Origin: an uncultured Verrucomicrobiota bacterium
GTDB taxonomy: Bacteria; Verrucomicrobiota; Verrucomicrobiia; Limisphaerales; UBA9464
Reading direction: 5' to 3'
Assembly: GCA_903939515.1 (NCBI GenBank)
Contig: CAJAHH010000010.1
Span: 1 to 64,000, forward strand
DNA: 64,000 nt
Below are positions 1-64,000 of the stretch, one piece after another. The translations under genes were made by a program, and so were the position numbers. The number at the start of each line of letters is the position of its first letter. Positions within the stretch are counted from its first letter, which is position 1. The notes below the pieces were generated by a model. That model made no database searches. It was not told where the DNA came from and was given only the letters and a program-made list of their open reading frames with translations.

Positions 1-61
1 AATTTAATTAAGTTTTTAAAACAGGTTTCAGTCAATTAAATTAGTTGACCTTTATATTTAA

Positions 62-313
62 TCAGCAAGCAATATTACCCTTTGAATCAGCCGTGTTCAC
101 TAAGCAATTTCTGCATTCAAAAATTAATTGAGTTATAAAAGAGAACATAAAACAGTTTAACGCCGTGCCTATCAGCAAAACAGAACCAACCATCACTGAA
201 ACATGGAATCCTGACAGCGGAATAAACACCACGGCAACCAACCCAATCACTATTAGAATCCATCCGAGTATGTTAAAAAACGTTGCCCGCCCACAATCTT
301 TTTGAGTTTTCAT
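62..313 (-). CDS. Small two-helix membrane protein, unknown function
   Basis: An 83-residue open frame. Two hydrophobic stretches (about residues 12-31 and 37-62) predict a small inner-membrane protein, followed by a short polar tail with two cysteines (CRNC). I do not recognise a family. The surrounding DNA (1-340) is clearly more AT-rich than the rest of the window, which may mark acquired DNA or a promoter-rich boundary. The start is an ATG at 313 next to 'ttcttgag' with no strong ribosome-binding site visible. It could also be a chance frame, but the hydrophobic pattern and the lysine-rich N-terminus (MKTQK) favour a real gene. Confidence 0.5.
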   Translation of the reverse strand: MKTQKDCGRATFFNILGWILIVIGLVAVVFIPLSGFHVSVMVGSVLLIGTALNCFMFSFITQLIFECRNCLVNTADSKGNIAC

Positions 314-750
314 AATTTATTCTTGAGCCCAACCGGCCGGTCATTGATCCCCATCATCCCTTTTGGGACCTGACGCCATTGCTGGTTAACTTTTCAGAGC
401 CGCGAACCCTTTTTATAGCAGCGGTCGCTCGAACGCCCTATTAATTTTTGCGGCGACGTCCGTTGAGGTCACCGTGTAGTCGAGACGGTCTTAACAGAAG
501 TTCGGTTAAAACCATCGAGGCCTTCCGAGGCGCTCATTTTGGCCGGCTCCTCGGTTTCTTGGCCATCTGATGGCTTACCTGACCGAAAAGCGTCAGGGTG
601 CGTTGGGCTCCCATTTGAAAAGCGCGGTCCGACGAAACCGGTTGCACCAAGCCTTGGCCGCGGCGGGTGTAATTACCGTTGGTTCGTCGCTATTTTCAGT
701 GGTTTTTAAACCAGTAGGTTTCATTAGTTTTCACACCGTCACTAAAGTGG

Positions 751-820
751 GGGTTTTGGGCCACCGGGATGTAGCCTGAGGACTTCCAGGTTGTGGACCG
801 ATCTCCGAGCGCTCCTGCTC
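751..820 (+). repeat. Dispersed repeat family 1, partial copy A
   Basis: Closely resembles 986-1057: both run from a T/G-rich start through GGGCCACC, GGATGTAGCC and GAGGACT to ATCTCCGAGC and TCCTGCT. This copy lacks the left part of the element (the GTGGCGCTTTCGGAG block seen at 937). Confidence 0.7.
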
Positions 821-936
821 TGCGGTGGTCCGGGGTTGTTTTCCGCACATTAATGTGGCCAGGCTGGGTGCAGTCGGTGACTATGGCAGTCCGGTTCTGC
901 AATGGTTCATGTCAGCGGCAGTCCGTGTCTACGGAC

Positions 937-1057
937 GTGGCGCTTTCGGAGAAATCGCCCTACCTCAGAGGTGATCGGGTGAGGTGGGTTTTTTGGGCCA
1001 CCCGGATGTAGCCCGAGGACTCCCTGGATAGGGGACTAATCTCCGAGCGGTCCTGCT
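937..1057 (+). repeat. Dispersed repeat family 1, copy B (about 120 bp)
   Basis: Begins with GTGGCGCTTTCGGAGAAATC and CGCCCTACCTC, ends with AATCTCCGAGCGGTCC. The left block of about 35 bases is found almost unchanged, in reverse orientation, at 32119-32155, and the right block is found reversed at 32019-32039. The element is therefore a mobile or amplified non-coding unit present at least twice in the window, 31 kb apart. No coding capacity is visible. Confidence 0.75.
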
Positions 1058-1239
1058 GAAAACAGCGAGGAATCTCGCCGTTGGGCTGTTCTTGCGCTCG
1101 AGCGCTTTCCCGTTTCCACCGGCCATCGCCAAATAGGGCGGTGATCCTCTATAGGCTCTGGTATTTTTCCTCGCTCAATGGGGTCCGACCCAAGCGCCGG
1201 ATCTGGCAAAGTGTCTGACGGCTTGTTCACCTCCCTCTG

Positions 1240-2490
1240 CTATCGCGGCAGCACTTCAGTCACGGGCGGAGCCGAAGCGGGACTGGCGGCGTTGAAGTCT
1301 TCGCCAAGGAGCGCGGCCACAGTTGCGGCCACCTGAGCCTGTCGCACCAACGGAATGCCACTGCGCTCACCCAGAGCCGGGGTGTCAGGCCCAAGGACCG
1401 CCATCCACATGTAGGCCGAGTCGGCGATTTCACGACCGTGACTCTTCCAGGCGATCGGTGCCGGGCCGCGACCGTGGTCGACGGTGACAACCAAACTGGT
1501 CTTATCGCGGTATTGGGGCATGGATTGCAGGCGTTTCCAAAGATCGCCCAAGAAACGATCGAACTCGTGAGCCGATCGCAAATACCGCTCGTACTGACCT
1601 TCATGGGCCCAATCATCGGTCTCACCGTAGGAGACATAGAGGGCGCGCGGTTTGAGGGTGTCGATGGCGTGGAACGCGGCATACCGAACAAAGGTATCTA
1701 GCAAGACCCCTGACCACAGCGTCTTGCTCGGGCCGACCAGTTCATCCAAGGCCCGGGGCACCGGCATCCGGCGGGTTCCCGGCGGCACATCGAACCCGCT
1801 CCAAATGGGGAACCCCGCCCGCGGCCCATTCAGTATCCACGGCAGGACATCCCAATTAACCACCGCCGCCACCTTGCCCCGGTAACCGGGTCGGGTATTG
1901 AGCCACTCGAAAACGTTGGTATTGGCATTGAGGAACTTGTCGTTGCTGTCGATTTTCGGATCGGCAATGCCCGTGAGAAATTCGTTGTAGCCGGGGTAGG
2001 AAAAATTACGCCCATTGGTCACCCGGACCTCAGAACCGCGTTTTCGATTGCCCAGCAGTTGCCCTTGCTTGGCAACCGTGCCCCAAAGGAATGGGAAGAG
2101 CACTTCACGGCCTTGCTGGGGATCTGAACGCCAGAACTCGGCCTTCAGTTCGTTGGTCTTGCCGACGTTGCCATACTGCTTGGAAATAAGAATTTCCTCA
2201 GCGCCCTGGAACACCTCTTCCTGCCTCAGGCCATCGGTCGTGACGAGGATCACATTGCGCGTTTTGTTGCGGGCTTGGGCTTGGAACAACAGCCCAAAAA
2301 CGCTCACCACACACAGGACGACGCGGAAACGAGAATAGAGATCGGTTTGGAATCGAGGTGGGAGAATGGCATTCACGACGGACCGAAGCCTGCGCACACC
2401 GCCAACTCGGGTCAACTGGCCCTCAGCGAAGGATCGACGAGGACTTGGCGACTGCAAAAATTGCGCGCCAGACAACGCCGCCAATTTCAC
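1240..2490 (-). CDS. Secreted alkaline-phosphatase-superfamily protein (phosphodiesterase/sulfatase-like)
   Basis: 416 residues. A hydrophobic signal-type segment lies around residues 56-73, just before the mature domain. The core fits the alkaline phosphatase/type I phosphodiesterase fold: TTDGLRQEEVF near residues 84-94 (metal-binding Asp followed by the usual nucleophile region), GETDDWAHEGQYERY in the middle, and TVDHGRGP...WKSHG near the C-terminus, which carry the expected metal-ligand Asp and His residues. Substrate cannot be read from sequence. The long pre-signal segment suggests the real start may be an in-frame GTG at 2376 rather than the ATG at 2490. The gene is divergent from PSCyt pair 1 with only 64 bases between, so the two may share a control region. 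Confidence 0.75.
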   Translation of the reverse strand: MKLAALSGAQFLQSPSPRRSFAEGQLTRVGGVRRLRSVVNAILPPRFQTDLYSRFRVVLCVVSVFGLLFQAQARNKTRNVILVTTDGLRQEEVFQGAEEILISKQYGNVGKTNELKAEFWRSDPQQGREVLFPFLWGTVAKQGQLLGNRKRGSEVRVTNGRNFSYPGYNEFLTGIADPKIDSNDKFLNANTNVFEWLNTRPGYRGKVAAVVNWDVLPWILNGPRAGFPIWSGFDVPPGTRRMPVPRALDELVGPSKTLWSGVLLDTFVRYAAFHAIDTLKPRALYVSYGETDDWAHEGQYERYLRSAHEFDRFLGDLWKRLQSMPQYRDKTSLVVTVDHGRGPAPIAWKSHGREIADSAYMWMAVLGPDTPALGERSGIPLVRQAQVAATVAALLGEDFNAASPASAPPVTEVLPR

Positions 2491-2554
2491 CGTTTGTTTT
2501 CACTTGGGCGTCGGCGGATCAGGGCCATAGTCTCTGTGAAATCACCGCGCTTCC

Positions 2555-5500
2555 ATGGGCTCAAGAATTCTTAATCCAAAAAGCACTCGCTGGGGGCGAT
2601 TAGGCCTCGTCCTTCCCGGCTTGATGGCAGCACTCGGGCTGAGCGCTGCCGCGCCGAGCCTCGAATTCAATCGGGATATCCGCCGCATTCTGTCCGAGAC
2701 CTGCTTTCAGTGCCATGGACCCGATGCGGGGGGCGGCAAAGCGGGCAAGAAAACCCTGCGATTAGATTTACCCGAGGCCGCCTACGCTCCCAGAGGTGAA
2801 CACGCGGCGATCGTCCCCGGCCACCCGGAACAAAGCGAAGTCATCCGACGCATCCAGTCCAAGGATCCGGATGAGCAGATGCCGCCTCCCGATTCCGGCA
2901 AGACCTTATCAGCCACCGATCGAGCAACGCTCGAAGAGTGGATCCGCCAAGGCGGCACGTATTCGCGCCACTGGGCTTATGTGGCCCCAACCCGCTCCCC
3001 GGTGCCCGCGGTCGAAGCCCGGAATTGGCCGCGCAACCCCATCGATCATTTCATTCTGGCCCGACTGGAGCAGGAACGGCTGAAGACCAATCCGGAGGCC
3101 GATACCGAGGCGTTGGAACGACGCGCCAGCCTCGACCTAACCGGTTTACCTCCGGCCACGCGTTCGGAGACTGCAATCGAGCCCCGCGACTACGATCGCT
3201 TCATCGACGGACTACTCGCATCGCGAGCTTATGGCGAACATTGGGCTCGCCTGTGGCTCGATCTGGCCCGCTATGCCGATTCCAGCGGGTATGCCGACGA
3301 TCCTGCCCGAACCATCTGGGCGTATCGCGACTATGTGATTCGCTCCTTCAATGCGAACAAGCCCTTCGACGTGTTCACGCTGGAGCAACTCGCCGGAGAC
3401 CTTCTGCCTGAGCCGACGGAAGACCAGCAAATCGCCACCGCGTTCCATCGGAATACGCTGACCAACAACGAGGGCGGGACGAACGACGAAGAGTTCCGCA
3501 ACGTGGCCTTGGTCGATCGCGTCAACACCACGATGGCGGTCTGGATGGGCACGACGATGGCTTGTGCTCAGTGCCACAACCACAAGTACGACCCTATTAG
3601 TCAGGAAGATTATTTCCGGCTATTCGCTATTCTGAACAACACCGCCGACGCCGACCGTGGCGATGAGAGCCCGGTGATGCCGCTCTTCAACGACGATCAG
3701 AAGCGCTTCAAGGCCGAAACCGTGACCGAGGTCGGCCGTCTCGAGGCTATCCTCTCACGCACCACACCGGAGCTAGCCAAGGACCAGATTCTGTGGGAAA
3801 GCCGCGTCTCAAAACCCCTTCCGTGGCAGACGATGATCCCTGCCAAGGTCGCCTCCAAGGCCGGTGCCGCAATCCACACCGGAAATGACGGAATTGTCCA
3901 CGCTGGACGCTCCGGCAAGACCGACTCCTATGTGATCGAGCTGTCCTCCAACGACGTGCAACCGGTGCAAGCGCTCCGACTGGAAGTCTTGCCCGAAGGC
4001 GGCACGCCCGCGGGACGCGTCGGACATGCTGACGGAAATTTCGTTCTCTCGCGGGTTCAGGCACGCATCGTTCCGGACAAACCCACCGTGCCCAAGGCGC
4101 GTCACATCCGGATCGAACTCCCGGGCAAAGAGCGAATCCTGTCCTTGGCCGAGGTCCAAATCTTCCAGGGCGAAAAAAACGTGGCGCAGTCGGGCGAAGC
4201 CCGCCAGAGCAGCACGGCCTTCGAAGGACCGGCCAAACTGGCCATCGACGGAAACACCAACGGCGATTTCAATGGAGCTCGATCTACTACTCACACCGAG
4301 ACCTCCAACAGTCCTTGGTGGGAAGTGGACTTGAAGAACTCGGTGCCCATCGACCGCGTGACCATCTGGAACCGCACCGACGGATCGCAGGAACGCCTGA
4401 GCGGCTTCCGAGTGGTCTTGCTCGATGAGAACCGGATGCCGGTCTGGGATCAGGTCGTCGCCGAGCCACCTAAACCCGGCAAGGAACTGCGTCCCGACGC
4501 CTCACGCCCGGTCGAATTCCGCCTCGCGGTGGCGGACTTTGAAGCCAAGGGATTCGAGGCCGCGCTGGTGCTCGCCAATTCTGATCCCACTCAGAAAGGC
4601 TGGTCGGTGGCTCCTCAGCTGACCGAGCGTCATCACCTAACGCTCGTCCCCACGCATCCGTTCTCGGTGGGCCCCGGATCCAATTTGGTGATCACCCTCG
4701 ATCATCAGTATAAACAGGAGCACGCCACTTTGGCGGCGTTCCGGGTCTCCCAAACCTCCGACAGCCGTGCGGCCGAGATCTTGCAGATTCCGACTCCGGT
4801 GCTCTTGGCATTGGGGCGGTCCACAGACCTTCGTACGCCGACCGACACGGCCACAGTGACTAGCCACCACCTTTCGGTAGCCACACGCTTGCAGCCCCAG
4901 CGGGAAAAACTCGCTGAATTGCGCAAGAAATTAGCAGAGCTGAAGCCGCATACGACGGTTCCGGTCTTGCGGGAGCTGGCGAGCAAGGATCGGCGCAAAA
5001 CCCTAATCCAACTCCGAGGCAACTATATGAATCTGGGGCAAGAGGTTCACGCAGGGCTGCCTCCCAGCCTGGGACTCGCGTCCACGACTCAACAGCCCGA
5101 CCGTCTGGAGTTGGCCCGGTGGCTGATGGACAAGCGCAACCCCCTCACCGCACGGGTTGTCGCCAACCGTCTGTGGGAATCGGTATTCGGCATCGGCTTG
5201 GTGCGCACCAGTGAAGAATTCGGCTCCCAAGGAGAGCCCCCTTCCCACCCAGAGCTCCTCGACTGGCTTGCTATGGAGTTGGTGGACAGCGGATGGAATT
5301 TTAAACACCTGCTGCGCCTGATGGTCACCTCGGCCACCTACCGACAGTCCTCCAAAGTCACTTCGGAGCACGTGGCCCGTGATCCAGAAAACCGGTGGTT
5401 GGCCCGTGGCCCGAGATTCCGATTGTCTGCCGAGATGATCCGCGACCAAGCCATGGCCGTCAGCGGATTGCTCAGTGCCCGCATGCATGGTCCGCCGGTC

Positions 5501-6037
5501 AAACCGGCCCAACCCAAGCTGGGACTCAGCGCGGCGTTCGGCAGCGGCACGGACTGGGAAACTAGCATGGGCGAAGACCGTTTCCGCCGGGGTATTTATA
5601 CCACCTGGCGTCGCTCGAACCCCTACCCCTCGATGTCCACGTTCGACGCCCCCAACCGCGAGGTGTGCTTGGTTCGCCGCGAACGCTCCAATACCCCGCT
5701 CCAAGCCCTCGTGACGCTCAACGACCCCGTGTACATCGAGGCCGCCCAGTCTCTGGGGCGACACATGGCCCTGGCCCCAGGCTCGGTCCCCGACAGGCTC
5801 CGGACCGGATTCCGGCAGTGCCTCCATCGCCCGCCTTCTTCTGAGGAGTTAACTGCCATCACCACGCTGTTGGAGCGTAGTCGCCAGCGCTTTCAGACCG
5901 ACGCAGTGAAGGCCAAGCGCCTGGCCACCGAACCCATTGGTGAACTCCCTTCCGGCCTAGACGCAGTCGACGCGGCCGCATGGACCTCAGTGGCCAACGT
6001 GCTGATGAACCTCGACGAATTCCTGATGAAACGGTGA
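2555..6037 (+). CDS. PSCyt1/DUF1549/DUF1553 cytochrome-like protein with F5/8C domain (pair 1)
   Basis: 1160 residues. A signal peptide (residues 1-33) precedes a planctomycete-type cytochrome domain with haem motif C50-F-Q-C-H54. DUF1549 follows from about residue 150 and has a second CxxCH (C337-A-Q-C-H341) in its conserved ending NHKYDPISQEDYF. DUF1553 occupies the C-terminus, from LARWLMDKRNPLTARVVANR onward. Between them lies a discoidin-like carbohydrate-binding segment around residues 510-630 (RHIRIELPG, LAIDGNTNGD, WWEVDLKNSVPIDRVTIWNR). The family is abundant in Planctomycetes and Verrucomicrobia; its biochemical role is not settled, and a role in polysaccharide degradation is the usual proposal. 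The DUF1501 partner follows after 23 bases. Confidence 0.93.
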   Translation: MGSRILNPKSTRWGRLGLVLPGLMAALGLSAAAPSLEFNRDIRRILSETCFQCHGPDAGGGKAGKKTLRLDLPEAAYAPRGEHAAIVPGHPEQSEVIRRIQSKDPDEQMPPPDSGKTLSATDRATLEEWIRQGGTYSRHWAYVAPTRSPVPAVEARNWPRNPIDHFILARLEQERLKTNPEADTEALERRASLDLTGLPPATRSETAIEPRDYDRFIDGLLASRAYGEHWARLWLDLARYADSSGYADDPARTIWAYRDYVIRSFNANKPFDVFTLEQLAGDLLPEPTEDQQIATAFHRNTLTNNEGGTNDEEFRNVALVDRVNTTMAVWMGTTMACAQCHNHKYDPISQEDYFRLFAILNNTADADRGDESPVMPLFNDDQKRFKAETVTEVGRLEAILSRTTPELAKDQILWESRVSKPLPWQTMIPAKVASKAGAAIHTGNDGIVHAGRSGKTDSYVIELSSNDVQPVQALRLEVLPEGGTPAGRVGHADGNFVLSRVQARIVPDKPTVPKARHIRIELPGKERILSLAEVQIFQGEKNVAQSGEARQSSTAFEGPAKLAIDGNTNGDFNGARSTTHTETSNSPWWEVDLKNSVPIDRVTIWNRTDGSQERLSGFRVVLLDENRMPVWDQVVAEPPKPGKELRPDASRPVEFRLAVADFEAKGFEAALVLANSDPTQKGWSVAPQLTERHHLTLVPTHPFSVGPGSNLVITLDHQYKQEHATLAAFRVSQTSDSRAAEILQIPTPVLLALGRSTDLRTPTDTATVTSHHLSVATRLQPQREKLAELRKKLAELKPHTTVPVLRELASKDRRKTLIQLRGNYMNLGQEVHAGLPPSLGLASTTQQPDRLELARWLMDKRNPLTARVVANRLWESVFGIGLVRTSEEFGSQGEPPSHPELLDWLAMELVDSGWNFKHLLRLMVTSATYRQSSKVTSEHVARDPENRWLARGPRFRLSAEMIRDQAMAVSGLLSARMHGPPVKPAQPKLGLSAAFGSGTDWETSMGEDRFRRGIYTTWRRSNPYPSMSTFDAPNREVCLVRRERSNTPLQALVTLNDPVYIEAAQSLGRHMALAPGSVPDRLRTGFRQCLHRPPSSEELTAITTLLERSRQRFQTDAVKAKRLATEPIGELPSGLDAVDAAAWTSVANVLMNLDEFLMKR

Positions 6038-6060
6038 CGCCGATTCACCCCAAGTACCCC

Positions 6061-7515
6061 ATGAATCTTCAGATCGAAGCCCTGCAATCCCTCACCCGGC
6101 GACACTTCCTCAGCCGAACCGCCAACGGCTTGGGTGCCATCGCCTTGGGATCCCTCCTCAAGGGAAGTCTTCCCGCGGCCGCCGCGACACCCGCTACCTC
6201 GATGCTGGCGGCCCACAGTCCGAAGTTCCCCGGCAAGGCCAAGCGGGTGATTTACCTGCATCTCACCGGTTCACCGCCGCACCTCGACCTCTTCGACTAC
6301 AAACCCGAATTGGTGAAGCGCACCGGGCAGGATTGCCCCGACGCCTTCCTCAAGGGCAAGCGCTTCGCCTTCACTTCAGGAACGCCCAAGCTCTTGGGCA
6401 CGCCGCGAACTTTTGCCCGTCACGGACAAGGCGGCGTCTGGCTCTCGGATGCCCTGCCCCACCTCCAAACCGTGGCCGACGAGCTGTGCGTCATCCGCTC
6501 GATGACCACCGACCAGTTCAACCACGCCCCAGCCGAACTGCTAGTCTACACCGGGTCTCCGCGCCCCGGGCGACCGTCCATTGGCGCCTGGGTCACCTAT
6601 GGTCTGGGCACCGAAAACCAGAACCTGCCCGGATTCGTAGTGCTCATCTCCAGCGGAGTGCAGCCCAACGGCGGCAAGAACTCCTTTGGCAACGGCTTCC
6701 TTCCCTCCGTTTATCAAGGCGTTCAGTGCCGTTCCAAGGGCGACCCAGTGCTCTACGCCTCGGACCCGGCCGGCATGGACCGCGACGTGCGGCGCATGGG
6801 CCTCGATACCTTGCGCGACCTCAACGAGTTGCAGTCTCAGGAGCTAGGCCATCCCGAGACCGCCACCCGCATCGCTCAATATGAGTTGGCCTTCCGGATG
6901 CAGATGTCGGTGCCCGAGGTGATGGACATCAACCGCGAAACACCGGCCACCCTCGAGGCCTACGGTGCCAAACCGGGTGAATCGAGCTTCGCCAACAACT
7001 GTCTCTTGGCGCGTCGCCTCGTCGAACAAGGCGTCCGATACGTCCAACTCTTCGACTGGGGATGGGATTTCCATGGCACAGGACCCTCCGAAGACATCCG
7101 CGATGGACTCACCAACAAGTGCCGCACGATGGATCGCCCCGTGGCGGCTCTCCTGAAAGACCTCCGTCAACGCGGCATGCTCGATGACACCCTGGTCGTG
7201 CTTGGGGGCGAGTTTGGACGCACCCCCTTCCGTGAAGGGCGCACCGCTCAGGGCGGCGTCTTGGGGCGCGACCACTTCCCCGACTGCTACTCCATGGTCA
7301 TGGCCGGAGGCGGCATCCGAGGCGGCACCATGTACGGCGAATCCGACGAACTAGGATTCTCGGTGGCCCGCGACAAAGTCACCGTCCACGACCTTCAAGC
7401 CACCCTCCTGCATCAACTTGGATTTGATCACGAGCGACTCACCTTCCGTTTCCAGGGTCGCGACTACCGTCTCACCGACGTGGAGGGACAGGTGGTGAAG
7501 GGTATTCTGGCCTAA
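6061..7515 (+). CDS. DUF1501 secreted protein (pair 1)
   Basis: 484 residues from the ATG at 6061. This start places a twin-arginine-type signal (TRRHFLSRTANGLGAIALGS) at the N-terminus, whereas an upstream in-frame ATG at 5980 would only add translation overlapping the preceding gene. DUF1501 proteins are alkaline-phosphatase/sulfatase-like. Typical blocks are visible: [63 protein letters not shown] and VTVHDLQATLLHQLGFDHERL. The gene pairs with the upstream PSCyt/DUF1549/DUF1553 gene, as in most genomes carrying these families. Export through Tat is inferred from the RR motif. The exact reaction is unknown. Confidence 0.93.
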   Translation: MNLQIEALQSLTRRHFLSRTANGLGAIALGSLLKGSLPAAAATPATSMLAAHSPKFPGKAKRVIYLHLTGSPPHLDLFDYKPELVKRTGQDCPDAFLKGKRFAFTSGTPKLLGTPRTFARHGQGGVWLSDALPHLQTVADELCVIRSMTTDQFNHAPAELLVYTGSPRPGRPSIGAWVTYGLGTENQNLPGFVVLISSGVQPNGGKNSFGNGFLPSVYQGVQCRSKGDPVLYASDPAGMDRDVRRMGLDTLRDLNELQSQELGHPETATRIAQYELAFRMQMSVPEVMDINRETPATLEAYGAKPGESSFANNCLLARRLVEQGVRYVQLFDWGWDFHGTGPSEDIRDGLTNKCRTMDRPVAALLKDLRQRGMLDDTLVVLGGEFGRTPFREGRTAQGGVLGRDHFPDCYSMVMAGGGIRGGTMYGESDELGFSVARDKVTVHDLQATLLHQLGFDHERLTFRFQGRDYRLTDVEGQVVKGILA

Positions 7516-7549
7516 TCCCGCCCCCCTCTCCCCGGTGTTCTAGCAAATC

Positions 7550-7574
7550 TTCCTGACCATTCTTGAGTCAGGAA
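7550..7574. other. Perfect 8-bp inverted repeat between pair 1 and the BSP peptidase
   Basis: TTCCTGAC and GTCAGGAA face each other across 9 bases. There is no T-run after it on either strand, so a classic intrinsic terminator is not clearly supported; it could be an operator or a mRNA 3' structure. Confidence 0.4.
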
Positions 7575-7597
7575 CGTGTCCGATTTACCCATACCGC

Positions 7598-8545
7598 ATG
7601 AACCGAGCGGGCTGGAAAGCAATCCTGCAGACCCTTTGGCAGACGTCGATGGTTGGGGCATGGACCCTCGTTACCGCCCAGGCCGCCACCGTGCGAATCG
7701 ACACCTCGAGAGCCCCAGCCTTGAAAGCCTGGGCAGATTCTACGGAAACCATCGCCCGGGAATGGTATCCTCGATTGGGCAACTTATTGGCCACTACCCA
7801 CGACCTTCCATTGCCCAGCGTCGCCATCCGCGTGAATCCCGACTTCAAAGGGATAGCTGCGGTCTCCTGGTCCAGTATTGAAATTTCGGCCAACTGGATT
7901 AGCCAGCACCCAGACGACAGTCGCGGCGTCGTCATCCACGAACTGGTTCATGTCGTTCAAGCTTATCCCCCGAATAAAGTGGGATGGTTGACCGAAGGCA
8001 TCGCCGATTATTTGCGCTATGCCATCTATGAAGCCCTGCCCCTGTCCGAGTTCCCCCGTCCGGAAAAGCCGCAGGGGTATCTCGATTCTTACAAGGTCAC
8101 GGCGGGGTTCTTGTTTTGGCTCGAGTGCGGCCCTGCGCCGGGAATCGTCCGTCAATTGAACACCGCCCTCCGCCTCGGGGAGTACAAAGAAACCCTCTTC
8201 TCCGAACGAACCGGCCGCGGACTCAACGATCTCTGGAGTGACTACCTAATCGCCTTACGCCCCCTCCCCAACCTTCCCCGGGATCCACAAATTTGGCGTC
8301 ATGCTAAGGGCTCCTTCGAACGCAAGACCAACGGAACTTGGACTGAGTTTGAAAACGGCAAACCGGTCTGGAATTTCATAGAAATGTCTAGAACCCCTCA
8401 GTACATCGAAATCGTGGACGGAACCCGCAACCTCCGCCTGAGACTCACCTCACCCATGGTTCAACTCATCTCAAAAAGCGGCTGGTCAACCCTCTACACG
8501 GGAGAATGGTCGGCACCGTCTTCCACGAAGCCGCCGGCCAACTAA
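7598..8545 (+). CDS. Secreted basic secretory protein (BSP) family metallopeptidase
   Basis: 315 residues with a signal peptide (1-30, ending AQAA). The zincin motif H114-E-L-V-H118 sits in VVIHELVHVVQAY, followed by GWLTEGIADYLRYA, which supplies the conserved acidic third ligand typical of the plant-type basic secretory protein/BSP peptidase family. The remaining C-terminal about 90 residues form an extra domain of unknown type (YIEIVDGTRNLRLRLTSPMVQLI). The enzyme probably acts in the periplasm or outside the cell on proteins. It lies 83 bases after DUF1501 and could be co-transcribed, although a stem-loop lies between them. Confidence 0.85.
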   Translation: MNRAGWKAILQTLWQTSMVGAWTLVTAQAATVRIDTSRAPALKAWADSTETIAREWYPRLGNLLATTHDLPLPSVAIRVNPDFKGIAAVSWSSIEISANWISQHPDDSRGVVIHELVHVVQAYPPNKVGWLTEGIADYLRYAIYEALPLSEFPRPEKPQGYLDSYKVTAGFLFWLECGPAPGIVRQLNTALRLGEYKETLFSERTGRGLNDLWSDYLIALRPLPNLPRDPQIWRHAKGSFERKTNGTWTEFENGKPVWNFIEMSRTPQYIEIVDGTRNLRLRLTSPMVQLISKSGWSTLYTGEWSAPSSTKPPAN

Positions 8546-8695
8546 CCGCCGTCCGTCGGTTCCCTTAAATCACCCCTGCTTGATCGTCGGCCTTGGGTCA
8601 CTCACTGTCAGCTACCACTCGATCAAGACGCGGAGGGAAGAGTGGCTTGCAGAACTGAAATAGCACTCATTTCGATCCGCGCGGGCGAACCATCC

Positions 8696-9067
8696 ATGAG
8701 CAAACCCAAACAAGTGCAATGGTTCGATGAACCGGAGGAGCACAACTATCCCGCAGCCCAATCTTACCTGCGACTGCTCTATCCCGACCCAGATGCCAGT
8801 CGCTTGGTGGATCAACTTCGAGCCGCAGACATGGTTTCCTTTAAGGCGAAGGACATCTTCCGGGCTTCTGGGCTTTCACTGCTCGGAGTGAGCAACAGCC
8901 ATGTTTCCAAGAACGATGACAAGATCCACAACGAGGTTTCGTTGTCACCCCTGCTGCTGGTGCGATCTCGCACCCGGGATTCGGTAATCGTGGCCGATGG
9001 TTACCACCGATTGTGTGCGGTTTACCGCCACAACGAGGACGCGTGGATCCCCTGCAAAATCACCTGA
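8696..9067 (+). CDS. Small ParB/sulfiredoxin-like domain protein
   Basis: 123 residues from the ATG at 8696. The C-terminal block SPLLLVRSRTRDSVIVADGYHRLCAVY resembles the ParB-N/sulfiredoxin fold motif 'DGhHRl.A'. The N-terminal part (WFDEPEEHNYPAAQSYLRLL) is characteristic of a family of short uncharacterised bacterial proteins. No DNA-binding helix-turn-helix is present, so a partition role is unlikely. An in-frame GTG at 8642 has a strong GGAGGG sequence 4 bases upstream, so a longer 141-residue form is possible. Function unknown. Confidence 0.7.
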   Translation: MSKPKQVQWFDEPEEHNYPAAQSYLRLLYPDPDASRLVDQLRAADMVSFKAKDIFRASGLSLLGVSNSHVSKNDDKIHNEVSLSPLLLVRSRTRDSVIVADGYHRLCAVYRHNEDAWIPCKIT

Positions 9068-9075
9068 CAACCTGC

Positions 9076-9330
9076 ATGCCACTCCCCCGAGAGACCGCTT
9101 GGTTTTATGCGAAGTCGTACGGCTGGGGTTGGGGACTGCCGGCGCGCCGGCAGGGATGGGTTTGTCTCCTAACCTATGTCGCAGCGATCGCCGGCAGTGC
9201 TGCCTGGGTTCTGCCCGAACACCCGATCCTCTTCGGAGCCATCACCGGAGTTCTATCCGCGATCTTTATTGGAATTTGCTACTGGAAGGGGGAGTCCCCG
9301 AAGTGGCGCTGGGGCGGGAAGCCCTTGTGA
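9076..9330 (+). CDS. Small membrane protein (84 aa), unknown function
   Basis: Starts with MPLPRETAWFYAKSYGWGWG, followed by two hydrophobic segments (about residues 28-43 and 47-66) and a charged tail (WKGESPKWRWGG). The pattern W-x-Y-G-W-G-W-G-x-P near the N-terminus is a recurring feature of short two-helix bacterial membrane proteins. The gene begins 8 bases after the ParB-like gene, so the two are likely cotranscribed. An upstream in-frame start at 9013 would overlap that gene and is less likely. Confidence 0.65.
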   Translation: MPLPRETAWFYAKSYGWGWGLPARRQGWVCLLTYVAAIAGSAAWVLPEHPILFGAITGVLSAIFIGICYWKGESPKWRWGGKPL

Positions 9331-9378
9331 CAAACCGCGATCACTCGCCAACTCTCCCTTCAACTCTCCCTTCATTCG

Positions 9379-10506
9379 ATGACTCCCTCTTCCCCTCCCC
9401 TACCCCTCGGCCAAACCGCCCAACCTCGGCTCATGTCTCTCGATGCCCTGCGTGGCTTCGACATGTTTTGGATCGTTGGAGCCGAGGAGCTAATCCGTGG
9501 GCTCCAGAAGTTCTCCGGCGGCGGCGTCTTGGGACTCATCGCCGAGCAACTGCACCACAAAGCCTGGGCGGGATTCCATTTTGAGGACTTGATCTTCCCG
9601 CTCTTCGTCTTCATCGCTGGCGTTTCACTAGTGTTTTCGCTCAGCAAAACTTTGCAGCAAACCGACCGGCGAACCGCTGCGGTCCGAATCCTCAAACGCT
9701 CCGCCCTGCTCTACTTCATCGGAATCCTGTATTACGGCGGATTCTCCACGCCCTTTGAGCAAATCCGTCTGCTTGGCGTCCTCCAACGCATCGCCCTGTG
9801 CTACCTCTTTTCCGGCCTTCTGTTTTGTTACCTCAAGCCCAAGGCGCTCATCGGCGCCTGCGCTTTTTTGCTATTGGGCTATTGGGCGATGCTGTCGTGG
9901 ATTCCGGTGCCCGGACATGGGGCCGGTAACTTTGCCGAGGGAGCCAATTTGGCCAATTACGTCGATCAACAGTTCCTGCCGCTGCGCAAACATGATGGGG
10001 ATCACGATCCGGAGGGATTGCTGAGCACGCTGCCGGCCATCGCCAGTTGTCTCTTGGGGGTCTTCGCGGGCCTCATTCTTCAGAACCCCGCCCTCACCGA
10101 TCGGAAACGGGTGCTCCGCTTGGTGGCTCTGGGTCTGGGTTGCCTCGCCGTCGGTTGGCTTTGGCACCTGAACTTCCCCGTCATCAAAAAGATTTGGACC
10201 TCGTCGTTCGTGCTCGTGGCCGGCGGATACAGCTACTTGTTGTTGGCCTCGTTCTATCAGGTGATCGATGTCTGGAAGTTCCAGAAATGGGCGACGCCGC
10301 TCGTGTGGATCGGTGTCAATCCCATCACCCTCTATTTTGGCGGACACTTCATTGACTTCGAAGCCATGGCCAAACTGTTTTTCGGCGGACCCATCGGTGC
10401 GGCTTTCGGCCCCTATCAGGAACTGGTGATGGCTCTCACCACCCTCGGTTTCGGCTTCGCCTTCCTGCGTTACCTCTACCAACGCCGCATTTTTCTGCGG
10501 GTTTGA
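9379..10506 (+). CDS. Multi-pass acyltransferase of the DUF5009/heparan-glucosaminide N-acetyltransferase type
   Basis: 375 residues. It begins RLMSLDALRGFDMFWIVG, the hallmark of the YeiB/HGSNAT/DUF5009 membrane acyltransferase group. At least nine hydrophobic segments follow. A conserved block FHFEDLIFPLFVFIAGVSLVFSLSK precedes RILKRSALLYFIGILYYGG, and the C-terminal WIGVNPITLYFGGHFIDF is also typical. Family members are thought to transfer acetyl groups across the membrane onto sugar amines; the substrate here is unknown. It follows the small membrane protein by 48 bases. Confidence 0.87.
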   Translation: MTPSSPPLPLGQTAQPRLMSLDALRGFDMFWIVGAEELIRGLQKFSGGGVLGLIAEQLHHKAWAGFHFEDLIFPLFVFIAGVSLVFSLSKTLQQTDRRTAAVRILKRSALLYFIGILYYGGFSTPFEQIRLLGVLQRIALCYLFSGLLFCYLKPKALIGACAFLLLGYWAMLSWIPVPGHGAGNFAEGANLANYVDQQFLPLRKHDGDHDPEGLLSTLPAIASCLLGVFAGLILQNPALTDRKRVLRLVALGLGCLAVGWLWHLNFPVIKKIWTSSFVLVAGGYSYLLLASFYQVIDVWKFQKWATPLVWIGVNPITLYFGGHFIDFEAMAKLFFGGPIGAAFGPYQELVMALTTLGFGFAFLRYLYQRRIFLRV

Positions 10507-10525
10507 CGGGGTCTTCAGGCAAGGG

Positions 10526-10559
10526 GCCGGCTTCTGACCCCAAGGCCGGCGGTCATTTT
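10526..10559 (+). terminator. Possible terminator after the acyltransferase gene
   Basis: GCCGGC at 10526-10531 and again at 10545-10550 can pair across 13 bases, and a run of four T follows at 10556. The T-run is short, so this is a weak call. Confidence 0.3.
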
Positions 10560-10598
10560 CTCCTGCGTTCTTTCAGGGCTTGGGTTTTGATGTGGTGA

Positions 10599-13028
10599 AT
10601 GCTTCCCAAGACCGCCCACTCGCATCGGAGAGATTTCGCTGCCGCTCTGTGGATTCAACTGCTGGCAATGCTGTTGATAGGCTCACCGGCCGTTTCAGCG
10701 GACGCCGCCACGACGCGCTCGCCGCTCGTTCAACTGCAAACAGAGTCAGCGACTTTGAGTATCGGATCCAATGGGTCACTCCTGGCGTTTTCGCGCCGGT
10801 CCGACGGGATGGATTATTTGGCCAAGAACCAACCCGCCCCGCTCTTGAGCTTGCGGTCGAGCGGAACCTTGCACGCTCCGGAGGGCGCGACGTGGGATGC
10901 CACAGCCCATCGGTTGACGCTTCGATTCGGCAAGTCGGGGCTCTCGGCCCAAATCCGTGTGATCTCCAAGCCCAGTCACCTGAGTTTCGAACTCATCGAG
11001 ATCTCCCCGGCGGGCAGCGCCGATCTGGCCGTATGGGGCCCGTATCCGACGAGCATCCGAAAGACGGTGGGAGAAGTCGTCGGCGTGGTTCGGGATGATA
11101 CCTTCGCCCTCGGGTTGCAGGCCCTCAACATCAAGACGCTCGGCGGGTACCCGGACAACGACGAAGGCAGCGCCGACCGTCCGTATGGTGCCCGGCCAAC
11201 CGATTTCGGGAGCGTCTTGCAGGCCTATTCCATGGATCGATCGAAGCCGCGATCCATTGCCGTGTGGAGCAAGCGGGCCCCCAATATGCCCGTGCCGGCC
11301 GTGCCTGGCGAAACGGTCTTGGGATCCAAGATCGCACTCTTCGGATGCCCAGAGCCGCAAGCGCTCGAAACACTCGGTAAGATCGAGGTGGCCGAGGGCC
11401 TGCCGCATCCGCTCATCGAGGGAGTCTGGGCCAAGATGTCTCCAGAACGCGGGCGCTCGTACCTCATCGCCAATTTTTCAGAATCCACCATCGATGAGAT
11501 GCTGGGCTACGTGAAGCAGGCCAACCTCATGAGCCTCTACCATGAGAACGCCTTCAAGAGCTGGGGCCACTTCGAACCCAATCCGAAGTTCTTTCCCGGA
11601 GGCATTGCTGGACTCAAGGCCTGCGCCGACAAAGCCAAGGCGTCGGGGGTTCGACTTGGAGCCCACACGCTGTCGAACTTCATCCAAACGCAAGATCCTT
11701 ACATCACTCCAGAGCCCGACGCGCGCCTGGCCAAAACCGGTGAGAGCACGTTGACCGAAGCGGTCGATGCCACGACCCAAACAATCCCGGTCGCCTCGCC
11801 TGAATACTTCACCAACCGCCTGGGCAACGAATTGCAAACCGTGGTGATCGGCAAGGAATTGGTCCGGTACGGATCGGTCTCCACCAACGCCCCTTGGAAG
11901 CTGCTGGACTGCCAGCGCGGAGCCTATGGCACCACAGCCAGCGAGCACCCACGGGGAGCCGCCGCCGGCAAACTCATGGACCACGCCTACAAGGTCTTCT
12001 TTCCGAACCTCGAGCTTCAGCGAGAAATCGCCCGAAACTTGGCCCGTGTGTTCAACGCCTCGGGCTTGAGCCACATGGACTTCGACGGCCACGAAGGCTG
12101 CTTGGCCCCCGGCGAGGGCACGTATGGCAATGAAGTCTTCGCCAAGGAGTTTTACGACCGCCTCGACCACACGGTAATTAACGGCACCAGCCCGCCTTTG
12201 TCTCACTTCTACTGGCACATCAACAGCTACTGCAATTGGGGTGAGCCCTGGTACGGCGGTTTCCGCGACAGCATGCAAGAGTACCGCATTAACAATCAGG
12301 TCTTCTGCGAGCGCAACTTCATCCCGAAGATGCTCGGCTGGTACTTGCTGCGGACCGCCACCTGCTTGTCCGACATGGAGTGGATGCTAGCCCGTTCTGC
12401 CGGCTTTGATTCGGGGTTTGCTTTGGCTACCTCCCTCGAGGCCCTGCGCAAAAACGCGGAGAGCGGCCCGATTCTCGACGCCTTGCGGGAATGGGAAAAA
12501 GCCCGGCGAGCGGGCGTGTTCACACCCGAACAGCGCGAGGCCCTACGCAATCCCAAGCGGGAGTTCCACTTGGAGACCGTCACCGGGGGCGGCTGGGACT
12601 TATTTCCATTCCACGACTCGGCCGATTTTCAGCACGAGCAACTCGTCCGCCAACCCGGTGAACCGACTTCGGCCGCCTGGGACCTAAAAAATCCGGACGC
12701 CCGCCAGAGCCTCCAGCTCAAGCTGCGGGTTTCCGGGAAGGCTGGATCCATCCGCAACCCCACCTTCGAAATCAACCGCTCTGCCACGCTGACCATTCCG
12801 GTTGAAATCCAAGCCGGTCAATCGCTGCTCATCGAGAGCGACGCCATCGTGCGCCTCTATGACGCCAAGGGAAACCCGGTCCAATCCTTCCCCCTGAAGA
12901 CCGCGTTGCCAGTGGTGCAACCCGGCACCAATCCGGTGACCTTCGACTGCGAATTCCAGGGCGACACGCCCCCGAAAGTCACCGTCACCTTCAAGACCCG
13001 CGGCAGCCCAACGCGAGTGGGTAAATAA
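10599..13028 (+). CDS. Secreted glycoside-hydrolase-like protein of unrecognised family
   Basis: 809 residues with a signal-type N-terminus (hydrophobic LWIQLLAMLLIGSPAVSADA, residues 17-36). Residues about 40-270 are beta-rich (LSIGSNGSLLAFSRRSDG, LTLRFGKSGL) like a super-sandwich domain in front of a catalytic barrel. The middle part looks like a TIM barrel: YHENAFKSWGHFEPNPKFFPGG, GLKACADKAKASGVRLGAHT, LSHMDFDGHEGCLAPGEGTYGNE and SHFYWHINSYCNWG. This resembles clan GH-D alpha-galactosidase layout, with D in MDFDGHE as a possible catalytic residue, but I cannot assign a GH family. A beta-sandwich C-terminus follows. Secreted glycan degradation is inference. Confidence 0.75.
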   Translation: MLPKTAHSHRRDFAAALWIQLLAMLLIGSPAVSADAATTRSPLVQLQTESATLSIGSNGSLLAFSRRSDGMDYLAKNQPAPLLSLRSSGTLHAPEGATWDATAHRLTLRFGKSGLSAQIRVISKPSHLSFELIEISPAGSADLAVWGPYPTSIRKTVGEVVGVVRDDTFALGLQALNIKTLGGYPDNDEGSADRPYGARPTDFGSVLQAYSMDRSKPRSIAVWSKRAPNMPVPAVPGETVLGSKIALFGCPEPQALETLGKIEVAEGLPHPLIEGVWAKMSPERGRSYLIANFSESTIDEMLGYVKQANLMSLYHENAFKSWGHFEPNPKFFPGGIAGLKACADKAKASGVRLGAHTLSNFIQTQDPYITPEPDARLAKTGESTLTEAVDATTQTIPVASPEYFTNRLGNELQTVVIGKELVRYGSVSTNAPWKLLDCQRGAYGTTASEHPRGAAAGKLMDHAYKVFFPNLELQREIARNLARVFNASGLSHMDFDGHEGCLAPGEGTYGNEVFAKEFYDRLDHTVINGTSPPLSHFYWHINSYCNWGEPWYGGFRDSMQEYRINNQVFCERNFIPKMLGWYLLRTATCLSDMEWMLARSAGFDSGFALATSLEALRKNAESGPILDALREWEKARRAGVFTPEQREALRNPKREFHLETVTGGGWDLFPFHDSADFQHEQLVRQPGEPTSAAWDLKNPDARQSLQLKLRVSGKAGSIRNPTFEINRSATLTIPVEIQAGQSLLIESDAIVRLYDAKGNPVQSFPLKTALPVVQPGTNPVTFDCEFQGDTPPKVTVTFKTRGSPTRVGK

Positions 13029-13168
13029 AAGGGCTCTCGTTATCTCGCTAAACTTCACTTCGCCCTTCAGTCCGAAACCAAGGGTTGAACCGCACAGAAA
13101 ATTATCCTCCCCGATGTCAGTGCAACCGTTCGATGCCACTTCTCTCCATCCGGCTTTGCACAGAGAGC

Positions 13169-13590
13169 TCATTGGCCGGCAATCAGGCCCTGGGCCTCTG
13201 CCCTGAGCGGATGATCGAAGGCGCTGGTGTAGGCTCCAAGGTGGAAGCTTTGCAGAGAAGTTGACGCCCGGTTTTGTGCCAACCTGAGACGACCGTGCAA
13301 ACCGTCCGGAGGATGTGTTTAGACTCTAAGGCCCTGAACCCAAAGCGGGGCGCGGCGGTGAGTGCGCTGGCGATGGTCGACTCCTCCTAGTCTACGTTGA
13401 CGGCAGTCTCGCTCAGCCGGATGCGATCCCTCTCCGGCACGGGGTTGATGTCGTAGGCCGGTGAAAGCGACCCGCGTTCAGGCTCTTGCATCAGGAAACC
13501 GTGAGTGCGCCGGTGGCCCTCGTCGTTGCTCGCCAAGAGCGAGAAGACGCGTCGACGCCACAGCTTGCGGAGGTCGACCGGGATATCGTG
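13169..13590 (-). pseudogene. hipA remnant (3' end of a HipA-type serine/threonine kinase gene)
   Basis: Reading the minus strand from 13590, the translation DLRKLWRRRVFSLLASNDEG then HRRTHGFL and LSPAYDINPVP matches the conserved C-terminal half of HipA kinases (typically LWRR.VF..L.SN.DDH.RNHGFL ... LSPAYDINPVP). An in-frame TAG stop occurs at 13387-13389. Past it the same frame still reads HipA-like sequence (IASALTAAPRFGF...HILRTVCTVVSGWHKTG), and after a frameshift near 13250 another frame ends AYTSAFDHPLRAEA before a TGA at 13169. The N-terminal three quarters and any hipB partner are missing. It abuts the end of the DUF1501 gene of pair 2, so it is a decayed toxin gene rather than a working one. 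Confidence 0.75.
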
Positions 13591-13604
13591 TAAGCCTCCA
13601 GGTC

Positions 13605-15062
13605 TCAGGCCAGGATTGCCCGCACCACCCGACCATGGACATCGGTCAGCCGAAAATCGCGACCACCGAAACGATAGGTGAGCTTTTCGTGATCCATTCC
13701 CAAAAGATGGAGGACGCTCGCCCATAAGTCATAAACCGTGCAGACATCTTGCACGGCGTGGTAGCCGAGTTCATCGGTGGCACCATAAACCGTGCCGCCT
13801 CGGATCCCTCCACCCGCCAGCCAGACGCTGAAACCGAACGGATTGTGATCGCGCCCGTCGTTGGATTGGGCAAAGGGCGTGCGACCAAATTCTCCGGCCC
13901 AGACGATGAGTGTTTCGTCGAAAAGGCCACGCGCCTTGAGGTCGTGGATGAGGCCTGCGATCGGCTGATCTACCTGGAAGGCCATTTCAGCGTGACCCGC
14001 CTTCAACACGCCGTGTTGATCCCATGGGTTGCCTATCTGGCCGGGATCACTGGATCGCGGCAGACAGGTTAGCTCGATGAAACGCACGCCGCGCTCAACC
14101 AACCGACGTGCGAGCAAGCACTGCCGGGCGTATTCCGCCTTCTCCCGTACCGGAGAATCCAAACCGTAAAGTCGTTGGGTTGCCTTACTCTCGCCGCGAA
14201 GATCGACCAGATCCGGCACGGCCGTCTGCATTCGATAGGCGATCTCATAATTATGTATGGCGGACTCGACTTGTTCATCGCCCTGCAAGCGGGCCAGGTG
14301 CCGGTGATCGAGCCCTTCTACGAACTGCAATCGCTTGCGTTGCAGTTTGTCGGCTTCGTGAGGCGTGATGTTGGCGAGCGGCTCCTTCTGGGTCGGGTCG
14401 ATGAACGATGCTTGGTGCACGGCAGGGAGAAAGCCGTTGCCGAAGATACCCATGCCGCCTAACGGCGGACCACCGCTGGCCAACACCACGAAGCCCGGCA
14501 AGTTCTGATTCTCGCTGCCCAGGCCGTAGGTCATCCACGCACCCGCACTGGGATAGCCGGCCTGTGAGAAGCCGGTATGAATGAAATAATTTCCCTGCGC
14601 GTGCTCATTGGCAACGCTGGTCATCGATCGGATAACAGCCAGGTCGTCGGCGCAGGCGCCGATGTGGGGAAATAATTCGCTGACCGGGAGTCCCGACTGA
14701 CCGTGGTTCCGGAACTCCCACGGGCTGGCCATAATGTTGCCATTCTGGTTGAACATCGTCGGCCGCACGGGCACGGGCATGGGTTTGCCGTGATCCTTCT
14801 TCAAGCGGGGCTTCGGATCAAAGGTGTCAACATGGGACACTCCGCCGGACATGAAGCAGAAGATGACGCTCTTTACCTTCGGCGGCAGATGCGGCACCCG
14901 TGGAGCAAAGGGATTGGACTGAGCCGCTGCGAGGGCCTTACCGCCACTCATGAGGCTGGACAAGGCCACCAGGCCAAAGCCCGTCGAGCATTTGGACAGC
15001 ATATCTCGCCGGGAAATCCCCGATGCCGGGCGCAGTTCGAATTGGCGGCGATCAATCGACAT
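13605..15062 (-). CDS. DUF1501 secreted protein (pair 2)
   Basis: 485 residues. The N-terminal region [20 protein letters not shown] is a twin-arginine-like signal. DUF1501 blocks follow: [73 protein letters not shown] and [20 protein letters not shown]. The start ATG overlaps the end of the upstream DUF1549/DUF1553 gene by 11 bases, which indicates translational coupling. Downstream lies the hipA remnant. Confidence 0.93.
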
Positions 15063-18000
15063 AAATGAACTCCTTCAAACAAAACAGGGACTGGGCAAAA
15101 TCTTGCCAAACGCGTTGGCTCGACGGGAGGTCTTGGGGTGGGATCGAGTGTTCGGCCGCTAGCTCCAGCAGAAACTCCCGGCTGCCTGCCAAATCCTCGG
15201 CCGAGGCGGGGCGTCCCAACGCCTGAAGGATCATCGCCTTCACCCGTTCGTCGGGGTTGTGGCCGTCTTTCATCAAGGCTTTGGCCCACTTGGCCGACTG
15301 GTCGATCACGAACGGATCATTCAGCAGGGTGAGGGATTGCGCAGGCACGTTGGTGGCATCGCGTCGACCGCGGGTGCTCACCGGTTTAGGGGCATCGAAA
15401 GCCTCTAGGAACGGGTTGGCGGCATTCCGACGAATTCGCTGATACACACTGCGGCGGCGTTCGCCATCTAGCGGTCCCTTGGGCCCACCGCCTTCGGTCT
15501 TGGCGGTGTAATACACGTTCACCCCCGGCCCATACATCTTCAGGTCCACCTCTCCGGATACGGTGAGCATCGCGTCGCGAATGGCCTCGGCCTCCAAGCG
15601 GCGCACGGGTGCGTGAGAGAGCAAAAGGTTGGCCGGGTCGATTCGACGCGCATCGCTGGATGGCATGGCTTCTTGGCGAAAGGCCCGGGAGGTAACCAAA
15701 AACCGAATGGTTTCCTTCATCGACCAACCGTGATCCACGAAACGGGTCGCGAGATAATCTAAAAGCTCCGGATGCGTGGGCTTGTCACCGAGTCGGCCAA
15801 AGTTGTCGACCGTGCCGACCAGACCGCGGCCAAAGAGATGATGCCAGAGGCGGTTGACGATCACCCGAGTCGTCAAGGGATTGGTCGCGCTGGCGACTTT
15901 GTTGGCCAGTTCCAGTCTCCCGCTCGAGGATGTTTGGAACGGCCGACCGTCGAACATCTCCAAAAACCGGCGCGGCACCGGTTCACCCGGCTGGGTCATT
16001 TGGCCCCGAACAAACAAGGGTTGGTTGAATGCGACAGCTTCATGAACGCCCGGTGCGCGTCGTGGGACGGGAATCTCCGTTTCTAACCGACGGTACGACG
16101 CCACTGAATCGCGCAATCGGGGTAAGTGTTTCAGCGAGGTCGGCAGCAAATCCTGACGAACAAAGTAATCGAGAAATCCTTGTTCTTCCTCACTCAGAGA
16201 ACCGTCCCGCCAGTGCTGGACGGCGGCGGCGAGGCGGCGGCGGTAGAGCTCAGCCAACTCGGCCAGAGAGACCGGCGGTTGGCTGGCACCCAAGAAGAAC
16301 GCGGCGGGTTCAATGAGTTCTTTGGGTGGCAACGGACCCGTGTGAAACACCACCTCGGCCGCTCCGAAATGAGCGCGCCCGCCCTCTGAAGAGCCCGAGT
16401 TCGGAGAATCATCCGCGCTGACAAATTCAAGGTAAGCGTTTGAACCCTTGCGGTAGGCGGTATCCAGCCGGCGCCACCGCATTTGATCGGCATTCAGGTT
16501 AGCAGCGGGATAAAGCCCACCACCGCCAATGGCATAGTTTTCAACCACCAACCGAACCATGCTGCGCTCACCGAGGCCGCGCACGCTGAGGCTGTCGGTC
16601 TCCACTTTGAATCGAGGTGAGGTGAAGACTCCGCTGTGTTTTCGAGTGAGCGCATGGCTAAAAACACCCGCCGGATAAAGCCCGCGCAACACCCGGTCGC
16701 CCTGGAACTCAACGGAAAAACCGCCCACCGGCTCGGGGTCGCTCTTTTCAACTCCCGCACCCGGCCTCGCGTCACCACCGTCCATGAACCACGTTCGTGA
16801 TTCCTGGGTGCGTAGATCCCAACCTGAGGTGAAGTTCGTTCGATTAAATTCGCGCCGGCCGGCGAGCTCGCTCTTCCAAAACAGTGCGAGTTCGGACCAA
16901 CCCGTTTGAAACTCCGGACCGGTCAGGCCCGCCAATTTGGCCCACGGGTGAAGTGGGTTGGCATTGTTTTTGACGGCATCGGCCCAGGCGCTTTTCCAGG
17001 CCTCTGTCAGGTGAGGCGACGCCAAGATCCGCGCCTGAGTTGCACGAAGCTCATCCAACTCTCGATTCAGGTTCGATCGTTTTGCGAGCTCCGCGGGGGT
17101 GAGTGCTTTGGCAAGGGTTTCGGCCGCCATGCTGACTGCCCCTGCCCGGAATGAGGCCGCTACTTCATCAGTGGTGAGGGCACGGTTATAAAGTCGGGCT
17201 TCTTCAACTTCTCCGGCCAATGCGGTGATCCCAGGAGCCAGATGACGTTTGCCAAAAACGACCCGTGCATGGCCCGCGGAGAACGGCTGCACCGTGCCGC
17301 GCTGGTAGCTTTTGCCGTAGGGTACTCCGTTGCGATAAAGCGCGATGGAATGGTCGGATCCATAGACCGCCACCAGGTGTACCAATTCGCCCGGCTTGGC
17401 GGTCTCGGCGGGGCCGCCAACATCTTCGGTGCGTCGGAAAAAATCGCTGCCAGCAATCCAACGAGTGGCTTCCCGTTCGCCAAAAACGATCGAGTCGAAG
17501 TTTTCACTGTCCGGCGTCTGGACGGTCAACGCTCCCCCGCCCTTTTGATCCAGACCGGCGAGCGCCACCCAGACTTCGAGGGATTTCTCGCGAAGGTCGG
17601 TCGGGAGGGGTTCGGTGGCGACCCATGCGTTCACTCCATCCAGAATGAGTCGCCCGCCACGGACCACCGCTCCGCCTTCGGCATGACCGTGCATGGCACC
17701 GACGGCATCGCGCAAATCCCCATCGAATCTCCATTGAGCCAGAGGTGCGGGCAGTCGATCGGAGAACGCCGTTCCGCGCTGCAGGGCCCACTCCGAACGT
17801 GCTCGAAATTCGACTTGGGCAATTTCAACGGACAAACGGCGAATTTCAGCCGCCAGATGTTCCTGATGTGCCGTGCGCGACGCCTGCTCCAGTAACCCGT
17901 TTTTTAGCCCATCCGCCGCGGCACTCCACGCCTCGCCCAGTCCGGCGCGAATCTCCTTCTTAAGGTCCACAAGACTGTCCCGGTTGATTTGCAGCAGTGA

Positions 18001-19239
18001 CGGGTCATCCACAGGCACTTGGCCGGGGCGACTGCTGGCGAACACGCCGTAGAGCGCGTAGAAATCCTTCTGGCTGATCGGGTCAAACTTGTGGTCGTGA
18101 CAGCGGGCGCAGGAAACGGTTAGCCCCAGAAAGGTCTTCGAGAAAACATCGATCTGATTGTCGACGACCTTCACTTGGTCGTCTAACGCGTCCACCGGAA
18201 CGTAGCCGTACTCCACCATGCGCAAGTGTGCCGGCCCAATCCGAGATTCGTTCAAGCCTTCGGCACGGTTGAGGCGTGGGTTTTCTAATAGATCCCCGGC
18301 GAGGTGTTCGCGGACAAACTGGTCGTAGGGCACGTCACCGTTAAAAGCCCGGATGAGATAATCCCGGTAGCGCCAGGCCATGGGCAGTTCCGGATCGCCC
18401 TGACTTCCGTGCGATTCGCAGTAGCGAACCAGGTCCATCCAGTGCCTGGCCCAACGTTCGCCATAACGGGCCGAAGCCAACAGTCGGTCCACCCGCTTCT
18501 CGTAGGCATTGGGTGAAGGATCGTGCAGGAAGTCTTCCAGTTCACCCACCGTCGGCGGCAGCCCGGTCAACGCGAAGGTCACACGGCGCAGCAATGATTC
18601 GCGACCTGCCTCGGGGGCTGGGTGCAGCCCGCGTTCCTCCATTTTTGCCAAGAGAAAGCGATCGACCGGATGGCCCGACCACGCGGCATTCGTGACGCTG
18701 GGGATGCTAGGCCTTCGGACCGGTTGGAAACTCCACCAATCCTTGCGTGCCGTCATCGTGGCGGCCCAACCGACGGGGCCGGCCATTGGATCTGGCAACA
18801 CCGTCTGAGGTAGGTCGCGGGGATCCACGGCTCCCTGGTCTACCCACTTGGCGAAATCGGCGATGACAGACTCAGGGAGCTGAGGGCGATCCTTGGGCAT
18901 CCCGGAGTCCGGGTTCGCGTGTCGAATCTTCTGGAGGAGGAGGCTCTTTCTGGAGTCTCCCGGATTGAGGGCCGGACCGGATTCTCCACCGCTGAGAAGC
19001 CCGCCCCTAAAATCTACCCGCAGACCGCCCTTCTGCTTCTTGGCCCCGTGGCATTCGTAGCATTCGTTGGCGAGGATGGGACGGATGCGTTGCTCAAAAT
19101 GCTCCAGCAAATCTGGGGAGGCCGCCTGGGCTGTTTGAACTGAAAGAATCAGCACTCCCAAGGCTCTGGAGATCATCTCGGCCTGCCGACGACTCAACCA
19201 ACCGATCCCGAGAAGAATAAAAGGGAGGTTGTGAGTCAT
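15052..19239 (-). CDS. PSCyt1/DUF1549/DUF1553 protein with LamG-like domain (pair 2)
   Basis: 1395 residues, the longest of the four. The cytochrome domain carries C60-Y-E-C-H64, and DUF1549 ([19 protein letters not shown] onward) ends with a second motif [12 protein letters not shown] concanavalin/LamG-like domain lies at about residues 495-700 ([58 protein letters not shown]). The C-terminal half is DUF1553 ([58 protein letters not shown]). Two starts are possible: the ATG at 19239 or the ATG at 19176, where [19 protein letters not shown] forms a compact signal peptide; neither has a strong ribosome-binding site. The LamG domain probably adds sugar or ligand binding. Confidence 0.92.
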
Positions 19240-19348
19240 GACTTGGAGGGCAACGGGGGCAATATCAATAATTTGAGTGATGCCCCGGCATGGAGGTCAA
19301 TAGCGATTCTGTCGAAGTCGGAGGCCGGGAAACGAACGAAGTCTCCCG

Positions 19349-20875
19349 CTATTCGAGCGCACACTGGATCGCCCAAAGAAGCCGGTCGCGGTTCTGCCGG
19401 TTGTTGGTTTTGATCAATAGTTGATTGTCTCCCTTGTTGATCGTGATGGGGATTTTCACCGATTTGAACTCATCGGCATGATCGAGCGCGGCCACCTTAC
19501 GGCCGTTCAAATAAACGACGGCCCAGTTATCTAAGCCGAGGCTCAGCTTGGCAGAACGCTTCGAACTGCTAACCAGGGAAGCGCGAACGTAGAAGGACTG
19601 TTCGGTGCGCGGATACGGGTAGCGCGTCTGATACACGCCTTCGAGACGAGTCCAGCCGTATTTCGGCGTGAGAGAGTGGCTGGTGAATTTCTTTTCGCCC
19701 CATGCAAACGTGTCGGGCCAGACTCCTTGCGACAACTGCCGTACGAGATCGTCCTCAGGCTTTTGGAACCCCTCGAGGGTGTTGCCGTCAGGGAATGGAC
19801 CGACCACCTGCCAACCGTGCGGAGTCACGATCTTGGGCGCCTTCGATCCCAAGACCTTGTAGAAGTATGAAACCGCCTCGTAGTCGTCCGGACGCGCGGC
19901 AGAGGTGAAAATGAGCGAGGACCGGAACAAGATCGGGTCGGGGCCAAAGAAGCGGTAGAAAACCCCACTTTGATGGGTGCGCCCACGGTTGTCTCGATAG
20001 GGGCATCCCGCCCAGCGGGTCTGATACTGGTTAAAGCCCCAGGAAAACCCGAAGTCGTCCTCAACATTGTGGCCGCAGATCACATGGGGATCGGTTTGCC
20101 CATCCATGAGCAACCGCGTTCCGCCATTGTGAAAGACCATGTCGCTGTGATCTCGCTGGCGCCAACCCATGACATAACCGGCCAGGAATCCGGTGCCCTC
20201 AGTCTCTGCAATTGGGAACGGCTCCGTCGGCTTACCGGGTTGCGCGATGTTGCGCTGCGCATGGAAGCGCAGTGGCGTCAGCGTCACACCGTTCGAATAC
20301 TGCTGCCAGTCGATCATGCCGCCACCGGATTTGGGGGAATCCGCACGCAGCACGATGCGACAGCCTTTGGAGAACGGGATCGGCAGGTAAAGATTCCATC
20401 CGGGGGACGCCTTGGCGGGTATGTGGACGTCGTTGGTGACGGTGAAGTTCGGGAAGTTCACCAACCCCGCACTATCCATGTGGTAATCCTCGAAACCCAA
20501 CAGGGCGCCGAAGAACGAACGGAATGGCATCCGAGTCTGGGGTTCCGCAGCACCATCGACGGTGATCTCAATCGACAAATCATCGATCGCTTTGTCGCCA
20601 AACACGAACCACATATGGCGCACACAGCCCGCTCCTGTGGCATTGAAAATCTCTACAGGCTGCCCCGCTGTCAGGTTGAGGTTGGCCGAAGTGCGCCGGG
20701 CACGGAAGTCGGTGGGCAGTTGCAACAAGGGGACAGCCGGATCGGCGTAGGTGGGCGAAAAAGGCGAAGCGTCTTGCACCCGGGCGCCGAAGGCTGGAAG
20801 AGCGGCAATCAGAAGGATCCAGGTCCTGAGGAGGACCGCTGAATGGTGGAATTGCTTGAATGGGTGGGCTCGCAT
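19349..20875 (-). CDS. Secreted DUF2961 protein
   Basis: 508 residues with a signal peptide (hydrophobic LLRTWILLIAALPAFG, residues 16-31). The DUF2961 core is visible in the N-terminal two thirds: RRTSANLNLTAGQ, IFNATGAGCVRHMWFVFGDK, MPFRSFFGALLGF, YLPIPFSKGCRIVLRADSP and HNVEDDFGFSWGFNQYQTRW. The last about 150 residues form an extra beta-rich domain (WQVVGPFPDGNTLEGF ... LGLDNWAVVYLNGRKVAALD) like a jelly-roll carbohydrate-binding module. Some DUF2961 members are glycoside hydrolases; that function is not shown here. It lies 109 bases upstream of PSCyt pair 2 on the same strand. Confidence 0.85.
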   Translation of the reverse strand: MRAHPFKQFHHSAVLLRTWILLIAALPAFGARVQDASPFSPTYADPAVPLLQLPTDFRARRTSANLNLTAGQPVEIFNATGAGCVRHMWFVFGDKAIDDLSIEITVDGAAEPQTRMPFRSFFGALLGFEDYHMDSAGLVNFPNFTVTNDVHIPAKASPGWNLYLPIPFSKGCRIVLRADSPKSGGGMIDWQQYSNGVTLTPLRFHAQRNIAQPGKPTEPFPIAETEGTGFLAGYVMGWRQRDHSDMVFHNGGTRLLMDGQTDPHVICGHNVEDDFGFSWGFNQYQTRWAGCPYRDNRGRTHQSGVFYRFFGPDPILFRSSLIFTSAARPDDYEAVSYFYKVLGSKAPKIVTPHGWQVVGPFPDGNTLEGFQKPEDDLVRQLSQGVWPDTFAWGEKKFTSHSLTPKYGWTRLEGVYQTRYPYPRTEQSFYVRASLVSSSKRSAKLSLGLDNWAVVYLNGRKVAALDHADEFKSVKIPITINKGDNQLLIKTNNRQNRDRLLWAIQCALE

Positions 20876-20984
20876 ACGGGTGATCTCGTGCTGTTTCTAA
20901 GGTCGTGGGTTTGAATCACCTTAGCTAAAAGGGTAGTCCTCAGACGGGGCGTTAGTGTGCTCGCGAAGGTGTCCGATTAAAGGC

Positions 20985-23582
20985 TCAACTCAGGATTCGC
21001 GCACGCTCGGGATCCACCGGTGCGCGCAAGGTCATCCGGGCTGGACGCTTCACGCCGTCCTGAAGGATTTCGTACCGACCGGCCTCGAGCCATGCGGTGT
21101 CCACGCCGAGCGCAGCCTCTTCAGGCGGACGCTTAATGTAAGCCATCGCCACCGGAGCCGAGAGCGTCGGCGAATAGGCGGCGCTGGAGGTGTATCCCGC
21201 CAAACGCCCCTCCCGGAACACGGGCTCGTTGCCCCATAAGGTCACGGTCGGGTCGTCGCAGCCCATAACCAGCGAAACCAAGCGTTTGCGCAGTGGGCCC
21301 CCTTTCACGCTGAGCAAAGCGGGTTTGGCCAGGAAGTCCCGGTTCCAATCCACCGCGAAGGACAAGCCCGCCTCGAACGGGTTTTCGTCGACCGAAAGCT
21401 CGTGGCCCCAGGCGCGATACGCCTTCTCAATACGAAGCGTGTTGATGGCGTAAGTCCCGGCCGGGCCGATGCCCTCGGGTTTCCCTGCCTCCGACAGCGC
21501 TGTCCAGACAGCGGCCATCGACGATGCAGGCCCGTGCAGCTCCCATCCGAGCTCACCGACATACGTCACCCGGAGAGCCCTCACAGGTGATGGCACACCG
21601 GCGATGCGAATCTCCGCACTGAGGCCGAAGGGAAATGCTGTGGCAGAGAGGTCGGTCTCCGTCACCCGTTGGAGGACGGCCCTCGACTGCGGCCCCATGA
21701 TCGAGACCACACCGAACGCGTCGGTCACGTCGGTGAGTCGGAGGTCGGCCGACTCCGGAAGGTTGCGGAGAATCCAGTCGGCGTCGTGACGCACCTGCTG
21801 GGTTGGAGCGATGACGTAGAAGCGGTCGTCAGCCACACGCACGATGGTCACGTCGCTCTCGTAGGTGCCGCGGGCATTGAGCAAGCCGGTGTACACGATG
21901 CGACCGATGGGGACGTCGAGGCGATTGCCGCAAAGCCGGTCGAGGCTGGCCAATGCGTCGGGCCCCTGAATCTCATACTTGGCAAATGTGGACTGGTCGA
22001 ACAGCGCGACCTGCTCGCGACACCGTCGCACTTCGGCTGCCACCTGCGGTGCCCAGTTCTGTTTGCTGAAGGAGTAACGAAGCTCTGGCTCGGTGCCCGC
22101 CGGCGCATACCACAATGGGCGTTCCCAGCCTGCGGTCTGCCCAAAGCAGGCGCCGGTGGCGCGGGTCAGCGCGTGCAATGGCGTGGCGCGAACATCCCGC
22201 GATGTCTCCATCTCGCGATTGGGCCAAGCCATCTGGTAGTGCAATCCCAGCACCTCGGCGGCGCGGGCCTGGAGGTAATCCCGCCCATTTTGCGCCGGCA
22301 CAAAGCGGCGGACATCCACACTCCAGAGGTCCATGGGCATCTCGCCCGACTCCAACCACGGCACGGCGAACTTGCCGACACCGCCGGCACTGGCGATGCC
22401 CACCGAATTGAAGCCAGCGAGCACGAACAAGCCCTCGGTGCCAGCCGGTGTGCCCATCAGGAAATTGTTGTCAGGCGTGAAGCTCTCCGGCCCGTTGACG
22501 AACTTCGGAAACTTCGCCGTGCGCAGCGCCGGGATGCGGTGTTTCCCGGCCGCCCAGGGCTCGGAAAACTTATCCCAGTCGTCGGGCAGCAGGCCAAAGG
22601 CAAAGTCACCCGGGACGGTGTCTCCAATCTGCCAGGGCTTTGAACGCCACTGGAAGGCTCCGAGCTTGATGGATCCATCGTCCAGCGTGCGGAAGTAAAT
22701 CGCCGCATCCGGATCGCGGGCGCACGGCAACGTCGGCAAGGCACCCTCGATGGGTTCGCTCAAGACGTAATGGTGTTCCACCGGGTAAAGCGGAAGGTCG
22801 ACACCGATGGCCAAACCGAGTTGACGGGCCCACATGCCGCAGGCGAGCACGACCCATTCAGCGCGGATTTCCTGCCCACTTTCCAAGCGCACCCCGGTGA
22901 CCCGCTGGCGTCCATGCGGACCGGGCACTTTCAGCAGCGAGGCCACGCGTGTTCGGTCAAAGAGGGCAGCTCCGTGAGCCATGGCGCCTTTGGCGAGAGC
23001 CACCGCGCATTCGCCGGGTATCACTCGTCCATCGCCGGGCAAATAGACTGCCCCCAGCACATCCTCCACCTGAATGAGCGGCCAGAGCTCTTGAGCTTCC
23101 TTGGGACCAATGAGATGGGCCTCGACCCCGAACACCTCCGCCATCGCGGCGGTCCGACGGAGCTGGGTCATGCGCTCCGGGTTAGTCCCGAGTGTCAGGC
23201 CGGTGGTACGAACCCATCCCACGTCATGACCCGTCTCCTCGGCCAACTTAGGATACAGCTGGGCCGAGTACTTGTTGATCTGGGTCATGCTGTTGCTGGC
23301 GCGCAACTGCCCGATCATGCCGGCCGCATGCCAAGTGGTGCCGCCGCTGAGCAGGCCTTGCTCCAACAGCACAACATCCTTCCAGCCCGCCTTGGCTAAA
23401 TGGTAGGCCACCGAACAGCCCACAATGCCCCCTCCGACAATGACTACACGGGCAGTCGACGGAGGCGCAGCAAGAGGCAGCGAGAAGGTGGATTGGACTG
23501 GGGTGTTGCCGACGTGGGTGGTCGTCACGATAGTGGAAAGCTTGAGGATGGGGCTGAGGCTCTCAATGCCGAAATTCAACAC
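20985..23582 (-). CDS. FAD-dependent dimethylglycine/sarcosine dehydrogenase-like protein with GcvT domain
   Basis: 865 residues. The N-terminal DAO-type FAD domain has the Rossmann motif G50-G-G-I-V-G55 within [21 protein letters not shown], then [20 protein letters not shown], the region of the flavin attachment His in this family. The C-terminal half (from about residue 480) is an aminomethyltransferase/GcvT tetrahydrofolate-binding module ([77 protein letters not shown]). The layout is that of eukaryotic dimethylglycine and sarcosine dehydrogenases, which oxidise N-methyl groups and pass formaldehyde to folate. Substrate is inferred only from the family. The long N-terminus before the FAD motif suggests a later true start. 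Confidence 0.88.
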
Positions 23583-23683
23583 ACTCCGCCCATCCAGCAG
23601 ACACTTCGCAGACGGAGATTTTCATGGAATCTAATTCAACGGTTGTTAGCGTGATGTCAGATACCCCTCAGGATTGCCGTAAC

Positions 23684-24421
23684 ATGAAGACGACCCATTT
23701 TCACCCCGTTGACGCCTCCGGCTCCAGGGCCTTCACCCTGATCGAATTGCTGGTGGTCATCGCCATCATCGCCATCTTGGCCGGGATGCTCCTGCCCGCC
23801 TTGGCCACCGCCAAGCAAAAGGCCCATACGGTCAAGTGCATGAGCAACCAAAGCCAAATCGGCAAGGCCTACTTCATGTACACGGATGACAATCGGGACT
23901 CGTATCCGGCGATCAACGACTGGGCCTCAACCGGCGGAAAAAACGGCACCTACGATGTGTTTACCGCGGCGACCAATCGCCCCCTGAACACTTACGTCGG
24001 CAATTCCTACGAGGCCTTCCACTGCCCCTCCGACAAGGGGGACTTTTGGTCGCTGGCAGGACGTGGGGTCAACTGCACCAACGCGTTCATGCAGTACGGC
24101 AACAGCTACCTGACTGAGTTCGGCTTCGATTACTACAAGGTCAAGATGGTTTGCGCACCCAAGGGCAACACGGTGATCGTCCCCATCAAGGGCTCAGAAG
24201 TCGCCCGTGCTCCCTCGACCAAGATCATCCAGGGCGACTGGATTTGGCATGCCAACCGAGATGTCCTCAAGCCCCGCAGCCAGTGGCACAATTACAAAGG
24301 TAAGAACCGCATGATGATGCTCTTCGGAGATTCACACGCCGAATTCTTTAAGTTTCTGCCCACCGCGCAAATGGAAGCCCTGGCCGGACAACCTCCCGAC
24401 CCCAACTTCCTGTGGTGGTGA
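23684..24421 (+). CDS. Prepilin-like (type II pseudopilin) protein with H-x9-DG-like end
   Basis: 245 residues from the ATG at 23684 (MKTTHF). The class III prepilin signal is [21 protein letters not shown], with F as the first mature residue and Glu at +5, then a long hydrophobic helix. The C-terminal half ends in [21 protein letters not shown], which is the H-x9-DG-type motif of the abundant Planctomycetes/Verrucomicrobia pseudopilin-like family. The upstream in-frame ATG at 23624 would add 20 residues with no prepilin role. Divergent from the flavoprotein, 101 bases apart. Such proteins occur in dozens of copies in these genomes and their pilus or secretion role is unproven. Confidence 0.87.
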
Positions 24422-24447
24422 AACCCTTGGTCTAAGCCTGCACGCTG

Positions 24448-24561
24448 CAGTTGGGAAAAACGGGAGGGCGTGGCGAATTCTTTGGAAGACAAGGCGCAAG
24501 CGAGGAGTGCGCCGGTGGGTGGCCCGTGACGATCGAACCACCGCGCTTTTGCCTAAAAAAC
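24448..24561 (+). repeat. Dispersed repeat family 2, copy 1
   Basis: CAGTTGGGA, then GGCGTGGCG-ATTCTTT, AAGAC-AGGCG, AGCGAGG and later CG-GCTTTTGCC match 46370-46500 in the same order and orientation. The middle part has diverged. It occupies the gap after the prepilin-like gene. Confidence 0.65.
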
Positions 24562-24598
24562 AGCAATCAGCCCGACTGATTTAATAGAAGTCGGTCCC

Positions 24599-24623
24599 AC
24601 TCAGCGAAGCGTTCGTACTGAGT
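24599..24623. other. Hairpin in the gap before the channel gene
   Basis: ACTCAG-CGAA and TTCG-(TA)-CTGAGT can pair across a 3-base loop with a two-base bulge. There is no T-run after it. It may be an operator or mRNA structure. The rest of 24422-24784 holds repeat family 2 and nothing else I recognise. Confidence 0.4.
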
Positions 24624-24784
24624 TAATTAGAAACCTACTCTAAAGCGGCAAGAAACGGTTAAGCTTCGACTCATTGAGCGTGTCACTCGGTTCAGAGGGA
24701 TGCCGTTGGCTGTTTACGTTAATTTCCCTTCGCGGCACCGTTTGTCTCCATCCCGGCATTTTTTGTGCTACGACGGCAATTCCC

Positions 24785-25987
24785 ATGAAAGTCGACCCCA
24801 GCCAAGATCATCGCGAAGCCTCCCAATCGCCAGTGGGTCCAGTCTGGCTTTACCGGATGTTTCATGAGCCCACGACCACCAGTTATCAGGTGATCCACAC
24901 CATCCTGAATTTGGTCATCTTCGTGGCTGCAATCACCGGTGCACTGGAGACCGTGGATTCGATCCAAGATCGCTTCCAAGGATGGTTCTACGTCTGCGAG
25001 GTGATTATCACCTTCATCTTCACTTTGGAGTACATCGGTCACGTCATGACGATCCGTCGCAAACGTGACTACATTTTCAGCTTCTGGGGGATTATCGATC
25101 TGTTAGCCATCCTCCCCACCTACTTGCAAATGGCCAACATTACAGCCCTCAAGTCCACCCGAGTGCTGCGAGTCTTGCGGGTCTTGCGGGTGCTCCGAGT
25201 GCTGAAATTGGCCCGCGAGGCCGTGACGCAACTCAAGAGAGACAAGGACGGAAAGCCACGCAGCCCCATGGTGACCAACCTGGTGATTTACTTCTTGGCC
25301 CTGTTCTCCGTGGTCATCATCTCCAGCACGCTCATTTACCACGCCGAGTTTGCTCATGGCGAATTGGATACCGTCCAACGGACGGGCACCAATTCACTGC
25401 GGTTCTCCGCCCAAGGACTTAGCGGTGACCTAACCGGGAGTAAGGTCATTATCAGCGGCGAATCTGGCTTCGACGGCACTTGGGATGTGAAGCTCTGGGA
25501 TCCGGTAAAAAACATTTTTGAAGTAGCCATTCCGGACGGGGACCTCATTAGCAAAATCCCTGAGACAGCCACCCCCATCCACAACGGCACCAACCCTAAG
25601 GAAAAAATTCGCTGGGGCAAAGAGACCACCGTCAACGGAGGACTCTCGAGTTTCAATTCGGTACCCCAATCCATGTGGTGGTGCGTGGTGACTCTCACCA
25701 CGGTTGGCTACGGGGACATTTATCCGGTCACCTTGGCAGGCCGATTGATCGCGGTCGTCACGATGTTCTGCGGGTTGGTGCTGTTCGGCATGCTGATGAA
25801 CATTGTCGGCAAGACGATGATGGTGGCGCTCTTTGGCGAAGAGTCGGTCGACGAGGTGCCCTCTGCACAACCCAAAGCTGCCAAAACCGGTGTGGGTCCG
25901 GACATGGCTTGGGATGCCAACTGGCGACACTGCCCCACTTGTGGGCGAGCGGCCGCCAACTCGGATTCGCCCAATCATTCGCATTAA
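24785..25987 (+). CDS. Voltage-gated potassium channel with large pre-pore insert
   Basis: 400 residues from the ATG at 24785. Helices S1-S3 lie at about residues 36-120. S4 is STRVLRVLRVLRVLRVLKLA, with arginine at every third position (126, 129, 132, 135, 138). S5 is at 164-185. The pore has the selectivity filter T306-V-G-Y-G-D311 and is followed by S6. Unusually, about 100 residues (190-290, predicted beta-rich) separate S5 from the pore helix, where 20-40 is normal. A CxxC pair (HCPTCGRA) near the C-terminus may be a small zinc-binding end. The longer frame from 24674 adds residues without homology. DNA encoding S4 is a 9-base tandem repeat. Confidence 0.88.
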   Translation: MKVDPSQDHREASQSPVGPVWLYRMFHEPTTTSYQVIHTILNLVIFVAAITGALETVDSIQDRFQGWFYVCEVIITFIFTLEYIGHVMTIRRKRDYIFSFWGIIDLLAILPTYLQMANITALKSTRVLRVLRVLRVLRVLKLAREAVTQLKRDKDGKPRSPMVTNLVIYFLALFSVVIISSTLIYHAEFAHGELDTVQRTGTNSLRFSAQGLSGDLTGSKVIISGESGFDGTWDVKLWDPVKNIFEVAIPDGDLISKIPETATPIHNGTNPKEKIRWGKETTVNGGLSSFNSVPQSMWWCVVTLTTVGYGDIYPVTLAGRLIAVVTMFCGLVLFGMLMNIVGKTMMVALFGEESVDEVPSAQPKAAKTGVGPDMAWDANWRHCPTCGRAAANSDSPNHSH

Positions 25988-26064
25988 TTACGGGCCTCGC
26001 GGTGTCCCGATTCTAAGAACGGGCCACAGCGGATGGCCTTCGGATTGCTGCTGGAGAACGAGCG

Positions 26065-27630
26065 GTGCCCACGCACCCCTCGTTACTCATGAGCGCAGCC
26101 CTACCGAATACTTCCAAACGATTTGTCCATGGAGACAAAGCCCCGCCCTGCAATCTGGTAATCTTTGGCGCGGGCGGTGATTTGATGCGTCGGTTGCTCG
26201 TTCCAGCGCTGTACAACCTCGTTCGCACCGGGCTGCTTCCCGATCAATTCTCGCTGATCGGGGTGGACCGTCAGGAATTGAGCGACGAATCGTTCAGAGC
26301 TCGTTTGGATGAGTCGGTTCGATCCTTTGTCACCGAAAAGACTTCTTCGGTGGAGTTTGACGAAGCCCATTGGAAAAGCCTGCTCTCCCAGATGAGTTAC
26401 ATCCGTGGAGACTTCGGTGATCCCGGACTTTATAAAACTCTCAAAGATCGGTTGGACGGTGAAAACCGTATCCACGGAACCAGCGAAAACGCGGTCTTCT
26501 ACCTTGCGGTTGCCTCACGCTTCTTCGGAAACGTCATCGAGCATCTGGGTCAATCCGGTCTTGTGGAAGAGGGCCCGGATAAATACCGCCGAGTGATCAT
26601 CGAGAAACCCTTCGGCAATGACTACGAATCGGCCCGTGCACTCAACCAGCAGATTTTAAGAACGCTCCACGAAGACCAAATTTATCGGATGGACCATTTT
26701 CTTGGGAAGGAGACGGTCCAAAACATCATGGTCAAGCGGTTCGCCAACGGGATCTTTGAGCCGCTGTGGAATCGCAATCATATCGACCACGTGCAAATTA
26801 CGGTGGCCGAGACCGTTGGGGTAGAGAAGCGGGCGGGCTTCTATGAATCCACTGGAGCCATGCGCGACATGGTGCCTAACCACGTTTTTCAGCTCCTGGC
26901 CTTAATTTGCATGGAGCCCCCGAACTCCTTCTGCGCGGATGCCATCCGGACCGAGAAGACCAAAGTTTTGGATGCAGTTCACCTTATCAATCCCCTGACA
27001 GACGTGGTCCGCGGTCAATATCAGGCGGGTAATAGCGACGGAAAGCCCCTCAAGGCTTACCGTGAGGAGGAAGGTATCCACCCGGAGAGTCTCACCGAGA
27101 CCTATATCGCCATGAAACTCGGCGTAGACACTTGGCGCTGGTCCGGTGTGCCCTTCTATTTGCGAACGGGCAAACGGATGGCACAGCGCAGCACGGAGAT
27201 TTCCATCGAGTTCAAACGCCCCCCCTTCTCGCTCTTCCGCGAGACCCAGACTGAAGAACTCGAACCCAACACACTCATCCTCAAATTGCAACCGGATGAG
27301 GGAGCCTCTCTGGCCTTTGGCGCGAAGATTCCCGGCCCTGCCATCCAACTGGGTCAGGTCCATATGGATTTCCACTACAAGGATTACTTCGAGAATGCTC
27401 CGAGCACCGGCTACGAAACCCTGATTTACGACTGCATGATCGGGGATGCGACGCTGTTCCAGCGAGCGGACAGCGTGGAGGCCGGCTGGCGGATCGTTCA
27501 GCCGTATCTGGACCTCTGCAAAGAGCAGCCTGACGCTCTGCTGGAATCCTACCCTGCGGGCAGCCAAGGCCCTACAAAAGCCGACGCTCTTCTGGAAACA
27601 TCAGGGCGAAAGTGGCGCCGTCTTTCTTGA
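26065..27630 (+). CDS. zwf: Glucose-6-phosphate 1-dehydrogenase
   Basis: 521 residues. It oxidises glucose 6-phosphate to 6-phosphogluconolactone with NADP+, the first step of the oxidative pentose phosphate pathway. The N-terminal nucleotide-binding motif is FGAGGDLMRRLLVPALYNL, and the active-site block is RMDHFLGKETVQNIM (family consensus RIDHYLGKE). FANGIFEPLWNRNHIDHVQI and ESTGAMRDMVPNHVFQLLAL are also conserved. The GTG at 26065 is preferred because GGAG lies 8 bases upstream; an ATG at 26089 is the alternative. It stands alone, convergent with pair 3, with no gnd or pgl nearby. Confidence 0.95.
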   Translation: MPTHPSLLMSAALPNTSKRFVHGDKAPPCNLVIFGAGGDLMRRLLVPALYNLVRTGLLPDQFSLIGVDRQELSDESFRARLDESVRSFVTEKTSSVEFDEAHWKSLLSQMSYIRGDFGDPGLYKTLKDRLDGENRIHGTSENAVFYLAVASRFFGNVIEHLGQSGLVEEGPDKYRRVIIEKPFGNDYESARALNQQILRTLHEDQIYRMDHFLGKETVQNIMVKRFANGIFEPLWNRNHIDHVQITVAETVGVEKRAGFYESTGAMRDMVPNHVFQLLALICMEPPNSFCADAIRTEKTKVLDAVHLINPLTDVVRGQYQAGNSDGKPLKAYREEEGIHPESLTETYIAMKLGVDTWRWSGVPFYLRTGKRMAQRSTEISIEFKRPPFSLFRETQTEELEPNTLILKLQPDEGASLAFGAKIPGPAIQLGQVHMDFHYKDYFENAPSTGYETLIYDCMIGDATLFQRADSVEAGWRIVQPYLDLCKEQPDALLESYPAGSQGPTKADALLETSGRKWRRLS

Positions 27631-27774
27631 GGGGGCGGTTCGGACCACCGGCTCAGATCGCAGCCTGAAGGGGCGGGTCTACCGATGTGATCACACTTCA
27701 ATCGCGCCCCCTATACTTGGAGCTGCATCACCGATCTTCGCTAAAAACTCTCAGCGACTATCCCGCCGGCAACC

Positions 27775-29247
27775 TCAGGATTTTAGGATATCCCGGACCA
27801 CCCGGGCCACTTTGTTGTCGGTGAGGCTGAGCTCGCGGCCGGCCCTCCGATACACCAGTCGGGTGTGATCTAGCCCGAATAAATGCAGGAGGGTCGCGTG
27901 AAGATCGTGGTGGGTCACAATGTCCTTCACGGCGTGGTGTCCCCATTCGTCGGTCTCGCCATAAGTCATTCCTCCGCGAACACCGCCGCCGGCGAGCCAA
28001 TGGGTGAAACCGTAGGTGTTGTGGTCACGACCCACCTTCTCCTTCGGACCATCATTCTGGATAACCGGTAGACGGCCCATTTCGCCACCCCAATGCACGA
28101 GTGTGGAATCGAGCAAACCGAGCGCCTTGAGGTCTTGAATGAGGGCGGCCACCGGTTGATCGGTCCGCCCGCACAAATCCGGCAATGCCGTAAAAAGATT
28201 GCTGTGCTGATCCCAACTCTGGCCGTTGTTGACCACCTGCACAAAACGCACGCCCCGCTCGACGAGACGACGGGCAATCAGGCATCGGGTGCCGTAGTCG
28301 CGGGTGCGTTCTTGGTCGATGCCATAGAGGCGACGGGTGGCTTCCGACTCCGAGCGAATGTCCATCGCCTCCTTGGCCGCAGTCTGCATGCGCGCTGCCA
28401 ATTGGTAACTGGCGATGCGTGCATCAAGATCTTGTTCACCGGGATGCTCCAGACGGTGCTCTTGGTTGAGTTGCCCCAGCAATTCCAACTGCCTATCCTG
28501 AGGGGCTCCGCGGAGGTAGGGAGCCGGATCTAGGTTCAGCAATCGGGGCTCGGTGGGCCGGACGACGGTTCCCTGGAAGATCGAGGGCAACCATCCGTTG
28601 GACCAATTCGCCTCCGCAAGCAGGGGCAACCCCGAGGGATGGGTCAGCGTGAGGAAGGCTGGTAACTCTTGGCTAGGGGTGCCAAGGCCGTAGGAGAGCC
28701 AACTACCAAGAGTGGGCGCACCCGAAGTAATGCGGCCATTGGTCAGCGCATAGAGCGATTGCCCGTGATTGTTCACTCCCGTTCGCATGGAGCGCACCAC
28801 GCACACTTCGTCGACCACACGGGCCAGGTGGGGCAACAGCGACGACAACTCCGTGCCGCACTGACCGTGTTTTTGAAACTCCCAAAGCCCGGGCATGACC
28901 TTGGAACTGGCCTGACCGGCGTTGTCGAACTTCAAGTCTCCCGGAAAGGGTTTTCCGGCCCATTGGTTCAGTAGGGGCTTGGGATCGAAGAGATCCATCT
29001 GACTCGGGCCACCGATCATCAAGATGGAAATCATGGCCCGAGCGCTGGCCGGATGGTGGCCGGCCTTGGGTTTCAAATCATAGGTGCGCTGTTCCAACTC
29101 TGGGCGCGAGGGCGCACTCAGAAGCCCCTCCTGCTGGAGGAGCCAGGCCAAGGCGGTGGATCCAAGCCCAAAGGCGCTGCCCGCCTGAAGGAAGTGACGC
29201 CGGGAACAGAAGCCCGACGGAGACGGTGTATTGATGAAACGATCCAT
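27775..29247 (-). CDS. DUF1501 secreted protein (pair 3)
   Basis: 490 residues. The N-terminus SRRHFLQAGSAFGLGSTALA is a twin-arginine-type signal. DUF1501 blocks follow: [75 protein letters not shown] and VTHHDLHATLLHLFGLDHTRL. Where the other copies have GGEFGRTPF this one has GGEMGRLPV, a divergence at a conserved site. The gene begins 3 bases after the stop of the DUF1549/DUF1553 gene, so the two are one operon. Confidence 0.93.
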   Translation of the reverse strand: MDRFINTPSPSGFCSRRHFLQAGSAFGLGSTALAWLLQQEGLLSAPSRPELEQRTYDLKPKAGHHPASARAMISILMIGGPSQMDLFDPKPLLNQWAGKPFPGDLKFDNAGQASSKVMPGLWEFQKHGQCGTELSSLLPHLARVVDEVCVVRSMRTGVNNHGQSLYALTNGRITSGAPTLGSWLSYGLGTPSQELPAFLTLTHPSGLPLLAEANWSNGWLPSIFQGTVVRPTEPRLLNLDPAPYLRGAPQDRQLELLGQLNQEHRLEHPGEQDLDARIASYQLAARMQTAAKEAMDIRSESEATRRLYGIDQERTRDYGTRCLIARRLVERGVRFVQVVNNGQSWDQHSNLFTALPDLCGRTDQPVAALIQDLKALGLLDSTLVHWGGEMGRLPVIQNDGPKEKVGRDHNTYGFTHWLAGGGVRGGMTYGETDEWGHHAVKDIVTHHDLHATLLHLFGLDHTRLVYRRAGRELSLTDNKVARVVRDILKS

Positions 29248-29250
29248 GAC

Positions 29251-31944
29251 TCAGTCGAGGTAGAGATACCGGTTGGATCCCAACAGCACCTGACACAATG
29301 CAGCCAGAGAGCGCTCCTCGGGCAAAATTGCAGGCGATCCCGGGGGTGAGGCGGCGGCCGGTTTTCCGGGTGTTAAGGACTCAGACGGTGTCAGCGAACT
29401 GCGAAGCTCTTTGAGAAAATGAAGGCTCCGAACCACGTCCGCCGACTTGGGCGATTGGGCGAAGAGCAACTGCCAGAGCCGGTCAATTTGAGCAGGCTCA
29501 TCACCCGGATATTCCCGACGGAGGCGCTGGGCCAGGTCGAGCGAGCGATCGAGGACAAACCCATCATTGAGAAACATCAACGATTGCGGGGCGGCCGTTG
29601 AGACCGGTCGAGCCTCGCAGTTGGGATTGACCACCGGAGCATCAAAGGTCTCGAGGACCCCCACAGGCATCGTGCGGCGCACCGTCACATACAGGCTGCG
29701 TCGAAAGTCAGCAGTGCCTCCGACCTCGACGCCGACCGCATCACCGTTGCCATCGCGCTTCTGGCGCCCCACCACGAACTGGCCCTGGGCGTTGACCGCA
29801 ATGGGAACCGGCGGGCCAAAACGACTGACATCGAGGCGACCACTCACCGCCAGGAGGCTGTCGCGCACACTTTCGGCATCCAAGCGCCGGAGGCGGAATC
29901 GACCGAGCAATCGATTGTCCGGATCCTTCCGCTGCGCGGCCGAGTTCACGCTGCTCTGGCGGTAGGCAGCACTGGTCACAATGAGGCGGTGAAGCCGCTT
30001 ATTCTTCCAGCCGTGATCCATGAAGTCCGCGGCCAACCAATCGAGAAGCTCCGGGTGGCTGGGGCGCTCACCCAGCACCCCGAAGTCGCCGGGGGTGGCG
30101 ACCAGTCCCATTCCAAAATGTTGATACCAGAGCCGGTTGACCCACACGCGTGCGGTGAGCGGATTGTTTCGATCCGTGAGTCGGCGGGCCAGTTCGAGGC
30201 GACGACCGCTGGTGCGACGGCCTGGAATGGATTCTGGAATCTCGGTGTCCAAACCACCCAGGCCCATGACCGACAACAACCCGGGTTTGAGGACTTCCCG
30301 CGGTTGCTGGGGATCGCCCCGATGGAAGCGCACCGTGGTCACAGGCTCCGCCGATGCTTCGACCAAGGCTTGCACCATGGGATCGGAAGGTTTCAATGCC
30401 CGATCGGCCGTGGCGCGCTTGCGAATTTCTTCCACCTTGTTGGCCCCTTCCCGATCTATTTCTCCAAGGATGATGTGGTCTTGAAACATCGGGAATTCGC
30501 GGAGCAACTGGAGCTGTTCTGGGCTGCGCTTGGCAGCGGGTGTCCGTCGCGCACTCATCACGACGTCTCGACGGGCTTCCGGGACCAATAGAAGCTGCTT
30601 CTGCACGAATTTTTCGATGAGTTCATCGTGCAGTCGGGTGGCTTCGGTATCATGAACCTTGGCCGCCTGTTCGACGCAGTTGGCAATGGACCGATCTTCT
30701 GGCGGCATCAGCGAAACCAGGCGTTGGGCGGGATTCTTCCAATGCTTCCAGTCAAACCCGGGTTCAAACACCGCACGCAACCGGTAGTAGTCGACCTGCG
30801 GAATGGGATCATACCGGTGGTCGTGGCATTGTGCGCACTGGACCGTCATACCCAACAGCGACGAGGAAACGATTTGAAGGGTGTCGGCAATGACCTGATG
30901 GCGCGCCAACTCGGGCTCGGGCGGACCATCTCCAGTCGGATCTGGGGCCATGCGCAGAAAACCCGTGGCCACCAACCGATCGAGATCCCGACCGGTCAGA
31001 TCGGCTGAGATGGTGGGCAGGAGTTCATCGCCGGCCAATTGCTCGGTGATGAATTCGTCGAAGGGACGATCCTCATTAAAAGATCGGATCACGTAATCGC
31101 GATAGCGCCAGGCCCAAGGGCGCTCGGAATCGGCCTCCACTCCACCATTGGAATCGGCATATCCGGCCACATCGAGCCAGTGACGCCCCCAGCGCTCCCC
31201 ATAGGCCGGCGAATCGAGGAGCCGATCCACCCACCGTTCGTAACCGGCATCGGAGGTGTCTTTGAGGAAGGTGGCTACTTCTTCCGGCGTCGGTGGAAGT
31301 CCCGTCAGGTCGAAGGTGACCCGGCGGATCCATTGCTCCGGCCGCGCCGGCTTGGCCAGCTCGAGCCCTTCTTTTTTCAGGCGAGCGAGCAAATAGGCAT
31401 CAATGGGTGTCCGGGCCGTTTTTGGAGATCGGACTTGAGGTGGCTTGGGATAACCCACCGGCTGGAACGCCCAGAACCCACGCTCTTCTTCGGTGATGAC
31501 CCAACGCGGCACCTCCAGCGGTTCGGGACGCACGGTCGGAGCTCCCTGCGCAATCCACCGCTCGATGAGCATCACTTGCTCAGGCAACAATGGCTTACCA
31601 CCCTTGGGCATCTCGCCGGATTTCAATACCGTCAAAAGATGGCTCTGAGTGGGCTTGCCTGGCACGAGAACCATTCCGGATTCGGAACGATTGAGCAGCA
31701 GTCGCCGCTGCCTCAAATCCACCCCACCCTTGGGTTTGTCCTCCTCGCCATGGCATTGAAAACAATGGGCTTTGAAAATAGGTCGGATATCGCGCTCAAA
31801 AACCGGCCGCTCAGGCGGTTTTGGATGGCCCGATGTGGCGGCCGTAGCCGACACGGCCCAAAGACTGATTCCAACCAGCAAGCCTAGGAATCCCAACCCT
31901 TCGCCAAGACGGCGAACAGGAGACCAGGACAACGCGGGGATCAT
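29251..31944 (-). CDS. PSCyt1/DUF1549/DUF1553 cytochrome-like protein (pair 3)
   Basis: 897 residues, a compact member without an extra carbohydrate-binding domain. A signal-type hydrophobic segment (residues 17-35) precedes the haem motif C61-F-Q-C-H65. DUF1549 spans about 170-390 (TPIDAYLLARLKKEGLEL, RVTFDLTGLPPTPEEVATFL, RWGRHWLDVAGYADSNGG) and ends with CAQCHDHRYDPIPQVDYYRL. DUF1553 (LARRLTDRNNPLTARVWVNR, LWYQHFGMGLVATPGDFGVL, ASPQSLMFLND-like segment) completes the protein. The upstream 545 bases to the next gene (pair 4, divergent) hold repeats. Confidence 0.93.
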   Translation of the reverse strand: MIPALSWSPVRRLGEGLGFLGLLVGISLWAVSATAATSGHPKPPERPVFERDIRPIFKAHCFQCHGEEDKPKGGVDLRQRRLLLNRSESGMVLVPGKPTQSHLLTVLKSGEMPKGGKPLLPEQVMLIERWIAQGAPTVRPEPLEVPRWVITEEERGFWAFQPVGYPKPPQVRSPKTARTPIDAYLLARLKKEGLELAKPARPEQWIRRVTFDLTGLPPTPEEVATFLKDTSDAGYERWVDRLLDSPAYGERWGRHWLDVAGYADSNGGVEADSERPWAWRYRDYVIRSFNEDRPFDEFITEQLAGDELLPTISADLTGRDLDRLVATGFLRMAPDPTGDGPPEPELARHQVIADTLQIVSSSLLGMTVQCAQCHDHRYDPIPQVDYYRLRAVFEPGFDWKHWKNPAQRLVSLMPPEDRSIANCVEQAAKVHDTEATRLHDELIEKFVQKQLLLVPEARRDVVMSARRTPAAKRSPEQLQLLREFPMFQDHIILGEIDREGANKVEEIRKRATADRALKPSDPMVQALVEASAEPVTTVRFHRGDPQQPREVLKPGLLSVMGLGGLDTEIPESIPGRRTSGRRLELARRLTDRNNPLTARVWVNRLWYQHFGMGLVATPGDFGVLGERPSHPELLDWLAADFMDHGWKNKRLHRLIVTSAAYRQSSVNSAAQRKDPDNRLLGRFRLRRLDAESVRDSLLAVSGRLDVSRFGPPVPIAVNAQGQFVVGRQKRDGNGDAVGVEVGGTADFRRSLYVTVRRTMPVGVLETFDAPVVNPNCEARPVSTAAPQSLMFLNDGFVLDRSLDLAQRLRREYPGDEPAQIDRLWQLLFAQSPKSADVVRSLHFLKELRSSLTPSESLTPGKPAAASPPGSPAILPEERSLAALCQVLLGSNRYLYLD

Positions 31945-32018
31945 GGTTTAAATCCAACCGCGATCGCGCTGCCAGCGCAAGCAGGGGTTGAGCTACCGGA
32001 CAAAACCCAAACAGAGCC

Positions 32019-32155
32019 GGACCGCTCGGAGATCGGTCCCTACCTAGGAGCCGGATCGGACTAGGCGGCTCATCGGGCTATATCGCGGATTACTGCTGCA
32101 ATCTCAGCCTAACCCATGCACCTCCGAGGTAGGGCGATTTCTCCGAAAGCGCCAC
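32019..32155 (-). repeat. Dispersed repeat family 1, reversed copy
   Basis: The reverse complement of 32119-32155 (GTGGCGCTTTCGGAGAAATC then CGCCCTACCTC) is almost identical to 937-972, and 32019-32039 reversed gives GGACCGATCTCCGAGCGGTCC-like sequence matching the right end of copy B at about 1034-1052. The inner part differs. Outer blocks conserved with a variable centre is the pattern of a non-autonomous amplified element. Confidence 0.7.
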
Positions 32156-32208
32156 TCCGGCGAACATGAAAAAGGATCGCTACTCTACCTGTCCTGTCCC
32201 ACTGGGAC

Positions 32209-32342
32209 GGACCGCTCGGAGATCGGTCCCTACCTCGGAGCCGGATCGAAACGTCGGCAGTGCCGGACCGCTCGGAGATCGGTCTCTACCTAGGAGCCGG
32301 ATCGGAATGTCGGCAGTGCCGGACTGCTCGGGAGATCGGTCC
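32209..32342. repeat. 56-bp tandem repeat array (two full units and a partial)
   Basis: Units start at 32209, 32265 and 32321. Each begins GGACCG-N9-CGGTCC, a 6-bp inverted repeat able to form a small hairpin, followed by CTACCT and GGAGCCGGATCG. The first two units differ at only a few positions; the third (32321 on) carries one extra base and soon diverges. The same hairpin unit occurs once more at 32019. This array lies just upstream of the pair 4 gene. Confidence 0.85.
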
Positions 32343-32489
32343 CTACCTCGGAAGTCATCGGGCGGCCGCCGGGGTGCTTTCCAGAAACTCTGGCCCGCTA
32401 GTCTTCAGCACACTGTAAGAATGCTGGGGTTCCATCGGTTCCAGCATTGCCGGTGGGAGAGGGGCCATTACCCTGCAGCACAGATCCCG

Positions 32490-35021
32490 ATGCTCACCGA
32501 ACTCCAAAGACTGCTCCGTGTCTGGACCACTGTCTGGACCACTGTCTGGATTGTGGCTGGAGCGACGATTGCATTGGGTCAGAATCCGCCATCAACCCAA
32601 GCACCGATTCGCTTCTCCCGGGAAATCCTGCCGTTGCTCTCCGATTCTTGCTTCGCTTGCCACGGCCCCGATGAAAAAGCCCGCAAGGGAGGCCTGCGAT
32701 TGGACACCCTCACGGGGGCGCGCGGCTCGGGTAAAAGCGGTAAGATCGCCGTCAACGCTGGGAGCCCCGACCAGAGCGAAATTCTGCGTCGCATCCTCAG
32801 CAGCGATCCGGACGAGGTCATGCCGCCGCCCGAATCCGGCAAGTCCCTCAAGCCCGAGCAAGTAGCCCTCTTGCGCCGATGGGTTACGCAAGGAGCCCCT
32901 TGGGGGCGGCACTGGGCCTTCGAACCTCCCCAACGCCCCACGATCCCAGTGGTCCCCGGTGTCTCCCATCCTATCGATGCCCTCGTGCGCAGCACCCTGG
33001 CCTCCGACGGACTCCAGCCCGCACCTGAAGCCGCGAGGTCCACGCTAATCCGTCGATGGAGCCTCGACCTGACCGGGCTCCCTCCGACACCGGCCGAGGT
33101 CGACGCCTTCGTAGCCGATCCCTCGCCGCAGGCCAATGAGCGGCAGGTGGACCGCCTACTGGCCTCCCCACGATTCGGTGAGCGAATGGCCTGGGAATGG
33201 ATGGAAGCAGCCCGCTATGCCGATTCCAATGGGTACCAGGGTGACGGCGAACGGACCATGTGGCCCTGGCGGGACTGGGTGACCGACGCCTTCAATCGCA
33301 ACCTGCCCTACGATCAATTCACCCTGTGGCAAATCGCTGGAGACCGCCTGCCGGGAGCCACCGACGAACAACGCCTCGCCACGGGCTTCCTCCGCAACCA
33401 CGCAATTAATGGCGAGGGCGGACGCATCGCGGAGGAGAACCGGATCGATTACCTCTTCGACCAAACAGAAACGGTGGCCACGGTCTGGCTAGGAGCCACC
33501 TTCAACTGCACGCGCTGCCACGACCACAAGTTCGATCCCTACACCCAGAAGGACTACTTCGGCCTCATGTCCTTCTTCAACCAAACCTCCGTCGATGGGA
33601 GCGGAGGCAACCCCCGGACACCGCCCCTATTGCCCGTCCTCAACCGTGAATTGAGGACCCGCGTGGACGACGCTCAAAGGGGGCTGTCCCACTTCATCCG
33701 CGACACGGAGGCCTTGGAACAAAAGCGCTTCCACCCCGAAGCGGGCCAATCACTCGACCAAACCCCGCTGGCCCAAGATTTTTCAGCCGCCCATCGCGAA
33801 CACCTCAAAGTGCCCGCAGCCAATCGGGACGCCGGCCGACTCCAGAAAATGACCACTCTCTGGCGCGATTTTGACCCGGAGTACGTCGCGGTTTTGGAGC
33901 GCCAACGGGCTTCGCGAATCCACTGGGACACTGTCCAGAGCCAGATTCCTCAGGTGATGGTCATGGAAGACCTGCCCAAGCCCCGCACTACTCATCAACT
34001 GGTTCGTGGCAGCTACGAGAACCGGGGACCTGAAGTGCTCGCATCTCTGCCGGGACACCTGACGCCCGGGCACCGTGTGGCTCGGCCTGACCGTCTCGAA
34101 CTGGCCCAGTGGCTCGTCTCACCCACCAATCCCCTGCCCGCCCGGGTGACGGTCAACCGATTGTGGCAGCAGTTCTTCGGCGTTGGCCTGGTGAAGACTT
34201 CCGAAGACTTCGGCCTCCAAGGCGAACGGCCTTCACACCCCGAACTGCTCGACTGGCTGGCCATCGAGTTCGTGGAATCGGGCTGGGATGTTAAAGCCCT
34301 CGTCCGCTCCATCGTGATGAGCGGCACCTACCGGCAATCGTCGCAAAGCTCGCCGGAAAACCGGGAGCGGGATCCGGAAAATCGCAGACTTAGCCGGGGT
34401 CCTCGATTCCGAATGTCCTCGCCGATGATCCGGGACATGGCTCTGGCTTCCGCAGGCTTGCTCACCGAACGGCTCGGCGGCACGGCAGTCAATCCCTACC
34501 AACCGCCCGGCGTGTGGGAAGAAACCACCTTCGGTAACAAACGCTACACGCAAGACCATGGTGAAGCGCTCTACCGCCGCAGCTTGTATGTGTTCTGGAG
34601 GCGCATCATCGGTCCGACGCTCTTCTTCGATGTGGCCAACCGTCAAACTTGCACCGTCAAGACGCCGCGGACCAACGTCCCCCTGCATGCCCTGCTCACG
34701 CTGAACGACACAGGGTATGTAGAAGCGGCCCGCGTCTTGGCTCAGCAAGTCTTGGCGAGCGAGTCCCGCGACTCCGAACGTCTGGTGCAGATCTTCCAGA
34801 AAATCCTCGGGCGACGCCCCCGCCCTGCCGAAAGCCAGATCCTGCTCGAGGGTCTCCGCCGCCACCGAGCCACTTACGCGCACCAACCCGAACTGGCGAC
34901 CCAGTGGATCCGCACCGGCGAACACCCCACCCCCTCCAGCCTAAACCCTGTGGAACTGGCCGCCTGGACGGTCACCACCAGCACGGTGCTGAACCTCGAT
35001 GAAGCCCTGACCAAGGAATAA
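32490..35021 (+). CDS. PSCyt1/DUF1549/DUF1553 cytochrome-like protein (pair 4)
   Basis: 843 residues from the ATG at 32490. This start gives a signal peptide (residues 1-30, VWTTVWTTVWIVAGATIALG) directly before the mature domain with haem motif C54-F-A-C-H58. The 108 upstream in-frame residues are translated repeat and should be excluded. DUF1549 (HPIDALVRSTLASDGLQP, RWSLDLTGLPPTPAEVDAFV, MAWEWMEAARYADSNGYQGD) ends at [23 protein letters not shown]1553 (LAQWLVSPTNPLPARVTVNR, LWQQFFGVGLVKTSEDFGLQ, TPRTNVPLHALLTLND) follows. The signal peptide is encoded by a 12-base tandem repeat around 32519-32550. DUF1501 starts 5 bases after the stop. Confidence 0.92.
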   Translation: MLTELQRLLRVWTTVWTTVWIVAGATIALGQNPPSTQAPIRFSREILPLLSDSCFACHGPDEKARKGGLRLDTLTGARGSGKSGKIAVNAGSPDQSEILRRILSSDPDEVMPPPESGKSLKPEQVALLRRWVTQGAPWGRHWAFEPPQRPTIPVVPGVSHPIDALVRSTLASDGLQPAPEAARSTLIRRWSLDLTGLPPTPAEVDAFVADPSPQANERQVDRLLASPRFGERMAWEWMEAARYADSNGYQGDGERTMWPWRDWVTDAFNRNLPYDQFTLWQIAGDRLPGATDEQRLATGFLRNHAINGEGGRIAEENRIDYLFDQTETVATVWLGATFNCTRCHDHKFDPYTQKDYFGLMSFFNQTSVDGSGGNPRTPPLLPVLNRELRTRVDDAQRGLSHFIRDTEALEQKRFHPEAGQSLDQTPLAQDFSAAHREHLKVPAANRDAGRLQKMTTLWRDFDPEYVAVLERQRASRIHWDTVQSQIPQVMVMEDLPKPRTTHQLVRGSYENRGPEVLASLPGHLTPGHRVARPDRLELAQWLVSPTNPLPARVTVNRLWQQFFGVGLVKTSEDFGLQGERPSHPELLDWLAIEFVESGWDVKALVRSIVMSGTYRQSSQSSPENRERDPENRRLSRGPRFRMSSPMIRDMALASAGLLTERLGGTAVNPYQPPGVWEETTFGNKRYTQDHGEALYRRSLYVFWRRIIGPTLFFDVANRQTCTVKTPRTNVPLHALLTLNDTGYVEAARVLAQQVLASESRDSERLVQIFQKILGRRPRPAESQILLEGLRRHRATYAHQPELATQWIRTGEHPTPSSLNPVELAAWTVTTSTVLNLDEALTKE

Positions 35022-35026
35022 ACCCA

Positions 35027-36493
35027 TTGAGCACCGCCCACGATTTCCTCCTTCGAGAAACCCGACGCCAATTTCTAGGTCGCTCGGGCACGGGCTTGGG
35101 CCTGGCCGCTCTGAGCCAACTGCTCGGCTCAGGACAGGCTGCGGCGGCACCCCCTGCTCCCACGTCACCCCTGCAGGTTCGCCCTCACCATCCGGCCCGT
35201 GCCAAGCACGCTATTTATCTGTTTCAAAATGGCGCGCCCACCCATGTCGATCTCTTCGACTACAAACCGGAGCTACTAAAACGCCACGGAAAGCCGCTGC
35301 CCGATTCCTACATCGGCGGCAAACGCTTCAGCACCATGACGGGCAAGGCCGATGGCAAACTCATGCTTGCGCCGGTAGAACCCTTCCGCCAGCACGGCCA
35401 AAGCGGGGCCTGGGTGAGTGATTTTCTGCCCCACACAGGCCGTATCGCCGACGAACTGTGCTTCGTCAAAAGCATGCACACCGATGCCGTGAACCATGCT
35501 CCGGCCATTTCACTAATGCTCAGTGGCGCCCAGATTCCCGGACGTCCCACCCTAGGAGCCTGGTTGACTTACGGCCTGGGCAGCGAGACAGACAATTTGC
35601 CGGCCTTCGCCGTAATGACCTCGGTGAGCAAGGGGACCAGCTGTGGCCAGATATTCTACGATTTCTACTGGGGCTCCGGATTTCTGCCCTCCCGCTATCA
35701 GGGGGTAAAATTTCGGGGCGGTAACGAGCCCGTGCTCTACCTGAGCAATCCGGCCGGACTGCCCTCAGCCACCCGACGTTCCATGCTCGATGACCTCGGT
35801 GCGTTGAACCAACTCAAGTTTGAAGCCCATGGCGACCCAGAGATTGCCACGCGCATCGCTCAGTACGAAATGGCCTTCCGCATGCAGACCAGCGTGCCGG
35901 AACTGGCCGACTTATCGAAGGAACCGGAGTCGGTCTTAGCCCTCTACGGCCCCAGCGTCCGAGAGCCCGGCACCTTTGCCTACAATTGCCTCATGGCCCG
36001 GCGGCTCATCGAACGAGGCGTCCGCTGCGTGCAGGTGATGCACGCCGGTTGGGATCAGCACAACAGTCTGACCACTGAACTCTACACCCAATGCCGCGAC
36101 ACCGACCAACCCTCCGCCGGACTGGTCATCGATCTCAAGCAGCGGGGGCTGCTCGACGAAACCGTGGTGGTGTGGGGCGGCGAATTCGGCCGAACGCCGT
36201 TCATCCAGGGCAACCTCGATGACCGCAAGCGCTGGGGCCGTGACCACCACCCCTACGCCTTCACCTCGTGGATGGCCGGTGGCGGTGTGCGTCCGGGAAT
36301 TTCATACGGTCAAACCGATGACCTCGGTATGAATGCCGTGCACAACCCAGTTCACGTGCATGATTTTCAGGCCACCCTACTGCATCAAATGGGCATCCAT
36401 CATGAGCGGCTGACGTACCGATTCCAGGGGCGAGATTTCCGGCTCACCGATGTTCACGGCAAGGTGATTCGCGAGATCCTCCAAGATTCCTGA
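35027..36493 (+). CDS. DUF1501 secreted protein (pair 4)
   Basis: 488 residues, starting with TTG at 35027, only 5 bases after the upstream stop. ETRRQFLGRSGTGLGLAALS is a twin-arginine signal, so the start must lie at or close to here. DUF1501 blocks are [80 protein letters not shown] and VHVHDFQATLLHQMGIHHER. It is closest in layout to pair 1's DUF1501. It converges with the alcohol dehydrogenase gene across a 19-base gap. Confidence 0.93.
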   Translation: MSTAHDFLLRETRRQFLGRSGTGLGLAALSQLLGSGQAAAAPPAPTSPLQVRPHHPARAKHAIYLFQNGAPTHVDLFDYKPELLKRHGKPLPDSYIGGKRFSTMTGKADGKLMLAPVEPFRQHGQSGAWVSDFLPHTGRIADELCFVKSMHTDAVNHAPAISLMLSGAQIPGRPTLGAWLTYGLGSETDNLPAFAVMTSVSKGTSCGQIFYDFYWGSGFLPSRYQGVKFRGGNEPVLYLSNPAGLPSATRRSMLDDLGALNQLKFEAHGDPEIATRIAQYEMAFRMQTSVPELADLSKEPESVLALYGPSVREPGTFAYNCLMARRLIERGVRCVQVMHAGWDQHNSLTTELYTQCRDTDQPSAGLVIDLKQRGLLDETVVVWGGEFGRTPFIQGNLDDRKRWGRDHHPYAFTSWMAGGGVRPGISYGQTDDLGMNAVHNPVHVHDFQATLLHQMGIHHERLTYRFQGRDFRLTDVHGKVIREILQDS

Positions 36494-36512
36494 GGAGCCT
36501 CTCCGTGCTGGC

Positions 36513-37625
36513 TCAATTTCCGAAGGTAATCACGCCCTTGGCCAACCGCCCGGCCAAGAGGTCGTCAAACGCTTCGGCCAACTCTTCGAGTCGGTAGGTA
36601 CGGGTAACCAATTCGTCGAGCATCAACTGCCCGGAGGCGTGCAAGTCGAAGATACGAGGGAAATCCCGGCTCGGCAGGCAGCCACCGTAGAGCGGAGTCA
36701 CATAGGTCTTGTCCCACATGAAAAGGGGCATGGGCACGGTGACCGGATCATTGATGCCACTCACCTGTAAGGCCATGCCGCCGTCACGAATGAGCTTGAG
36801 CGGCGCAAACGCTAGCCTGGGGACTGAAGTCGCCTCGAACGCATAATCGGCCCCGCTCCCGCCGCACCGACGGCGCACTTCGACCGCGGCTGCCTCCAAC
36901 TCCCGGTCTGCAAGATCCACCTGAATTACTTCAGTAGCCCCAAAGCGCAGTGCCCGCTCGAGCGAGGCCGCTTGGAGGTCTAGGGCAATGATCCGGGAGG
37001 CCCCGGCAATGCGCGCACCCTGAATCACGTTGAGCCCCACTCCCCCGCATCCAATCACTGCTACGATACTGCCTGGAGCAACGCGTGCGACATTCACCGC
37101 CGAGCCGAAGCCCGTCATCACCCCGCATCCAACGATGCAGGCCGATTCAAACGAGACACGGGTCTCAAGTCGGGTGACCGCCGCCTGACGCACCAGGGCC
37201 AACCCGCACAAGGTGCCGAGATTGAAGGATCGGTCCACAGGCACCCCCCGAAGCAGCGTCCCCTCGGCATGGGCATGGGCCGCAGAGGGTTCCATCACGT
37301 GGGCCGGCCGGCTGCTGTGGCAATGAACCGCAGCCCCACGATGGCAGGCCGAACAGGTGCCGCAGGGAATGACCCAATTGAGCACCACCCGATCTCCGGG
37401 ACAGACATCGGTGACCTCCGGCCCAACCTCGAGGACCACACCCGCTCCCTCATGACCCATCACCAGCGGACGTTTCCAGCCCAAGGAGGCGTGGTCTGTA
37501 TGACAGAGGCCGGAAGCGCGGATCTCGACGAGCACCTCATCACCCTGAGGCGAAGCCACCTCGATGGATTCGATGGCGAAGTGTCCTTGGCCTGAAGCAA
37601 TGGCTGCGCGGGTCGTTCGGATCAT
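36513..37625 (-). CDS. Zinc-dependent alcohol dehydrogenase (MDR family)
   Basis: 370 residues. Catalytic zinc ligands C41 and H58-E59 lie in SGLCHTDHASLG and VMGHEGAGVVLEVG, and the structural zinc site is C88, C91, C94 and C102 (CGTCSACHRGAAVHC). The NAD-binding motif VIGCGGVGLNVIQGARIAGA with the Asp of IIALDLQ indicates NAD+ preference. The layout is that of class III/AdhC-type enzymes, which oxidise primary alcohols or S-hydroxymethyl-glutathione-type adducts; substrate not resolvable. It lies 28 bases downstream of the esterase gene on the same strand, so probably co-transcribed. Confidence 0.92.
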   Translation of the reverse strand: MIRTTRAAIASGQGHFAIESIEVASPQGDEVLVEIRASGLCHTDHASLGWKRPLVMGHEGAGVVLEVGPEVTDVCPGDRVVLNWVIPCGTCSACHRGAAVHCHSSRPAHVMEPSAAHAHAEGTLLRGVPVDRSFNLGTLCGLALVRQAAVTRLETRVSFESACIVGCGVMTGFGSAVNVARVAPGSIVAVIGCGGVGLNVIQGARIAGASRIIALDLQAASLERALRFGATEVIQVDLADRELEAAAVEVRRRCGGSGADYAFEATSVPRLAFAPLKLIRDGGMALQVSGINDPVTVPMPLFMWDKTYVTPLYGGCLPSRDFPRIFDLHASGQLMLDELVTRTYRLEELAEAFDDLLAGRLAKGVITFGN

Positions 37626-37653
37626 GTCAGAGTGGAATTGTTCTGGCTTGGAG

Positions 37654-38445
37654 TCAGCGCGAATGCTGCAACAACCAGTTGAAGAACGCGGGATCGTTGT
37701 AGGCCTGGGTCCAGGAATCGTGCCCGGCCTCGGGATAGACGGTGTGCTTCACCGACTCATTCCCCGCCTTCTTGAATGCCTCCACCATCCGCTCGCTCTC
37801 AGCGGGCACCACCGTCGAGTCCTTCCCACCGTGGAAGGCCCAGACACCCAGCGTCTTGAGGGCCTCGCGTCGCGCCGGAAGTAACGTGCGAATGCGTTCT
37901 CCGCCTCCGCAAATCGGAGCCACGGCCGCGAAGCGCTCCGGATGCTTCACCGCCAACTCCCACGTGCCGTAGCCACCCATGCTCAGGCCCGTGACATAGA
38001 CACGGCGACCATCCACCGGAAGGCTCGCCTGCAATTCATCCAGCAGCGCTAGGAGCGTGGTGGGATTCCAAACCTGACCCGACGGGCACTGCGGCGATGC
38101 GAGAATGAAGGGAAACTCCCGACCGGCGGCCACTAGTTTGGGCGGCCCATGCACCGCAACGGCATTGAGATTGGTCCCGCGCTCTCCGGCTCCATGCAAG
38201 AAAAGCACCAGCGGCCAGCGCTTGGACGGCTCGGCAGCCGCAGCCTTCGGCACATACAGCAAGTAGTTCAGATGATGCTCGGTGCGAATTTCGCGGCGGA
38301 ACTCCTGTGCCGTTTGACGCCCGGGCTCTGCTTGCGGTGGTGCAGCCACGACGTCGATGGCAGCGGTGAAGAGAAAGGCACCTAAAAGGTAATTCAGACC
38401 AGGAGTCACGGCCAAAACGTGCCTCGGAAGAACGGCCGCGAGCAA
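37654..38445 (-). CDS. Secreted alpha/beta-hydrolase esterase (PHB-depolymerase/LpqC-like)
   Basis: 263 residues with a signal-type N-terminus (hydrophobic LNYLLGAFLFTAAIDVVAAP). The catalytic triad is visible: Ser155 in G153-L-S-M-G-G158, Asp209 in FHGGKDSTVVP, His242 in YPEAGHDSWTQ. The oxyanion block LVLFLHGAGERGTN is also present. It matches the phospholipase/carboxylesterase or LpqC-type esterases that often appear beside carbohydrate-degrading genes. Located 45 bases downstream of flhB on the same strand, though functional linkage to the flagellar genes is unlikely. Confidence 0.88.
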   Translation of the reverse strand: MLAAVLPRHVLAVTPGLNYLLGAFLFTAAIDVVAAPPQAEPGRQTAQEFRREIRTEHHLNYLLYVPKAAAAEPSKRWPLVLFLHGAGERGTNLNAVAVHGPPKLVAAGREFPFILASPQCPSGQVWNPTTLLALLDELQASLPVDGRRVYVTGLSMGGYGTWELAVKHPERFAAVAPICGGGERIRTLLPARREALKTLGVWAFHGGKDSTVVPAESERMVEAFKKAGNESVKHTVYPEAGHDSWTQAYNDPAFFNWLLQHSR

Positions 38446-38490
38446 TCCAGAACCAGGCGGTTGGGCTCTTAGCGAACTGCGTGTGCGTGT

Positions 38491-39606
38491 CTATGAGGAG
38501 CTCTGGGAAACGGTGCCCCCTTGAGTCTGCGCGCGCGAATAATAGCGAAACCGATTCACCCGATACACATAGGCCAGTATCTCCGCCACCGCGGTGTACA
38601 ACTGGAGAGGAATATCGCCCTCCACCTTGCCATATTTAAAGAGCATGCGCGCCAGCGGCTTATTCTCCATCACCGGAATTTGCAGCTTTTCGGCCATCTC
38701 ACGGATTCGCAATGCATTGAAATCTTTGGCCATAGCGATGATACGAGGTGCGGCCATGGTGTCCCGATCATAGCGCAGTGCCACCGCGATGTGTGTCGGA
38801 TTGGCGATGACCACGTCGGCATTCGGGAGATCTTCCAACTGCGCCTTGAAGGATTTTCGGCGCATCCGGCGTTTGCGCATCTCCCCCTTTACATGCGGGT
38901 TACCCTCACTCTGCTTGCCCTCATCCTTGACCTCCTGCTTGGTCATCATGAGGTCGCGCTGCGTCTTCCAGAGCTGATAGGCGTAGTCGATGGCTGCTAT
39001 CAAAATCATCGCCAAGAGCACCCGACTCCCGATCCGCATCGTCGTCTCGGAAAGGAATGTGCCCACCCGGGAAATGTCCACCGGTGCATTAAAGATCGGA
39101 TCGTCGAGTACCGAGCGCACCTGATTCCAGGAGAACCAGCTAATCGCACCGAGCTTCACGAGATTCACCGCTGCCGGAAACAGGGCCTGAAAGGAAAAGA
39201 TTCGTTTGAATCCCGCTATGGGATTCAGGCGCTCCCAATTGAAGCTAATGGGGTCGCTCAACATCCGGAAGCGGCTTTGCACCAGGCCCGCCACCAAGCC
39301 GCCCACCCCCGTGGCGATCACCGGCGGGGCCACGCAACCGACCAGAGTCATGGCCGATTCGGAGGCTTTGTCTTGGAGGTTGTTGACGTCGATCGCCGTG
39401 TCGTGGAGATGAAAAAAAACCGTCTGGAACACGCCGGTCAAATCCTTGAGCAACTGCCCACCGTAGGATTGAAGCGCCCACACTCCGGCCATGAGTACGA
39501 ATGCGGTCTGAATTTCCTGGGACTTGGCGAACTGCCCCTTGCCCAAGGCATCGCTCAACCGCCTGTCTGTCGGTTGCTCTGTCTTATCGCCACTCTCTTC
39601 GGACAT
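38491..39606 (-). CDS. flhB: Flagellar-type export switch protein FlhB
   Basis: 371 residues. The N-terminal MSEESGDKTEQPTDRRLSDA matches the conserved FlhB start, and four membrane helices follow (about 35-52, 90-108, 140-160, 188-210). The FlhB signature TKQEVKDEGKQSEGNPHVKG precedes the autocleavage motif N269-P-T-H272 in IANPTHIAVALRYD; cleavage between N and P switches export from rod/hook to filament substrates. The family also contains the injectisome homologues (YscU). The presence of fliO in this operon favours the flagellar type. It is the last of the export-gate genes, 6 bases after fliR. Confidence 0.95.
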   Translation of the reverse strand: MSEESGDKTEQPTDRRLSDALGKGQFAKSQEIQTAFVLMAGVWALQSYGGQLLKDLTGVFQTVFFHLHDTAIDVNNLQDKASESAMTLVGCVAPPVIATGVGGLVAGLVQSRFRMLSDPISFNWERLNPIAGFKRIFSFQALFPAAVNLVKLGAISWFSWNQVRSVLDDPIFNAPVDISRVGTFLSETTMRIGSRVLLAMILIAAIDYAYQLWKTQRDLMMTKQEVKDEGKQSEGNPHVKGEMRKRRMRRKSFKAQLEDLPNADVVIANPTHIAVALRYDRDTMAAPRIIAMAKDFNALRIREMAEKLQIPVMENKPLARMLFKYGKVEGDIPLQLYTAVAEILAYVYRVNRFRYYSRAQTQGGTVSQSSS

Positions 39607-39612
39607 ACGCGT

Positions 39613-40395
39613 TTAAGGGTTCGAAGGGGTGTTTCCAAGAATTTGAGCGATGCGGACAAAATCGTCCGGAATCCGTCGCAAGAAATTGGCCGTGTGATCG
39701 CCAATAAAGCGCATGCTCATCGCTAAGACGAACAGCCCGGACAGCACTCGGATCGGCATGCTTTCCGAGAACACGTTCATCTGAGGTACCGCTCGTCCGA
39801 GCATCGAGAACACCCAAGTGACCAAGAAGGCCACGGCCATAATGGGTGCCGCCACCTGAATCCCCGCCGAGAGGATCCACCCTGTGTGGACGAGGACATT
39901 GCGCATTAGGTCTTCGCTGCCATGGGCCGCCCCCATGGGAAGCACGGAATAGGTCCGGATAAAAAACACTAAAATCCAGTGATGGATGTCCAAACCGAAG
40001 AAAGTGATCACCCCCAGCCAGTACAGCAGCGTCGAAGTAATGGGCGCAGCGGCATTGGATCCCGGGTTCAGAATTGTGGACATGGTGAGACCTAGGTCGT
40101 TGGCGATGAGGGAGCCCGCGACATCCAGCGCAAAAAATGCGAAGCGGCAGATGAAGCCCAATACGACTCCGGCGGTCATCTCCACAAAAATCACCTGGAT
40201 GAGCCACCACAGCGAATCGACCTTCAATTCAATGGGCGGCAACAGCGGCGTGGCCAAGGTGGCGAGCATGACTCCCAAGGCAACCTTTAGGGGGCGGGGC
40301 ACCTGGTTTCCGGAAAAAACCGGCATCGTGAGGATGAGGCCGCTCGCTCTCACCATCACCAACACCCAGACCGAAATGGATTGGGTCGCCGTCAT
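39613..40395 (-). CDS. fliR: Flagellar export gate protein FliR
   Basis: 260 residues, six hydrophobic helices. Conserved start VWVLVMVRASGLILTMPVFS then VPRPLKVALGVMLATLATPL is typical of FliR. FliR forms the core of the export gate with FliP and FliQ in the inner membrane. The gene starts 3 bases after the fliQ stop and is followed by flhB after 6 bases, so the cluster is one operon. Confidence 0.96.
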   Translation of the reverse strand: MTATQSISVWVLVMVRASGLILTMPVFSGNQVPRPLKVALGVMLATLATPLLPPIELKVDSLWWLIQVIFVEMTAGVVLGFICRFAFFALDVAGSLIANDLGLTMSTILNPGSNAAAPITSTLLYWLGVITFFGLDIHHWILVFFIRTYSVLPMGAAHGSEDLMRNVLVHTGWILSAGIQVAAPIMAVAFLVTWVFSMLGRAVPQMNVFSESMPIRVLSGLFVLAMSMRFIGDHTANFLRRIPDDFVRIAQILGNTPSNP

Positions 40396-40398
40396 CGC

Positions 40399-40668
40399 TC
40401 AACCAACCATCTGGGGCATCTGCTCAATGACCGAGCGGGTGAACTCGATCATGGTTCGAACCATCCAGGGCAGCATCACCACGATGAGCGAGAGCACCGC
40501 CAAGGCCTTAGGAACAAACGACAGCGTCTGCTCGTGGATCGACGTGACCGCTTGGAAAACGCTCACACCGAGGCCGATAACCAGGGCCGTCATCAGGATC
40601 GGCGAGGCCAACGTCACGGAGTTGAGAATTAGCGACTTGATGATTTCAACAGCGGTTTCAGGGTTCAT
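40399..40668 (-). CDS. fliQ: Flagellar export gate protein FliQ
   Basis: 89 residues, two transmembrane helices. The sequence (MNPETAVEIIKSLILNSVTL, LVIGLGVSVFQAVTSIHEQT, LSFVPKALAVLS) is canonical FliQ in order and length. The gene lies between fliP (48 bases upstream) and fliR (3 bases downstream) on the minus strand. Confidence 0.96.
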   Translation of the reverse strand: MNPETAVEIIKSLILNSVTLASPILMTALVIGLGVSVFQAVTSIHEQTLSFVPKALAVLSLIVVMLPWMVRTMIEFTRSVIEQMPQMVG

Positions 40669-40716
40669 GAATTAGGTCGAAAAGTAGGGTGCAACTGAGA
40701 GGATACCGATGGCCTT

Positions 40717-41556
40717 TCAGACCCCGAAACTCATCAGCAACGAACGGACGATGAGGGACCATCCGTCTACCAAGACGAAGAGCAGGATCTTCAGCGGCAA
40801 GGCAATGGTCGCGGGCGGCATCATCATCATGCCCATGCTCATCAGGATGGTGGCGACCACGATGTCGATGAGGATGAAGGGCACGAAAATCAGGAATCCC
40901 ATCTGAAAGGCCGTCCGAAGCTCGCTAATGATGTAGGCCGGAATGACCACTCGCAGGGGTAGGGCCTCGGGTGTGGTCGGCGGGATCTTGGCCAATCCCA
41001 CGAACAACTCGACATCCTTGGGGCGCGTTTGTCGCAGCATGAAGGACCGGATGGGCTTCGACGCTTCCTCCATGGCCTGGGTCGAGGTGATCTTCTTCTC
41101 CATGTAGGGCTGAAGGGCGTTGGTCTGAACCTTGGCCCACACCGGTTCCATGACGAAATAGGTGAGAAAGAGCGATAACCCAATGATGACCTGGTTGGCC
41201 GGAGCGCCCTGAAGAGTCAAGGCGTTGCGAACGAAGGACAGCACGATGACGATGCGGCTGAAGCAGGTCATGAGCAGCACGATGGACGGCGCCATCGACA
41301 ACAGCGTGAAGGCAAAAAGCACCTGGATGGCGACATCCGCATCTTTTGGCTGCCCAACGCCATCCATGCCGATGTTCAAGGTCAAGGGAGGCAGCCCACC
41401 CACCGAAGTGCCAGTCGTTGTCGGGGCCTGTGCCACGGCCTGCAGCGGCGCCACTGCCAGCAACAGTACCACCAGCCCGAAAAGAAATCCGGTGATGACC
41501 CACCCCGTCTGACGAACAAACCCGACGCGTCGGCCTGCTGGAATCGAAGTGCTCAT
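40717..41556 (-). CDS. fliP: Flagellar export gate protein FliP
   Basis: 279 residues. A signal-type N-terminus (residues about 19-42), as in flagellar FliP, is followed by the canonical block LMTCFSRIVIVLSFVRNALT, then GAPANQVIIGLSLFLTYFVM. The C-terminus has ELRTAFQMGFLIFVPFILID and DIVVATILMSMGMMMMPP. FliP forms the pentameric gate of the export apparatus. Its start overlaps the fliO stop by 4 bases (ATGA), indicating coupled translation. The signal peptide supports the flagellar rather than injectisome type. Confidence 0.97.
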   Translation of the reverse strand: MSTSIPAGRRVGFVRQTGWVITGFLFGLVVLLLAVAPLQAVAQAPTTTGTSVGGLPPLTLNIGMDGVGQPKDADVAIQVLFAFTLLSMAPSIVLLMTCFSRIVIVLSFVRNALTLQGAPANQVIIGLSLFLTYFVMEPVWAKVQTNALQPYMEKKITSTQAMEEASKPIRSFMLRQTRPKDVELFVGLAKIPPTTPEALPLRVVIPAYIISELRTAFQMGFLIFVPFILIDIVVATILMSMGMMMMPPATIALPLKILLFVLVDGWSLIVRSLLMSFGV

Positions 41557-42026
41557 GCCGAAGGTGTCAAAGCCTTCTCCAGGACACTCCGGAACGAGCC
41601 CTCGGAGACTGGGTTCACAGACAGGTTTACAGCTGGAGGGCCGGGATCCGACGATGAAGAGCTGCCCGATACGGACGGATCAGCATCCAACGGCGACAGC
41701 AGCGATAACCCGTTCGGAGAGCCCCCGATGAGAAACTGTTGGTGCCGGTAAGCCACCACATACACCGACAACCGCTGTCCCAAGCTCTTCACATCGACGA
41801 TCCTCAAACCGCTGACAGGAGTCCGCTGCAGAAGGAATTGCTGCCAGTGCCGGTAAATCCAGAGGGCGCCGATGAGCACGGCAAACACCAGAGCGAGCGC
41901 TCCAAGCATGCGCCCCAGCGTTCCAGCTGTGCTGCTCAAATCGGGCGCTGCCAATGCATTGGTTAGAGAACCTGGCGGCAGAATCGAAGAAATGGAATTG
42001 GTGGAGCCCACGCGACTCCCCTCCAA
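41553..42026 (-). CDS. fliO: FliO-family export gate assembly protein
   Basis: 157 residues. One transmembrane helix (about residues 38-59, MLGALALVFAVLIGALWIYR) is followed by a cytoplasmic domain VDVKSLGQRLSVYVVAYRHQQFLIG that is characteristic of FliO, then a serine-rich tail. FliO is poorly conserved; the call rests on this motif and on the position directly upstream of fliP with a 4-base overlap. FliO assists FliP assembly. It is absent from injectisome systems, so it helps identify this cluster as flagellar. Confidence 0.85.
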   Translation of the reverse strand: MEGSRVGSTNSISSILPPGSLTNALAAPDLSSTAGTLGRMLGALALVFAVLIGALWIYRHWQQFLLQRTPVSGLRIVDVKSLGQRLSVYVVAYRHQQFLIGGSPNGLSLLSPLDADPSVSGSSSSSDPGPPAVNLSVNPVSEGSFRSVLEKALTPSA

Positions 42027-42184
42027 GCAGCGGGTGTGCCGGGGTGGATTTTGCTCAGAAAATTGGGCTTTTCTGAGTTTTTAGCCCACCACCGGCATCG
42101 ATTGCCGAACTGGAGGGGCCACCTTCCTCGGCAAAAACCTCCACTACCCATCCTTACCTCGTTTTCTCGAGGGATCCTTGCCGG

Positions 42185-44419
42185 TCATCCCAAATTCACC
42201 GGATCGATGTCGATAATCAGGGTCAGGTCGGCGGGCAATGCGAAGGTCTGTTCGATTTTCCCCAACTCGATGGACAAGCGACTCATCGCCGAGGTCCGCA
42301 ACATGATCTGGTGTCGAAAGAAACTCTCAGCCTTCAGCAACGGGGCCGGGGCCGGGCCGGCCAAAATCAGGTCCTTCCAATCTTTGAAGCCCGCGTCGAG
42401 CGCCTTGCGCAAGTGTTCAGCAAAGAGCTTCACCTTGTCTTCATTGCGTCCCTTCAATGTCAACAAGGCCACCCGAGCAACCGGCGGGTACCGCAACTGC
42501 TCCCGAAACTCCACCTCCTGCTCGTAGAATCCGAGGTAATCATGCCGGCGGGCATACTGGATGGCTGGGTGGAACGGAGTAAAACTCTGGACGAACACCT
42601 CGCCTTCGACATCGCCCCTCCCGGCCCGGCCACTGACTTGGGTGAGCAACTGGAAGGTTCGCTCACCGGCCCGAAAATCCGCCTGATGGAGACTCAGGTC
42701 GGCATGAACGATGCCCACCAGGGTGACATTCGGGAAATGCAGTCCCTTGGCGATCATCTGGGTGCCCACCAGAATATCAATTTTGCCGACCCGAAAGTCG
42801 GTGAGGATGCGCCGATAGTCCTCCTTCCGCTTCAGGGTATCCGAATCCATGCGTTCGATCCGAGCGTGCGGGAACCCCTTGCGCAGGGCATCCTCGACAC
42901 GCTCGGTGCCGATGCCCGCAAACCGAATGGCCGGATTACCACAACCCGGGGCCGGGCAATGTTCCGGAACCGGTTCTTCATGGCCGCAAATATGGCAGAG
43001 CAACCGTCGGGAGGACCGGTGATAGGTCAGCGAAACCGAACAATTGGGGCATCCGGCCACATGACCGCACTGGGGGCATTGCAGCGACGTCGAAAAACCC
43101 CGCCGATTGAGGAACAGCATCGTTTGCTCGCGGCGCTCCAGACGTTGGGTAATGGCCTCCCGGAGGCGTTGGGTGAACACCGGAGGAGCCCCGCTCTTGG
43201 ACTTGCGGGATTCTTCGCGCAAATCAACCACGCGCACCACCGGCAGTCGCTTGTCGTCCACCCGCTTGGCCATCTCGAGAAGGGTGTATTTTCCACGGCG
43301 TGCATTGTGGAAACTCTCCATCGAGGGTGTGGCCGATCCCAACAAAACCAACGCCCCCTCACGCTGAGCGCGCACCACTGCCACATCTCGGGCATGGTAG
43401 CGGGGCGTCTCCTCCTGTTTGTAGGAATGCTCGTGTTCCTCGTCGACGATGATCAACCCCAGCGGGTGCACCGGAGCAAACACCGCCGAACGGGCCCCGA
43501 TGACAATCCGAGCGCGCCCCTGCCGGATCTTGTGCCACTCGTCATGACGTTCCCCGGCTGAAAGATGCGAATGCAGCACGGCCACGAGGGTCCGATGCGG
43601 GCCCGACGAAAAACGGGCCTTGAAGCGCTCCACCGTCTGTGGGGTCAGTGAGATTTCGGGCACCAGCACAATGGCCCCGCGTCCCTGCACCAGCGCATGT
43701 TGAATGGCCTGCAAGTAGACCTCGGTCTTGCCTGAGCCCGTGACACCAAAAAGTAAGAACGGCTTAGCCGGCTCGCCCCGCAAGAGCCCGTCATGGGCCT
43801 TCACCAAGGCCTGGAAGGCCACCACTTGCTCGTCATTGAGGGTCAACGGCGTGGTCGGGACGATGAGTTCCCGCGCATACGGATCCCGCTCGTCGATCTT
43901 CGGGGCGATGCACACCAACCCCTTGTCTTCGAGTTTGCGCACCGTTTCGGCGGTCGTCTCACCGAGCCGGAGCAACTCTTGCAGCGGCAACTCCCGCCAT
44001 TCGTCGATGATGCGCCAGATCGTTTCTTGTCTCGGCGTGAGCTTGGGCATTTCGCCGACGACCGTCAGGGCGTGCACATGGAGACGTTCACGCCAACCGG
44101 CCTCCTCCTTCCGGACGGCCTCCGGCAAAACGCTCTTGAGGGCCGTCTCGACGGCGCAGCAATAGTAAGAAGCAATCCAACGGGCCAACTCCAACACCTG
44201 TGGGGTGACCAGAGTTTGCGCTCCGAGCACATTCAGGATCGGCTTGAGATTGGTCTGCGGCGACGACTCCGCCAACTCGGTCACCACCCCCAGCACCTGG
44301 CGATGCCCAAAGGGCACCTTGACCCGGGAGCCCACGGCCACCCGATCGGAGAACTCCTCCGGAATGGAATAGTCGAACTCCTTGCGGAGGGCTATTTCGA
44401 GAGTGACGCGGGCGACCAC
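42185..44419 (-). CDS. priA: Primosomal replication restart helicase PriA
   Basis: 744 residues from a GTG at 44419. GGGGA lies 9 bases upstream (44429-44433), and homology to PriA begins immediately (VVARVTLEIALRKEFDYSIP). An ATG at 44515 would overlap the upstream gene by 80 bases, so it is rejected. Walker A is GVTGSGKT (about residues 225-232), motif II is IIVDEEHEHSYKQEE, and the zinc-binding segment CPQCGHVAGCPNC...CHICGH...CPAPGC has the eight cysteines that bind two zinc ions. PriA reloads the replicative helicase at stalled forks. Likely same transcript as the gene upstream. Confidence 0.96.
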   Translation of the reverse strand: MVARVTLEIALRKEFDYSIPEEFSDRVAVGSRVKVPFGHRQVLGVVTELAESSPQTNLKPILNVLGAQTLVTPQVLELARWIASYYCCAVETALKSVLPEAVRKEEAGWRERLHVHALTVVGEMPKLTPRQETIWRIIDEWRELPLQELLRLGETTAETVRKLEDKGLVCIAPKIDERDPYARELIVPTTPLTLNDEQVVAFQALVKAHDGLLRGEPAKPFLLFGVTGSGKTEVYLQAIQHALVQGRGAIVLVPEISLTPQTVERFKARFSSGPHRTLVAVLHSHLSAGERHDEWHKIRQGRARIVIGARSAVFAPVHPLGLIIVDEEHEHSYKQEETPRYHARDVAVVRAQREGALVLLGSATPSMESFHNARRGKYTLLEMAKRVDDKRLPVVRVVDLREESRKSKSGAPPVFTQRLREAITQRLERREQTMLFLNRRGFSTSLQCPQCGHVAGCPNCSVSLTYHRSSRRLLCHICGHEEPVPEHCPAPGCGNPAIRFAGIGTERVEDALRKGFPHARIERMDSDTLKRKEDYRRILTDFRVGKIDILVGTQMIAKGLHFPNVTLVGIVHADLSLHQADFRAGERTFQLLTQVSGRAGRGDVEGEVFVQSFTPFHPAIQYARRHDYLGFYEQEVEFREQLRYPPVARVALLTLKGRNEDKVKLFAEHLRKALDAGFKDWKDLILAGPAPAPLLKAESFFRHQIMLRTSAMSRLSIELGKIEQTFALPADLTLIIDIDPVNLG

Positions 44420-44435
44420 GGGTTCAATTCCCCGA

Positions 44436-46283
44436 TCATTTGCGACTCTCGCGCCAGTAGGGGCGATCGGCGACGAAAAGATATCCGTTCTCGGGATACC
44501 GATCACCGAAGGCAAACTTCAGCGGGAAACCCGACGGGATGTTTCCCTGGCGGAGCAAGTAATCCATGTAGAAACGCCCCCAGACGGCATCGGAGTCGTT
44601 CATCAATTTGGAATGCCACAACTGGTCGCACGTAATCGAGGTGAGCAGCAGGGCGTTGAACGGACGCTGGAAGTCGTGGATTTGGTAGAAGTCTTCCTTG
44701 GGATCTTGTCCGGCCCGCAGGGTCAACGGCATGGAGTCGAGGTGGCCGTACCAGGCGACCGCCGCCGGCATATCGCTCAAGACCATGGCGCCCGGAGGGA
44801 GGTATCCCAGCAACTGTCGAATCACCGGCAGATAATAGGGTGGGTTGGACATGACCGGTTGGCGGGGCGGCAACAGCGAGATCACGAAGGGCATGAGGCA
44901 GAGGGCCAGAGGCACCGCCATCGCCATCCATCGAGCCAACGGATAAGGAAAGTCGAACGTATCGAGTGCCCACCGGAAAACCACCGCAGCATAGAGCGCG
45001 GCCAGCGGAACAAACCACGCCAGGAGATTCTCGGAGTTCAGGAATGGGGACTGCGTGGACAAGTGCGTCTGGATCAAGGCCTGTCCCAGCACCAACGCCA
45101 ACAGCATGGCCAAGAGCAACCAGCGGAACCGGTTCATCCGAGCGTCTCCCATGGGCAACAGGAGCCCTACCAGCAGGAAAGCCCCGAACCAATTGCCGAA
45201 CATCCGGGGGACGTCGTTAGCGAGGATCGACTGGGAATTGCTCAGAACCTTGGCCAATACTTCGGCCAGGCGCACCCTCGAGAGTTCTGGGTTCTGGGAA
45301 CGCTCCAATCGGTCCTCCACAAAACCAGCAGTCCCGGACAGCGGTGCAAGGGTGGCAATGCCCAGCGGCAATCCGCTGCGGATGTAATTGCGGGTCATCC
45401 AGGGAGCAGTCAGCAGCAGGAACGCCAACAGGAGGCACCCCACCGTTCGCAGGCGGGCCTCAACGGGAGCCCACCACCCCACACAGATGGCGATCGGCAG
45501 AACCAAGAATCCGAAGGAATACGAGATGAGGAATCCAAGCCCGATCAATCCTCCCAGCAGGGCCGACCAAAGCGCGTATCGAAATGTCACGACCCGTGGG
45601 CGACCGTCTTCGTCGGGGTCGGCGGCACCTCCGATGTGCAAGGCGACCACGCTAACCGCCACGCACAGCAGCCCCAACCACACCGTAGGGAGGCCCGAGA
45701 AAGCAAAGTCCCAGTTGAGCTTGGACCCCAGAAAAACCACCACCGCCATCACTCCGATCGAGAGTTCAAACCATCGCCGACCCAATTGGAACAGCACGAA
45801 GGCCAACCCCAGGAAACCAATGAAATTGAGACACCCCACCGCCACTTCGGCCGGCGGACGGCGACTGGGTCCGGACTCCACGCCATAAACCCACCGCTCG
45901 GGCAACACCTTGAAAAGCGCTGCCAATGCGACCGGGTACAGCGGTGGGTGGGATATGTCGGGATGAGCCGCGGTGATGAGTTGGCGAGGATTGATCCCCT
46001 GCTCCACCGCCCGGGGCGACTGGAGATGAAGGCTGAGCGGGCGAATCAACTGGGTGGTGAACCCTCGGCCTTCCGAGAGACTGCGACCCAACTGCGCCAA
46101 GTCCATCGCCTCGGCCGTGCCAAAATTCTTTACTCCATCAAAGTGGTAAAGTCCCAAGGCGATGAGGGTCAGCAGCAGCAAGATAAACCGCTGAAGCCAA
46201 ACTCGACCCTCACCTTCTTCAAGGCTGTGGATGAGTTCTTGAATGCCCTTGGGCGGTTCGTTGTACTGCATGTGAGGAGCCAT
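44436..46283 (-). CDS. GT39-like multi-pass membrane glycosyltransferase
   Basis: 615 residues with about 12 hydrophobic segments. The N-terminal region follows the ArnT/PMT pattern: one helix, then LAQLGRSLSEGRGFTTQLIR, then AHPDISHPPLYPVALAALF, where the HPPLYP motif is characteristic of this group. Members use polyprenyl-phosphate sugars as donors at the outer face of the membrane. The C-terminal about 130 residues (LGYLPPGAMVLSDMPAAVAW, YHLDSMPLTL-like) form the usual soluble domain. The acceptor is unknown. The start is an ATG at 46283. Confidence 0.75.
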   Translation of the reverse strand: MAPHMQYNEPPKGIQELIHSLEEGEGRVWLQRFILLLLTLIALGLYHFDGVKNFGTAEAMDLAQLGRSLSEGRGFTTQLIRPLSLHLQSPRAVEQGINPRQLITAAHPDISHPPLYPVALAALFKVLPERWVYGVESGPSRRPPAEVAVGCLNFIGFLGLAFVLFQLGRRWFELSIGVMAVVVFLGSKLNWDFAFSGLPTVWLGLLCVAVSVVALHIGGAADPDEDGRPRVVTFRYALWSALLGGLIGLGFLISYSFGFLVLPIAICVGWWAPVEARLRTVGCLLLAFLLLTAPWMTRNYIRSGLPLGIATLAPLSGTAGFVEDRLERSQNPELSRVRLAEVLAKVLSNSQSILANDVPRMFGNWFGAFLLVGLLLPMGDARMNRFRWLLLAMLLALVLGQALIQTHLSTQSPFLNSENLLAWFVPLAALYAAVVFRWALDTFDFPYPLARWMAMAVPLALCLMPFVISLLPPRQPVMSNPPYYLPVIRQLLGYLPPGAMVLSDMPAAVAWYGHLDSMPLTLRAGQDPKEDFYQIHDFQRPFNALLLTSITCDQLWHSKLMNDSDAVWGRFYMDYLLRQGNIPSGFPLKFAFGDRYPENGYLFVADRPYWRESRK

Positions 46284-46369
46284 TGGACAACAACCCCACC
46301 GGCTTGAAAAGGGGCGTCACGGCAAGTTTGGGAAGTTTATCTGGGGCTGGACGCTCGGCCGGAACGATT

Positions 46370-46500
46370 CAGTTGGGAGGAAAGGGATGGCGTGGCGGAT
46401 TCTTTCGCAAGACGAGGCGAGAGCGAGGCGCGGGCCGATAGAAGGCCAATGGTTGAAACCCGGATCGAGCGAACAACGACGCTCTTGCGGAAGAAGACGT
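46370..46500 (+). repeat. Dispersed repeat family 2, copy 2
   Basis: Matches 24448-24561 in sequence order: CAGTTGGGA, GGCGTGGCG-ATTCTTT, AAGAC-AGGCG, AGCGAGG, then GATCGA and CGCTCTTGC near the right end. It fills most of the 252-base gap between the ABC ATPase and the glycosyltransferase. Short frames across it are repeat translations, not genes. Confidence 0.65.
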
Positions 46501-46535
46501 AGCCAGCACGACCGATCCAATTGAATCGTTCCGGC

Positions 46536-47543
46536 TCACCGCCTCTCGAACACCTGCCGGATGATGTCCTCAATAGGGACCTCTTCGACGGCAAAATCCT
46601 TCACTGGCAGTCGGTCCAGCAGCACCTTGCAAGTGGCGATGACCGATTCCCGGGGCACCTTCAGCCGGGCCAGCGCCGAGCTCTGTTCCAGCACCTCTCC
46701 CAATTCTGCCAAGGGTACCGAAGCGAACCCGGACGCCTGCTCCAGAGTGACCGTGATGATCTTGAAGCCCGCAAAACGGTCGAGAATTTCGGCCAAACGC
46801 CCGTCAAAGAACACCGTACCCCGATCGATGATAATGACCCGGTCGCACAACTCCTGGATATCAGCCATGTAGTGGCTCGTGAGCAGGATGGTCGTTTTGC
46901 GTTGCCGGTTGTGCTCGCGCAAGAACTCCCGAACCACCTTCTGAGAGACCACATCGAGCCCAATGGTCGGTTCGTCGAGGAAGAGCACCTTCGGCTGGTG
47001 AAGCAGCGCGGCGATTAATTCGCACTTCATCCGCTCGCCCAGGGACAGTTCGCGGACTGCGGTGGAGAGCTTGTCGCGCACCCCGAGCAATTCGCTCATT
47101 TCATCGACCGTTCGCCGGAACGCCTCGGGTGCCAGACCGTAAATGCGCCCATTGAGTTCGAGCGAATCCCGAGCCGGAAGATCCCACCAGAGCTGGTTTT
47201 TCTGTCCGAGCAGGAGGGCAAACTGCCGACGGTAGCCATCGGCCCGTTCCCACGGCACGTAGCCCAGCACTGAGGCGGTGCCTGAAGTCGGGTACAACAA
47301 CCCTGCCAGCATCTTGAGTGTGGTGGTCTTGCCGGCTCCATTGGGCCCGAGGAAGCCCACAAACTCCCCCTCCTCGACCTGGAACGACACATCCTTCACG
47401 GCAAACACCGTCTCGTACTCGCGGTGAAACAATCCCTTGAGAGCCCCGGAGAACCCCGGAGCCTTTTTGTAGGTACGGAACGACCGCGTCAGTCCCTGAA
47501 CATCGATGAGCGCCACGCCGATGATTCTGCAACAAGCCCTCAC
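46536..47543 (-). CDS. ABC transporter ATP-binding protein (ABC-2 exporter type)
   Basis: 335 residues. Walker A G66-P-N-G-A-G-K-T-T, the signature LSLGERMKCEL and Walker B KVLFLDEPTIGLD are all present, followed by the switch His in LLTSHYMADIQELC. The N-terminal extension GLFHREYETVFAVKDVSFQV is typical of the subgroup that works with two ABC-2 type permeases. No permease gene is adjacent, since the next genes are a glycosyltransferase and a divergent sialidase-like gene; its partner must be elsewhere. The start may instead be a GTG at 47516 (VALIDVQGLTRSFR), which agrees better with family starts. Confidence 0.88.
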   Translation of the reverse strand: MRACCRIIGVALIDVQGLTRSFRTYKKAPGFSGALKGLFHREYETVFAVKDVSFQVEEGEFVGFLGPNGAGKTTTLKMLAGLLYPTSGTASVLGYVPWERADGYRRQFALLLGQKNQLWWDLPARDSLELNGRIYGLAPEAFRRTVDEMSELLGVRDKLSTAVRELSLGERMKCELIAALLHQPKVLFLDEPTIGLDVVSQKVVREFLREHNRQRKTTILLTSHYMADIQELCDRVIIIDRGTVFFDGRLAEILDRFAGFKIITVTLEQASGFASVPLAELGEVLEQSSALARLKVPRESVIATCKVLLDRLPVKDFAVEEVPIEDIIRQVFERR

Positions 47544-47676
47544 CCCGAGGCGAACCGGGATTCACAGGGAGTCCGCCGTCGAAAATAGAAGATTCCACCC
47601 GGGGTGGGTCAGCGATCTTGAGCGTTGGATTCATTTTATGGCTGAAACCTGGGGGATTTGCCTCCATGGTCCACGG

Positions 47677-48723
47677 ATGCCCCGCCGGTTTTTGAGTCTT
47701 TTTGCCATCATCGGATGCGCCTTGGGGGCGCAGAATTCTCCGGTGATCAAGTTGCAATACTTGGCCGACAAGCCGCCCACGCTGTCCTCCCACGCTTCGA
47801 CCATCGAAGAGACACCCCAGGGGATGGCCGCCGCCTGGTTCGGGGGCACCGCCGAACGAGCCAAAGACGTGGTGATCTGGTTCTCGAAGAAACCGCAGCA
47901 TCAGTGGCTCAAGCCCGTCGAAGTGGCCCGAGGCACCGAAGACGCGGGCGCCCCTCAATACGCCTGCTGGAACCCAGTGCTCTGGCAGCAACCTGGCGGT
48001 AGCCTGTGGCTCTTCTACAAGGTCGGCCCGAGCCCGGACACATGGTGGGGACGCGTTCAAGAATCCAAGGATGGCGGCCGGACCTGGAGCAAGTCGCGCC
48101 GATTGCCCGACGGCCAAGTAGGGCCCGTGCGCAACAAACCGGTGTTGTTGGCTGATGGCACCCTTCTCTGCGGAGCCAGCTCCGAGGATGCTGGCTGGCG
48201 GCTCCACATGGAGTGGTCCAAACCTCCCTTCACTGAGTGGCATCGAACCGGAGCACTGAATACCGCCGACCAATGGGGCGCGATTCAACCCACCGTGCTA
48301 ATTTGGGACGGCGGCCGCATCCAAAGCCTGGTACGCACCCGACAAAAAGTGATCGCCGAGCACTGGAGCACGGATCAGGGCCGCACCTGGACTCCGTTGA
48401 CCAAAACCAGCCTGCCCAACCCGAACAGTGGCATCGACGCAGTGCGCCTGCGCGATGGCCGGGCTCTGCTGGTCTACAACCCGCTAGCCGAAAACCGCAG
48501 TGTGATCGGGCTGGCCATTACGTCGGACGGCAAGTCCTGGAAGCATGTCACCGACCTCGAGAGCACCCAGGAACCGGGCAAGGCCGACCTCGCCCACAAC
48601 CCGGGCGAACTCAGCTATCCGGCGGTGGTGCAGGCCCGCGATGGCAAGGTGCACATCACCTACACTTGGAAGCGCGAAAAAATCCGCCACGTGATCGTGG
48701 ATCCAGCCCGGATCGCCAACTGA
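47677..48723 (+). CDS. Secreted sialidase/BNR-repeat-like protein
   Basis: 348 residues from the ATG at 47677, where MPRRFLSLFAIIGCALGAQ forms a signal peptide; upstream in-frame starts (47638, 47506) only lengthen it. Asp-box type repeats are visible: SKDGGRTWS, STDQGRTWT and TSDGKSW, as in six-bladed beta-propeller sialidases. SHASTIEETPQGMAAAWFGG near the N-terminus and AWNPVLWQ-like and GELSYPAVVQARDGKVHITY segments fit the 'exo-alpha-sialidase family' of Verrucomicrobia and Planctomycetes. True sialidase activity is unproven. Divergent from the ABC ATPase. Confidence 0.83.
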   Translation: MPRRFLSLFAIIGCALGAQNSPVIKLQYLADKPPTLSSHASTIEETPQGMAAAWFGGTAERAKDVVIWFSKKPQHQWLKPVEVARGTEDAGAPQYACWNPVLWQQPGGSLWLFYKVGPSPDTWWGRVQESKDGGRTWSKSRRLPDGQVGPVRNKPVLLADGTLLCGASSEDAGWRLHMEWSKPPFTEWHRTGALNTADQWGAIQPTVLIWDGGRIQSLVRTRQKVIAEHWSTDQGRTWTPLTKTSLPNPNSGIDAVRLRDGRALLVYNPLAENRSVIGLAITSDGKSWKHVTDLESTQEPGKADLAHNPGELSYPAVVQARDGKVHITYTWKREKIRHVIVDPARIAN

Positions 48724-48821
48724 CGTCAGAAGACTTCAGAATCGAAGTCCGTTTTTCAGCACCTTTAAGCCCACATTGAGCCCCCGTTCAGCCCCCGTTC
48801 AGCCCTCGGAAATGGCGGGCC

Positions 48822-50813
48822 TCACTGATACGTGCGCCGCAGGTGGCTGGGCAGCACGTTCAGCTCAGCCCGGTATTTGGCGACCGTGCGCCGGGCGATC
48901 ATGACGTTCTTCTCCTTGAGCTTGTTGACCAACTGATCGTCGGAGAGAGGCTTGGCCGGGTTTTCACCGGCGATGAGCTCGGCCAGAATGTTCTTCACCG
49001 AGGTGTTGGACACCGTCTGACCGTCGGCCGTCGCCACACCGGAGGTGAAGAAGAACTTCATTTCGAAGATCCCCTGAGGCGTGCGCATGAACTTGCCGGA
49101 GACCGCTCGACTCACGGTCGTCTCATGGACACCCACCACCTCGGCCACCATGACCATGGTCATGGGCTTGAGGTGCTCGACTCCCTTTTCCATGAAATCC
49201 CGCTGACGCTTCACGATCTCGCGGCCGATGCTCAAAATGGTGCTCTGGCGCTGGTTGAGACTCTTGATGAGAAACTTGCCGGCTTTGATCTTGTCGCGCA
49301 CGTATTCGCGGACCTCGGCGGAAGTTTCCGCCTGAGCCAGCAAATCCTTGTAGGTGCTGCTAATGCGCAACTGGGGCATGAACTCATCCTTGCCAGCCAC
49401 TTCGTACTCCACCTTTTGACGCGTCTCAGTAATCGGTAAAAAATCGCACAGAAAGATTCGGTTGAGATCGGCCACCAAGACCTCAGTCGCACCGCCACCA
49501 ACCTTCATTTCCTCGGATGACAACTGTTCGGCACAGGCCTTGAGGCGTTTGTCGGCGGCCGAGCTGAAGGAGGCCTTCCCCAAGAACCGGTGGTACAGGC
49601 GTTCGTCACCCCGCACGATGCGGGTGAGGTCTTCGGCGATGCCGGAAAGGAGCGACTCCGGCACGATCTTACCCCCCGACGCCAACCAACGGCTCCTGCC
49701 CTCGATCGCTGCTAGCAGCCGATGTTCCGCGGCAAGGTCGCCAGTGAACCGCCACTGCCGGAGGCCCTCGCGGGTTTGCATCGAGAGTCGGTAGCGGAGG
49801 TGAGTGATCACCTCGTCGTCTTCATCGGGATCGCTCAGGATCTCCGCCAGCGAGGGCGGATCTTCGATGTCCGTCGCCTTGATGTCCGGGCTGGGATCAT
49901 CGACCACGCGCCGGATGACCTCCAACTCTGGCACCACGTATTGTTCAGGATCGCGGGAAAAATCGGAACCCGGCCTGGGATCGAGCCGGGCGATCCGTCC
50001 CGCGGCCTCCTGGGCCTCGGACGGGGTGATTCCCAACTGGCGGGCGATCTCGGGAAATCGCCGTTTACCCAACTCCTCCATGTAGTCGCGGAGGATGAGG
50101 TATTCCAGATCGTTGGTCCGGCCTGCTCGTTCCATCTGGAGCATCAGGCACTCCCGAAGGTCTCGAGCCCCGACACCGGGGGGTTCGAAGGATTGAAGGA
50201 CCGACAGCACTTCCAGAATTCGCTCGGTCGAGAAGCCTGTGGAGAAGGTGAGTTCTTCGGGTTGGGCCGTCAGATAACCCCGGTCGTCGATGTTTCCGAT
50301 GAGTAATTCGGAGACTTCACGCTGTTCGGGGGTCAACTCGGTGAAGCGCACCTGCTCCAGCAAGTACTCCTGCAAGGATTGGCCCGTGGTCAGGGAATCA
50401 AAGAGGTGCTGACGGCGCTCTTCATCCTCCTGGGTGACCTTGTTGACCGTGTTGTTTTGGGCGAAAACCTCGCGCCATTCCTCGTCCAGCTTGAGGAGCT
50501 TCTGGAGATCTTCAGAAAAACGATCGACCGGCTCGTCGTCGTGCTTTTCAAGCGCTGGATCAAACTGAACATCGAGCGGGGGCTCCGCGGGATCAGCGGC
50601 GGCCGCCTCGGCCTCGGCTTTGGCTTCCCGGGCCTCGACATCGATCTCAAGGGATCCGATCTCTTCCAGAACAGGGTTCAACTGGAGCTCTTGCTCCACC
50701 ATCGCCTTGAGCTCCAACACCGGCGCCTGCAGAAGCGCCAGCGAATGCTGGAGCTGCGGCGACAGCACCATCTGCTGGGAAAGCCGTTGGCTGAGTTGAA
50801 GTCCCGCGGACAT
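48822..50813 (-). CDS. rpoN: RNA polymerase sigma-54 factor RpoN with internal insertion
   Basis: 663 residues from the ATG at 50813 (MSAGLQLSQRLSQQMVLSPQ), much longer than the usual 430-500. Region I (LSQQMVLSPQLQHSLALLQA) and the acidic linker are normal. The core-binding domain starts DSLTTGQSLQEYLLEQVRFT. Around residues 303-467 a segment of about 160 residues (VIRRVVDDPSPDI onward) is inserted before the usual continuation EFMPQLRISSTYKDLLAQAE. The HTH (LKPMTMVMVAEVVGVHETTV) and RpoN box (ARRTVAKYRAELNVLPSHLR) are intact, so it should recognise -24/-12 promoters. In E. coli and many bacteria it serves nitrogen and flagellar genes; the targets here are unknown. Confidence 0.93.
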   Translation of the reverse strand: MSAGLQLSQRLSQQMVLSPQLQHSLALLQAPVLELKAMVEQELQLNPVLEEIGSLEIDVEAREAKAEAEAAAADPAEPPLDVQFDPALEKHDDEPVDRFSEDLQKLLKLDEEWREVFAQNNTVNKVTQEDEERRQHLFDSLTTGQSLQEYLLEQVRFTELTPEQREVSELLIGNIDDRGYLTAQPEELTFSTGFSTERILEVLSVLQSFEPPGVGARDLRECLMLQMERAGRTNDLEYLILRDYMEELGKRRFPEIARQLGITPSEAQEAAGRIARLDPRPGSDFSRDPEQYVVPELEVIRRVVDDPSPDIKATDIEDPPSLAEILSDPDEDDEVITHLRYRLSMQTREGLRQWRFTGDLAAEHRLLAAIEGRSRWLASGGKIVPESLLSGIAEDLTRIVRGDERLYHRFLGKASFSSAADKRLKACAEQLSSEEMKVGGGATEVLVADLNRIFLCDFLPITETRQKVEYEVAGKDEFMPQLRISSTYKDLLAQAETSAEVREYVRDKIKAGKFLIKSLNQRQSTILSIGREIVKRQRDFMEKGVEHLKPMTMVMVAEVVGVHETTVSRAVSGKFMRTPQGIFEMKFFFTSGVATADGQTVSNTSVKNILAELIAGENPAKPLSDDQLVNKLKEKNVMIARRTVAKYRAELNVLPSHLRRTYQ

Positions 50814-50954
50814 CGACCTGCAAGGTACCGCAAGAATCTTGCCAATCAAAGAAAGAACCGAAACCACGGGCCTAAAATCTACTTTCAGCGCCGAAAATCA
50901 CGCGCTGGCCCTGCAATCTTGCCTCTGACGATCTAATGCTCTTTGACGATTCAG

Positions 50955-51638
50955 TTACGCGGTTTTCCGAGCCACTGGGCGTCGCTCTTTCTGACGCCAA
51001 GCCAACTCTCGACGCTGCGATTCGGCGCGCAACAACTCCTCGGCCGACCAACCGGCCGCCTGACACTGGGCCGACAAGTCGAATAACGCCTGAGCAATGG
51101 CCTTGCGATCACCTACCTTGGGTTTCGGGGGAACCGTGGCCAACCCGGCCTTGGCTGCTTTTTTGAGCAGTTTCTGAGAACGCATCAATGCAGGCAGGTG
51201 CCGCGGAATCCCATCCAGAGCCGATTTCCGCTCATGCTTAGAACCCGCCTTCTCTGTCTTCTTGATGGATTCCCAATTGGCCCAGACCTGATCGATATTC
51301 TTCACCGTCACCGATCCAAAGACATGGGGATGGCGGCGAATGAGCTTGTCTACTAAGTGCTGGCAGACCGCATCAAAATCAAACACCCCACGCTCCCGCG
51401 CCAACTGGGCATGGAAAACCACCTGAAGGAGCAGGTCTCCCAACTCCTCGGCCATCTCCACATCATCGCCGGCGTCGATCGCATCCATCAATTCATACAC
51501 CTCCTCCACGGCATGGGAGCGGAGGGAACGGTGGTCTTGCTCGCGATCCCAAGGGCATCCGTCCGGAGCGCGAAGAGCGGCCATCACCTCGAGCAGTTGT
51601 CGGATGGGGGCAAGTCGTCGGGATGGGGCTTTGGGCAT
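50955..51638 (-). CDS. mazG: MazG nucleoside triphosphate pyrophosphohydrolase
   Basis: 227 residues. PDGCPWDREQDHRSLRSHAV is the family signature start. The acidic metal-binding residues are E45-E-V-Y-E49 and E64-E-L-G-D68. The second half has the shorter duplicated helical domain, ending VWANWESIKKTEK. MazG hydrolyses NTPs and dNTPs to NMP plus pyrophosphate and helps cleanse noncanonical nucleotides. It lies 27 bases after proB on the same strand, while rpoN follows 141 bases further. The three may be one transcript. Confidence 0.94.
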   Translation of the reverse strand: MPKAPSRRLAPIRQLLEVMAALRAPDGCPWDREQDHRSLRSHAVEEVYELMDAIDAGDDVEMAEELGDLLLQVVFHAQLARERGVFDFDAVCQHLVDKLIRRHPHVFGSVTVKNIDQVWANWESIKKTEKAGSKHERKSALDGIPRHLPALMRSQKLLKKAAKAGLATVPPKPKVGDRKAIAQALFDLSAQCQAAGWSAEELLRAESQRRELAWRQKERRPVARKTA

Positions 51639-51665
51639 AGGATTCGTGTTCGATGAGCTAACGAT

Positions 51666-52742
51666 TCAGAGCACCACAAGATCATCTCGATGAATAATCT
51701 CTGCCTGCTTTTGAGAGCGTTCGCGCACCTCAGCCGCAGAGGCACCGGCCAGCCCTCGGGCCAATTCCCGACCTTCCGGATCGCAAATTCGAACCACATC
51801 GCCCGCCTGAAACTCTCCCTCGCAGCGAATAATTCCCGGAGCGAGCAGGCTGCGCCCGTGATCCCTCAGCGCGACCACGGCTCCGGCGTCCACCGTCAGG
51901 GTTCCTTCGGCATGGTGGTAAAAGGCGATCCAACGCTTGCGACTCGAGAGGCGGCCAGAACCGGCCAAGAAACGGGTGCCGACGGACTCGCCATTCACAA
52001 TTTTCTCCAAGGCGTCATGCCGGTGCCCTGGAGCAATGACCAAGGGAATGCCCGAGCGAACGACGATCTTCGCAGCCAAAATCTTGGTGGTCATGCCACC
52101 GGTGGCCGTCTCGCTCGAGGTCCCACCGGCCATGGCCTCGATCCGCGCATCGACCGCTTCCACCGTCTCCAATAATCGGGCCTCCGGCTTTCCGAAGTGC
52201 TCAATTAAGCCGTCGGCCGTCGTCAAAATGACCAGTAAATCGGCCGGCAAGAGGCTGGCAACCAGTGCAGACAACCGATCGTTGTCTCCGAACTTCAACT
52301 CTGTCACCGACACCACATCGTTCTCGTTGATAATGGGCAGGACCTTGTGCTTGAGCAGGGTCAGCAGGGTATTCCGCGCATTGAGGTGCCGGGTGTGGTC
52401 GGCCAGGTCGTCGTGGGTCAAAAGCACTTGAGCCACAGGTTGGTCGTAGTGGCGGAAGAGCGACTCGTACAGAGCCATCAACCGCGATTGCCCGACCGCG
52501 GCACAGGCCTGTCGTTCGGCCAGACTCCCCGGACGCCGATCATAACCGAGCACTCCCATGCCGGCCCCGACGGCTCCCGAGGTGACTACTACTACCTCGT
52601 GGCCCGCCGACCGGAGTCGGGCGATCTGGGCCACCAGTTGAGCAAACTGTACCAAGTCGAGCCGCTTGGAGGCATCGGTAAGGACACCGGTTCCCAGCTT
52701 CACGACCACACGACGGGCAGATGGAGGCGCAGACGAACGCAC
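51666..52742 (-). CDS. proB: Glutamate 5-kinase
   Basis: 358 residues. The N-terminal VVVKLGTGVLT (12-22) is the ATP-binding start of the amino-acid-kinase fold. VVVVTSGAVGAGMGVLGY, INENDVVSVTELKFGDNDRL and the Thr/Asp block ILTTADGLIEHFG are also conserved. The last about 80 residues form a PUA domain, as in E. coli ProB. It makes gamma-glutamyl phosphate, the first step of proline synthesis, and is usually feedback-inhibited by proline. proA is not in the window. Gene order proB-mazG-rpoN on the minus strand. Confidence 0.96.
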   Translation of the reverse strand: MRSSAPPSARRVVVKLGTGVLTDASKRLDLVQFAQLVAQIARLRSAGHEVVVVTSGAVGAGMGVLGYDRRPGSLAERQACAAVGQSRLMALYESLFRHYDQPVAQVLLTHDDLADHTRHLNARNTLLTLLKHKVLPIINENDVVSVTELKFGDNDRLSALVASLLPADLLVILTTADGLIEHFGKPEARLLETVEAVDARIEAMAGGTSSETATGGMTTKILAAKIVVRSGIPLVIAPGHRHDALEKIVNGESVGTRFLAGSGRLSSRKRWIAFYHHAEGTLTVDAGAVVALRDHGRSLLAPGIIRCEGEFQAGDVVRICDPEGRELARGLAGASAAEVRERSQKQAEIIHRDDLVVL

Positions 52743-52891
52743 GGCAGAGAGTCTCCCAATTCACCGCCTCGGCTCAATCCGCAAGTCACACCTCATCAAG
52801 CACAGAACACCGCGATCCCGGACTCCGCTCCATTCAAACCAGAGTCTTCGAAGCTGTTGGTGCTTTTGGCAGTCGATCGTAGTGTCTGTGC

Positions 52892-55432
52892 GTGCCGCCG
52901 TTCGCTGCCCCACCGGAAAACCCTGATTCACCTGCGGGTCTGCATCAGATCATTGTCCCCGACCTGTGGCAGCAGCAGGCCGTGTCGGCACTGCGGGCAG
53001 GCAAGGACGTGGTCATCCATGCGCCCACCGGCGCCGGCAAGACGCTGGTGTTCGAATTGTGGTCGAAGTCGGGTAGAAACCGGGGCCAAGCCATTTACAC
53101 AGTGCCCACTCGGGCGTTGGCCAACGACAAGCTGGCCGAATGGCGAGCCCGGGGTTGGAACGTAGGCATCGCCACCGGCGACCTATCCGAAAACCTCGAT
53201 GCCCCGATTCTTGTCGCCACCCTCGAAACACAGAAAAACAGACTCATCCGAGGCGATGGACCTACCCTGCTCATCGTCGACGAGTACCAGATGCTCGGCG
53301 ATGAAGACCGAGGGCTGAACTACGAACTGGCTCTGGCGCTGGCTCCATCGCAAACGCAACTGCTGCTCCTGAGCGGCTCGGTGGCCAACCCTGATCAGGT
53401 GGCCAACTGGCTGCGCCGTCTGGGGCGTGCCGTCGAAGTGGTCAAACACACCGTCCGTCCCGTGCCACTGGACGAGGTCTTCGCCAACGAACTCAACTGG
53501 CGATTGCCGCCGGAAATCCGCAGCTACTGGCCGCGCCTGTGCGCCAAGGCCTTGGCCGAGGGGTTGGGGCCGGTGCTACTGTTCGCACCCCGACGAGCCC
53601 ATGCCGAAGAACTCGCCTCGGACATAGCCCGACAACTGCCCTGTCCGCATCCGCTGCAATTAACCGAAGCCCAGAAACGGCTCGTCGGCGAACCCCTGGC
53701 CAAAATGCTCAAATCCCGAGTGGCCTATCACCACAGTGGTTTGAGCTACGCGGTGCGCGCCGGAGTCATTGAGCCCCTCACCAAGGCAGGCCAACTCCGA
53801 GTCGTCGTGGCCACGATGGGGTTGGCCGCCGGTATTAACTTTAGCCTGCGATCGGTGGCCATCACGGCCGCGCAGTACAAGCGGGACGGACGCGAGATTC
53901 CTCTGAGGGGTGACGAGATCCTGCAAATGTTCGGACGCGCCGGACGCCGCGGGCTCGACGAGATGGGTTACGTGCTCGTCAGTGCCAATGAGTTGCGGAT
54001 GCGCGATGGACACCCCTGCGCTCTCGCCCGATCGGGCATGGTCGATTGGAGCGCCCTACTGGGTCTCATGGCGGTCGCAGCCGACGCGGGCAAATCCCCC
54101 TTTGTCGAGGCCGTGCGGGTGCAGGAGCGCTTGTTCACCACCAAGCCCATCATCCTTGGCGTCGAAGAATCGCTGAAACGGCCGAACGCTCCATGCGGTT
54201 GGATGACCGACGCCGAACGAGCGCGTCAGGTCCGCAAAAAAAATCGAGAACTCCTCAACTCAGCCGGTGAATGGGAACCCTACCCCTTCTGGCAGGAACG
54301 TCCGCTGAACAAGATCTGGGTCGTCGCGGCCACGACGGCATTGCCGCAACCCTCGGAGAATGGCTCCGAAACAGCGGCCACCCCAACGGTCCCGCTCAAG
54401 TCGGCGTTGACGGTTCAAGAGGCCCTGGAAAAAGTAGGTCAAGGCGGACTCACCGCCTTGGAGGAAACGCCCGAGGGCACCCTCTACGGCCGCTCGATGA
54501 TTGTGGCCGACCGAATGACCGATGGTCGCCTGATCTTGGCCAAGTGGGTCCGCCGCTTGACCCAGTGGCACGGACGCGAAGTGAGCCATGACGTCTTCAT
54601 CGAGAACCTCAAGCCGGCCCTCGAAAAGCACCTGCTGCAACAGCGGCTCCCCGCAGTTCGTTGGGTCGAACACGAACAAGCCGTCACCGTACTGGTGAGC
54701 CTAGAACTCCAGACCATCAAGGTGCCCGTGGATCGTCATGGAGTGGCGCTGTGGCGCCCAAAAGAACGCGAGGTGCTTTCGGCCGTCTGCGCGCGCTGCG
54801 AATGGACCGAGATCTGCCGCGGGCTTTCGGCCGCCCCAGGCACCGCACTCACCTGGCGACGCCTCGGGTTGGTCGATGCTCAGGGCAATCCGACCCGGCG
54901 CGGACGCGTGGTGAGTTTCTTCTCCGGCGGCGATGGTCTAGCCATCGCGGCTGCTCTGGAAGACACCACTTACCCATTGGAGGAACTGGTGTACGACCTG
55001 GCCAACCTCGACGCGGGGTTCCGCTTCTGTGCCGACGGAGACCGCTATGGCGGTCAACTGGCCTTTGCTTGCCGCAAGGCCTATGGCCCCGCGTCGATCG
55101 ATGGATACCTGGAGACCGGGCTACCCCTCAAGTATGGCACCGGAGCCGAAACGGTGGTCCGCAGGATCCATGAAGACCCGGCCTGCAAGGTGCGCTTTGT
55201 GAGCGAAGTGCTCGGTACCGGCGACATCGATCGCATGATCATCGAGTGGCGAAGCCTACTGCGGCAAATCGCCAATGCGGCACCGCTAGAATGGCCTCGG
55301 TGGACGGAGCTTCAGGCCATGGCCAAACCCCTGTTGCATGAGGTACATTCCCCCACCGAGACCATCCTACCCCCGCTCGAATACGCGCAAACCAAACGCA
55401 TCGACCACCGCTTGATTCTGAGAAGATCCTGA
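52892..55432 (+). CDS. Ski2-like superfamily 2 helicase with DEYQ motif
   Basis: 846 residues starting with a GTG. Motif I is APTGAGKT (44-51), motif Ia is YTVPTRALANDK, and motif II is D130-E-Y-Q133 instead of DExH. Motif III is LLSGSVANPD. Motif VI is QMFGRAGRRGLDEMGYVLV, typical of the Ski2/Mtr4 group. The last about 400 residues form a long C-terminal region of unknown type with LSAVCARCEWTEICRG. Such DEYQ-bearing Ski2-like proteins are uncommon in bacteria. Possible RNA or DNA unwinding; no substrate evidence. Divergent from proB, and followed by the aldolase gene after 32 bases. Confidence 0.87.
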   Translation: MPPFAAPPENPDSPAGLHQIIVPDLWQQQAVSALRAGKDVVIHAPTGAGKTLVFELWSKSGRNRGQAIYTVPTRALANDKLAEWRARGWNVGIATGDLSENLDAPILVATLETQKNRLIRGDGPTLLIVDEYQMLGDEDRGLNYELALALAPSQTQLLLLSGSVANPDQVANWLRRLGRAVEVVKHTVRPVPLDEVFANELNWRLPPEIRSYWPRLCAKALAEGLGPVLLFAPRRAHAEELASDIARQLPCPHPLQLTEAQKRLVGEPLAKMLKSRVAYHHSGLSYAVRAGVIEPLTKAGQLRVVVATMGLAAGINFSLRSVAITAAQYKRDGREIPLRGDEILQMFGRAGRRGLDEMGYVLVSANELRMRDGHPCALARSGMVDWSALLGLMAVAADAGKSPFVEAVRVQERLFTTKPIILGVEESLKRPNAPCGWMTDAERARQVRKKNRELLNSAGEWEPYPFWQERPLNKIWVVAATTALPQPSENGSETAATPTVPLKSALTVQEALEKVGQGGLTALEETPEGTLYGRSMIVADRMTDGRLILAKWVRRLTQWHGREVSHDVFIENLKPALEKHLLQQRLPAVRWVEHEQAVTVLVSLELQTIKVPVDRHGVALWRPKEREVLSAVCARCEWTEICRGLSAAPGTALTWRRLGLVDAQGNPTRRGRVVSFFSGGDGLAIAAALEDTTYPLEELVYDLANLDAGFRFCADGDRYGGQLAFACRKAYGPASIDGYLETGLPLKYGTGAETVVRRIHEDPACKVRFVSEVLGTGDIDRMIIEWRSLLRQIANAAPLEWPRWTELQAMAKPLLHEVHSPTETILPPLEYAQTKRIDHRLILRRS

Positions 55433-55464
55433 CAACCCGATTCCGGGACCCCAAACCCAACGCC

Positions 55465-56460
55465 ATGATCCACGTCCCTCCTCTCCGACCTCGGCGATCC
55501 ATCGACGGCATTTCCGCGGTGCTCCTGCCCTTCCATCCCGACGGCCGCCCCGACCGGGAAACCTGGGCCACGCTCGTCGAGCGGACCTGGGCGGCCGGAC
55601 TCACCCCCGCCGTCAACATGGACACCGGCTACGCCAACTTGTTGAGCCCGTCCGAGCGCGCCGAGTTCCTCGCCGAAACCAGTCAAATGGCCCGGGGTCG
55701 ACGCTTCATCGCCGGCACTTATATTGAGGGCCTCGCCGGTGACCCGGCCACCGTGTACGCCCGTGAGGCCTCGGTCATCCACTCGGCCGGGGGCACCCCC
55801 ATCCTATTTCCCTGCTCCGCCACCCAGCACTGGGATCGAGAGCAAACCGTGTCGCTATTCCGATCCGTCGGACAGGCCGTGCCGCAATTTCTCGGCTTCG
55901 AGCTCGGCACGATGTTCGTCCCCTTTGGCCGGATCTGGGACTTGGACACCTTCCGGGCCTTGCTCGACATTCCCCAATTGGTGGGTGCCAAGCACAGTTC
56001 CCTCAGCCGAGACCTGGAGTGGCAACGACTGGCGGTGCGCGATGCCGTTCGCCCCGAGTTCCGTGTGTATACGGGCAACGACTTGGCCATCGACCTCATC
56101 CAGTGGGGCAGCGACTACTTGTTGGGTTTGTCAGCCTTCCATGTCGAAGCCTTCGCGGCCCGAGACCGCGCCTGGGAACTCGGTGACGGACGTTTCTTCG
56201 AGTTGAACGACTGGCTGCAGTACTTAGGCATGATCGCCTTCCGCGCCCCGGTGCCCGCTTACAAACACACTTGCGCCCAGTTCCTCAAGTTACGGGGTGT
56301 CATTCCGTGCGACGCGCCACACCCACGCGGTGCCCAACGCCCCGACTCCGACCTCCCGCTTCTGGCTGACCTCGCGGAGCGCTTGGATTCCCTCACGACC
56401 GAATTCGCCCACAGCTCAAACTCATCAGCATCGGGAGACATCCACCAGAAAACCCGATAA
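55465..56460 (+). CDS. DHDPS/NAL-family class I aldolase
   Basis: 331 residues. A TIM-barrel aldolase of the dihydrodipicolinate synthase/N-acetylneuraminate lyase family: ISAVLLPFHPDGRPDRETWA is the standard first strand, and the Schiff-base lysine is K176 in LVGAKHSSLS. RVYTGNDLAIDLIQWGSDYL is the usual later block. The C-terminal tail is longer than in DapA. Pyruvate-dependent aldol chemistry is implied, but the GXXGE motif typical of DapA is altered here (MDTGYANLL), so DapA itself is unlikely. It sits between the helicase and a radical SAM gene. Confidence 0.85.
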   Translation: MIHVPPLRPRRSIDGISAVLLPFHPDGRPDRETWATLVERTWAAGLTPAVNMDTGYANLLSPSERAEFLAETSQMARGRRFIAGTYIEGLAGDPATVYAREASVIHSAGGTPILFPCSATQHWDREQTVSLFRSVGQAVPQFLGFELGTMFVPFGRIWDLDTFRALLDIPQLVGAKHSSLSRDLEWQRLAVRDAVRPEFRVYTGNDLAIDLIQWGSDYLLGLSAFHVEAFAARDRAWELGDGRFFELNDWLQYLGMIAFRAPVPAYKHTCAQFLKLRGVIPCDAPHPRGAQRPDSDLPLLADLAERLDSLTTEFAHSSNSSASGDIHQKTR

Positions 56461-56470
56461 GGTCTCCCGC

Positions 56471-58150
56471 GTGCCGGACATCGTTCTGTCCACCCTCAAC
56501 GCGAAGTATCTCCACGCCTCCTTCGGGCTGCGCTGCCTCATGGCCAATTTGGGGCAGCTACAGTCGCGGGCTAAAATCCTGGAGTTCGACATCAACCAGC
56601 GTCCGTTGGAAATCGCCGAAGCCCTGCTGGAGGCTGCCCCAAAAATCCTCGGATTGGGCGTCTATGTCTGGAACGCAGGCCCAACACTCGAACTGCTCGG
56701 CATCCTCCGTCGCCTGCGCCCCGACCTGAAGATCGTGCTCGGAGGGCCCGAGGTGAGCTATGAATGGGACCAGCAGCCAATCATCGGTCTGGCCGATCAT
56801 GTGATCACCGGTGAGGCCGACCTCGCCTTCGCCTCACTCTGCCAAAACCTGCTGTCAGCAACCGACCCGCGACCTCCCAAACTCATCGCCGCACCCGTGC
56901 CCGATGTGGCAGCCTTGGCGCTGCCCTACGATCTTTACGACGCACGGGACATCGAGCACCGGGTGGTTTACGTCGAGGCTTCTCGAGGGTGCCCCTTCAC
57001 TTGCGAGTTCTGCCTCAGCTCCCTGGAGATCCCCGTGCGGCAATTCCCATTGGATCCCTTTCTGGTGGCGATGCAACAGCTGCACGACCGGGGCCTGCGC
57101 CGCTTCAAATTCGTCGACCGGACCTTCAACCTGAACCTCGCCACCAGTCGGCGGATCCTTCAATTCTTCCTCGACCGACTGAGCCCCGAACTCTTTGTTC
57201 ACTTTGAGATGATCCCGGACCGCCTTCCGGCAGAATTACGCGAGTTGATCGCCCGATTCCCGGCGGGAACGCTGCAGTTTGAAGTGGGAATCCAAACCTT
57301 CGATCGCGAGGTCGAGGCCCGAATTAGCCGACGCCAGAACCACGATCGACTCGCCGACAACTTCCAATGGCTCCGGCAGCACAGCGGCGTTCACTTGCAT
57401 GCCGACCTCATCGTGGGTCTACCCGGCGAAACCCTGGAGTCCTTCGGACAAGGCTTTGATCGATTGATCGGACTCGGGCCCCAGGAAATTCAGGTTGGTA
57501 TTCTCAAACGCCTGCGCGGGACCCCCATCATCCGTCACGATGCGGAGTGGCAGATGATTTACAATCCCCATCCGCCCTACGAGGTGCTCTCCACCCGGAC
57601 CATGAACTTCGGCACGCTGGCCCGCTTGCGACGCTTCGCTAAGTTTTGGGACCTCTTCGGCAACAGCGGTAATTTTGTGGAAAGCCTTCCCATGCTGTGG
57701 GCTCACGATTCCACAGTGGCCCCAGCCCACATCGAATCGAACTCTGAGCGATCTCCGATCGGTGATCCGGTCGCGGTCGTTCCGCTCCCAGCCGGTTTAT
57801 CCTCGGGAGATACCGAGACTGAATCTCCGACCCACGAGAACGCTTCAACCACGGGCTCGGCCTTTGGAGCCATCCTCGCTTGGAGCGATTGGCTCCATGC
57901 CCAGGGTGTGAAGGGCCACGGTATTGCCCTGCCCCGGCAATACGAACTGCTGTGGCGCTGGTCGGTGGAGGTGCCTGGGATTTGCGCAGAAGTGTTCGGG
58001 CCCGCACTAGCGCGCGACTACCGACGGCCGGGTCGAACCGACCTACCCACTTGGTTGATCCCCTTTGCCGGCTCCGAAGCAACCCTTCGCCGCCCTGCCC
58101 GGCTGCCTCGCCGCCAATCGCGGCATCTTGGGGCTGCGAGCGAATCCTAG
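56471..58150 (+). CDS. B12-binding radical SAM protein (DUF4080-type)
   Basis: 559 residues from a GTG at 56471, preceded by AAGG and 10 bases after the aldolase stop. A longer frame from 56297 overlaps the aldolase and lacks homology. An N-terminal cobalamin-binding-like domain (ILGLGVYVWNAGPTLELLGI, IVLGGPEVSYEWD) is followed by the radical SAM cluster motif C174-P-F-T-C178-E-F-C181. The C-terminal third has a DUF4080-like block (NPHPPYEVLSTRTMNFGTLA). Reaction unknown. The tail beyond about residue 430 is longer than expected. It is likely co-transcribed with the aldolase. Confidence 0.88.
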   Translation: MPDIVLSTLNAKYLHASFGLRCLMANLGQLQSRAKILEFDINQRPLEIAEALLEAAPKILGLGVYVWNAGPTLELLGILRRLRPDLKIVLGGPEVSYEWDQQPIIGLADHVITGEADLAFASLCQNLLSATDPRPPKLIAAPVPDVAALALPYDLYDARDIEHRVVYVEASRGCPFTCEFCLSSLEIPVRQFPLDPFLVAMQQLHDRGLRRFKFVDRTFNLNLATSRRILQFFLDRLSPELFVHFEMIPDRLPAELRELIARFPAGTLQFEVGIQTFDREVEARISRRQNHDRLADNFQWLRQHSGVHLHADLIVGLPGETLESFGQGFDRLIGLGPQEIQVGILKRLRGTPIIRHDAEWQMIYNPHPPYEVLSTRTMNFGTLARLRRFAKFWDLFGNSGNFVESLPMLWAHDSTVAPAHIESNSERSPIGDPVAVVPLPAGLSSGDTETESPTHENASTTGSAFGAILAWSDWLHAQGVKGHGIALPRQYELLWRWSVEVPGICAEVFGPALARDYRRPGRTDLPTWLIPFAGSEATLRRPARLPRRQSRHLGAASES

Positions 58151-58205
58151 CACTGGGAGTGTCGCGACCCAGCCTCGAGGCTACATCAAATCTCGCCGAC
58201 CCGAT

Positions 58206-59408
58206 TTAACCGAGCGGGACCACCGGACGGTACCAGTTGTCGCGCTGGACCGGCTCGAAACCCAATTCTGAGATCAACCGCTTCATGTCGGAAACTCCCA
58301 TGCGGAAGGTGGTCCCGGCCGAGCTGACCACGTTTTCCTCGATCATAATCGACCCCAAATCATTGGCTCCATGGAGCAAGGCCACCTGCCCTACCTCGGG
58401 TCCCTGGGTCACCCAGGAGCTCTGCACACTGGGAATATTATCGAGGTAAATCCGGGCCAGCGCCTGCATGCGCAAGTACTCATGGGAACCCACGGTCGTG
58501 GCCTTCAGAACGGTGTTCTCTGGCTGGAACGTCCAAGCGATGAACGCCGTGAACGCTCCGCCATTGATCCGCCCCTGCTCCAGCGCCTCAGCATAAGCAA
58601 CCGACCGTTCTGAGGGATTCTCTCCGGCGCTCAGGCGCCCCGAGTCTACCAAGCGCTGCAAGGACACATCCTGCTGAGCACGAACCACCTCCAAGTGCTC
58701 GATACGCTCTTCGACCGTCTCCACATGGCCAAACATCATCGTCGCCGAACTGGCCAGCCCCAGTTTGTGAGCGATATCCATAACCCCCATCCACTGGGCG
58801 GTGTTGGCCTTGAGCGGAGCGATGCGCTGACGCACGCGATCCACGAGGATCTCACCGCCCCCTCCGGGCAGACTCCCCAGACCGGCCGAGACGAAGTCTC
58901 GAAGAACGGTCTCAACCGGTTCATTGAAAAACTCTGAGAAAGCCACAAACTCGCTCGGACTGAACCCGTGAACATTGAATCCGGGGTACTTCGATCGAAC
59001 ATGGTGGAGCAGGTCCAAGTACCACTGCTTGGTCAGCTTCGGATGGTGACCGCCCTGCATGAGCATCTGGGTGCCGCCCAGTGCCAGAGTCTCTTCAATC
59101 TTTCGGTCGAGCTCATCCAAGGTAATGACGTAGGAATCGGCATCTTTCTCACTCCTCCAGAAGGCGCAGAACTTGCAGTAGACGTTGCAAACGTTGGTGT
59201 AATTGACGTTGCGGTCCACGATGTAGGACACGGTCTCCGCCCCGCGCCCGCCCAGCGCACGACCACGGGCCAACCGACGACGACGATCCGCCAAAGCGCC
59301 CAACTCCGACAAGGGTAGCGAGTACAGAGCCAGTGCCTCCTGAGCATCGATCCGTCCCCCTTCCCAAACGCGCTGAAGCAGAGCATCCCGTGAAGAATCC
59401 AACACCAT
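58206..59408 (-). CDS. mqnC: Dehypoxanthine futalosine cyclase MqnC
   Basis: 400 residues. A radical SAM enzyme with the motif C74-N-V-Y-C78-K-F-C81 in NYTNVCNVYCKFCAFW, followed by the MqnC-type blocks LGGTQMLMQGGHHPKLTKQW, YPGFNVHGFSPSEFVAFSEF and LPGGGGEILVDRVRQ. It cyclises dehypoxanthine futalosine in the futalosine pathway of menaquinone synthesis. The blocks and length fit MqnC better than CofG/CofH or MqnE. No other mqn gene is in the window. It converges with the radical SAM gene (55 bases apart). Confidence 0.92.
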   Translation of the reverse strand: MVLDSSRDALLQRVWEGGRIDAQEALALYSLPLSELGALADRRRRLARGRALGGRGAETVSYIVDRNVNYTNVCNVYCKFCAFWRSEKDADSYVITLDELDRKIEETLALGGTQMLMQGGHHPKLTKQWYLDLLHHVRSKYPGFNVHGFSPSEFVAFSEFFNEPVETVLRDFVSAGLGSLPGGGGEILVDRVRQRIAPLKANTAQWMGVMDIAHKLGLASSATMMFGHVETVEERIEHLEVVRAQQDVSLQRLVDSGRLSAGENPSERSVAYAEALEQGRINGGAFTAFIAWTFQPENTVLKATTVGSHEYLRMQALARIYLDNIPSVQSSWVTQGPEVGQVALLHGANDLGSIMIEENVVSSAGTTFRMGVSDMKRLISELGFEPVQRDNWYRPVVPLG

Positions 59409-59535
59409 GACTGGAGCCTAGCCCCGAACGGCCCGAGGACAAGCAAACCCAGTTTTCCCAGCAGAACTCCGGAACTCTGGGGAAGTGCCAGTTGGCTGCT
59501 TTACCCGGGAGAGGCTTCCGCTACCGTCTGGGTCG

Positions 59536-60537
59536 ATGCCCTTGCCCCCGTTGCTGAGAACCGCTCTGTTGATGGGCCTCCTTGCCCAGACGGGATCAGC
59601 CAAGGAGGAAATGCCCTCCGGGAATCGGCACACCGGCATGAGCGGAGCCTCGGCCGCCATTTTCCTCGATGCCGGCCGTGTGGTGGTTGCCAGCGATGAG
59701 GACAATCGGTTGCGCGTGTACGACCCATCGACCAGTCAACCGGCGATGACGGCATGGGACGCCTCACCTTGGTTGCACCTCAGCGGCCGCAATCTGGAAT
59801 GTGACTTGGAGGGGGCTGCTCGGGTGGGGAATCGCATCTATTGGATCGGCTCCCATGGTCGCAACAAGGACGGCAAGTACCGCTCAAACCGGCACCGCTT
59901 TTTCGCCACCGACGTGACGGAGACGCCGCAAGGCCCCCAACTACGCAGCATTGGGACTCCGTGCTCCACCGTGGTGAGCGCCCTGCTGACCAACAGCGCA
60001 TTGAGCTTTCTCCACCTGGATACCGCGGCCGCGCTGCCTCCAGACGCCAAAGGAGGACTCAGTATCGAAGCGCTCGCAGCCCGACCTGACGGCTCCCTGT
60101 GGATCGGATTCCGCGGTCCGCTCGCCAAGGGAAAAGCCCTTCTCGTGCCGCTCTTGAACCCCGATGCGACTCTCGAAGGACACGCCCCGCAGTTCGGCCC
60201 TCCGACCCGTCTGGATTTGGGCGGGCGAGGCCTGCGAGACATGGCTTGGACGGGCTCCGAATGGATCCTCGTGGCCGGGGCCACCGGGGGAGACCAGAAG
60301 GGAACGAAGCTCTTCCGCTGGAATGGCGAGGGCAGTTTACCCAGCGCTTTGGACCTACCCGGCCTCAAAAACCTGCACATCGAAGCCGTCGCCGTGCCGC
60401 CAGAACAACCGGTTCGCCGACTGCTCCTGTGCAGCGACGACAGCCACCGCACCTCCGCCGGCACCGCGTCGTTCCGTAGCTTCTGGATCGATCTGCCGTC
60501 CGCCCCCGTGCCCGCAGCCGGCGCTCCGAAGCGCTAG
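59536..60537 (+). CDS. Secreted DUF3616 protein
   Basis: 333 residues from the ATG at 59536 (MPLPPLLRTALLMGLLAQTG), a signal peptide start; the upstream GTG at 59485 is less likely. DUF3616 blocks: SGASAAIFLDAGRVVVASDE, DNRLRVY, DLEGAARVGNRIYWIGSHGR and NRHRFFATDVTETPQGPQL. The domain is predicted to form a beta-propeller. Function unknown. It is a single gene between mqnC (divergent) and the Ig-like gene (convergent). Confidence 0.83.
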   Translation: MPLPPLLRTALLMGLLAQTGSAKEEMPSGNRHTGMSGASAAIFLDAGRVVVASDEDNRLRVYDPSTSQPAMTAWDASPWLHLSGRNLECDLEGAARVGNRIYWIGSHGRNKDGKYRSNRHRFFATDVTETPQGPQLRSIGTPCSTVVSALLTNSALSFLHLDTAAALPPDAKGGLSIEALAARPDGSLWIGFRGPLAKGKALLVPLLNPDATLEGHAPQFGPPTRLDLGGRGLRDMAWTGSEWILVAGATGGDQKGTKLFRWNGEGSLPSALDLPGLKNLHIEAVAVPPEQPVRRLLLCSDDSHRTSAGTASFRSFWIDLPSAPVPAAGAPKR

Positions 60538-60614
60538 GATTCCCGATGGAGCACAATGAGTTCCCTTCACAAGGGACCCAAAGCCCATGCAACCCACTGC
60601 AACGGTTCGGCAGA

Positions 60615-61799
60615 TCACTGAGGGGTCAAAGTGCGAGCGAGGCGAAATGTTCCTAGAGTAATATCGCCCAGTCCGTAGGAACCCGTGAGGACCGAGGTCG
60701 CGGTATTCAGGGTGCCCGTCAGCTTTAATCCGTTGGGAACTGTCGCGCCGGACAGCACATTCGCAGCATCAACGGTACCGAACCCACCGCCATCACCGTC
60801 CGCCGAGGGTGATGTTGGGTCGTCGATGCTGTAGAAAAAGAGACTGCCGTCAGCAGCGAGGATCGCATAAGACGAGCCCTCAGACGCTCCGTCATAGGTG
60901 CCGACATAATACCCGGCACTCTTCGAGTGGAGGCCAGATTCGGACTTCCGATCCCCACGGAAGGAGCCCGATCCACCGCTCGAATTTACGAAGGTCCCGG
61001 AGATTCCCGCTTCCGTAACGGTTCCGAGCGCTTTGCCCTTTTGGACGGTAACTGCGTTGAAACCACCATCGGGAGCGACCTTGAAGGATTGAATGAACAC
61101 CCCCTCCTCTTGAGGCGTGTTGTATCCGACCGCTGCGGCCAACCCCTCCGGTCGGACCATGATCGCAAAACCTCCGCTGTCGGACTGACCTACGAATTTC
61201 CCCATGTAAATCCCGGCCTGGCTTTTCTGAACACCAATGACACTCACCACCGCTTCCTGACTGACAGCTCGTCCCGCTCGATTGGTGATCAAAACGTGAT
61301 AACTACCCGCATTTAATGCGGTCAAACCGTTCAAGGGGAGTTGAGAGTTGGTCTTGCCGGACAACGGAAGTTTGTCCTTATGCCATTGGTAGGTCAGCGG
61401 AAATGTGCCTGCAGCCAAGACCTCCAATGTGACATTGCTTCCCACCGGATTGGTTTGTCCGCGAGGATGGAGAGAGATGCTCGGAGGCAAAAACCTCAGA
61501 CGGAATAACCCTACCGGTGAACCGGTGTCTTCCACGATCGAACTGGCGGCGGTTGGAATTCCAAGGTCGAGCCAATTGAGCAGGCCGAGATTGTTGAGCC
61601 TTTGAGGTTGCACCAGCCCCAATCCCTCGGCCCAAGAAACCCTGACAGAGTCGCCAGCGCGCTCGATTTCGACGGGAATCGACTGACCCAGCAGCAATCG
61701 AGTCTGGCACAAGAACAGGAAGCCCAACGATAAAACCACTTGGCGCACCAATCGGTAAAACACTCTCAAAATTTGAGCAGTATCAACGTGAAGATTCAT
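60615..61799 (-). CDS. Secreted protein with Ig-like domain, unknown function
   Basis: 394 residues. The signal-type N-terminus (hydrophobic VVLSLGFLFLCQTRLLLG) is followed by a fibronectin/Ig-like stretch. An Ig-like domain sits around residues 108-190 (PPSISLHPRGQTNPVGSNVT, TYQWHKDKLPLSGKTNSQL, NAGSYHVLITNRAG), matching the Ig-like modules common in Verrucomicrobia secreted proteins. The C-terminal half has two repeat-like beta units (GIYMGKFVGQSDSGGFAIMV and GYYVGTYDGASEGSSYAILA). No catalytic motif. The AT-rich region upstream (61800-61990) may hold its promoter. Confidence 0.75.
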   Translation of the reverse strand: MNLHVDTAQILRVFYRLVRQVVLSLGFLFLCQTRLLLGQSIPVEIERAGDSVRVSWAEGLGLVQPQRLNNLGLLNWLDLGIPTAASSIVEDTGSPVGLFRLRFLPPSISLHPRGQTNPVGSNVTLEVLAAGTFPLTYQWHKDKLPLSGKTNSQLPLNGLTALNAGSYHVLITNRAGRAVSQEAVVSVIGVQKSQAGIYMGKFVGQSDSGGFAIMVRPEGLAAAVGYNTPQEEGVFIQSFKVAPDGGFNAVTVQKGKALGTVTEAGISGTFVNSSGGSGSFRGDRKSESGLHSKSAGYYVGTYDGASEGSSYAILAADGSLFFYSIDDPTSPSADGDGGGFGTVDAANVLSGATVPNGLKLTGTLNTATSVLTGSYGLGDITLGTFRLARTLTPQ

Positions 61800-61802
61800 T
61801 TA

Positions 61803-61821
61803 TTGGACGTTAATGGTCCAA
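61803..61821. promoter_or_regulatory. Inverted repeat just upstream of the Ig-like gene start
   Basis: TTGGAC and GTCCAA face each other across 7 bases, ending 3 bases before the start codon at 61799 on the minus strand. It sits where the ribosome-binding site should be, and no ribosome-binding site is seen. It may be an operator or a translational control hairpin. Confidence 0.4.
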
Positions 61822-61850
61822 AAACATCTCCACCATCAATTTTTGAAAAT

Positions 61851-61884
61851 TTATTACCAATATTATTATAAATACATGTAATAA
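61851..61884. promoter_or_regulatory. AT-rich inverted repeat and possible promoter region
   Basis: TTATTAC and GTAATAA lie 20 bases apart in a very AT-rich stretch that includes a perfect TACATGTA palindrome. On the minus strand TATAAT is readable within it, but no good -35 partner is apparent. Probably a promoter/operator area of the Ig-like gene. Confidence 0.35.
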
Positions 61885-62047
61885 TGACTCTCTTTAAATC
61901 ACGCTGACGCTTGAAAAGCACCCGGCCAGAATCAAACATCAATTCTGCAGCTAAAAACACCTCAACCCAGCCCGAAAATGCCGCCCTCTGGGCCAGGTGA
62001 CCCAAATCAGCCGGTCGCTGTGGCCATTAATTGGGGGTAAACCGCTG

Positions 62048-63064
62048 CTAGATCAACCGACCCTGGCCGGTTCGACCCATGGTCAGACCCAGCTTGCGGT
62101 AGGCCTTTTCGGTGCAAATACGGCCTTGAGGGGTGCGCTGGATGTAGCCTTCGAGAATCAGGTAAGGTTCGTACACTTCTTCGATGGTGTCGGGCTCTTC
62201 ACCCACTGCCACCGCCAAAGAACTCACGCCAACAGGGCCACCCGCAAACTTTACGATCACCGACTCGAGGATGCGTGTGTCCATTTCGTCAAGACCGTCC
62301 TTGTCGATCTCCAAGATCTCGAGGGCCTTGTTGGCGATCTCCTCGGTGATCCGACCATCGGCGCGGACTTGCGCATAGTCACGCACCCGCCGCAGCAGGT
62401 TGCCCGCAATTCGAGGCGTGCCCCGGCTGCGGCGGGCGATCTCCATGGCACCCAGTGGCTCGGTGTCCACGCCCATCAGGCCGGCACCCCGCTGGACAAT
62501 TCCCTGCAACTGCGCGGCCGTGTAGTAGTCGAGCCGTTCTCGAATACCGAAGCGGGTCAGCAGCGGAGCACTGAGCAAGCCACTGCGCGTGGTGGCTCCG
62601 ATGAGCGTGAAGCGCGGAAGGCTCAAGCGAACACTGCGGGCGTTGGGCCCTTGGTCGATGATGATGTCGAGTTTGAAGTCCTCCATCGCCGGATAAAGGT
62701 ACTCCTCGATGGTCTTCTGAAGACGATGAATCTCATCAATGAAGAGCACATCCCCTTCGGAAAGATTGGTGAGCAGACCCGCCAGGTCAGCGGCTTTTTC
62801 AATGGTCGGACCGCTGGTGGTACGCAGGGTTCCTCCCATGGCGCCGGCCAAGATGTTGGCAATGGTGGTCTTTCCAAGACCGGGAGGTCCGCTCAAGAGG
62901 ATATGATCCAACGGCTCTTTGCGGCGCAGCGCCGCCTCGACGGCGATCTCCAAGCGCTCCTTGACCTTGGCTTGGCCGGTGAAATCGGCAAAAGCAGCCG
63001 GCCGCAGCGCCACCTCTAGGGTGGCATCCACCTTGTTTAATGAATTTAGCGCGCGCTCGGCCAT
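62048..63064 (-). CDS. ruvB: Holliday junction branch migration ATPase RuvB
   Basis: 338 residues, normal RuvB length. The AAA+ Walker A is G59-P-P-G-L-G-K-T66 and Walker B is FIDEIHRL with DEIH at 110-113. [20 protein letters not shown] is the standard N-terminus, [20 protein letters not shown] holds sensor 1, and the C-terminal winged-helix end [16 protein letters not shown] is also typical. RuvB drives branch migration of Holliday junctions with RuvA. ruvA and ruvC are not adjacent. Divergent from the pilB/gspE gene. Confidence 0.97.
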
Positions 63065-63296
63065 GCGCCCTCAAGTGTGGGACTCCCGGCACTCCGGGCG
63101 AGGAGTTTTGCGGGAATCCTTCGCCTTTTCCTAAAAAGACAGTTCCGTCACCAACCACCGAACCCCAGAAAGCCTCAGGATTGCGCTGAACACCCACCTC
63201 CCTTCGAGCGTCCGATCTGGGCATCCGGGATTGTCCGAAACACTGCTCCATGGCAGGAATACGGGTGCGATAGTATTTCGATAGGATTTGGTTGCC

Positions 63297-64000
63297 GTGA
63301 CGTTTGAACACCTACTGCGGAAGAACGCCCTTCTTCCCGAAGACAAAATTGCCGAAGCCAAACACCTGGAGGCCACGGAAGGGCTACGCCTAGACCGGGC
63401 GGTCGTGCAGCTCGGCTTGCTGACCGAGCGGGCGGTCCTGACCTTGATGGCCGAGCAACTTCAGTTGCCGCTGCTCGATTTGTCGGCCACGGAAATCCCT
63501 TCCGACATCCTCCAGTCACTGACGACCAAGGTGGTGTTCCGCAAGCGCATCGTCCCCATCGCCCGCGAAGGCAACACCCTCCGGGTAGCCACTTGCGATC
63601 CCTTCGACCTCTACGCGATGGACGATGTGCGGATGACGACCGGGCTTCAAATCGACACCGTCTTAGCCACCAAGGACGACATCGAGAAGCTCATCAAGAC
63701 CCACTATGGTCTCGGCGGCGACACCTTGGACGAGCTGGCAGCCAACGACGACGAACCCAGCGGCCCCGTGTCCAGCGGCGGTGATGACTTGCTGGAGATG
63801 GCCCAGGAGGCGTCGGTCATCCGACTGGTCAACGAGATCATCGTCGAGGCGGTGAACGAACGGGCCAGCGATATCCATATCGAGCCCTACGAGCACCAGA
63901 TGGCCATTCGCTACCGCATCGACGGTATCTTGCACGAGGCCTCGGTACCGCCGCAAATGAACCGCTTCCAGGCGGCGATCATTTCGCGCATCAAGATCCT
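63297..64000 (+). CDS. PilB/GspE-type secretion ATPase, 5' part (cut by window end)
   Basis: 234 complete codons are readable from a GTG at 63297 with AGGA about 9 bases upstream; the frame is open to the window end. The N-terminus is a T2SSE-N (MshEN-like) domain: LLPEDKIAEAKHLEATEGLR, VVQLGLLTERAVLTLMAEQL, DPFDLYAMDDVRMTTGLQI. The start of the ATPase domain follows (SVIRLVNEIIVEAVNERASD, IHIEPYEHQMAIRYRIDG), identical in layout to PilB/GspE. It would drive type IV pilus extension or type II secretion. The Walker motifs lie beyond the window. Confidence 0.92.
   Translation, partial: MTFEHLLRKNALLPEDKIAEAKHLEATEGLRLDRAVVQLGLLTERAVLTLMAEQLQLPLLDLSATEIPSDILQSLTTKVVFRKRIVPIAREGNTLRVATCDPFDLYAMDDVRMTTGLQIDTVLATKDDIEKLIKTHYGLGGDTLDELAANDDEPSGPVSSGGDDLLEMAQEASVIRLVNEIIVEAVNERASDIHIEPYEHQMAIRYRIDGILHEASVPPQMNRFQAAIISRIKI

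Follow-up and report, generated by a model that had tools for sequence, protein, structure and literature searches.

The sigma-54 factor (RpoN) encoded in the window, meaning the whole 64,000-nt stretch of DNA analysed here, carries an internal insert that is very probably a copy of an undescribed, self-folding, all-helical domain of about 116 amino acids, grafted in frame many times across the order. Judged by its sequence, this RpoN is an ordinary sigma-54 factor with what appears to be an old, diverged copy of the domain, and it is one host among many. Previously known in-frame coding inserts are short palindromes from a few lineages, whereas the present case seems to involve repeated grafting of an entire folded domain, reaching core cell-division and transcription proteins and most genera of the order, and the family databases searched do not contain it. 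It becomes possible to test by what route proteins gain new domains, which surfaces tolerate them, and whether a harmless encoded fold can allow selfish DNA to persist. It further means that a long RpoN in these bacteria need not imply new transcription control.

The sigma-54 factor and its insert

All three domains that define sigma-54/RpoN (TIGR02395; PF00309, PF04963, PF04552) are present and ordinary in the window protein (Table 1), and the ARRTVAKYR box lies near its C-terminus. The Sigma54_CBD family has one match in the whole genome, which is rpoN itself, ruling out a second RpoN paralogue. At least seven strong Sigma54_activat proteins are encoded in the genome, indicating that sigma-54 is in use. 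Unlike an ordinary sigma-54, the window RpoN bears a foreign domain on the hairpin of the connector between the core-binding domain (CBD) and the ELH.

With 663 aa, the protein exceeds its insert-free relatives (~499 aa) by a net ~164–165 residues. These relatives align normally to both flanks and have no counterpart of residues 303–467. The alignments thus bear out the sequence-only reading, which had described ~160 extra residues (49415–49907) as an internal insertion between two normal flanks and not as a fusion at one end. Between the CBD and the DNA-binding part (DBD), the window RpoN has no Pfam match. Aligned to E. coli chains (construct offset of 20 removed), the insert maps between E. 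coli RpoN residues ~281 and 292, and the CBD-to-ELH connector, which early structures resolved poorly, spans ~260–320 in E. coli numbering (PMC5505868). The insert therefore lies just beyond the core-binding module, yet within the C-terminal end of the Pfam CBD model. Its earlier placement in the core-binding region holds for the end of that model but not for the module, as the site is the tip of a surface beta-hairpin in the connector; by Pfam, neither the core-binding module nor region I is affected.

The insert measures ~140–170 aa across the genus, and alignments show that further length changes inside it are tolerated. Compared to the sister species, the window copy contains an additional in-frame insertion of net 22 aa (66 nt) nested inside the insert and restricted to the window's species; a search of the genome for a second copy of these 66 nt yielded none. 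A different insertion of ~68 aa is found at another site in RpoN of Verrucomicrobiia bacterium SKYB101 (L056:4001-5716), after RISNTYKELMSRSAV, and does not match the domain profile.

Table 1. Features of the rpoN gene and its insert (window positions).
Feature	Position	Strand	Basis
rpoN (sigma-54), single copy, 663 aa	48822..50813	-	TIGR02395, E 3.2e-116; ATG at 50813
Activator-interacting domain (region I), residues 7–51	50661..50795	-	Pfam PF00309
Core-binding domain, residues 141–301 (profile 6–162 of 185)	49911..50393	-	Pfam PF04963
DNA-binding part (ELH-HTH and RpoN box), residues 503–660	48834..49307	-	Pfam PF04552
Hairpin strand 1 (bears the insert), residues 297–306	49896..49925	-	AlphaFold model
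Hairpin strand 2, residues 465–474	49392..49421	-	AlphaFold model
Insert, residues 303–467, missing in insert-free RpoN	49413..49907	-	Alignments and empty-site comparison
Probable copy of the promiscuous helical domain, residues ~309–461	49431..49889	-	Profile-profile E 5.8e-15; HMM built without RpoN copies
C-terminal signature LNRIFLCDFLP (family consensus LNRLLLEDAYP), residues 450–460	49434..49466	-	
Nested stretch, window's species only, net 22 aa / 66 nt	49665..49739	-	Between two domain helices, low pLDDT

Distribution of the RpoN insert

The insert is present in all 19 genomes of the genus (some copies are broken by contig ends) and in one genome of a sister genus in the same family (G025). 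It is absent from 36 other relatives of the family and order that have both RpoN halves, and from homologues across the bacteria, so that a lineage-specific feature, the check proposed with the first description, is what was found. A contig or assembly error is ruled out, as the insert recurs in 19 genus genomes from independent projects.

Within the sister genus, the flanks of the G025 RpoN are 86.5% identical to those of the insert-free G031 (support 100/99) and only 66% identical to those of the window RpoN. The empty site is evident from the same pair, with AEG|EYQV in G031 and DEG[...]QYAV in G025, and the G025 insert is closer to copies in other proteins than to the RpoN inserts of the window's genus. 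These sequence relationships and the trees suggest two separate insertions into RpoN, one in the genus and one in G025, at the same hairpin turn; a single shared origin followed by losses was not rejected (AU test, p = 0.353).

Relative to the closest species (L003, L004, and L010), synonymous divergence is 0.42–0.46 in the insert, 0.10–0.15 in the CBD, and 0.05–0.24 in the ELH-DBD, a pattern that would fit a separate exchange of the insert. Three public MAGs titled Akkermansia muciniphila (L034, L042, and L043) bear an RpoN of the window's genus, and their names look wrong.

A portable domain in many proteins

A profile built from the RpoN inserts matched other proteins in the genomes of the family, and the same domain was seen inside BrkB/YihY, a UrtC-like permease, a PTS EIIC, a TraD-like coupling protein, and others. 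In the reverse direction, an HMM from 54 non-RpoN copies scored the 19 RpoN inserts at 23.5–82 bits, compared to at most 2.2 bits for insert-free RpoN and at most 9.3 bits for 3000 shuffled RpoN sequences. Profile-profile comparison (hhalign) of RpoN inserts with copies from other hosts gave a probability of 98.4% and an E-value of 5.8e-15. The RpoN inserts of the genus rank with the most diverged copies of the domain, and the nested insertion makes the window copy, taken alone, a weak match (23 bits). The window genome also has copies in a membrane/TPR protein (L265) and in a hypothetical protein of 456 aa (L263).

A search of 243 genomes of the order (103 genera), made with a profile of the copies in other hosts, detected the domain, which is ~115–116 aa in size, in 183 genomes and 88 genera at an E-value of 1e-6 or better. 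Many genomes have several copies, and the copy numbers are lower bounds (18 candidates scored per genome). Among the matches listed, all are stop-free and each lies within an open frame of at least 246 aa. In a phylum-wide sample, eight of 288 genomes matched at 1e-7, namely the window's own and seven others. Searches of Pfam and NCBIfam returned no family and PDB no sequence relative, and no account of such a domain in Verrucomicrobiota turned up in the literature searched. Annexin-like (E 0.013) and TetR-like (E 0.1) matches were weak and vanished with a wider profile.

The breadth of hosts bears directly on the proposal that the extra segment changes how sigma-54 contacts RNA polymerase or its activator. 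A regulatory domain specific to sigma-54 and altering contacts with RNA polymerase or enhancer-binding proteins would fit the retention of the insert throughout the genus and a sigma-54 that is in use. Nevertheless, this explanation is unlikely, as the same domain occurs in dozens of unrelated, mostly envelope proteins that have nothing to do with transcription, the segment is the least constrained part of RpoN (dN/dS 0.165) and tolerates internal length changes, and it leaves the core-binding module and region I unaffected. A new sigma-54-specific domain was accordingly dropped as the main reading once the profile matched unrelated hosts, and the proposed change of contacts is left unsupported; secondary effects of the insert on RNA polymerase or activator contacts may occur.

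Hosts and insertion sites

The 72 host ORFs examined fall into 41 unrelated clusters. The domain splits or abuts Pfam matches to BPD_transp_2, BrkB, SDF, MFS, AhpC-TSA, FTSW (FtsW/RodA), MurJ, PTS_EIIC, ABC_membrane, MlaD, Recombinase (serine recombinase), and Voltage_CLC (ClC). The interrupted genes include those for FtsW, MurJ, UrtC, DctA, MFS, PTS-EIIC, BrkB, ABC-exporter, ClC, and peroxiredoxin proteins, and relatives show clean empty sites. For UrtC, 16 genomes of the family read LLG|YAIN and five read LLG[~122 aa]YIVN; in-frame internal insertion with insert-free orthologues was thus found for both RpoN and UrtC. The position also varies within one host family, with early and late sites in BrkB and several loops in MFS proteins.

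Several hosts are of interest in their own right. A fluoride riboswitch (L182:4275-4361) lies near a peroxiredoxin-like gene bearing the domain. Two tandem copies lie at the N-terminus of an LptD/OstA-like protein from another class (L260:1-2382), and one copy is found in an LptF/G-like permease (L259). In almost all genomes of the family, the large membrane/TPR protein (L265; ORFs of ~1250–1350 aa) contains a partial copy of the domain, which seems to be an ancient insertion.

Membrane and secreted proteins make up most of the hosts, and RpoN is among the few that are clearly cytoplasmic. In 29 of the 43 hosts for which a crude predictor gives at least four membrane segments, the number of segments preceding the insertion is odd, and in several of the remaining 14, membrane segments seem to have been missed. 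This segment parity, as given by the crude predictor, suggests an extracytoplasmic position of the domain in most membrane hosts; a crude positive-inside count for the same 43 hosts was split 27 to 16.

Such a preference might be expected of an accessory domain selected for a single function, probably an extracytoplasmic one (tethering, oligomerization, or envelope recognition), which spread by ordinary recombination and horizontal transfer and of which RpoN holds a stray or co-opted copy. We regard this as a serious possibility, though one with less than even odds. The purifying selection and the conserved motif seen in all copies speak for it, together with the predominance of membrane or secreted hosts, the segment parity, and the presence of the domain in a phage-tail-like protein common with Streptomyces plasmids. 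The positive-inside count alone is divided, however, some hosts are clearly cytoplasmic (RpoN, a serine recombinase, and TraD-like coupling proteins), and the functions of the hosts have nothing evident in common.

Fold and selection

Structure prediction, one of the checks proposed with the first description of the insert, returned a separate domain: in the AlphaFold models, the hairpin bears a helical domain predicted with confidence. Modelled alone, a sister insert (pLDDT 88.6, pTM 0.81) has seven helices flanked by two paired strands, which prolong the hairpin of the host, and the whole-protein model agrees. Fold searches with the insert alone gave no significant match, the best Foldseek E-values being 2.8 in PDB and 1.7 in BFVD and the VIA-align Z-scores reaching at most 3.5, which is no demonstration of a new fold.

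Across the 72 copies, the entropy at the three codon positions is 1.37, 1.11, and 1.67 bits, indicating constraint at the protein level, and a motif is conserved in all domain copies. Within the RpoN of the genus, dN/dS is 0.165 for the insert compared to 0.026–0.049 for the other regions. Purifying selection on the insert is weaker than on the rest of RpoN, yet clear.

Together with the host range, these properties lead us back to repeated grafting and to how it may work. The domain would have been grafted in frame, on many separate occasions, into proteins unrelated to one another, at loops and hairpin turns. It may be tolerated because it folds by itself and has its ends close together, in RpoN on the two strands of one hairpin, and adjacent ends would allow the host protein still to fold. 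The RpoN copy would have entered the CBD-ELH connector at the turn of its hairpin and been retained, and it now appears to be a folded appendage that evolves ~3–6 times faster than other parts of sigma-54. We infer both the neutral grafting and the bias in topology from these patterns.

Mobility and comparison with known in-frame elements

Repeated grafting is supported by the unrelated hosts, the empty sites, the varied positions within a host family, and presence or absence between close relatives. Copies in different hosts of one genome share ~35% amino acid identity, and those in orthologous hosts up to 92%; at ~35% between hosts of one genome, no fresh transposition event is seen. Examination of the UrtC and RpoN junctions and repeat analysis identified no mobilizing enzyme, terminal repeat, or target-site duplication. 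Terminal inverted repeats showed no excess over the control, and the copies are old, so that short duplications would have decayed.

A segment that is in frame, has many hosts and sharp boundaries, and leaves its flanks undisrupted could also be a self-removing intervening sequence (an intein, intron, or translational bypass element), in which case mature RpoN would lack it. This is very improbable. The model is all-helical and not an intein Hint fold, no Pfam intein family matches, and the splice residues (Cys/Ser/Thr first, His-Asn last) are missing from a segment with the ends VVDD...TRQK. For group I and II introns, an Rfam search of seven loci gave nothing at the gathering score; no RNA-fold signal was detected against codon shuffles, and third codon positions are free.

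The best reading, drawn by analogy, is that of a promiscuous in-frame insertion domain, which may be likened to the rickettsial palindromic elements but is not a member of them. The elements of Rickettsia and Wolbachia are "selfish" in-frame coding inserts, described as palindromic and several codons long (PMC2996958). Like them, the domain is inserted in frame, at assorted positions, into unrelated genes including housekeeping genes, in non-structured host segments, and with a restricted lineage distribution (PMC2996958). In-frame insertion into unrelated genes at assorted positions was indeed observed here. Unlike them, the domain is folded, ~116 aa long, conserved as a protein, without palindromes or inverted ends, and found in another phylum; inverted-repeat arms (9.28) equalled those of codon-shuffled controls (9.25), so the palindromic character of the rickettsial elements was not found. 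PARCELs, amphipathic repeat coding elements, are similar in being a protein-coding module spread horizontally and within genomes, but they form tandem tracts with dyad symmetry, whereas the domain is mostly single-copy and lacks this symmetry (PMC2996958). A third parallel is the ShiLan-type insertion with a hidden HNH endonuclease, which is likewise in frame, is not recognizable as an intein or intron, and presumably leaves its host protein undisturbed (PMC11855218). That insertion is confined to one gene family, whereas the domain has many hosts and no conserved alternative frame. Alternative frames are open in only 1 to 20 of the 72 copies, revealing no conserved hidden ORF and arguing against a ShiLan-type hidden endonuclease in these copies.

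A bolder extension, which we put forward tentatively, is that the domain represents a class of mobile element with a benign protein cargo. In-frame DNA encoding a self-folding domain with adjacent ends could sit in essential FtsW, MurJ, and sigma-54 without breaking them, spread order-wide, and be exchanged via phage-tail-like and conjugation genes. Named phage records gave no match. The domain-bearing phage-tail-like protein is common to Verrucomicrobiota, an IMG/VR contig, and Streptomyces plasmids, showing that horizontal transfer of domain-bearing hosts occurs. In this contractile-injection/phage-tail-like protein (L300:2210-4804, L212, and L271), the domain is found at the same place in all cases.
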